Positions 1-42,926 of a DNA stretch of 42,926 nt are shown here, one piece after another. Position numbers and translations under genes: made by a program. The DNA is taken from contig JABSSQ010000149.1 of assembly GCA_013213905.1 (NCBI GenBank), positions 1-42,926 on the forward strand. Reading direction: 5' to 3'. Under the pieces are notes generated by a model, which saw only the letters and a program-made list of their open reading frames with translations, was not told the origin of the DNA and did no database searches. The first letter of the stretch is position 1. Each line of letters begins with the position of its first letter. This DNA comes from Verrucomicrobiales bacterium. Its GTDB lineage: Bacteria; Verrucomicrobiota; Verrucomicrobiia; Verrucomicrobiales; DEV007.

Positions 1-1
1 G

Positions 2-1582
2 AATGCGCATGTTCCCTGGGTTCGTCACCCGGAGGTCGCCCATTGCCTCGAAGAGGACTGGCTTCACAGCGCTGTGCTCGAAACGCACCTGCCACTCCTG
101 GAAATGCTGTTCCGTCTTCGCGAGGAAGGCGTGCCTTACAAGCTGACGCTCAACCTCTCGCCGACTTTCCTGGCCATGCTTCAGGACCGCACCCTGAAGC
201 GTCGCACCCTCGCCTATCTCGACCGCACCCTGCGCCTCTGCCGGGACGAAGTGGAGCGCGGCGATATCACCGGCTTCGGCAACCTGGCGGAAACCTACGA
301 AGATCGTTTCCACAAACTCCGCTCTCTCTTCATCGACGACTGGCACGGCGATCTCGTGCGCGCTTACACCAACCTGCGCGACAGCGGTCACCTCGAACTC
401 ACCGCCAGCGCCGCAACCCACGGTCTGCTTCCGCTTCTCATGCGGGTGCCGGAATCCGTCCAGGCACAGGTCCGGGCCGGCATTCGACAGTATGTTCAGT
501 GCTTTGGCAGGATGCCACGCGGGTTCTGGCTTCCGGAATGCGCCTACGCACCGGCCATGAGCGCCCTGCTCAAGAACGAAGGCATCGACTGGACCCTGGT
601 AGAAGAACACGGCATGGCCGACGCGCCACAGACCGACGAGCTGTTTCCTTTCATCCCCGGAGAAACGCCGGACGGCCTCATTGTTTTTGGACGCGACCAG
701 AGCAGCAGCAGCGAAATCTGGAGCGCCGACGAAGGCTATCCCGGCGACGGACGCTACCGCGACTTCATGCGTGATGTCGGGCTCGATGCTCCCATCGAAT
801 ACTTGCGCGACTACCTTGATGACTCGGAGCAGCGACAGTTCACCGGCCTGAAATATTTCCGTTCCTCCCGCGACAACAACGAGAGTGAACCCTACGACGA
901 GGAGCTCGCCGACAAGGCCCTCGAAGAGCACTCGATGCACTTCGTATCCAGCCGCGGGGCCCAGCTCGCGTCACTCGAAGCCGACGGGGTCGAAAACCCC
1001 ATGATCGTCTGTGCTTTCGACGCCGATCTCTTTGGCCACTGGTGGTATGAGGGCACCAGCTTCCTCGAACGCATCTTTCGCAAGACTGCCGAGCGCGGTG
1101 ACTTCACTTTCACCAGCCCCGGTTCCTATCTCGCCGAAAACGCCGAGCGCGAGTTCCCGACGGTGACGCCGGTTTCCTCGTCCTGGGGTGAAGGTGGTTA
1201 CTTCGAAACCTGGACCAGCGAGAGCAACAACTGGGTGCACAACGAAATCCAGAAACGCGCCGAGCAGCTCGCCCGCTTTGTCCGCCTCTTTGAAGAAAAC
1301 CGCGAGGACTATACCGAGCAGGCCGTCGCCCACCGCCAGCGGTGCATGCAGTTGATGACGAAAGAGTTGCTCCTCGCACAGTCCAGCGACTGGGCGTTCC
1401 TGATGAACAATGAGCCCTCTCGCGAATACGCCGAGAAGCGCACCAATGATCACTTCAAGAACTTCGATCGCATCTGGGCACTAACCGCAAAATCGAGCGA
1501 CGAAGGCGAGTTTGACGAAATCGAACCGCTGAATCCGATCTATTCAGACTTGCCCTGGAACCTGTTCGAGCCTTACGAGTAA
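2..1582 (+). CDS. Glycoside hydrolase family 57 / 1,4-alpha-glucan branching enzyme-like protein, 5' end outside window
   Basis: The open frame runs from base 2 (NAHVPWVRHPEVAHCLEEDWLHSAVLETHLPLLEML...) upstream of the listed GTG at 74; GH57-like N-terminus (H-x-P-x-VRHPE) and FWLPECAY motif. Confidence 0.85.
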   Translation, partial: NAHVPWVRHPEVAHCLEEDWLHSAVLETHLPLLEMLFRLREEGVPYKLTLNLSPTFLAMLQDRTLKRRTLAYLDRTLRLCRDEVERGDITGFGNLAETYEDRFHKLRSLFIDDWHGDLVRAYTNLRDSGHLELTASAATHGLLPLLMRVPESVQAQVRAGIRQYVQCFGRMPRGFWLPECAYAPAMSALLKNEGIDWTLVEEHGMADAPQTDELFPFIPGETPDGLIVFGRDQSSSSEIWSADEGYPGDGRYRDFMRDVGLDAPIEYLRDYLDDSEQRQFTGLKYFRSSRDNNESEPYDEELADKALEEHSMHFVSSRGAQLASLEADGVENPMIVCAFDADLFGHWWYEGTSFLERIFRKTAERGDFTFTSPGSYLAENAEREFPTVTPVSSSWGEGGYFETWTSESNNWVHNEIQKRAEQLARFVRLFEENREDYTEQAVAHRQRCMQLMTKELLLAQSSDWAFLMNNEPSREYAEKRTNDHFKNFDRIWALTAKSSDEGEFDEIEPLNPIYSDLPWNLFEPYE

Positions 1583-1595
1583 GGGCGTTCCGAAC

Positions 1596-2150
1596 ATGCC
1601 AGAGAATTACGTCTACTTCGATCTCGAAACCCAGCGCTCCGCCAATGATGTCGGCGGCTGGGACCGCAAGGCTGACATGAAGATGTCGGTTGGCGTGACC
1701 TACAGCTCTGCCAACGGCTCCTACATGATCTACGACGAGGCCAATGTGCAGGGTCTGATCGACGAACTCGTCTCCGCAGATGTTGTCGTTGGCTTCAACC
1801 ACATCTGGTTCGATTACGAGGTGCTGATGGGTTACACCATCCTCGACCTCAAAGAGCAGACCACCAATCTCGACCTCATGCTCGATCTTGAGCAAGTCCT
1901 CGAGCACAAACCCAAACTCGACGCGGTCGCCGCCGAGACCCTCGGCGAAGGGAAAACCGCGGTCGGCACCGACGCCATCAAGTGGTGGCAGGAAGGCCGT
2001 ATCATGGATATTGCCGAATACTGCTGCTTCGACGTCAAAGTCACCAAGCTGGTGCACGAATACGGGGCTCAACACGGGATGGTGAAATACAAGAACCGGT
2101 TCAACCAGTCCCTCGAAGTCCCGGTGAACTGGAAAATGCCAGCGAGCTGA
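1596..2150 (+). CDS. Predicted RNase H-like (DEDD) 3'-5' exonuclease domain protein
   Basis: YFDLETQ (DxE), GFNHIWFDYEVL and YCCFDVKVT motifs typical of DEDD/YprB-like RNase H folds. Confidence 0.65.
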   Translation: MPENYVYFDLETQRSANDVGGWDRKADMKMSVGVTYSSANGSYMIYDEANVQGLIDELVSADVVVGFNHIWFDYEVLMGYTILDLKEQTTNLDLMLDLEQVLEHKPKLDAVAAETLGEGKTAVGTDAIKWWQEGRIMDIAEYCCFDVKVTKLVHEYGAQHGMVKYKNRFNQSLEVPVNWKMPAS

Positions 2151-2160
2151 GCTCGCACTC

Positions 2161-2340
2161 TTGATCTTGATCTTGATTTTAATCCTGATCTTGATCCCTT
2201 CTGGGACCCCGCGTCTTTTTCCTTTTCTTACTCCTTTTCTTTTTCTGCGGGTAATGGCACCGCTTTACCTGCGTCTCAATTCGCTCGGGAAGAGTAAGAA
2301 AAAGATAAAGATTAAGAAAAAGACTCCGGCCGGCGGCCGG
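2161..2340. repeat. Hexanucleotide-periodic imperfect inverted-repeat element
   Basis: TTGATC-type hexamers at 2161-2196, TTTTTC/CTTTTC/TTACTC hexamers at 2215-2244, central GCGGGTAA...TTACCTGC hairpin, then inverted GAGTAA/GAAAAA/GATAAA/GATTAA/GAAAAA hexamers at 2292-2321, and a CCGGCC-GGC-GGCCGG hairpin at 2326-2340. Confidence 0.7.
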
Positions 2341-2350
2341 TTCCCAAGGA

Positions 2351-5300
2351 ATGTCGCAATCCCCCTCCAGCTCCACTCCCAGCATCGAAGTCCGCGGTGC
2401 CCGGCAGAACAATCTCCAGGGCATCGATATCGACATTCCAATCGGCAAACTCACCGTCGTGACCGGCCCGAGTGGATCGGGCAAATCGAGCCTCGCTTTC
2501 CAGACGCTTTACGCCGAAGGCCAGCGTCGCTACGTCGAAACCTTCTCACCCTACACCCGGCAGTTCTTCGACCGGATGGACAAGCCGCAGGTCGATGCCA
2601 TTAACGGCATCCCTCCGGCGATCGCCATCGAGCAACAGAACGCCGTTAAGACGACACGCTCCACTGTCGGCACGATCACCGAGATCAACGACTACCTGAA
2701 GCTGCTCTTTCCCCGCCTCTGTCGCGGATACGATCCCGTCAGTGGCGACCTGATCGAACCGGATTCTCCCGAATCGATTCACCGCAAGACGGTCGAGCGT
2801 TTTGGCAAGGACACCACCCTGCTGATTCTCTTCGGAGTTCCCGTCCCCGCTGACACTCCCGTGGCTGAGTTCTTCGAGTTTCTCCAGCAACAGGGCTACG
2901 CCCGCGTCTGGATCTTTGGCAAGGCCTACCGCGTCGACTCCCCGGAGGCCTACGATAAGAAAAAACTGCCCGGCAAAGTCGACGTTATCCAGGACCGGGT
3001 TGCGCCGGCCCGTCGCTCCCGCTTTCTGGAGGCTCTCGAAAGAGCTCTCGATTTCGGAAAAGGAGTCGTCACGGTCGTCGATCCCGATTCCGGCGAGCAG
3101 GCCGCCTTTTCCCGGGGATGGACCTCGCCCGAAACCGGCACGGAGTTAAAGCCACCGGTTCCCGGCCTCTTTTCTTTCAACCACCCCATGGGTGCCTGCC
3201 CCGAGTGCCGCGGCTTCGGACGCGTCATTGGAATCGACGTCGATAAGGCCCTCCCTGACAAATCGCTCTCTATCGCCGAGGGGCTGGTTCGCGCTTTTCA
3301 GGGCGATGCCTACTACGAATGCGAAGAAGACCTCGAGCGCTGCGCTCGCGCCCGGGGCCTCAGCACAGTGACGCCATTTGACGAACTCTCAGCGGAAGAT
3401 CAGCAGTGGATCATCGAAGGCGAAGGCGGCGACCCGGAGGATGCCTACCAAGACGGATCGTGGTACGGCGTTCGCGGCTTCTTCGACTGGCTCGAGTCAC
3501 GGGCCTACCGCATGCATGTCAGGGTTTTCCTGAGTCGTTACCGCAGCTACACCACGTGCAAAGCATGCAAAGGCACCCGGCTCAAATCCGAGGCTCTTAA
3601 TTTCAAGATCAACGACAAAACCCTACCCGACCTCTGGCAACTCTCGATTGATGATCTGGCGACCTTCTTCGCCACCATCAAGGTGCGCCCCGAAGACCGC
3701 ACCGCCACGATGCTCTACGAGGAGGTCAGCAACCGTCTCGGCTACCTTCGGGAGGTGGGACTGGGTTACCTCAATCTCGACCGGCCCACTCGCACCTTAT
3801 CCGGCGGTGAAACCGAACGCGTCAATCTCACCACTTGCCTGGGCGCCAGCCTGACAAACACACTTTTTGTTCTCGATGAACCCACCGTCGGACTGCATCC
3901 GCGCGACGTCGGCAAACTCATCGGCGTTATGCAACGCCTCCGCGACCTCGGCAACACGATTGTTGTTGTTGAACACGAGGAAGCGGTGATTCGATCCGCA
4001 GATCACCTCATCGACATTGGGCCGGGACGCGGCGAAGGCGGAGGCCACCTCGTCTACGCCGGCCCCGGGGCTCACACCGCAGCTCAGGCCAAACCCTTCG
4101 CTAAGGAACACCCGGACGCACTCACCCTGCAATACCTCAGCGGAAGCCGCGAGATTGCGGTCCCCCAAAAGCGGCGCAAGCCGAAGCACAAGCTCACCAT
4201 CAAGCGGGCCACTCAGCACAACCTCAAGAAAATCGACGTCGACATTCCCCTCGGCGTTCTCTGCTGTGTGACCGGCGTGTCAGGGTCCGGCAAGTCCACC
4301 CTGATTCACTCCGTTCTCTACGGCAACCTGATGAAACAGCTCGGTCTTTCCGGTGCTGACACCGAGGTAGGTTCAAGCAAGGGCATCAAGGGAGTGGAAC
4401 GCGTTCGCGAGGTCGTCATGGTCGACCAGGCGCCGCTCGCCAAGACACCGCGTTCAACTCCGGCCGTTTACACCGGAATCTTTGAGCCGATTCGCAAACT
4501 CTTCACCGAAACGCCGGAGGGCAAATCGCGCGATCTCACTCCCGGCTATTTTTCCTTCAACAGCGGCGCTGGTCGCTGCTCCCGCTGCATGGGCAACGGT
4601 TACGAAAAAGTGGAGATGCAATTTCTCAGCGATCTCTACGTGACCTGCCCCGAGTGCGAGGGCAAACGCTACACCCCTGAAGCGCTTGAGATCGAACTGG
4701 AAGACAGGAACATCCACCAGGTCCTCACCATGACGGTGACCGAGGCGATCGAGTTCTTCTTCGTGATCGACAATCGCAAGGCCCAGAATGTGGTCGAGGG
4801 GCTCCAACTTCTCTCTGATGTCGGCCTGGGCTACCTGCGACTCGGCCAACCTCTCAACACTCTGAGCGGCGGGGAAAGCCAGCGCCTCAAGCTTGTTGGC
4901 CACCTGCTTGCCAAACCGAAGCAGGCCAGGATGGACGGCAAAACCAGCCTGCTCATCTTCGACGAGCCTACCACCGGCCTCCACTTCGATGACACCGGCA
5001 TGCTGCTGAAAGTTTTCGAACGCCTCGTCGATGCCGGCGACTCCGTCATTGTGATCGAGCACAACCTCGACGTCATCAAATGCGCGGATCACATCGTCGA
5101 CCTTGGCCCGGAGGCCGGAGCACACGGCGGAGAGGTGGTCATCGCCGGCACCCCTGAGGAAGTCATGGCTCATGCCGGATCACACACCGGTCGCTACCTT
5201 TCCCAACATCTCACTCCCCGCCTTTCGGTGGCCCGCGAACAGCTCAAGGTCGCCGATTCTTCGAATCCGGTTCTCTACGAAACTGATCGCGCAAACAACG

Positions 5301-7990
5301 TCATCCAGCTACACGGTGCCCGGGAAAATAACCTCAAGGAAATCGACGTCACTATTCCGCGGGAGGAGTTTGTCGTCGTCACCGGCCTGAGTGGATCCGG
5401 CAAATCCACCCTCGCTTTCGACATTCTTTTCGCCGAAGGCCAGCGACGCTTTCTCGACAGCATGTCCACTTACGCGCGGCAGTTTGTCGAGCAGATGGAG
5501 CGCCCTGACATTGATATTGTTTCAGGCCTGCCTCCCACAGTCGCGATCGAACAACGCATCTCCCGGGGAGGCGGCAAATCCACCGTCGCCACCGTCACCG
5601 AGGTCTGGCATTTCCTTCGCCTTCTCTACGCCAAGGTCGGCACCCAGTTTTCTCCCGACTCAGGAAAGAAGGTCGAGAAGCAAAGTGTCACTTCCATCGT
5701 CACCCGAATCCGTGAGACCTCGAAAAAGGGCAAGCGCCCCGTCAAGGTGATGGCTCCGCTGATCAAGGCGAGAAAAGGGTACCACACCGATGTCGCAGAA
5801 TGGGCCGGGCGACAGGGTTTTGACACCTTGCTGGTCGACGGGCAGTTCGTCGAAGTGGATTCGTTCGAGCGCCTCGAACGATTCAAGGAACACACCATCG
5901 ACGTCATTGTCGGCGAAGTGACGCCGAAGACCTCACCGGAGGACGTGCTCGAATTTGTCGAAACCGCGCTTCGTCTCGGCAAACGCACGCTGCGTTTCCT
6001 CGATCCTGACAACCGCATTCAGGTGGCGAATACCGAAATGAGCGATCCCGACACCGGTCGCTCCTTCGAAGAGCTCGATCCGCGTCTCTTTTCCTACAAT
6101 TCCCCCCACGGCTGGTGTCCCCTCTGCCGGGGTTACGGCACTGTCGAGAAACGGGTGGTCCGTTCCGACGAGCGCGACGCCGAATCACAGCTCGACGCGG
6201 AGCTGCGCGAAGAGTATCGACGCTCGCGCGCCAAGGATGAAAGCGACACCGAAGTTTGTCCTGAGTGCAACGGCGCCCGCCTCAACGAAGTCGCGCGATT
6301 CGTTCGACTCGAACAGGGCAAGAAGCAGATCGCCATTCACGAGATTGCCGCGCTCTCGGTCAGCGAAGCGAAGCAACTCATCAGCGGATTCAAATTCGAC
6401 AAGCAGGCCGCGCTCATCACTCGCGATATCATTCCCGAGATTACCCAGCGCCTGCATTTCATGGAAGAAGTCGGTCTGGGCTACCTTCAACTCGACCGTT
6501 CCGCCACCACGCTCAGTGGCGGGGAAAGCCAGCGCATTCGCCTCGCTGCTCAGTTGGGGTCCAACCTGCGCGGTGTGCTTTACGTGCTCGACGAGCCTAC
6601 CATCGGACTGCACCCGCGGGACAACGCCAACCTGCTCGACACTCTCAGCGCGCTCAAGGACAAGGGCAATTCCTTGGTCGTGGTGGAACACGACGAGGAA
6701 ACGATCCGGCGCTCCGATCACCTCATCGACCTTGGCCCGGGAGCCGGCCAGTTCGGCGGTGAAGTCGTCTGGGAAGGACCACCGAAACAACTCTTCAACG
6801 GCAAGAAGAACGGCAGCCAGTCCCCTACTCTCGAGGCTTTCACCAACCCGCTCATCCACCCCATGAAAGGGGGCCGCCGCAAGCTCCCTGCGAAGAACCG
6901 CAAAGCGGGCTGGATTCGAATCAAAGGCGCCAGCACCAACAATCTAAAGAACATCGATGTTCGCATTCCGGTAGGACGGCTCACAGTCATCGCCGGCATC
7001 TCGGGATCCGGGAAATCCAGCTTCATGCGCGGCGTGCTGAAGCCTGCGGTCGATTCGGCGCTGAAAAAGCCAACCCGCAAAACCGCCAAGAAGAAAGCCG
7101 CGCCAAAGAAAAGGGCAACCGTGAAGAAGACCTGGAAAGAGATCGAAGGTGTCGATCAGCTCGAAGCGGTCTACGAAGTCGACCAGTCCCCCATCGGAAA
7201 GACCTCGCGCTCAACGCCGGCGACCTACGTCAAAGTCTTCGACGAGATCCGGAAACTCTTCGCCCAGCTGCCTGACGCCCGCGCCCGCGGCTATACTGCC
7301 TCGCGCTTCTCCTTCAACACCGAAGGCGGCCGCTGCGAATCCTGTAAGGGCAACGGCCAGATCAAGCTGGAGATGACCTTCCTTCCCACAACCTACGTCA
7401 TTTGCGAGGAATGTCAGGGGCGGCGGTTCAACAGCCCCACCCTCGAGATCGAATACAACGGCAAATCGATCGGAGACATCATGGATCTTTCAATCGAGGA
7501 AGCGGCAGACTTTTTCCAAGGGCACCCCAAGATCTCCCGCACCCTTAATTTGATGAGAGACACCGGGCTCGGTTACCTCCGCCTCGGCCAACCCAGTCCC
7601 TCCGTTTCGGGCGGGGAAGCTCAGCGCATCAAACTCGTCACTGAGCTAACCCGCGGCATGGGTCGCTCCGCCAATGCCAGGCTGCGCCAGAACCGCCAGC
7701 CGAAGTCGAACCTTTACCTCATCGAGGAACCCAGTATCGGCCTGCATACCACCGACGTAAGGCGCCTGCTCGAGGTCATCCACCGTCTCGTCGATGACGG
7801 ACATACCGTCGTTGTCATTGAGCACAGTCTCGAGATCATGGCCGAAGCCGACCACCTCATCGAAATTGGTCCTGAAGCCGGAGCGGACGGAGGCACCGTC
7901 GTGGCTGCGGGAACTCCAGAGGAAGTGATTCAAGTCAAAGAGAGCCGAACGGCACCTTTTTTGAGACGTCAGTTAGGGTCCGGAGGATAA
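2351..7990 (+). CDS. uvrA: Tandem (double-length) excinuclease ABC subunit A, four ABC ATPase units
   Basis: 1879 aa; four Walker A motifs (GPSGSGKSS, GVSGSGKST, GLSGSGKST, GISGSGKSS), four signature motifs (LSGGETERV, LSGGESQRL, LSGGESQRI, VSGGEAQRI) and paired CxxC zinc modules of the UvrA type. Confidence 0.95.
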   Translation: MSQSPSSSTPSIEVRGARQNNLQGIDIDIPIGKLTVVTGPSGSGKSSLAFQTLYAEGQRRYVETFSPYTRQFFDRMDKPQVDAINGIPPAIAIEQQNAVKTTRSTVGTITEINDYLKLLFPRLCRGYDPVSGDLIEPDSPESIHRKTVERFGKDTTLLILFGVPVPADTPVAEFFEFLQQQGYARVWIFGKAYRVDSPEAYDKKKLPGKVDVIQDRVAPARRSRFLEALERALDFGKGVVTVVDPDSGEQAAFSRGWTSPETGTELKPPVPGLFSFNHPMGACPECRGFGRVIGIDVDKALPDKSLSIAEGLVRAFQGDAYYECEEDLERCARARGLSTVTPFDELSAEDQQWIIEGEGGDPEDAYQDGSWYGVRGFFDWLESRAYRMHVRVFLSRYRSYTTCKACKGTRLKSEALNFKINDKTLPDLWQLSIDDLATFFATIKVRPEDRTATMLYEEVSNRLGYLREVGLGYLNLDRPTRTLSGGETERVNLTTCLGASLTNTLFVLDEPTVGLHPRDVGKLIGVMQRLRDLGNTIVVVEHEEAVIRSADHLIDIGPGRGEGGGHLVYAGPGAHTAAQAKPFAKEHPDALTLQYLSGSREIAVPQKRRKPKHKLTIKRATQHNLKKIDVDIPLGVLCCVTGVSGSGKSTLIHSVLYGNLMKQLGLSGADTEVGSSKGIKGVERVREVVMVDQAPLAKTPRSTPAVYTGIFEPIRKLFTETPEGKSRDLTPGYFSFNSGAGRCSRCMGNGYEKVEMQFLSDLYVTCPECEGKRYTPEALEIELEDRNIHQVLTMTVTEAIEFFFVIDNRKAQNVVEGLQLLSDVGLGYLRLGQPLNTLSGGESQRLKLVGHLLAKPKQARMDGKTSLLIFDEPTTGLHFDDTGMLLKVFERLVDAGDSVIVIEHNLDVIKCADHIVDLGPEAGAHGGEVVIAGTPEEVMAHAGSHTGRYLSQHLTPRLSVAREQLKVADSSNPVLYETDRANNVIQLHGARENNLKEIDVTIPREEFVVVTGLSGSGKSTLAFDILFAEGQRRFLDSMSTYARQFVEQMERPDIDIVSGLPPTVAIEQRISRGGGKSTVATVTEVWHFLRLLYAKVGTQFSPDSGKKVEKQSVTSIVTRIRETSKKGKRPVKVMAPLIKARKGYHTDVAEWAGRQGFDTLLVDGQFVEVDSFERLERFKEHTIDVIVGEVTPKTSPEDVLEFVETALRLGKRTLRFLDPDNRIQVANTEMSDPDTGRSFEELDPRLFSYNSPHGWCPLCRGYGTVEKRVVRSDERDAESQLDAELREEYRRSRAKDESDTEVCPECNGARLNEVARFVRLEQGKKQIAIHEIAALSVSEAKQLISGFKFDKQAALITRDIIPEITQRLHFMEEVGLGYLQLDRSATTLSGGESQRIRLAAQLGSNLRGVLYVLDEPTIGLHPRDNANLLDTLSALKDKGNSLVVVEHDEETIRRSDHLIDLGPGAGQFGGEVVWEGPPKQLFNGKKNGSQSPTLEAFTNPLIHPMKGGRRKLPAKNRKAGWIRIKGASTNNLKNIDVRIPVGRLTVIAGISGSGKSSFMRGVLKPAVDSALKKPTRKTAKKKAAPKKRATVKKTWKEIEGVDQLEAVYEVDQSPIGKTSRSTPATYVKVFDEIRKLFAQLPDARARGYTASRFSFNTEGGRCESCKGNGQIKLEMTFLPTTYVICEECQGRRFNSPTLEIEYNGKSIGDIMDLSIEEAADFFQGHPKISRTLNLMRDTGLGYLRLGQPSPSVSGGEAQRIKLVTELTRGMGRSANARLRQNRQPKSNLYLIEEPSIGLHTTDVRRLLEVIHRLVDDGHTVVVIEHSLEIMAEADHLIEIGPEAGADGGTVVAAGTPEEVIQVKESRTAPFLRRQLGSGG

Positions 7991-8390
7991 AGCCGAAAGT
8001 GATTGCGAGGCAGGTTCTTCAGGCCACCTCAACACACTCGCCTCGTCCTGCCAGATCCATCCTCTCAGAGCAAGTTTGAGGACAGGAGAATTTCAATTCC
8101 CTTCGATCGTCCGGAGAGAAAATCCTAAAATCTCATGCGCCAGCTTTATAAAGACATCCTCATATTCGATGACGTCTCTGAACCCTTTACAGAAACCGCA
8201 CAGCCGGGCCATCCGCCCTTGCGCGCTTCAACACCAGGTAGCCACGCAAACGCTCCACCATATAGAACCCAACAGTAACGGTCGAGATACCGGTCATCCA
8301 CCGCACCTCCCACCGCTTCTGCCGCCATCATTGCCTCCTCTGCGACAGAATATTCGCACTGTTGCGTCCTTACAAAGTGGAACGCGAAAC

Positions 8391-8427
8391 AAAAGAGCCC
8401 CACACCGTAACGGCGTGGAGCTCTCTC
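8391..8427 (-). terminator. Rho-independent terminator of the minus-strand lipoprotein gene
   Basis: Minus strand GAGCTCCACGCCGTTACGGTGTGGGGCTCTTTT: long GC-rich stem followed by T-run, just 3' of the 8453-8857 CDS. Confidence 0.75.
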
Positions 8428-8452
8428 AAATCGATGTTTCTTCAGGAACCGA

Positions 8453-8857
8453 TCACTCGGTCGCGTCTTCGACTTTCTTGGCAGCGTCGTTGACAACTTT
8501 CTTAACTTTGTCGGTCGCAGCATCAGTTGCTTCCTTTGCCTTTTCGGTCGCGGCATCGGTCGCTTCCTTAGCCTTTTCGGTCACGGCATCGGTTGCTTCC
8601 TTAGCCTTTTCCTTGGCCTCGCCAGCAGCTTTCTCGGCGTCCTTTTTCATGTCTTCAGCTACATCTCCTGCGGCTTTGACGGCATCATCAGCAGCCTCTT
8701 CTACCTTTTTCATGGCCTCTCCCGCCGCCTCTTCCGTTTTTTCCAAGGCGTCAGAAGCATCTTCTTTCATCCCTTCAACGGTCTTTTCACACCCGACCAG
8801 AAACAGGCCGGTGCATAACGCGAGCAAAAGCATCAGTTTTTCAGTTTTTACAGTCAT
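8453..8857 (-). CDS. Small lipoprotein with LEA/apolipoprotein-like 11-residue amphipathic repeats
   Basis: Signal peptide and lipobox-like LFLVGC, then AKEATDAVTEK / AKEATDAATEK / AKEATDAATDK repeats; terminator downstream. Confidence 0.75.
   Translation of the reverse strand: MTVKTEKLMLLLALCTGLFLVGCEKTVEGMKEDASDALEKTEEAAGEAMKKVEEAADDAVKAAGDVAEDMKKDAEKAAGEAKEKAKEATDAVTEKAKEATDAATEKAKEATDAATDKVKKVVNDAAKKVEDATE
8511..8609. repeat. Three tandem 33-bp units within the lipoprotein CDS
   Basis: Units 8511-8543, 8544-8576, 8577-8609 of form tcggtcgcRgcatcRgtYgcttcctTWgcctttt. Confidence 0.8.
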
Positions 8858-9048
8858 TTTTGTATGGGTTCAGAGTTCTTTGAGTTCACATAAACGCGAA
8901 CACTGCATCATAACAGAAGGGGGGGGCAAAAATCAACGTATCCGAAGTGTTTTCTCTTCCTCGCAAAGCGAAAGAGACGCGACATTTCCGTTATCACTCT
9001 GAGCGACCTTGTGCTAATGTCCCGCCCAATTTTTTACACGACAGGTAT

Positions 9049-10476
9049 ATGAGCAAAAGTCTCTTCGAAAAAGTATGGGAAGCCCACTCAGTCAAGGAGT
9101 TGTCCAACGGACAAACTCAGCTTCTCATCGGTACTCACCTCATCCACGAGGTCACCAGCCCGCAGGCATTCGGAATGCTTCGCGATCTGGGTCTCCAGGT
9201 GAAGTATCCCAACCGCACTTTTGCGACGGTCGATCACATCGTCCCTACCAAAAGCCAGGTTGAGCCTTTCGAAGACAACCTCGCTCAGGACATGATCCAG
9301 GCGCTTCGCGACAACTGCGAAGAGTTCGGAGTGACATTCTTTGACATCGGCAGCGGCGGCCAGGGTATCGTCCACGTGGTGGGCCCCGAACAGGGCATCA
9401 CTCAACCCGGTTCCACCATCGCCTGTGGTGACTCCCACACCGCGACTCACGGGGCTTTCGGTGCGATCGCTTTCGGTATCGGCACGACCCAGATCCGCGA
9501 CGTCCTGGCGACCCAGACCATGGCCATGACCAAGCTCAAGGTCCGCCGCATCAACGTGGACGGCGAGCTTCCTCCCGGCGTTTACGCCAAGGACGTGGCG
9601 CTCCACATCATCAAGTTGCTCGGTGCCAAGGGCGGTATTGGCTACGCCTACGAATACGGCGGCAGCGTCTTCGACAACTTCTCCATGGAAGAGCGCATGA
9701 CGGTCTGCAACATGTCCATCGAGGGCGGCGCCCGTTGCGGTTACGTCAATCCCGACGAGAAGACCTTCGAATATCTCAAGGACCGCAACTACTCGCCGAA
9801 AGGCGGCGACTGGGACGCCGCCGTCGAGGAATGGACTGCCATCGCCTCTGATCCTGACTGCGCTTACGACGACGTCGTAAACATCAAGGCCGAGGACATC
9901 GCTCCCTCCGTCACCTGGGGCATCTCTCCCGACCACGGTATCTTCGTGAACGAGAACATCCCCTCCGCCGCTGATGTGGACGACGAGGAAGAGAAGGCCT
10001 CCATCGAGGAAGCCCTCGAGTACATGAAGTTCGAAGGCGGATCTCCGATCGCCGGCACCCCGGTTGATGTCTGCTTTATCGGCAGCTGCACCAATGGTCG
10101 TCTTTCCGATTTCCGCGAGGCCGCCAAATTCCTCAAGGGCCACAAGGTCGCCGAGAGCGTTCAGGCAATTGCCGTTCCCGGATCCGAAATCGTGGATCAC
10201 CTCTGCCGCCAGGAAGGGCTTCACACCATTTTTGAAGAAGCAGGCTTTGAATGGCGCGGCGCCGGCTGCTCCATGTGCCTTGCCATGAACCCGGACAAAC
10301 TGGTCGGCGACCAGCTTTGCGCCAGCTCCAGCAACCGAAACTTCAAGGGGCGCCAGGGAAGCCCGACCGGACGAACCATCCTCATGTCACCTGTGATGGT
10401 GGCCGCTGCCGCCGTGAAAGGCGCGGTCGCGGACGCCCGCGAGGTGTTCCAGGTTGGCGAGACCGCTGCCGCCTGA
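9049..10476 (+). CDS. leuC: 3-isopropylmalate dehydratase large subunit
   Basis: [15 protein letters not shown]...[53 protein letters not shown]. Start taken at ATG 9049 instead of the listed 8947. Confidence 0.95.
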
Positions 10477-10489
10477 TCACCGTGAAAAG

Positions 10490-10583
10490 TGCCAGAGAAC
10501 TGCGGCAATCATGGACAAGCTACCGTTGCTGCCTTCCGGCCCTGGCGGGGTTTACCTGCCATGACTCCACAGCCTCTGACGGC
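10490..10583 (-). ncRNA. ffs: Bacterial small signal recognition particle RNA (4.5S-type)
   Basis: Minus strand ACCCCGCCAGGGCCGGAAGGCAGCAACGG matches domain IV with GGAA tetraloop and CAGG/AGCA internal loop. Flanks pair over the full length: GTCAGAG/CTCTGGC, CTGTGG/CCGCAG, TCATGG/CCATGA. Confidence 0.92.
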
Positions 10584-10657
10584 GCGAATATACACGGCTC
10601 GACAGAAATGCGAGCAATGAAAACAATTCCGGCACTCGAAACGTAATCACCATCCAC

Positions 10658-11869
10658 ATGAGCACGGTAACCACGGAAGCCCAGCCCGACGCCAGCGGAC
10701 ATTTCGGAACCTTCGGAGGCAGCTTTGTCCCCGAAACCCTCGTCGCAGCCCTCGACGAATTGACCGCTGAATACCACAAAGCCAAGGCCGACCCGGAGTT
10801 CCAGGCCGAGCTGAAACAACTGCTCGCTGAATTCTGCGGCCGAGAAACGCCACTCTACCTAGCCGAGCGCTGGACGGAGAAACTTGGTGGCGCCAAGATT
10901 TACCTCAAGCGTGAGGACCTGCTTCATACCGGAGCCCACAAGATCAACAACGCGCTGGGTCAGATCCTCCTCGCCAAGCGACTTGGCAAGAAACGCATTA
11001 TCGCTGAAACCGGGGCCGGTCAGCACGGCGTCGCCACCGCGACGGTAGCGGCCCGTTTCGGGCTCGAATGTGTCGTTTACATGGGCGCCATTGACATGGA
11101 GCGTCAGCACCTCAATGTCGTCCGCATGAGACTGCTCGGATCTGATGTCTGCGGAGTTGAAGCTGGCCAGAAGACCTTGAAGGAAGCCGTTAACGAAGCG
11201 CTTCGCGACTGGGTCACCAACGTGCGCGACACTCATTACATTCTTGGCAGTGCCCTGGGCCCGCATCCCTACCCCATGATGGTGCGCGACTTTCATCGCG
11301 TCATCGGAGTCGAAGCCCGTGCCCAGATCATGGAACGCGAAGAGCGTCTTCCCGATCTGCTTATCGCCTGCGTCGGTGGCGGTTCCAACGCCATCGGGCT
11401 GTTCCATCCTTTTCTCGATGACGAAAATGTGAAGATGGTCGGTGTCGAAGCCGGTGGTCACGGCATCAAACAGGGCGAACACGCCGCTCGTTTCCAGGGA
11501 GGCAAACTCGGCGTGCTTCAAGGCACCAAAACGTGGTTACTCGCCGACGACGACGGCCAGATCGAGCTGACTCATTCCGTCTCAGCAGGACTCGACTACG
11601 CTGCTGTCGGACCGGAACACGCTTTCCTGCAGGACGCCGGGCGCGTCGAATACACCTACGCCACGGATGACGAGGCGCTGGATGCTTTTCAGGAATTGGC
11701 GGCCGTCGAGGGAATCATCCCGGCGCTCGAAACCTCTCACGCTCTGGCCTACGTGAAGAAGATTGCCCCGACGATGGACAAGGATAAGATCATCGTCGTC
11801 AACCTCTCCGGTCGCGGTGACAAGGACGTCGAGCAGGCTTCCAAGTACCTGCTTCCCGAGGAAGACTAG
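10658..11869 (+). CDS. trpB: Tryptophan synthase beta chain
   Basis: [64 protein letters not shown]. Confidence 0.96.
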
Positions 11870-11981
11870 TTTACAGATTCACACTTGGGCGGGGCGTCCC
11901 GACCCTCCGGAATCCGACAAACATCCAAAGATCGTCGTGCACCCCTTGTGTCCATGGCCCTTTGCCTAAGGCCCTCTTCCC

Positions 11982-12911
11982 CTACTCCGGCACCTCACCC
12001 GAAATCACGCCGCCCGTGGCGTCGGGTTTCACCGTGGTCGGTGTCTCGCCCTTCGGCTTCGTCGCTCCACCCTGGGTGGATACGATAAGGCGCTTCGAAC
12101 CGTAGATATCGTCGACGAGGGTCTCCACCATGAGGCGTAGATCCTCGACTTCGTTTTCACTCAGCACCTCCTGCTCCGGCAGGTCGATCTTTTCCTGGAT
12201 CTCCTTGAGGTTGGTGCGGATGTCTTTGACCGTTTCGTTGCCTTGGATGCGAGGTTCCATCGTCTCAAGGTTGGCGATGAAATACTCAACGACTTCCGGC
12301 CGGGCCAGGATAGAGGCCTTCTCCGGATTGTAGGGATTGAGTGACGCGCTGCAGCCGATCTCGAAGGCGCGCAGCCATCCGGCGAGACTGATCAAGTTAG
12401 CCGCATCCACATCACGAATCAGGACCATTTCTTTCTCCACATCCTTCTGGGTGCGGGCGAGTTCGAGCTTGAGCTCCTCCCAGTCACTGCCGGCTGCTTT
12501 CTGGAGCAGACTGTTCATGTGGCTGGAGATACGAGTCCCCGACCCGAGCCCCTTGGCATGAGTCAACAAGGTGCGCCCCACCGGCTCGAGATCGTAGAGC
12601 TGCTCGGACTCAACCGCAAAGAAACCGTCAGCGAGAAGGAACCCCACACTGAGAGCCAACTCCGTGCGATCCTGGGGAACCTCCTCCGGCCACTGGCGCT
12701 TGAGCTCGTCGTAGGGCAGAGGGCGCAGCGTTTGCAGGTCCTCAAAGATCTTTCGAATCGACGGGGTCGTGAACTGGTTGACTCCGAACTCTTCGCGAAC
12801 GTGCTCGTCCTCCAGCAATTCGTCCGGAATTTCCTGGGCGATAAGGCTGCCGCAAATTCCGAAAAGCCCGACGAGGCTGCAGGTGATCCACAATTTCAAA
12901 AAGCGAGACAT
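11982..12911 (-). CDS. Hypothetical secreted/periplasmic protein
   Basis: 309-aa ORF with N-terminal signal peptide (MSRFLKLWITCSLVGLFGICGSLIAQE); no family recognised. Confidence 0.65.
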   Translation of the reverse strand: MSRFLKLWITCSLVGLFGICGSLIAQEIPDELLEDEHVREEFGVNQFTTPSIRKIFEDLQTLRPLPYDELKRQWPEEVPQDRTELALSVGFLLADGFFAVESEQLYDLEPVGRTLLTHAKGLGSGTRISSHMNSLLQKAAGSDWEELKLELARTQKDVEKEMVLIRDVDAANLISLAGWLRAFEIGCSASLNPYNPEKASILARPEVVEYFIANLETMEPRIQGNETVKDIRTNLKEIQEKIDLPEQEVLSENEVEDLRLMVETLVDDIYGSKRLIVSTQGGATKPKGETPTTVKPDATGGVISGEVPE

Positions 12912-12983
12912 AGGGCGGCAGGGGCAATACTCCTCTATAGGAACGGTCCAAATTTAATTCCGGCAGTAAAGAATGCTAGAAAT

Positions 12984-13012
12984 TTGTCTTTTAGTTAAGT
13001 TTGCTTTATAAT
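12984..13012 (+). promoter_or_regulatory. Sigma-70-type promoter upstream of the L,D-transpeptidase
   Basis: TTGTCT - 17 bp - TATAAT. Confidence 0.6.
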
Positions 13013-13129
13013 CTGTATAGGCAGATTTCCTGTCGACCACTCTCCTCAACTTTCATCCAAACTCTCGGGAATTAGCTAAGAGGCATTCTAATAGAATCGC
13101 CTGCCTTTCGTTATACCTGCTAAAACCGA

Positions 13130-14089
13130 ATGAGAGTGAAAACGCAAATCCAAATTGCCGCCAGCATCATGTTTGGCGTGACTGCTTTGTTTTCAACTAG
13201 TTGCTCCACCAAGCCAACCGCACAGAGGGACACCTCCAGCGTCCTCCAGATATCGGTTCCAGCCCAGAAGCTGGTTCTCTACAAGGAAGGAAAAGTGGTC
13301 AAGACCTACCCCGTTTCGACCTCAAAGTTCGGTTTGGGCAATGAAAAGGGTAGCTACCGCACCCCTCTCGGCCGCATGGAAGTCGCCGAAAAGATCGGTG
13401 GAGGAAAACCGGCCGGCGCTGTTTTTAAGAGCCGCAAATGGACCGGGGAAGTCATTAAGCCCGATTCACCCGGCCGTGACCCCATCGTTTCCCGCATCCT
13501 CTGGCTCCGGGGAACCGAGAGAAAGAACGACAACACCTACTCCCGCTACATTTACATCCACGGCACCGCTGCCGAAAAAGACATTGGCAAACCGGTCAGC
13601 TACGGCTGTGTCCGCATGAAATCGAGGGACGTCATCGATCTCTATCGCAAGGTGGGCGAGGGCGCGACGGTCTACATCACGAAGAAAGATCTCAACAAAG
13701 AGGTTCCTGAGCCTCAAATCGGTAATTCAGGCCCTGACGGCCTCGAGATGGAGGCCCTTCCCCTGGAATCGAGCCCCCGTGAGCTTCCCGGAACCCCGGC
13801 AGTGGTCCGAACAGCCTCCAAACCAGCAGCATCAGCACCGGCTCCAGCCCCCGCTCCTGCTGTCCATGCCGCTTCCAGCGCACCGGCTCCTCCCGTGGCG
13901 CCAACGGCTCCAACTGCAGAATTGAACCAGCCAGCAGCCCATTTCCAGCCCGGAGCACCCGCCCGAATCGGCACTCACAAACCCGAATGCGAAGATCCGG
14001 ACGCCGTTCCCATCCGCATTAATCCTGCCGAAGCGATGGGAGCCCCAATGAAACGGGACTTCCGCCCGTTCCGCATGAGTTCGAACTGA
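13130..14089 (+). CDS. L,D-transpeptidase (YkuD family) lipoprotein with Pro/Ala-rich C-terminal tail
   Basis: YIHGTAAEKDIGKPVSYGCVRMKSRDVIDLY active-site motif; TSCS lipobox-like N-terminus; APAPAPAPA tail. Confidence 0.9.
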   Translation: MRVKTQIQIAASIMFGVTALFSTSCSTKPTAQRDTSSVLQISVPAQKLVLYKEGKVVKTYPVSTSKFGLGNEKGSYRTPLGRMEVAEKIGGGKPAGAVFKSRKWTGEVIKPDSPGRDPIVSRILWLRGTERKNDNTYSRYIYIHGTAAEKDIGKPVSYGCVRMKSRDVIDLYRKVGEGATVYITKKDLNKEVPEPQIGNSGPDGLEMEALPLESSPRELPGTPAVVRTASKPAASAPAPAPAPAVHAASSAPAPPVAPTAPTAELNQPAAHFQPGAPARIGTHKPECEDPDAVPIRINPAEAMGAPMKRDFRPFRMSSN

Positions 14090-14102
14090 TTCGGTTTCTC
14101 CC

Positions 14103-14130
14103 TTGACGTGGCGGTGGAATCGCGTATGTT
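14103..14130 (+). promoter_or_regulatory. Sigma-70-type promoter of rpsT
   Basis: TTGACG - 16 bp - TATGTT, about 43 bp before the rpsT start. Confidence 0.55.
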
Positions 14131-14172
14131 CCGCGCCCTCAAACACGATTTTGAGCGAAACACTCTAGAAAA

Positions 14173-14436
14173 ATGGCTAATTCCAGATCAGCACTCAAGC
14201 GCGTCCGCCAGACCAAAGTCCGGACCGCTCGCAACCGTAACCTCAAGTCCCGCCTGAAGGACGCCCGCAAGGTCGCTCTCACTGCTGTTGAGGCTGGAGA
14301 CAAGGCTGCTGCCGCGACTGCCTACAACGCTTTCGCTTCTGCTGCTGACAAGGCTGCCAAAGGCGGTGCGTTGCACAAAAACACTGCCAGCCGTCTCAAG
14401 GGACGCGTCGCTGCTAAAGTGGCCAGCATTTCCTAA
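14173..14436 (+). CDS. rpsT: 30S ribosomal protein S20
   Basis: MANSRSALKRVRQTKVRTARNRNLKSRLKDARKV...ASRLKGRVA. Confidence 0.95.
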   Translation: MANSRSALKRVRQTKVRTARNRNLKSRLKDARKVALTAVEAGDKAAAATAYNAFASAADKAAKGGALHKNTASRLKGRVAAKVASIS

Positions 14437-14471
14437 GCGTCGGCCAAGACCTTCAACCGGTCATCCAACCT

Positions 14472-14497
14472 GTCAGGTCATTGACCTGACCCTTTTT
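14472..14497 (+). terminator. First of two terminator-like hairpins after rpsT
   Basis: GTCAGGTCA-t-TGACCTGAC perfect inverted repeat followed by CCTTTTT. Confidence 0.55.
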
Positions 14498-14509
14498 GGA
14501 AAAAGCGAA

Positions 14510-14533
14510 CCCCGTCGGATGACGGGGTTTTTT
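14510..14533 (+). terminator. Rho-independent terminator (second after rpsT)
   Basis: CCCCGTC-ggat-GACGGGG-TTTTTT. Confidence 0.85.
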
Positions 14534-14575
14534 GTTGCCCGGAGCCGTTCCCACGATGCCTGATCAAGCGGATCC

Positions 14576-14640
14576 GGTCGAGGTGGCACTCGACCCTCCA
14601 CGGACCAGGACAAGATGGAGGGTCACGCTCCCGCGTGACC
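14576..14640. repeat. REP-like cluster of three hairpins
   Basis: GGTCGAG/CTCGACC (14576-14595), CCCTCCA/TGGAGGG (14594-14622), GGTCACGC/GCGTGACC (14621-14640). Confidence 0.6.
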
Positions 14641-14657
14641 GCCAATGGACCGAAAGC

Positions 14658-14981
14658 CTACTTCGTAAAGGTGGTTCCCTGATCTTCGTGCTCGAGAACA
14701 CACTTCCAGGTGCGCTGAACACCATTGGAGTAGCGGTCGCGGTAAGTTGCTACCCGAACGCGATAGGCAACCTTGTTGCCGCAGGGAAGGCAGTCGTAGC
14801 GGGTTTCCCACTCAGTACTGATGCGGCGGGAGCTGATGCGGAAGGTGCCCTTGGGAGGCTCAAAGTCTCCGGTGCTCTCGCACTTGTTCCGGCCACAGCC
14901 AAAGATCAGGGCCTGTGCCGAAGTTGCGGTAAACTGAAGGGAAACAGCAGCGATCAGGATAGCAAAGAGTGGTTTCATCAC
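14658..14981 (-). CDS. Hypothetical small secreted Cys-containing protein
   Basis: 107 aa with signal peptide (MMKPLFAILIAAVSLQFTATSAQA) and several Cys including CLPC. Confidence 0.6.
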   Translation of the reverse strand: MMKPLFAILIAAVSLQFTATSAQALIFGCGRNKCESTGDFEPPKGTFRISSRRISTEWETRYDCLPCGNKVAYRVRVATYRDRYSNGVQRTWKCVLEHEDQGTTFTK

Positions 14982-15057
14982 GGTTCTCTTGAGGGAATGA
15001 CTAGGAAATATCGAAATCGGGTCGGCGAATCAATCATTAATCGCGATTCGAAAGCGA

Positions 15058-15540
15058 TCAGTTGTGCACCCGGATCAGCTCGACTTCGAAAATAAGCGTC
15101 TCGTTCGGACCAATCTTGGGAGGCGACCCGGCAGATCCGTAGCCGAGGTGAGGCGGAATCGTGAAACGGAACTTCGAACCTTCCTGCATCAGGGGAATGC
15201 CCTCCTGCCAACCGGCGATCACCTGTTGCAGGGAGAACGTAGCCGGCTGACCTCGTTGCACACTGCTGTCGAAAACGGATCCGTTAGTCAGCTTGCCAGT
15301 ATAGTGCACCGTGACCGTCGAATAACGATTCGGCCTCATCCCGGTTCCGGGACGCAGCATTTCATACTGAAGACCGGAAGCGGTGCGCTGGCGCCCAACC
15401 GGCGTCGTTGAAGCTTCACCTCCGGCAGCCCCATCGGGTGCCTTCACCGTGGCGGACTCGATTTCGTTGGACTGACATCCGATAGAGAAAACAGCAATCG
15501 AAGTCAGGGTCAGCAATACGAGCGGCAATGATTTCATCAT
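15058..15540 (-). CDS. FKBP-type peptidyl-prolyl cis-trans isomerase, lipoprotein
   Basis: Lipobox FSIGC; VTVHYTGKLTNGSVFDSS, GWQEGIPLMQEGSKFRFTIPPHLGYG, LIFEVELI. Confidence 0.92.
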   Translation of the reverse strand: MMKSLPLVLLTLTSIAVFSIGCQSNEIESATVKAPDGAAGGEASTTPVGRQRTASGLQYEMLRPGTGMRPNRYSTVTVHYTGKLTNGSVFDSSVQRGQPATFSLQQVIAGWQEGIPLMQEGSKFRFTIPPHLGYGSAGSPPKIGPNETLIFEVELIRVHN

Positions 15541-15595
15541 AGGTAAAGCAAGGTGCCTCAGGTTTGAAACTTTCGAAAGGCGAAAATCCCCGGAC

Positions 15596-16156
15596 CTATT
15601 CAGCGCTACCGGAATCGAATCGATGCTCTTTCTTCAGCAACCGTCCCCAGTGCTTGTTGTAGGGATGAACCCAGGGAGTGGGAGCACCGTTTTGATCGAC
15701 CACGGTTCCACCGTCATTGACCCAGCGAAAGATGCCCCCTCTCAAGCTGGCCACATCGGGGACATCACTACCTGTCAAAGCATCGGCCAGCTTCGCCGAC
15801 CGGTAACCCAGTGCTCCGTAGATCACGAGGAGATCGACAGGTTCCTGACGCTCCTCCAGGTAGGCTAACAGCTCGTCTTTATCGGTGAGGTGAACCGCCC
15901 CCTCGAGGTGACTCACTTCGAATTCCTCGAGGGTGCGGGCATCAACGAGAAGGACAGCCTGACCACCACTTCGGTGCAACCCCACTTCAGCAGGGCGAAT
16001 GGCGTCAACGGCTGGATATTCGCTGACCACATCCGCCTCAGCATTCTCAAGCGTTTGCAGTACCTTAATGCGATCATAGCCGCACTGGCCAAGTCCAAGA
16101 AGAAGGAAGGCCACCACAAACAATCCTCCCAGGATGAGTGCCCCTTTTGAACTCAT
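15596..16156 (-). CDS. Membrane-anchored rhodanese-like domain protein
   Basis: N-terminal TM; LVDARTLEEFEVSHLEGAVHL, VIYGALGYRSAKLADAL, LRGGIFRW. Confidence 0.8.
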   Translation of the reverse strand: MSSKGALILGGLFVVAFLLLGLGQCGYDRIKVLQTLENAEADVVSEYPAVDAIRPAEVGLHRSGGQAVLLVDARTLEEFEVSHLEGAVHLTDKDELLAYLEERQEPVDLLVIYGALGYRSAKLADALTGSDVPDVASLRGGIFRWVNDGGTVVDQNGAPTPWVHPYNKHWGRLLKKEHRFDSGSAE

Positions 16157-16164
16157 GCCACGGG

Positions 16165-16701
16165 TTACGCCTCAGAGTCTTTCGGAGTCGCCTTCTCCTC
16201 TTTCGGCGCGCGGAAGGCGGAGATGATCAAGAGACCAGCCGCAATGCAAATACAGGAGTCGGCCACGTTAAAGGAAGGAAAGTGACCGCCTGACGAAGGC
16301 ACCAGTTTGTCATAGAACGGAGGTAGAAAATCGAGAAAGTCGACCACATATCCCCTGCCCGGCAAAGCCCGGTCGGTCAGATTGCCAATAATCCCACTGA
16401 GCAACAATGCCGCAGCAACTTTGCTGACTTTGTCAGGAAACATACCGCGGCGAAACAGGATCACGATCCCGCTGATGGCAACGATACCAATCGTTCCGAA
16501 GATCCAGTTGGAGTAGGGATTGCCGTTCAGCAACCCAAAGGCCATGCCGGTGTTGTGCACGCGGACGATGTTGAAGAAACCAGGAATCACCTCAATCACC
16601 CGCGGCATTTCCGGCGGAACCGGAAACGTCATCACGATCCAGAGCTTGGACAACTGGTCGAGAATAAAGAGCGGGAGGCTCAGGTAGAAAAACAGCTTCA
16701 T
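16165..16701 (-). CDS. lspA: Signal peptidase II (prolipoprotein signal peptidase)
   Basis: [51 protein letters not shown]. Confidence 0.93.
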
Positions 16702-19508
16702 CGAACTGATCTGGTCAGGCCTGACATCACGGAGTCACAACGTCCGCAAAGACCGGAACCCGCAACCAGGGGCATCGAGCGACGACAGCGAGGGCACTCC
16801 TCTTCAGTTGTCTCTACAACCGTCGCACCGGCCTCAGCGGCATCCTCTACGGTATAGGAGGAGACCATGAGAAACTCGAGAGCCTCGTCGGCGAATTTTT
16901 CGAGCACATTGCGCGCCGGATCTTCAGCCGGAAGCTGAAAAGTGACCGCAGCACGCTCGCGCTTCTTGAACTGGTCGCCCTTGATCGCTGCATCGATGGC
17001 CACCTGCGCCAAATCGCGGAGACGGCTCAGTTGCTCAATGGCATCGCCGGCTTCGTTGTGAGCGAACTTCGGATCGGGCTCGGGGAAGAGCTCAAGGTGA
17101 ACGGACGTTTCGTTACCGGCATACTCCCAGGCTTCGTCAGCGGTGTAGGCGAGAATCGGGGCAATCAGCTTCACCAGGGAATTGAAAACACGATGCATCG
17201 CCGTCTGCGTGGCGCGGCGACGCACAGAGTTCTCGTCGTCGCAATACATCCGGTCCTTGGTGATGTCGACGTAGAACGCACTGAGATCGGACGCACAGAA
17301 CTGGTTCAGCGTGTTGAAGACCTTGCGGAACTCAAAGGCTTCGTAGGCTTCTTCGCATTCGCGCTCCACATCGTGAAGGCGCTCCAGGATCCACCAGTCG
17401 ATCAGCGGCAGCTGATCGCTGCTGACAGCATCTTTGTCAGGGTCAAAACCGTTCAGGTTAGCGAGCAGGATTCGAAGGATGTTGCGGAAACGGCGATAGG
17501 GTTCAGCGGTTTGCTTGAAGATATCCTCACTGAAAGGCACCTCGTTCTGCCAGTCGACCGAGCCGGCCCAGAGCCGGACGATGTCAGCACCGAACTTGTT
17601 GTAGAAGTGAGCCGCATTCATCGGCTTGCCGCCGCTTTCGTCGGACTTAGAAACCTTGAGGTTCTTGACCGGTTCCATACCCTGCGCGCGCCGCTTCTCG
17701 TTTTCCTCCTTGGTGGCACGGCGGACCACAAAGCCGTGAGTCATGACTGACTTGTAGGGCGCGGCGTCGCGGACGGCCGTGCTCAGCATCAACGAACTCT
17801 GGAACCACCCGCGGTGCTGGTCAGTTGCCTCGAGGTAAAGGTCAGCCGGGCAGCTCAATTCAGGATGACGATCCATCACCGCAACATGACTGGAACCGGA
17901 ATCGATCCAGACATCGAGCGTGTCGGTGCAGCGGCGGGTGCCTTCGGGGAGGCCTAGCTTTTCAGCCCACCAGGCATCATCATGCTGGAACCAAAGGTTG
18001 GTGCCACCTTCCTCGGTGATATCAGCGACTTTGCGGGCCAGCTCCGCATCAATGTTAGGCCATTCTTCACCGGGGAGATAGAACACCGGAAGCGGCACAC
18101 CCCAGGTGCGCTGACGGGAGATACACCAGTCAGGACGGGATTCCACCGTGCCGTAGATGCGGTTGCGGCCCCAGTGAGGAAGCCACTCCACCTTGTCGAT
18201 CTCGTCGAGCGCCGTCTTACGAAGCTCGTCGATGCGGATGAAAAACTGGGGAACCGAGCGGAAGATGATCGGCGTCTTGGAACGCCAGCAATGCGGGTAG
18301 CTGTGCTTGTATTTTTCTTTTCCGATGAGAGCGCCCTTTTCGGCGAGCAGCTTGATGATCGGAACATTGGATTCGAGCACGTGTTCCCCAACCAGGAAAT
18401 CGACTCCGACTTCGTCAGTAAATTTACCTTCATCATCGACCGGTGAAAGCAGGCCGAGATTGTTCTGTTGTCCGGCAAGGTAGTCATCCGCACCGTGACC
18501 GGGAGCAATGTGCACGGCACCGGTTCCAGATTCTGTGGTCACGAATTCCGCCAGGATTAGGCGCGAAGTCCGCTCGAGGAACGGGTGCTGCGCTTCGGCT
18601 CCCTCGAGGGCTTCACCTTTGATTTCGGTCAGTTCCCCGGAAGGAGCAAAGCCGGTCTTTTCTTCAAACGTTTCGAGCAGCTCCTTCACGACCACGAAAG
18701 TCTCAGTCACTTCGCGCTCAGCGTGAGTGAATTCACCCACCAGGTAAGTGAAACGCGGATGCACCGCGATCCCCAGGTTGGCAGGCAGTGTCCACGGAGT
18801 GGTCGTCCAGATCACCATGGAGGCCTTTCCGGCCAGCTCGCCGGTCGTAAGCGGGAACTTCACAAAGATGGCGAGGTCCTTCACGTCCTCGTATTCCACC
18901 TCGGCTTCCGCAAGAGCGGTCTGGGCGCCATAGCTCCACTGCACCGGCTTTTTGCTTTGATAGACCAGTCCCCGGTCGATCAGTTGAGCAAAAACGCGGA
19001 TGATGTCGGCCTCGTATTCAGGGGCCAGGGTCAGGTAAGGATTGTCCCAATCGCCAAGGACACCAAGGCGGCGGAACGAAGCACGCTGCGTGTCGATCCA
19101 TTCGCGGGCAAACGCCTCGGAACGAGTCCGGATTTCGGCCGGCTCAAGTCCCTTGGATTCTTTGACGACTTTGAATTCGATCGGCAGTCCGTGGCAGTCC
19201 CATCCGGGAACATAGGGGCATTCGTAGCCGGCCATGGACTTGCTCTTGAGCACGAGATCCTTGAGAACTTTGTTCAAGGCAGTTCCCATATGCACATCGC
19301 CGTTTGCGAACGGAGGCCCATCATGCAGGATGAAACGATCCGAGTCGGCTTCCTTCCGCTTCGCAATGATCTGCTCGTAGAGCTTGCTGTTTTCCCACTT
19401 TTCGAGGCGGGCAGGCTCGCGCTTCACCAAATCTCCACGCATCGGAAATTCGGTTTCGGGCAGATTCAGCGTGGCTTTATAGCCGGTAGAACCGTCTTGA
19501 GAACTCAT
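16698..19508 (-). CDS. ileS: Isoleucine--tRNA ligase
   Basis: [43 protein letters not shown]-terminal CPRC...CGRC zinc motif. Confidence 0.95.
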
Positions 19509-19610
19509 AGTTATTCAGGGTCAAAAGGGCGCCGAAAGTAGCACCCACAGGGCCGGTGGTCAAAGGGGAAGGCAGATGGAGAAACGCCTCTCTCTCCCTC
19601 GCCGGAGATG

Positions 19611-20663
19611 TCACGATTCCGGCAGCACCGTGCGACGCTTCGCAATGAAGGCGTAGACGAGGAACGCGGCACCGACAACGATCATGAAGATGGAGTAGAA
19701 CTGCCCCTTCGACATGGAGCCAATCAGCGCCGAATCGGGCTCCCGGTAATTCTCCACCACGATCCGGCCGATGCCGTAGACGATGAAGAAAATGCCCGAA
19801 AGAACCCCGTGATAGAGATCCCGCCACTTCAGGCGGATAAACATCAGGAGAACAAAGATTCCCAGCCCCTCCACCAAGGCCTGATAGATCTGGGAGGGAT
19901 GACGCACCGTGAGATACTCACCGAGGATGACTCGAAAGTCCGGATTCTCACGTGAGGTGCTGATGAGCAGATCCGCCGCCATCGCATGTGGGTACCTTCC
20001 TGCCGCCTGTGCCTGGGTGATGACTGTCTCAAGCTGGCTGGAAAGATTCGGCAGCAGCTCTCCGGCTTTCGCCGCGATCTCCCGAAACTGCTCAACCGAG
20101 AACATGAGGTAACGACCGTCGGGCGATTCGACCACATGATTTAACTCCTCGGGGAATCTCATTCCGATCGAGGCATCAGTCTTCCTCCCGTAGAGCTCGC
20201 CATTGATGAAGTTGGCAAGGCGGCCAAAAAAGACCCCGGCAGGCGCTACCGTGACCAGGTTATCGCCGAGACCGAGAAATGATTTCCCGGTGAACTTCGC
20301 ATAGCCCCACACCGCGAGGATGAGCCCGACGAAGGCACCGTGACTCGACATGCCGCCGCCGAGAAAATTGAAGAAGATTGCCGGGTTTCTCGAGAAGGCG
20401 TCCCAGTTGTAGAACAACATGAAACCGAGACGCCCACCCAGCATCACCCCGACAACGGCGACCACTGTAATGAAGTCGGCCACCTGATCCTTCTTCAGTT
20501 CGCTGATCTTGAGCTTCACGAACCAGCTGATCAGAAAGTAGGCGATCAGGAAGCCGGCCACATAGGCGAGGCCATACCACCGAATGCCGAAGCTCTCCGT
20601 GAAATGGATCGCAATCGGATCAAGGTGATGTATCCAGGTCGCCAGTGGATAGGTCATAGACAA
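19611..20663 (-). CDS. lgt: Prolipoprotein diacylglyceryl transferase
   Basis: GIRWYGLAYVAGF, GGGMSSHGAFVG, GRLANFINGELYGR, HPSQIYQALVEG. Confidence 0.93.
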   Translation of the reverse strand: MSMTYPLATWIHHLDPIAIHFTESFGIRWYGLAYVAGFLIAYFLISWFVKLKISELKKDQVADFITVVAVVGVMLGGRLGFMLFYNWDAFSRNPAIFFNFLGGGMSSHGAFVGLILAVWGYAKFTGKSFLGLGDNLVTVAPAGVFFGRLANFINGELYGRKTDASIGMRFPEELNHVVESPDGRYLMFSVEQFREIAAKAGELLPNLSSQLETVITQAQAAGRYPHAMAADLLISTSRENPDFRVILGEYLTVRHPSQIYQALVEGLGIFVLLMFIRLKWRDLYHGVLSGIFFIVYGIGRIVVENYREPDSALIGSMSKGQFYSIFMIVVGAAFLVYAFIAKRRTVLPES

Positions 20664-20759
20664 GGCAGCGACCTAACCAACGCTCCGGAGCCGCGAAATC
20701 AAGCTCCGATAGTTTCGTGTTGAAACCGGATACAATCCGGAAGCTCGACCAACCCCGGC

Positions 20760-21896
20760 CTAGCCACGCTCCGACATCGGAGGGACCGGCTGGTCCTCAG
20801 TTGGCCCAGTGTACCAGGTCAGCGGACGGTAGAGGCGGTTGTCCTCGAGCTGCTCGAGAACCTGAGCGGTCCAACCGGCAGCGCGTGAGATGGCGAAAAT
20901 CGGTGTGAAGAGATCCGTCGGAATACCGAGTGAGTAGTAAACCGTCGCTGAGTAGAAATCGACGTTGGCGTTGAGGCCCTTGCGCTCGCGCATCATTTCA
21001 GCAATGCGCTCAGACATGTCGATCCACTTGGTCTCGCCCAGCTCTTCGGTAAGCTTGATCGCCATCTTGCGAAGGTGCGGCGCACGCGGGTCGAGCACGC
21101 GATAGACGCGGTGACCGATACCCATGATCTTCTTCTTGTTAGCCAGGCAATCCTCGACGTAGGCATCAACCTTATCGAGCGATCCGATTTCCTGGAGCAT
21201 GTGGATCACACCCTCATTGGCACCACCGTGGAGAGGTCCCTTGAGGGTGCCGATCGCGGAAGTGATCGCGGAATACATGTCCGACAGCGTCGCGATGGTG
21301 ACGCGCGCACTGAAAGTGGAAGCATTCATGCCGTGGTCGGCATGAATGATGTAGGCAACATCCAGCGTGCGGGCGGCCTCGGGGCTCGGCTCTTCGCCAT
21401 TGATGAGGTAAAGAAAGTGAGCCGCCTCGGAGAGATCTTCGCGAACCGGAGGGAGGTCAAGCCCCTGGCGAGCGCGATGAAAATAGGCGACAATCAGCGG
21501 CATCTGCGCACAAATGGCAATGGCGCGCTGTTCGTTGAGCTCGTAGTCCTGATCACCCCCACGCTGATCATACATGCCAAGCATGCTGACACCGGTGCGA
21601 ACCACTTCCATGGGCTGGGCATCCTTGGGAGCCGCCATGATAAAATCGATCACGCCCTGGGGAAGGTGGCGCTCAGCGCGAAGAGTCTTGGTAAACTCGT
21701 CGAGTTCCGCCTCGGTCGGGAACTTGCGACGGTGAAGAAGAAACATGACCTCCTCGAAGGTGCAGTTGTCGACGAGGTCATCGATGTTGTAACCGAGATA
21801 GCGAAGAATCCCTTCCTGTCCCTGAACATCACTCAGGCAAGATTCATTGGCGATGACTCCCGCGAGTCCTTTGGCGTATTCCGGTTTCTCCGACAT
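20760..21896 (-). CDS. gltA: Citrate synthase
   Basis: DHGMNASTFSARV, LKGPLHGGANE, MGIGHRVYRVLDPRAPHLR. Confidence 0.93.
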   Translation of the reverse strand: MSEKPEYAKGLAGVIANESCLSDVQGQEGILRYLGYNIDDLVDNCTFEEVMFLLHRRKFPTEAELDEFTKTLRAERHLPQGVIDFIMAAPKDAQPMEVVRTGVSMLGMYDQRGGDQDYELNEQRAIAICAQMPLIVAYFHRARQGLDLPPVREDLSEAAHFLYLINGEEPSPEAARTLDVAYIIHADHGMNASTFSARVTIATLSDMYSAITSAIGTLKGPLHGGANEGVIHMLQEIGSLDKVDAYVEDCLANKKKIMGIGHRVYRVLDPRAPHLRKMAIKLTEELGETKWIDMSERIAEMMRERKGLNANVDFYSATVYYSLGIPTDLFTPIFAISRAAGWTAQVLEQLEDNRLYRPLTWYTGPTEDQPVPPMSERG

Positions 21897-21968
21897 GACT
21901 TACTTACTTTATGAAATTACGATCGATCTGATCAATTTGAGGGGGGGATTATTGACGTAGCGGGCGGA

Positions 21969-22862
<894 letters not shown>

Positions 22863-22888
22863 GGGAAATAGCGTTTAAATGTTCCTGA

Positions 22889-24067
22889 TTAAGCGATAGC
22901 GGCGACTGCCTTTTGAGCGGCGTCGGCCAGGGTGTCAGCTGAAATGAGATCGACGTCAGATCCGGCGAGCGTTTCTTTGCCGGCTTCGACGTTATTGCCT
23001 TCGAGGCGAACCACGAGCGGAATATTGAGATCCACCTCACCGCATGCAGCAACGATGCCCTTGGCGATCACGTCGCAGTCCATGATGCCACCGAAGATGT
23101 TTACGAGGATGGCTTTCACATTCGGATCACCAAGGATAATCTTGAAGGCGTTGCGCACCTGCTCCTGAGTGGCACCACCACCCACATCGAGGAAGTTAGC
23201 CGGCTCACCACCGCTGTGCTTGATGATGTCCATCGTCGCCATAGCAAGTCCGGCTCCATTCACGAGGCAGGCGATGTTGCCGTCGAGACCGATGTAGTTG
23301 AGGTCATACTTGGCCGCTTCGACTTCGCGAGGATCTTCCTCGGTCGGATCGTGAAGCTCAGCGATCTCGGGATGGCGGTAAAGCGCGTTGTCGTCAAAGT
23401 CGAACTTGGCATCAAGTGCGAGGACATCGCCATCAGGCGTCGTCACCAGCGGATTGACCTCGACCATGGAACAGTCGCAGGACATGAAAAGCTTGAAGAG
23501 CCCCTTGAGCAATTTTCCGAACTGCTTGGCAGTGTCACCGTAAAGACCCAGCTTGGAAGCAAGATTGCGAATCTCGTAGGGCTGAATGCCGAGGAGCGGG
23601 TGAATGACTTCCTTGTGAATCTTCTCGGGAGTTTCTTCAGCGACCTCCTCGATGTTCACACCACCCTCGGTGCTGGCCACGATCACCGGGGAGCGGCTTT
23701 CGCGATCCATGAGGATGGAGAGGTAATACTCTTTCTCGATGTCGACCGCATCGGCGACCATGATCTTGCTGACAAGCTTGCCCTCTTCACCGGTCTGGTG
23801 AGTGACGAGCGTCTGGCTGATCATCTTCTCAGCGATGTCTGCAGCTTCATCAGCAGTGTTAACGAGATGAACGCCTCCCTGGAAGCCGTTCTTGAAAGTT
23901 CCTTTGCCGCGACCGCCGGCGTGAACCTGCGCTTTGACAACAATGTTAGAGCCAAGACTGGCAGCCACTTCCTTAGCTGCTTCCGGGGTGTCGGCGACCT
24001 GGCCTTTGGGGGTGGCAACCCCGAATTTTTCGAACAATTCCTTGGCCTGATACTCGTGGATATTCAT
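22889..24067 (-). CDS. sucC: Succinate--CoA ligase (ADP-forming) subunit beta
   Basis: [59 protein letters not shown]. Confidence 0.95.
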
Positions 24068-24253
24068 GGGAAAAAATAGCGGCTCTAAAGTGAGGGCGGC
24101 AACTTACGGTGAGCCCTTCGGAGGTCAAGATAGAACCTCGGTTTTACGCGATTTCTCACCGCACGCCATGAGGCCACATCCACCTGCGGATGAATGACTT
24201 TCATCCGACAGGGTTGTGTGTCCGATTCAACCCGGTTGTGTCGAAATGACCTC

Positions 24254-25660
24254 CTAAAAATCGAGATAAACCTCAGCGCGACGGTTCTCGGAACGACCGG
24301 TCGGATTATCAGAGCCGTCGGGGTTGAAATTGGGGCGACGCGGCTTGGTAGATCCGAAGCCTTCGGTGACCACCTGCTCCGGGGACACGCCCATCGAAAT
24401 GAGCGCTTCGCGAATCGAATTCGCCCGTTGATTACTAAGGTTTGCGTTGTAGTCATCGCTGCCCAGCGCGTCCGCATGACCGTTGATTCGGATGACACGA
24501 TCTTCACCCTGGCTGAGGATGTCGGCCACGATTGCGAGCTGCCGATTTCCCCGTGAGGTCACGTTGGCTTCATCGAATTCGAAATAGAGCACCAGTGAAT
24601 CACCGCCCGCGGGATCTTCGACGATTGGGCTGTAGGCCACGTCACCGCCACCGGCCGCCTGGGCGAGAGCGGAAAGAACCTTCGAGAAGGTCAGTCCGTT
24701 GACCTTCCAGTCGCCGTCAATCTGGCCAAGCTCAACCGCGAACTCGGACGCTCCTCCTTCAGACTGGAGGCGGCTGAGCACCCAGGTGATGTCTTCGCGC
24801 GACAGGGTCACGACGAAGGGGCGATCATCCTTGAGCTGAAACTTGCCTTCCTCGATTGCAATCATGAGGGCCGCGACGCGTTCATCAGTTACCGATTCGG
24901 AGTCAGCAAGAGCTCGCGCCGTTTCAAAATCACGCTCCACGATCGCGCGGGAAAAAGCGTGGGCCACCGTGACAGCATCGGGACGATCTGAGTGATCAGT
25001 CGATGCGGCGCCCGGTGTTCCCGCCTGCCCCTTGTTCCCCATGGCGGCGATGTCGATGGGAAGGCGGATCCTCGAGATTGCGGTCTTCTTTCCCTCAGTC
25101 TCAGCCAGATCGGCGTAAACTTCGGCACTCAATTCCGGGTCATCCGATTCAAAGTTCAATACCCAGCGCACAGAATCGGCGGACTTTGAGATTTCGGAGA
25201 ACGGTTTGTCCGTGGAGAGACTCAACTTCGGATTCTCGACAATTTCGCGGAGCTTCTGGCGGATCGATTTGGGAAGAGCTTCCTCTCCGACGAATTCAGC
25301 CAACGCATCGAAGTCTTTCTTTGCGACGACTTCACCAAGCGCCTTCATAGCCGCTTCGGGCGAATCATAACCATCATCAGCTTTCTGAGGAACCTCCGTG
25401 GTTGGCTTTCCACCCTTGCCCTTTTCAGCACCCTTCTCTTTTGCCTTGGAATCTCCCTTGGCCTTGGCCTTCGCTTTTTCTCCTGTTCCGCCCTTGGATG
25501 ATTCGCCTTTCTCACCAGACTCAGTCGCTTCCGGCTTGGGAACGTTGCTTTCGTTCTCATCAAGCTCGACCGGCTTGCTGCAGGTATTCAGAGTGACCAG
25601 GGAAATCACCAATCCGAGCAGGATGATTCCAAAGAATACGAAGGCCGTCGTTTTGTTCAT
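24254..25660 (-). CDS. OmpA-family peptidoglycan-binding protein with Lys/Gly/Glu-rich linker
   Basis: C-terminal INGHADALGSDDYNANLSNQRANSIREALISMGV...NRRAEV OmpA motif; N-terminal hydrophobic anchor; KAKAKAKGDSKAKEKGAEKGKGG linker. Confidence 0.85.
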   Translation of the reverse strand: MNKTTAFVFFGIILLGLVISLVTLNTCSKPVELDENESNVPKPEATESGEKGESSKGGTGEKAKAKAKGDSKAKEKGAEKGKGGKPTTEVPQKADDGYDSPEAAMKALGEVVAKKDFDALAEFVGEEALPKSIRQKLREIVENPKLSLSTDKPFSEISKSADSVRWVLNFESDDPELSAEVYADLAETEGKKTAISRIRLPIDIAAMGNKGQAGTPGAASTDHSDRPDAVTVAHAFSRAIVERDFETARALADSESVTDERVAALMIAIEEGKFQLKDDRPFVVTLSREDITWVLSRLQSEGGASEFAVELGQIDGDWKVNGLTFSKVLSALAQAAGGGDVAYSPIVEDPAGGDSLVLYFEFDEANVTSRGNRQLAIVADILSQGEDRVIRINGHADALGSDDYNANLSNQRANSIREALISMGVSPEQVVTEGFGSTKPRRPNFNPDGSDNPTGRSENRRAEVYLDF

Positions 25661-25773
25661 GGCAGGGGAATGACTTCCGGGTCAGAAGACACCAGCAATG
25701 TAGCAGACTGGCTCCCGATCGAAACCGGAAATCCACTTTTCGCGCCGTCCGAACGAGGACTTTTTTGAATCGC

Positions 25774-27024
25774 CTAGGCGTCGAAGTCAGCCAGGAGAGA
25801 ATCCAGACTACTGGGCGTCTCGGAACGCTCCTGGAGATTCTTGATCGAAAGCTCCGGAAACTCGGATCCAACAATAATGGCCCGGGTCGCACCGGATTGT
25901 TCCGCCGCCTGGAATTGCTTGCCCACCTTAATCGGGGAAAGCGGAAAGATGACCCGCTTTCCAGCCGCTCGAAGCAACTGAGCGACACCGGCCGCCTCTC
26001 CTGCCTTATCCGGATCAGCCACAACGACGTAAACATCGACGGCACTGGACTCAGCCACGGCGTTCTCAAGCTTCCCGGCAGGACCCTCGGTTTCGCGAAT
26101 CAGGTCGGTGATCACCATGTCGCCCATGGCAAATCCACAGGCCGGCATGTCGACGTTCCCGATGAGTTTGACCAGTTGATCATATCGACCACCCCCGGCG
26201 ACAGCTCGCATTCCTTTGCCGATATCGAATATCTCGAACACGGGACCGGTGTAGTAAGCCAGGCCCCGAACAATACCGAGATCGACTTCGATGTATTCGG
26301 AGAGGCCCCGGGCGTTGAGGTTGGCAAGAATGCTGGCGAGCGATTCGGATGCCTCCGAACCCGACTCCATGAAAGCCTTAACCGCTTCAAGCGAGAGTCC
26401 TAGCGCCTTGAGTTGCTCATCGGTCTTGTCCTCGGGAGCACGCTCCATCTTGTCGATGGTCTGGAGAAAGGTCGGAATGTCCTCTTCGGCGATTCCATTG
26501 TCGGTCCCGAAGTCGACCCAGGCATTCCGGTCACTCAGGCGAATGCGGAAGTCATCGGAAGTGAAACCCAACTCACGCATCAAGTCGACCGAAAGCGCGA
26601 CCAATTCAGCATCAGCGAGGACGGAATCCTCTCCGAGAATATCGCAGTTAAACTGGTAAAACTCACGACCCCTCCCCTTCTGGTGACGCTCATACCGGAA
26701 AAATTGCCCAATCGAGAACCAGCGGAGCGGTTTGCGGAAGTCGCGCTGACGCGCAGCGGCCATTCGTGCGAGAGTTGGCGTCAGCTCGGGGCGCATGGCC
26801 ACGTCGCGTTCACCCTTGTCCTCAAAATTAAAGAGCTGATTGACGATCTCTTCACCACTCTTGCGGCGGTAGAGATCCGTGGGCTCGAGAACAGGACCTT
26901 CGTACTCCACGAACCCGTAGCGGTTCGCGACTCGACGCCAGACGTCGAACACGTAGTTCCGGGCCGCGCACTCGGCAGGATAAAAATCGCGGAAGCCCGG
27001 GAGCGTTTTGAAGGATTGAGCCAT
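25774..27024 (-). CDS. hisS: Histidine--tRNA ligase
   Basis: GFRDFYPAE, MRPELTPTLARM, FYQFNCDILGE, GLAYYTGPVFEIF, AGGGRYDQLV. Confidence 0.95.
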   Translation of the reverse strand: MAQSFKTLPGFRDFYPAECAARNYVFDVWRRVANRYGFVEYEGPVLEPTDLYRRKSGEEIVNQLFNFEDKGERDVAMRPELTPTLARMAAARQRDFRKPLRWFSIGQFFRYERHQKGRGREFYQFNCDILGEDSVLADAELVALSVDLMRELGFTSDDFRIRLSDRNAWVDFGTDNGIAEEDIPTFLQTIDKMERAPEDKTDEQLKALGLSLEAVKAFMESGSEASESLASILANLNARGLSEYIEVDLGIVRGLAYYTGPVFEIFDIGKGMRAVAGGGRYDQLVKLIGNVDMPACGFAMGDMVITDLIRETEGPAGKLENAVAESSAVDVYVVVADPDKAGEAAGVAQLLRAAGKRVIFPLSPIKVGKQFQAAEQSGATRAIIVGSEFPELSIKNLQERSETPSSLDSLLADFDA

Positions 27025-27089
27025 GTGTCGACCTTAGTTCGAGTTGAAAAGATTGCGAGCGGAGACCAGCGAAGGACCTGAGGGCTGGG

Positions 27090-27962
27090 CTACCCAAACA
27101 CCACGGTACGGTTACCATGCACGAGGGTGCGGCGCTTGAGGTGGAGCCAGACCGCGCGGGAAAGCACACTCTGCTCGAGAGCCCGCCCCTTGCGCACAAA
27201 ATCAGCGACGGAATCACTGTGGGAGACCGGGGTAACGCCCTGAAAAATAATGGGACCTTCGTCGAGATCTTCCGTCACGTAGTGACTGGTGGCGCCGACG
27301 AGCTTCACGCCACGCGCGTGGGCGGAGTGATAGGGTTTTGCCCCGGGGAAAGCCGGAAGAAAGGAATGATGAATGTTGATGATCCGGTTGGGAAAAGCCT
27401 CGGTCATCTTTGGACTCAGGATCTGCATGTAGCGAGCCAGCACAACGAGATCAATCTGGTGCTCCCGCAAGAGCGCGATTTCTCTCTCTTCCTGCTCTGC
27501 CTTTGTCTCCTTTGTGATCGGGAAATGATGAAACGGGATTCCAAACCGGTCAGCTGCCGGCCGAAGATCTTCGCGGTTGCTGACGATCAGCGGAATATCC
27601 ATTCGTAGCTCGCCGCTCTCGTGACGGGAAAGTAGATCGTAGAGACAGTGATTGTCCCTGGTCACAAAGAGCGCTACCCGCGGAACGATATCCGAAAAAT
27701 AGAGTGACCAGTCCATGGAGAACTTTTCGGCGAGTGGTGTGATCGCCGATCCGATCTCATCGCGGGCCACAGCGAAACCATTCGTCTCCCATTCCACGCG
27801 CATGAGAAAAACACCGTATTCACTGTCCACGTGCTGGTCGACGTCGACAATATTCCCCTGGTTCTCGTAAAGAAACGCTGACACGGCCGCGACAATACCG
27901 GGCTGATCAGGACATGAGACAAGCAAGATCGCTGTCGGGGAATCTTTAGAGGAAGCACTCAA
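27090..27962 (-). CDS. purU: Formyltetrahydrofolate deformylase
   Basis: N-terminal ACT-like domain (ILLVSCPDQPGIVAAVSAFL), LARYMQILSP, NIHHSFLPAFPGAKPYHSAHARGVK, DEGPIIFQ. Confidence 0.93.
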   Translation of the reverse strand: MSASSKDSPTAILLVSCPDQPGIVAAVSAFLYENQGNIVDVDQHVDSEYGVFLMRVEWETNGFAVARDEIGSAITPLAEKFSMDWSLYFSDIVPRVALFVTRDNHCLYDLLSRHESGELRMDIPLIVSNREDLRPAADRFGIPFHHFPITKETKAEQEEREIALLREHQIDLVVLARYMQILSPKMTEAFPNRIINIHHSFLPAFPGAKPYHSAHARGVKLVGATSHYVTEDLDEGPIIFQGVTPVSHSDSVADFVRKGRALEQSVLSRAVWLHLKRRTLVHGNRTVVFG

Positions 27963-27987
27963 GGTCCACCTGAAAGAAAAAAAGAAG

Positions 27988-28069
27988 TGCTCGAGGGGGG
28001 AATCGAACCCCCACGGGTTGCCCCACAGGATCCTTAATCCTGCGCGTCTACCAATTCCGCCACCCGAGC
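27988..28069 (-). tRNA. tRNA-Leu, anticodon AAG (anticodon at 28033-28035, minus strand)
   Basis: Complete class II cloverleaf: GCTCGGG/CTCGAGC acceptor, A73, CAGGA-TTAAGGA-TCCTG anticodon arm, GGG-caa-CCC variable arm, GGGGG-TTCGATT-CCCCC T-arm; CCA not encoded. Confidence 0.93.
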
Positions 28070-28206
28070 ATTAACCCTGTGCCAAAGCTGGCACCGGCGC
28101 GAAGGGCAGATTCATAGATTCGAATCGCCCCTTTCGCAAGTAATCTTTCTTCGGGAAAAGCAAAAAACCTACGGAACCTGCTTCACCTTAGCCTCTTGGA
28201 GAGGGA

Positions 28207-28548
28207 TTACCTGCCCTGAGGATAGCCTGGGTGGGAGACAGCAAAGGGTCCACAAGTGTTCTCGCGAGCCCGATTGCGCTTCGGATTGGCCGGATTCATC
28301 CACCAGGAATGAAAAAAGTCGTTCTTCTTTCCCTTGTAAACAGGCCGGCAGTGGTTGTGCCTTTGAGTGACCCAGCGGTATTCCACGCATCCATTGGTGC
28401 ACTCTACCGGCTGCCAATAGGCATAGATGGGGCGCGTGCATTGCTGGCAGCGGCCGAGAAATTTTGTGTATTCGTTCGCCTGCACCTCGGGCGTCAACAT
28501 AACCGTGAGCACCAGGAGGGCGACTCCAAGCAGGGAAAATCGTTTCAT
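28207..28548 (-). CDS. Hypothetical small secreted Cys-rich protein
   Basis: Signal peptide MKRFSLLGVALLVLTVMLTPEVQA, then CQQC...C..GC...C. Start chosen at ATG 28548 within the longer listed ORF. Confidence 0.55.
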   Translation of the reverse strand: MKRFSLLGVALLVLTVMLTPEVQANEYTKFLGRCQQCTRPIYAYWQPVECTNGCVEYRWVTQRHNHCRPVYKGKKNDFFHSWWMNPANPKRNRARENTCGPFAVSHPGYPQGR

Positions 28549-28666
28549 GTTCGTCTGTGTGTTTCCTGCCGGATCCCACCTGCGAGGAGATGAATTCCAA
28601 CAATTATGGAAAATATAAACCGAAATTAGAATCCCGCCAAGGATAAAATTGCCCAGATAGCAAAAA

Positions 28667-30220
28667 TCAGGCCCAAAGGTTCCGGTCCAGTGTGCGGTAT
28701 TGAATCGCTTCCAGCACGTGCCTCTCTTTGATGTCGCGCTCGCCTTCCAGATCAGCCAGGGTTCGGGACACCTTGAGAATCCGGTCATAGGCGCGCGCAC
28801 TGAAGTTGAGGCTGTCCATTGCCTGCTCCAGGGTGCGCTCACTTGCGGGGCTCAACTCACAGAACTCCGAGACCTGTCGGGTCCCCATGTCGGAATTGCA
28901 GTTCACTCCGGGATGCGAGATGAAGCGCTGCAGTTGAATCGCCCTGGCTTCCTCAACGCGCTGACGAATCACAGCAGAAGATTCTCCTCCCTTTTCGGTG
29001 CGGAGTTCCCGGTAGTCCACCGCCGGCACATCAATGTGAAGATCAATGCGATCCAGCAAAGGACCACTGATGCGTTGCCGGTACTTCTCAATCTGGTTGG
29101 GCGAACACCGGCATTCACGGGCCGGATCGGCGAGATAACCACATGGACAGGGGTTCATGGCCGCGACGAGACTGAAGCGACTCGGGAAGGTAAACTTGCC
29201 TGCCGCCCGGGAAATCGTAACCCGACCGTCCTCGAGAGGTTGGCGCAAGACCTCAAGAGTGGACCGTCGAAACTCCGGCAACTCATCGAGAAACAGCAAG
29301 CCGTTGTGAGCCAGGCTCACTTCCCCGGGGGTCGGATGGCTGCTACCGCCTAACAGACCAACATCGGAAATGGTGTGGTGAGGCGAACGAAAGGGGCGCG
29401 TCGCCAGAAAACTGTTCTTCGCATCGACCAGCCCGGCCACGCTGTGAATCTTGGTTGTCTCGATCGCTTCCTGCTCCGTCATGGTCGGCAGGATGGTGAC
29501 CAGCCGTTTGGCGAGCATGGACTTGCCGGTCCCCGGGCTGCCGAGCATGAGGATATTGTGTCCCCCGGCCATGGCCACCTCGAGGGCCCGTTTCGCATGA
29601 GCCTGCCCCTTCACTTCATTGAAATCGATCGGGTAATCCTGTTTCGATTGAAAGAACGCCTCCCGGTCAAGATCATGAGGTCGTAGGTTTTTGTCTCCGG
29701 ATAAGAGCTCGTAAGCCGATCGAATCGTATCGACACCGTAGACATAAATCCCCTCGACGATGCTGGCTTCGGCAGCATTTTCAGTAGGAACCAGGATAGC
29801 TTTTTTCCCTTCGCGCTTCGCCTGGATGGTCAGAGGCAGGATTCCCTTAATCGGTCGCACCCGCCCGTCCAACGCCAATTCTCCGGCGATGGCACATTTT
29901 TCCAAAGCGCCTTCCTTCAGCCGGCCGTTTCTTTCTTCGTCCAACGCCGCCATCCCGAGAGCGATCGGCAAGTCAAAGCTGGGACCTTCTTTTCGAATGT
30001 CCGCCGGCGCCAGATTAATGGTGATAGGTTTGTTAGGCCACCTCAGGGCGCTGTTTTTGATCGCTGTCGTCACCCGGTCGACACTTTCGCGAACTGCCGC
30101 ATCCGGTAATCCCACCAGCTTGATATCAATCTGTCCGCTGTCACCGGCGTTAACCTCTACTTCAACCGAATGAGCGTCCACGCCATGCAACGCTCCTGAA
30201 GAAACACAAGTAAGGGCCAT
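28667..30220 (-). CDS. YifB/ComM-family Mg-chelatase-like AAA ATPase
   Basis: [71 protein letters not shown]. Confidence 0.94.
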
Positions 30221-30277
30221 GCCCTACCATCGCTCAACTCGACCAACCCTGGCAACATAAAACTGTTCAAAAAAACA

Positions 30278-32518
<2,241 letters not shown>

Positions 32519-32524
32519 TTCAGT

Positions 32525-32562
32525 ACAAAAAGAAATCGCCCTCCCGCAAAGGAGGGCGATTT
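32525..32562 (-). terminator. Rho-independent terminator of the beta-barrel protein gene
   Basis: AAATCGCCCTCC / GGAGGGCGATTT perfect 12-bp stem; minus-strand 3' side followed by CTTTTT. Confidence 0.85.
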
Positions 32563-32613
32563 ACACCAAGGTTTGAAATAGACCTTAAAAAATCTTTTAA
32601 CCTTTTAGGTTCC

Positions 32614-33375
32614 TTAGAAGGAGACGGAGAGGCTGACACCACCGTGGAGGATGTCAGACTGAGGACCGTAACCGTTTCCGCCGAAACCGTCAACTGCGTA
32701 GCCGTTAGGACCACCGTTGTATCCGATGTAAGGAGTCAAGGTTGCGCGGCAGTTGAGCTCGATAGGAAGCTCAGCGTTCACGTAGTAGTGGTTCCAACTG
32801 CTGAGGCCACCGTTATATCCATCGGTGTAACCAAGGCCAGCGCCAAGAACGAGAGAAACAGTGTCGGTGATTCCGAACTCACGAGAAATACCTGCTTCGT
32901 GATACCAACCGAAATCGATGCCGAAACCGGAGCGCCATGAGAGGTCAGCGAATCCGAGACTGTAAGCAAGATCAAGACCAACTTCACCATAGCTGCCACC
33001 ACCGGTTCCGGGGTAGAAGTAGTGAACGTAGTAGAGGCTCGCGTCAAAACCAGCGTAAGAACCAACTTCAACAGAAGCGTAGAGGTTCAGCTCTTCGTAG
33101 CCGAGACCGTCAGTACCGGAGAGGTACCATGCACCGATATTAATCGGGGCCCAGAGGCTGTCGAAGGTGTAGTTTGCGTCAGTCCAGACACTGTCACGAG
33201 CGTAACGAACACCGTAGAAGATGTAGTCAGTCATGTAACCGGCGCTGATTTCACCGCCGATATCGTAGCACTCTTCGATGGGTGCTTTGTCGATGACTGG
33301 AGCTTTGCCCCAATCTCCAGCGTTAACGCCAAGCGTCATCGCTCCGATAATTGCAACTAGGATTGCTTTTTTCAT
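32614..33375 (-). CDS. Outer-membrane beta-barrel protein, function unknown
   Basis: Signal peptide MKKAILVAIIGAMTLGVNA, alternating amphipathic aromatic/Gly-rich strands, C-terminal Phe (GGVSLSVSF). Confidence 0.75.
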   Translation of the reverse strand: MKKAILVAIIGAMTLGVNAGDWGKAPVIDKAPIEECYDIGGEISAGYMTDYIFYGVRYARDSVWTDANYTFDSLWAPINIGAWYLSGTDGLGYEELNLYASVEVGSYAGFDASLYYVHYFYPGTGGGSYGEVGLDLAYSLGFADLSWRSGFGIDFGWYHEAGISREFGITDTVSLVLGAGLGYTDGYNGGLSSWNHYYVNAELPIELNCRATLTPYIGYNGGPNGYAVDGFGGNGYGPQSDILHGGVSLSVSF

Positions 33376-33422
33376 ATTTAATTAACTCCCTTGGTTTGAG
33401 ATGTGGTCGTAATAACCTGTTT

Positions 33423-33437
33423 GTGGGTCTTCGACCC
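33423..33437 (-). promoter_or_regulatory. Stem-loop at the predicted 5' end of the beta-barrel mRNA
   Basis: TGGGTC-gaa-GACCCA (minus strand), perfect 6-bp stem, immediately downstream of the predicted sigma-54 start. Confidence 0.5.
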
Positions 33438-33449
33438 AAGGATTACCTA

Positions 33450-33465
33450 AGCACTTTCCATGCCA
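33450..33465 (-). promoter_or_regulatory. Candidate sigma-54 (-24/-12) promoter upstream of the beta-barrel gene
   Basis: TGGCATG-GAAA-GTGCT, GG-N10-GC spacing; two mismatches from TGGCACG-N4-TTGCW. Confidence 0.4.
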
Positions 33466-33602
33466 GCTTTGCGCGGACGCGGGGTTGCGAGACAATCCAG
33501 TAGGAACCTTTGTTTATTTGGGGTGGGTTCGCAACAAAAAATATCCAAAGATTTTCTAAGAAACTTTCGGTTCAATCGTCATAGGTCTTTGTGGGACGAG
33601 CT

Positions 33603-34424
33603 TTAGATGAAGCTAACTGCCTCAAATTCAGCGAGTTCCGCACAGTCCTCAGGAGCACTGAATAGTCCGAGCCCGACGTAGTAATTCTCGCTTACTAGCT
33701 CGAAAGGGCCGGTTATTTTTCCGGTCTCCTCCAATGAGTTTGTCACGTTTTCTCCGATTTCGGTCGGAGTTTTTGCCATAATCGGCCTCAAAACCCGCTT
33801 CACGCGCCCCACACTTTCGATTCGGGACACAATTTCCTGCCCGAGATAGCACCCTTTGTGGAAATCCACCGCCCATCGGTCCAAACCGAGCTCGGCTGGA
33901 AATGTTTCACCGCTGATTTCATACCCGGCCCTTGGAACGCAGGCAAGAATCCCTGCTGCAGTGAATTCCGTCGGGCTTATTTGATCTGCGTCCACAAAGT
34001 CCGACGAAAGCGCATCGGCCTGAACCCAGAGGTCTTTTCCAACCTTGCCAACTCGTATCGACACAACCCCCGGCTGTCCATCTATAAAATGGTGCACCAG
34101 CTTCATGCGTTCGGTCTCATCGACGATTTCACAATCATCCGCGATGAGATAGCGATCCAGCCGGTTGAAAATGGCTTCCCGCTGTGACAACTCTCCATCG
34201 AGGATCAAGCTGTCTTCACTCGCACTGATCCAGAGCAGAGCTTCAACCTTCCCCTTTAAAGCGCACAAACAGGCAGCCACGGCCTTTTCATTGAGGTTCT
34301 TCGAAACATCGTTCGTTACCTGCCCGTTCAAGAATCGAACACGGTCCGGACCCTTGATCCGGAAAACGGCGCGATTCGTCAGCGGAATCCATTTCCCTGC
34401 GAGGGCATCGATCAATTCTCTCAT
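33603..34424 (-). CDS. ygfZ: YgfZ/GcvT-like folate-binding protein
   Basis: FLNGQVTNDV and KGCYLGQEIVSRIESVGRVKR motif. Confidence 0.88.
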   Translation of the reverse strand: MRELIDALAGKWIPLTNRAVFRIKGPDRVRFLNGQVTNDVSKNLNEKAVAACLCALKGKVEALLWISASEDSLILDGELSQREAIFNRLDRYLIADDCEIVDETERMKLVHHFIDGQPGVVSIRVGKVGKDLWVQADALSSDFVDADQISPTEFTAAGILACVPRAGYEISGETFPAELGLDRWAVDFHKGCYLGQEIVSRIESVGRVKRVLRPIMAKTPTEIGENVTNSLEETGKITGPFELVSENYYVGLGLFSAPEDCAELAEFEAVSFI

Positions 34425-35302
34425 TTCTCCTGATCTGATTCTTCGTCTTTCTGAAAACGTTCCGCGATCACTGAAAAGTCCTTTTCGCCCAGATCATTCT
34501 TAAGCGCGCGGAACATGATGTTTGCCGTTGTTGAGGCAGCCGGCAGATCGACACCAAGACTCTTTCCCAGGCTTAGCGCATACTGCGCGTCCTTAAACAT
34601 GTTCTTCAGTGAGAAGTGCGGCTCGTAGTCCCGCTCAATAATCGTCGGCAGCTTCATCCCGGTGAGAATCGATGCACAGGCATTGTGTTCAATAGCTTGG
34701 GCCAAGCTATCCGGATTAATCCCGGCGGCAGTGACCAGTCCGTATGCTTCTGACAACACTTCGACTGTCGTCGCTGTGATCATATTGGTAGCGATCTTAA
34801 GCACAGTAGCCTCGCCCACTCTTCCCAAGTAGAGGATCTCCTTGGATGAGGCTTCAAGAACAGGAGTCACCTTCTCGAGCACTGCCGGATCGCCCCCTAT
34901 ATAGTAAACGAGAGCCCCCTTACCGGCGGCGACCTTGCTTCCAGTGAACGGAGCATCCAAAAAAGACGCACCGGCTTCTTTTGCGATCTGATAGGCCTTG
35001 ACCACAGATTCAGGATCCGCCGTACAGTTGTTGACAATCGTGTGTCGCTTGCAGAGCTCATCCTTCATTGCCGTCACCATTTCGACTAGAGCCTCTCCGT
35101 CCCGAACAAAGATGTGAATCACCTCGGAGAGCTTTGCGACCTCGGCAGGTGAACTAACAAAATTAGGTTCCGGTTTGGGGGTTCGATTCCAGACATACAC
35201 ATGCCGACCGGATTCCCTAAGCTGGGCAGCCACCTGGTTGCCGATGATACCCAGTCCGATCACTCCGACTTTTTCTGCTCCGTCACTTTGCATAACAAAC
35301 AC
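34421..35302 (-). CDS. NAD(P)-dependent oxidoreductase, 3-hydroxyisobutyrate dehydrogenase family
   Basis: VGVIGLGIIGNQVAAQL Rossmann motif, FLDAPFTGSKVAAGKGALVYYIGG, KIATNMI. Confidence 0.88.
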   Translation of the reverse strand: MFVMQSDGAEKVGVIGLGIIGNQVAAQLRESGRHVYVWNRTPKPEPNFVSSPAEVAKLSEVIHIFVRDGEALVEMVTAMKDELCKRHTIVNNCTADPESVVKAYQIAKEAGASFLDAPFTGSKVAAGKGALVYYIGGDPAVLEKVTPVLEASSKEILYLGRVGEATVLKIATNMITATTVEVLSEAYGLVTAAGINPDSLAQAIEHNACASILTGMKLPTIIERDYEPHFSLKNMFKDAQYALSLGKSLGVDLPAASTTANIMFRALKNDLGEKDFSVIAERFQKDEESDQEK

Positions 35303-35377
35303 TCACTCCTTCTAATTACGGATTGCAATCCGAATCCGTTTACGATTTCAGGGCCGGGCTTTCCGTTTCGAAGCTTT

Positions 35378-35824
35378 TCAGAGTTCGGGCGGGATATCCG
35401 CTCTCGAATCCAACCACTGTTGTAAAATCTCAATCGCCGCCGCCTGATCGATGATCCCCTTCGAATCTTTCGCCGTGCGCCCGGCCTGGTGGAGCTTCTC
35501 CATCGCTACCACCGTGGTATAGCGCTCATCCACTTCGTGAAAGGTAACTCCTTCGGGAACTTTTCCCTCGAGGATCTTGACGAACCGCCGAACACCTTCC
35601 ACCGCCGCTCCTTCCTCGCCACTCACTCGAAGCGGGAGCCCGATCACGAGATCTCGAATTTCCCGTTCCCGGACAATTTCTGAGATTCGATCAGCCGCAC
35701 CTTCGAGATCAGCAGCAGGCACTGTCTCCAGCGGATGAGCCAGCATGCCGATATCATCACTAACAGAAACGCCTATTCGCGCGGTTCCGTAGTCAATCCC
35801 CAAGGCTTTAATCCAATCAGACAC
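35378..35824 (-). CDS. ruvX: Putative pre-16S rRNA nuclease / YqgF RNase H-fold protein
   Basis: ALGIDYGTARIGVSVSD, VIGLPLRVSGEEG, VDERYTTVVA, IDQAAAIEILQQWLD. Confidence 0.92.
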   Translation of the reverse strand: MSDWIKALGIDYGTARIGVSVSDDIGMLAHPLETVPAADLEGAADRISEIVREREIRDLVIGLPLRVSGEEGAAVEGVRRFVKILEGKVPEGVTFHEVDERYTTVVAMEKLHQAGRTAKDSKGIIDQAAAIEILQQWLDSRADIPPEL

Positions 35825-35836
35825 GTGAGTTATTTG

Positions 35837-36937
35837 TTAGAGCAACTCGGGTGGCAGCACGTCCACCAACTTTTTGATTTGATCCGCATCGTTGCGGTCC
35901 GCCACGAGCACAGCATCAGCCGTCTTCACGACAATAAGGTCGCTCACTCCGAGGAGAGCAATGGTCGTGTCATCGGTCGCAGAGAAAACGATATTGTTAC
36001 TCGAGTCCACACTGACGAGCTTTCCCCGGCTGGAGTTATTGGAGTCGTCGCCATTAAGATATTTTGCCACCGAAGGCCATCCGCCAACGTCGTCCCAACC
36101 CACATCCGCTTCGATATTGAGAATCGTTTTCGCATTCTCCATGAGTGCGTAGTCGATCGAGACTTTATCGAGTCCCGGGAACTGCTCTTCCACCACGGAA
36201 GAAAAATCATCTGCGTCGCGCAGCGTTTCGACAAAGGCGGAAAGTTGAGGGCAATGCTGTGAAAGCTCGCGCAGCAGTGTCTGGATCGTCCAGATAAAGA
36301 TGCCGGCATTCCATGAGAAGTTTCCGCTCTCGAGATACTCTTCGGCCACTTCGACAGAGGGTTTCTCCCGAAAGCAATTGACCTGGTGCACGGCGTGATC
36401 TGTGGATACCGAATCCGACTGTTCACCACGCTCAATGTAACCGTAGCTTGGGCAGGCCCAGTCAGGTCGAATTCCCAGTGTTACGATCGCATCCTCTGCG
36501 CTGGCAGCATCGGCAGCCGACTGCAGCACTGAACGAAACTCGGCATCTTTGATCACGAGCTGATCCGCCGGCAGGGCAATCATGGTTGCATCAGGATTTC
36601 TCGCCGCGATCCATCCTGCGGCCAGCGCGATCGCCGGAGCCGTATCTCGACGCGCCGGTTCAGCCACCACATTTTCTGCCGGGATCATCGGGAGCGCCTC
36701 TCGAATTCCCTCGACTTGCACCTCATTCGTCAGGACGAGGATTCGCTCCGGAGGAATGAGCCCATCGAGACGTTTTACCGCTTTTTCAATCAAGGTCTCT
36801 TCGTCGAAGAGGTTGAGCAGTTGTTTCGGGCGAACATTGCGGCTGAGGGGCCAGAAGCGGGTCCCACTTCCGCCGGCAAGAATTAGAGCGTATAGATTAG
36901 AGGAGTCACTCATAGGGAGATTGGATACCTGAAGCAA
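35837..36937 (-). CDS. manC: Mannose-1-phosphate guanylyltransferase
   Basis: YALILAGGSGTRFWPLSRNVRPKQLL, FREKPSVEVAEEYL, WNAGIFIW, VGWDDVGGWPSV. Confidence 0.92.
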   Translation of the reverse strand: MLQVSNLPMSDSSNLYALILAGGSGTRFWPLSRNVRPKQLLNLFDEETLIEKAVKRLDGLIPPERILVLTNEVQVEGIREALPMIPAENVVAEPARRDTAPAIALAAGWIAARNPDATMIALPADQLVIKDAEFRSVLQSAADAASAEDAIVTLGIRPDWACPSYGYIERGEQSDSVSTDHAVHQVNCFREKPSVEVAEEYLESGNFSWNAGIFIWTIQTLLRELSQHCPQLSAFVETLRDADDFSSVVEEQFPGLDKVSIDYALMENAKTILNIEADVGWDDVGGWPSVAKYLNGDDSNNSSRGKLVSVDSSNNIVFSATDDTTIALLGVSDLIVVKTADAVLVADRNDADQIKKLVDVLPPELL

Positions 36938-36959
36938 TCAGTACTGTCACCTGTCCGGA

Positions 36960-37877
36960 TTGCAAAAGCAATGTGACCTCATTCCCTTGCAGGAACCCGA
37001 CAGTGGCGTTCTATATCGGGTCGTGATCGACCGCCGAATCCAGCTGGCCTCTCTGTTGCCGTCATTCCTCTGCCTCGACGCTCCGCTCGTGGCCTTGGGC
37101 TGGTCAGTGGCGGTTACCTTTCATTCCGGAAGCTCCACGGATACCTCGATCCCGAAACTGCTGGTCCTGTTCTTCGGCGTCTGGTCCGTTTATCTGGCCG
37201 ACCGGATCTACGACTCTTATCGCCTCCGGGAAGTAAAGGATCTGACGAGCCGTCATCAGTTCGCTGTTCGTTTCCGCCCCCTCCTGTGGACCCTGCTGGC
37301 GGCCACTGCCACTATCAGTGTTTCTAGACTGCTCAACATCAAGGATCCCCCCTATCTATACAAGGGAGTCATTCTTGCCGCCGCCACTGCCGTCTATTTT
37401 GCAGTCTTCCGCCTGGTTCCAAAACCGTGGTGCCGCTGGATCCCGGGCAAGGAGATCGTAATTTCGCTCTGCTTTGCCTTTGGCGTCATGCTCACCGCCG
37501 ACACGGCCAGCCTCACTATTCTCAACGGAATCCTTGCCCTTGGACTGGCTGGCATCTGTCTCTATAATTGTCTCATCATCTCCTACAGCGAATCGGCCTT
37601 CGACGGTCAGCATGACCCGCAGGCATTCTACGCCCTTCATCCAGAGTTGCCTCCTCCCGCATGGCCGGGCTGGGTCAGCGGGATTTCAGGCTGTCTGGTT
37701 TTCCTGATCGATGAGGACCTCATCGTGGGAAGCTCACTTCTTATTTCGAGTGTGGCTCTCTACTATCTTTCGCGAAGTATCGACAGAAACAAACCCGCAC
37801 CATTTGTTCAGGCAGCAGCGGATGCCATCCTTCTTCTTCCCTGGCCCATCGTGATTTTGATCGTCCTGATTTTCTGA
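36960..37877 (+). CDS. Polytopic UbiA-like membrane protein (start uncertain, TTG 36960 or GTG 37023)
   Basis: Multiple predicted TM helices and VYLADRIYDSYRLREVKDLTSRHQF, resembling a UbiA-type D-x3-D motif. Confidence 0.6.
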   Translation: MQKQCDLIPLQEPDSGVLYRVVIDRRIQLASLLPSFLCLDAPLVALGWSVAVTFHSGSSTDTSIPKLLVLFFGVWSVYLADRIYDSYRLREVKDLTSRHQFAVRFRPLLWTLLAATATISVSRLLNIKDPPYLYKGVILAAATAVYFAVFRLVPKPWCRWIPGKEIVISLCFAFGVMLTADTASLTILNGILALGLAGICLYNCLIISYSESAFDGQHDPQAFYALHPELPPPAWPGWVSGISGCLVFLIDEDLIVGSSLLISSVALYYLSRSIDRNKPAPFVQAAADAILLLPWPIVILIVLIF

Positions 37878-37954
37878 ATCGGCGGCCATTCAGTCACTCT
37901 CCAGCTACGCTTGACCCGTTGACGAGGTGATAGCCTGAGTTACACTCCCCCGTC

Positions 37955-39226
37955 ATGCTAGATATCAGACAGCTTCGTGAAGGCGCCGACGCCGTAAAAG
38001 CCCGCATCAAGAATCGCGGAGGCGACGCCTGGTCGTTGATCGACGAGATTCTCGAGTGCGACGAGAAACGTCGCGCCGGCGAAACCGAAAAGCAGCAACT
38101 CCAGGGAGACCGCAATCGCATCTCCAAGGAAATCGGAATGCTGAAGCGCGAAGGCAAGGACAGTTCTGAAATTGAAGCAAAGGTTCGCGGTATTGGTGAG
38201 CGCATCAAGGCGATCGGCGAAGAGGCCGATGCCGCTGAAGCCCGTCAGACCGAGCTGCTTCTCCAGGTTCCAAACCTGCCCCATGCTGCCTGCCCCGTCG
38301 GTGAAAACGAAGAAGCGAACCCGGAAATCCGTGTCTGGGGCAACAAACCTTCCTTCGACTTCGAGCCGAAGGACCATGTCGAAATCGGCGAAAGCCTCAA
38401 TCTCTTCAGCTTCGAACTGGCCACCAAGATCAGCAGCAGTGGCTTTATTACTTTCACCGGTGCAGGTGCCAAGCTTCAGCGCGCCCTCATCCAGTTCCTG
38501 CTCGACCTGCAGACTCAGGAACATGGCTACACCGAAGTCGCGCCGCCCTGCATTATCAATCGCGATGCGATGTACGGCACCGGCCAGCTACCGAAGTTCG
38601 AGTTCGACATGTACGGCCTCGAAGAGAACGCCTTCTTCCTCGCACCGACCGCCGAAGTTCCGGTGACCAACCTTTACCGCGAGCAACTCCTCAAGCAGGA
38701 TGAACTCCCCATCAAGGTAACAGCCCACACGCCATGCTTCCGTCGCGAGGCCGGCTCGGCCGGTCGCGAAAGCCGCGGCATGATCCGAATGCACCAGTTC
38801 GACAAAGTCGAACTCGTCAACATCGCCCACCCGGACCACTCATTCGACATGCTTGAGAAACTGACGGCCGAAGCCGAAACAGTTCTCCAGAAGCTTGGCC
38901 TGCACTACCGCACCATCGAGCTTTGCACCGGGGATCTCGGATTCAGTGCTACGAAAACTTACGACATTGAAGTCTGGGCTCCCGGCCACGGCGGCTACCT
39001 CGAGGTCTCCAGCTGCTCTAACTTTGGCGACTACCAGGCCCGCCGCATGCGTCTGCGTTTCAAAGACGAGAGCGGGAAGAACCGATTCGCTCATACCCTG
39101 AACGGATCCGGCACCGCCCTGCCCCGTCTTTACGTGGCCCTGATCGAGACCTACCAGCAGGCCGACGGCAGCATCCTCGTTCCTGAGGCACTTCAGCCCT
39201 ACCTCGGCACTAACAGGATCTCCTGA
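37955..39226 (+). CDS. serS: Serine--tRNA ligase
   Basis: MLDIRQLREG, FLAPTAEVPVTNLYRE, CFRREAGSAGRESRGMIRMHQFDKVE, class II motif 3 region. Confidence 0.96.
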   Translation: MLDIRQLREGADAVKARIKNRGGDAWSLIDEILECDEKRRAGETEKQQLQGDRNRISKEIGMLKREGKDSSEIEAKVRGIGERIKAIGEEADAAEARQTELLLQVPNLPHAACPVGENEEANPEIRVWGNKPSFDFEPKDHVEIGESLNLFSFELATKISSSGFITFTGAGAKLQRALIQFLLDLQTQEHGYTEVAPPCIINRDAMYGTGQLPKFEFDMYGLEENAFFLAPTAEVPVTNLYREQLLKQDELPIKVTAHTPCFRREAGSAGRESRGMIRMHQFDKVELVNIAHPDHSFDMLEKLTAEAETVLQKLGLHYRTIELCTGDLGFSATKTYDIEVWAPGHGGYLEVSSCSNFGDYQARRMRLRFKDESGKNRFAHTLNGSGTALPRLYVALIETYQQADGSILVPEALQPYLGTNRIS

Positions 39227-39244
39227 TCGGCTCAGTACACAAAC

Positions 39245-39276
39245 AGCCCGGCGACGCACCGCGAAGCCGGGCTTTT
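39245..39276 (+). terminator. Rho-independent terminator of serS
   Basis: AGCCCGGC...GCCGGGCTTTT. Confidence 0.8.
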
Positions 39277-39298
39277 GAATTCTAGTCTTCGACTGCGA

Positions 39299-39670
<372 letters not shown>

Positions 39671-39696
39671 TTATTCTCGGATACAGAGCGGTAGAG

Positions 39697-39712
39697 AGCA
39701 TCAAGCGTGCCA
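39697..39712 (-). promoter_or_regulatory. Sigma-54 (-24/-12) promoter of the PII gene
   Basis: Minus strand TTGGCACG-CTTG-ATGCT: GG-N10-GC spacing, one mismatch from the consensus core; 45 bp before the PII start codon. Confidence 0.75.
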
Positions 39713-39780
39713 ACTCTTAAAATTCCTCCCGCAACCCACGTTCTATAAAGGAAGTTAAGTTTCTTCGGATTTCCCGAACT

Positions 39781-39815
39781 TGGTAATTTCAAATTCTGTG
39801 GTAAATAATTTACCA
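39781..39815. promoter_or_regulatory. Palindromic operator / enhancer-site pair in the PII-activator intergenic region
   Basis: Perfect palindrome TGGTAAAT-A-ATTTACCA (39799-39815) preceded by imperfect TGGTAATTT-C-AAATTctgt (39781-39799). Confidence 0.55.
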
Positions 39816-39841
39816 TCTCCTGCTAAAGAACTGACCAGTTT

Positions 39842-41272
39842 ATGACCAGTGGCCCTGCTTTACTCGTGATCGATCCGGACCCCGGCGTTGCCAGCGCGAT
39901 TGGCCGCGCCCTCAAAGAGTCTGATATCAGGATCACTTCGGTCGCCAGCGGAGACGAAGCGATCGAGGAACTGGATTCCGGTGAATTCGACATCGTCATC
40001 TGTGACCTCGCTTTTGAGGAGGGGCGTGGGTTTGCTCTCTTGAAGAAGGTTCAAAAAGCAACGCCGCAACCTCCCTTCATTGCTCTTAGCGAGCTCGCCG
40101 ACAGTCGGTCCGCGATCGAAGCGGTCAAAGCCGGAGCTTTCGATTTTATTCCCAAGCCAATTTCAGCTCCCGATCTCAACCGGGCCATCGATGAGGCGAT
40201 TGATTGTTCGCGACGCGCCAGCGAGCCGGTCGCGATCGATCCTCGCAACGAATTCAGCGACGGAGTCGATACGCTCGTAGGCAACAGCCGCGCGATGCTC
40301 GATGTCTATAAGGCACTGGGACGCCTTTCGGCGACACCGGTTACCGTGCTCATTCGCGGCGAAACCGGAACCGGTAAAGAACTTGTCGCCCGCGCGGTTT
40401 ACCAACACGGTCACCGCGCCCACAAACCGTTCATCACCATCAATTGCGCAGCGATCCCTGAGAACCTTCTCGAGTCGGAACTCTTTGGTCACGAGAAAGG
40501 TGCCTTCACCGGAGCAGTCGCCACTCGAATCGGAAAGTTTGAACAGGCCAACGGGGCAACCCTGTTCCTCGACGAGATCGGCGATCTGAATCACTCGCTC
40601 CAGGCCAAGCTGCTTCGCGTGCTGCAGGAAAAGCGATTTCAACGCGTTGGCGGCTCCGAAGAAATCCAGGTCGATGTCCGCATCATTGCGGCAACTCACC
40701 GGCCTCTCGAGAAAATGATTTCCGAAGGCGATTTCCGGGAAGATCTTTTTTACCGGCTCAACGTCGCCACGATCAAACTGCCACCGCTGCGTGACCGGAC
40801 CGGGGATATCCAGTTGCTCACCGGATTCTTTCTCAAACGATTCAGCGAGGAACTCGGCCTGCCGCCAACTGCCATGACACGAAGCGCGGTGTCACGACTA
40901 GAATCTTCCCGCCTTCCGGGCAATGTACGTCAGCTTCAGAACATCGTTCGCAAGGCACTGTTGCGATCAAGAGGTTATGCCATTGACCGGGATACCATCG
41001 ATGATCTGCTCGTTGAAACGGAACCTCCGGAACAGAAGTCAGCAGAAACCGGTTCGGTGGAACAATACTGTCGCCAACTCGTGGCGGACGCAGCTAACGG
41101 AATGCTGGAGAACGTTCACCAGATCGCTGTCGAACGCGTCGAAGCCAACCTCATCGAAAGTGCCCTCGAAAAGAGTGAGGGAAACATCAGCAAGGCCTCC
41201 AAGTGGCTCGGACTGTCGCGCCTCACCTTTCGGGAGAAAGCAAAGCGCTACGGAATTGTCGATGACCGCTAA
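39842..41272 (+). CDS. NtrC-family sigma-54-dependent response regulator
   Basis: Receiver domain (VICDLAF, FIPKPIS), AAA+ with [14 protein letters not shown] and FLDEIGDL, Fis-type C-terminal HTH ([25 protein letters not shown]). Confidence 0.95.
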
Positions 41273-41991
41273 GCCGTCGGCATCGCCAGCCAGGCCGTCG
41301 TGGTTCCATCGGCGTAGCGAAGGCCCAGGCGAATGTTCATCTGCCCGGCCAGAACCGCAGCCGTCGTCAACCCAAGGCCATAGTGCTCAGCACCCTTAGT
41401 CGTATGGAACGGGACAAAGGACTCTTTCAAACTGTCCTCGGTCATCTCGACGCTGGTGTTGCGGATGAAAAGATCCACCGTACCACCCGGACTGGCTTCG
41501 CCGGGAGGAAAAACATCAATCGCGACGGAACTGTTCGGTGTTCCGGCTGCAGCCTGGGCAGCGTTCTTAATGAGCTGAGTAAAAACCTCGCCAAGCTTTC
41601 CCGAATCACCGGCAATTCCCGGAAGGCCTTCCCGGAAATTTACCTGCAGGCTGACGCCCGCTTCATTACATGCCTCCTCGGCTTTTGACGTCCAGTAGGC
41701 GGAAACCGCATCGAGTGATACCGAATCCGAATCGCAGCGGCTGCACCCGGACGAGGTCAGGACGACCCGGTTCAGATCAGAAGCCGTCTTCGCGGCGTCC
41801 TGCATCTGCTGAGCACTTTCGCGGACTTCGCCGCTGATACCGTCATCATAGAGGATCAGGCTGGAGAACCCCTGGATTACCCCCATGAGGTTGTTGTGCT
41901 TGTGGACCAGGCCTTTCAAAAACTCCTCGTAGAAGTGCCGCGTGGGCCCCTCTTCGAGCCGATAGTCGTCTGCAAATATGAAGTCGGCCAT
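41269..41991 (-). CDS. Soluble histidine kinase-like protein with divergent G1 box
   Basis: H-box-like LVHKHNNLMGVIQGFSS, N-box VFTQLIKNAAQA, G2-like HYGLGLTTAAVLAGQM; canonical DxGxG not found. Confidence 0.75.
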   Translation of the reverse strand: MADFIFADDYRLEEGPTRHFYEEFLKGLVHKHNNLMGVIQGFSSLILYDDGISGEVRESAQQMQDAAKTASDLNRVVLTSSGCSRCDSDSVSLDAVSAYWTSKAEEACNEAGVSLQVNFREGLPGIAGDSGKLGEVFTQLIKNAAQAAAGTPNSSVAIDVFPPGEASPGGTVDLFIRNTSVEMTEDSLKESFVPFHTTKGAEHYGLGLTTAAVLAGQMNIRLGLRYADGTTTAWLAMPTA

Positions 41992-42000
41992 AGTCAGAAT

Positions 42001-42043
42001 TTCGGGTTCTCTATGATGATAGAACCTGAATTAGTTTACACAA
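42001..42043 (-). promoter_or_regulatory. Kinase promoter with inverted-repeat operator overlapping the -10
   Basis: Arms TTCGGGTTCT / AGAACCTGAA (9/10 complementary, 10-bp spacer, 42001-42030); minus-strand TTGTGT-16 bp-TATCAT. Confidence 0.4.
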
Positions 42044-42076
42044 CTTAATAAATTGGAAGGTCACCGCAACAACACC

Positions 42077-42880
42077 CTAACGGAACAACACTCGCTCGGC
42101 GCTAAGTATGGATTTCAAACCAGAATCTCCCTGGTCGACTATTAATTCTCCATCGTTCCCCAATCCGTGACCAATGCCATGGACGATACCTTCGGTGGTG
42201 ACCACTTCGATCTGGCGACCGGAGAGAACGCTTCTCACTTCGAGCCAGTCGAGCACCTCACCAAAATTAGTGAGCATGTTAGGATAACTGTTAGCAAAAC
42301 CGCTGACGATTTCACCCAGTAAAAAACTGCGGCTCGATTCGCATCGCTCGAGCTCGTAAATCGTGGTGGCGATCTCACGCAACTCAACTGGAAATTCATC
42401 GGCGCGCATGTTCACATTCAGACCAATGCCAACCACCGCAAACGGCTCAGGAACGAGAACGGTCTCAACGAGAATACCGGCCAGCTTCTTTTCTTCATAG
42501 AGCAGGTCGTTCGGCCACTTCGCCTGGAGCTCACCTTCCACCGTCAGGACTGATTCCACCGAACTCCCGAGAACATAGGCTGCGAGGTGGGGTAGTCGGC
42601 ACCAGGTCTCTTTCGGTTCCTCCAACTTTAACGCGATGGAGAATAGCAGGTTTCTTCCCGAAGAAGCTTCCCAGCGATCCCCGCGCCGACCGCGCCCCTG
42701 ATGCTGAAGATCGGCTACGATCAGATCGAGGTGCTTTGCCTTTCCGCCGCGAATGCGATTCAAGAGGTCATCATTGGTCGAACCCGTTTCCTCGAGATGA
42801 AGAAAATGCTCAGTCGTGAACTGCTCCTTCACCGACTCACTCAACGCGGCCGAAACCGACTCGTAGGTGAGATCGCTCAT
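42077..42880 (-). CDS. birA: Biotin--[acetyl-CoA-carboxylase] ligase
   Basis: EETGSTNDDLL, QGRGRRGDRWEASSGRNLLFSIAL, KWPNDLLYEEKKLAGILVE, VGIGLNVN. Confidence 0.94.
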   Translation of the reverse strand: MSDLTYESVSAALSESVKEQFTTEHFLHLEETGSTNDDLLNRIRGGKAKHLDLIVADLQHQGRGRRGDRWEASSGRNLLFSIALKLEEPKETWCRLPHLAAYVLGSSVESVLTVEGELQAKWPNDLLYEEKKLAGILVETVLVPEPFAVVGIGLNVNMRADEFPVELREIATTIYELERCESSRSFLLGEIVSGFANSYPNMLTNFGEVLDWLEVRSVLSGRQIEVVTTEGIVHGIGHGLGNDGELIVDQGDSGLKSILSAERVLFR

Positions 42881-42926
42881 GAAAGCAGATCAAGGCCAAG
42901 GTCGATGGATCGCACCGAATGGGTCA
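42877..42926 (-). CDS. nadC: C-terminal end of probable nicotinate-nucleotide pyrophosphorylase, truncated by window
   Basis: Minus-strand frame reads THSVRSIDLGLDLLS-stop, resembling the NadC C-terminus (THS..xLDLGLD); stop overlaps the birA ATG (ATGA). Confidence 0.55.
   Translation of the reverse strand, partial: THSVRSIDLGLDLLS

Follow-up and report, generated by a model that had tools for sequence, protein, structure and literature searches.

The genes for the PII nitrogen regulatory protein (glnB) and for an NtrC-like activator are transcribed divergently in this Verrucomicrobiales bacterium, and the gap between them contains a perfect palindrome. Does this palindrome have a function, and if so, which protein would use it, and for which genes? 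The features of the locus are listed in Table 1 with their positions in the window, which is the whole stretch of DNA that was analysed (42,926 nucleotides).

Table 1. Genes, promoter elements, and predicted binding sites at the glnB/activator locus (window coordinates).
Feature	Position	Strand	Remarks
Primary enhancer site (predicted), TGGTAAATAATTTACCA	39799..39815	.	Perfect palindrome, consensus TGGTAA-N5-TTACCA, kept in 29/29 orthologous regions
Second, weaker enhancer site (predicted), TGCTAAAGAACTGACCA	39821..39837	.	2 mismatches, offset +22 bp from the primary site
Sigma-54 (-24/-12) promoter of glnB, TGGCACGCTTGATGCT	39697..39712	-	10/11 fixed consensus positions; column conservation 0.84
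glnB, PII nitrogen regulatory protein, 117 aa, presumed target	39299..39652	-	Pfam P-II 116.6 bits
NtrC-like response regulator (activator), presumed binder of the sites	39842..41272	+	Receiver, sigma-54 AAA+ with GAFTGA, HTH_8
Small histidine-kinase-like gene, candidate partner kinase	41269..41991	-	HATPase_c 34.2 bits; tail to tail with the activator gene
Sigma-70-like match TTGGTA-18-AATAAT, possible activator promoter	39780..39809	+	9/12; weak

The 17-bp perfect palindrome of the original prediction is borne out, with an 8+1+8 architecture. So are the two distances given for it, about 95 bp to the -24 element of glnB and 26 bp to the start codon of the activator gene. The centre of the palindrome lies 95 bp upstream from the T of the -24 element, and its end lies 26 bp before the activator ATG, with the centre at 35 bp from it. 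The palindrome by itself is weak evidence. A perfect 17-bp palindrome appears by chance in 0.3% of shuffles of the PII/activator intergenic region, and there are five in the whole 42.9-kb window, so this one is only moderately unusual.

The palindrome is real, but its partner site had been misplaced. The imperfect copy proposed earlier, TGGTAATTTCAAATT (39781–39797), differs from the consensus at 5 of 12 positions and is confined to the window and its closest relative. Its column conservation in the orthologous gaps is 0.45, the same as background (0.46), and for this lack of conservation it is rejected as the second site. The real partner, TGCTAAAGAACTGACCA, had been missed; it lies on the other (downstream) side and ends 4 bp before the activator ATG. 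A second copy, usually degenerate, is present at the same +22-bp offset in most of the orthologous gaps, and also at the operons of small YRG proteins described below.

A search with the activator protein in 57 genomes gave 29 regions in which the PII/activator synteny is kept, including that of the window; these are not independent samples, since several of the genomes are closely related. TGGTAA-N5-TTACCA is found with at most 2 mismatches in all 29 gaps (none in 20, one in 7, and two in 2). Among shuffled regions, 0.57% reach 2 mismatches, and none has fewer. Averaged over columns, conservation reaches 0.86 for the palindrome and 0.84 for the sigma-54 element; other columns average 0.46, and the gap sequence outside the sites has diverged among orthologues. 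The distance from the site centre to the -24 element of glnB is 82–85 bp in most orthologues. Another family (G038) has the site as well, and a slightly degenerate copy is present upstream of glnB in another genus (G078). The palindrome survives in every gap where the synteny is retained, and it is this conservation, not the palindromy, that indicates function rather than chance. The role first proposed for it, an enhancer for PII, is well supported as a prediction by this retention.

The activator has the full bEBP domain set (PF00158, Sigma54_activat, 246 bits; PF00072, 78.3 bits; PF02954, 44.8 bits) and GAFTGA in its translation, and is a sigma-54 enhancer-binding protein of the NtrC family in the wide sense. 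Against the NtrC equivalog TIGR01818 it scores 463.6 bits, under the curated cut-off of 558.6. Sigma-54 promoters were recognised by the GG and GC dinucleotides 10 bp apart in TGGCAC-N5-TTGCW. With scores of 9–11 of 11, they are present in each of the 29 glnB regions and in the 21 of 23 YRG operons that have the site. The kinase-like gene adjoins the activator gene in most orthologous loci. It is short (240 aa), and Pfam finds the histidine-kinase ATPase domain alone; classical NtrB has a PAS domain, whereas none is detected here by Pfam.

The genome was searched for the motif, as had been suggested to define a regulon, and one further copy with the tandem arrangement was found. It is located before the sigma-54 promoter of a gene for a 65-aa protein with three YRG repeats (C357, L145:4092-4289). 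A non-coding RNA downstream of this promoter was considered and rejected; nothing in Rfam matches, and the sequence there codes for the YRG protein. A count in 34 congeneric genomes gives 37 exact copies of the motif, versus 6 of the reversed control. The 37 occurrences comprise 22 at PII genes, 6 before a sigma-54 promoter and a small ORF (YRG operons), and 9 elsewhere, mostly in coding sequence. Those in ATP synthase c-subunit genes (G001, G012, and G028; identified from surrounding ORFs) and in other coding sequence are taken as coding coincidences. The predicted regulon includes PII, as originally proposed, and is wider than was seen then, extending to the small YRG-protein operons.

A profile of the YRG family, in which the DNA site is not used, was searched in the 34 congeneric and 289 order-level genomes. 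In 21 of a total of 23 YRG operons, the palindrome lies upstream of a sigma-54 promoter; the profile had been seeded by six of these 21 via the site and by one via the activator locus. Among the operons found without the site or the activator locus, the palindrome is present in 14 of 16, at 97–118 bp upstream of the sigma-54 promoter. The two operons without the site (L188 and L189) encode divergent proteins with weak profile scores. The site centre is 116–119 bp from the -24 element in nearly all congeneric YRG operons (107 bp in one), and 97, 108, and 118 bp in those of other genera and families. The weaker copy is usual here too, 22 bp nearer the promoter. The enhancer occurs in both orientations, with the weak site promoter-distal at glnB and promoter-proximal at YRG genes. 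Classes of enhancer-to-promoter distance can be recognised near 62, 71, 84, 96, 107, and 118 bp, with steps of about one helical turn. This helical phasing is suggestive only: p is 0.008 for the six classes and rises to 0.056 if two outlying loci (G016 and G018) are included as a further class.

The YRG proteins (L145:4092-4289, L165–L189, L250, L252, and L258) are 59–74 aa long in most copies and are often encoded in tandem pairs. None of six copies tested matches NCBIfam. In Pfam, the copy of this genome matches DUF4278 only, with a score of 20.4, below the gathering cut-off of 25.3. The copies of G038 (32.1) and G194 (26.8) are above the cut-off, and the others score 18–24. Across the phylum, no more than 3 of 388 genomes pass the DUF4278 model. 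At best, the YRG proteins appear to be distant relatives of DUF4278 (PF14105). AlphaFold predicts paired beta-strands (hairpins) at low confidence (pLDDT 63, pTM 0.25). A PII T-loop is among six weak PDB matches to the YRG repeats. The idea that the repeats mimic this loop has no real support, as 73 of 1590 ORFs fit the repeat profile as well as the PII of the window does.

Judging from the sequence evidence, the segment 39799–39837 is likely a tandem enhancer for the adjacent NtrC-like activator, which would control PII and the YRG proteins and probably also its own gene. Because the same enhancer lies before both, PII and the YRG proteins can be considered as one regulon. The mechanism would be modelled on NtrC, phosphorylated dimers of which, on two sites, form an AAA+ ring and, by looping of the DNA, reach the sigma-54 holoenzyme to open the promoter. 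By analogy, we infer binding, phosphorylation, and the direction of regulation as follows. Activator dimers would bind the strong site and the weak one 22 bp away. The activator would be phosphorylated, probably by the neighbouring small kinase and possibly under PII control; this role of the kinase is suggested by its conserved adjacency. The phosphorylated activator would oligomerise on the two sites and loop to sigma-54 RNA polymerase at 39697–39712, so that the glnB promoter opens. Bound near its own start codon, it would probably restrict its own transcription. Elsewhere in the genome, the same enhancer, centred 97–119 bp before the sigma-54 promoter, would drive YRG (DUF4278-like) proteins. 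The signal would be nitrogen status, since PII is a target.

Is the neighbouring activator the protein that uses the site? In G038, which belongs to a second family, glnB and the sigma-54 promoter are separated by a YRG gene of the same orientation. In G226, of a third family, a YRG gene adjoins the activator orthologue (56% over 410 aa), and the YRG site is changed to TGGTCA-N5-TGACCA; no such site is found at glnB of G226. Three congeneric genomes are without an activator orthologue (G001, G017, and G020), and they have no site at any PII gene: two have no PII match, and both PII genes of G020 are without the site. G001 and G017 are reported to be >90% complete, and their shared lack of a PII match and an activator orthologue could be due to gene loss or an assembly gap. 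The recognition helix of the activator HTH, SRLTxREK, is conserved along with the site. Based on the G038 operon, the G226 adjacency, the joint loss, and the conserved helix, the site can be assigned to the adjacent activator with good, though incomplete, confidence.

The sequence could instead be an enhancer for another enhancer-binding protein of the genome. At least 14 proteins of this genome match the activator, so another one could use the site, and the identity of the regulator rests on adjacency and co-occurrence. This reading is unlikely, given that the site and the activator orthologue are lost together, that in G226 the orthologue adjoins its target gene while the site covaries, and that the recognition helix is conserved. 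Separately, one genome (G015) has a second PII/activator-like pair on C14 (L154), whose activator is 55% identical to that of the window and which has its own TGGTAAATCTTTTACCA site and sigma-54 promoter. This second pair indicates that the PII/activator module is duplicated in G015.

The palindrome was also proposed to be an autoregulatory operator, and this is plausible by position, although the promoter evidence for it is weak. The gap contains one sigma-70-like match, seen in the window only, with its -10 (AATAAT) within the palindrome (9 of 12; mean 0.2 in shuffles). Its -35-like TTGGTA overlaps TGGTAATTTCAAATT, and this match is possibly the real nature of what had been taken for an imperfect copy. 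The match is weakly compatible with self-repression. The bound activator probably limits its own transcription, since the sites are within about 40 bp of its start codon. It can be asked whether the palindrome is an operator of the activator gene only, its distance to the glnB promoter being incidental. Its closeness to the ATG and the -10 inside it would agree with such a role. It is quite improbable, however, that this is the only role, because the tandem site is also found 97–119 bp before YRG sigma-54 promoters with no activator gene next door, and because its distance to the glnB -24 element is kept in most orthologues.

An operator of a BlaI-type repressor is a far less likely reading. 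It is brought up by C490 of the same genome (C490:286-302, L146), where the exact TGGTAA-N5-TTACCA and a near-copy stand on either side of a sigma-70-like promoter, and a BlaI-family (PF03965) gene and a BlaR1-like gene follow directly. No sigma-54 promoter scoring 9 or more is listed within 400 bp of the C490 site, whereas the glnB and YRG sites lie 62–143 bp upstream of the -24 element, which is the position of an activator and does not overlap the promoter. The C490 site is probably a look-alike repressor operator. A chance palindrome without function, which the five palindromes of the window might suggest, is refuted by the conservation in the 29 gaps against the shuffles and has a negligible probability.

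The tandem enhancer of the adjacent activator can be compared with that of classical NtrC. E. coli NtrC (NRI) has a tandem enhancer upstream of glnA, and its site is TGCACC-N5-GGTGCA. Both proteins have the receiver-AAA+-Fis-type HTH architecture, both enhancers are paired palindromes about 100 bp upstream of a sigma-54 promoter, and both are near the promoters of nitrogen-control genes. Unlike E. coli NtrC, this activator is divergent from glnB and scores under the NtrC equivalog cut-off, and the small kinase gene is tail to tail with it, whereas ntrB is upstream in E. coli. The site, TGGTAA-N5-TTACCA, differs too, and the specificity unlike that of E. coli NtrC in the original prediction is well supported.

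The classical targets are also different. Glutamine-synthetase promoters in five genomes have no TGGTAA-N5-TTACCA, including one class with a strong sigma-54 promoter. At a glutamine-synthetase-domain gene (L219, L221, L222, and L223; C121 of this genome and relatives), a strong sigma-54 promoter is conserved, with GTTGACAA immediately before it. There is no TGGTAA enhancer within 200 bp of it, and it is presumably served by another activator. Ammonium-transporter promoters are without the site in three of five genomes. The ammonium-transporter gene (L228 on C525 of this genome, L227, L230, and L231) has a sigma-54 promoter, TGGCACGCGGGGTGCT. Degenerate candidates are present in this genome and G014 only: GGGCAATCCTCTTACCA, which has 2 mismatches and precedes the -24 element by 121 bp, and one with 3 mismatches at 128 bp in G014. 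Control of both glnA and amtB through its own enhancer, a trait of the NtrC equivalog, is not seen. The activator is not a classical NtrC, because it is under the cut-off, its site differs from that of E. coli, and the glutamine-synthetase promoters are without the site.

These facts support a new variant of NtrC-type sigma-54 control, with a regulon of PII and undescribed small proteins. An NtrC-like activator of the Verrucomicrobiales can thereby be given a binding-site consensus and a small regulon, and the site a likely cognate regulator. A full-text search of the literature, for the motif as well as for PII/sigma-54 regulons in Verrucomicrobia, gave nothing relevant. The link to small proteins is the part that a specialist would find surprising. 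The YRG family, not described before, is tied to PII in three ways: by a common enhancer, by a glnB operon in one family, and by adjacency to the activator in another. With these three links, a DUF4278-like function becomes directly testable outside cyanobacteria.

The N-terminal part of the cyanobacterial glutamine-synthetase inactivating factor IF17 corresponds to DUF4278, the domain with which glutamine riboswitches of cyanobacteria are mainly associated (PMC6316151). The cyanobacterial DUF4278 (PF14105) proteins and the YRG proteins are alike in being small, containing YRG, and belonging to nitrogen-control circuits, with weak to moderate profile matches. Unlike the former, most YRG copies have three YRG repeats in 59–74 aa and are mostly below the Pfam cut-off. 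PirA of Synechocystis is a PII-interacting small protein of 51 aa repressed by NtcA (PMC8092223); like the YRG proteins it is small and in the PII/nitrogen circuit, a functional analogy only. It can be tentatively speculated that the YRG proteins are effectors dedicated to the PII/nitrogen circuit of non-photosynthetic bacteria, that a dedicated NtrC-like activator co-expresses them with PII, and that they act on PII or glutamine synthetase much like small proteins of cyanobacteria. The control would be different: sigma-54/NtrC-like for the YRG proteins, and NtcA with the glutamine riboswitch for the cyanobacterial DUF4278 proteins.
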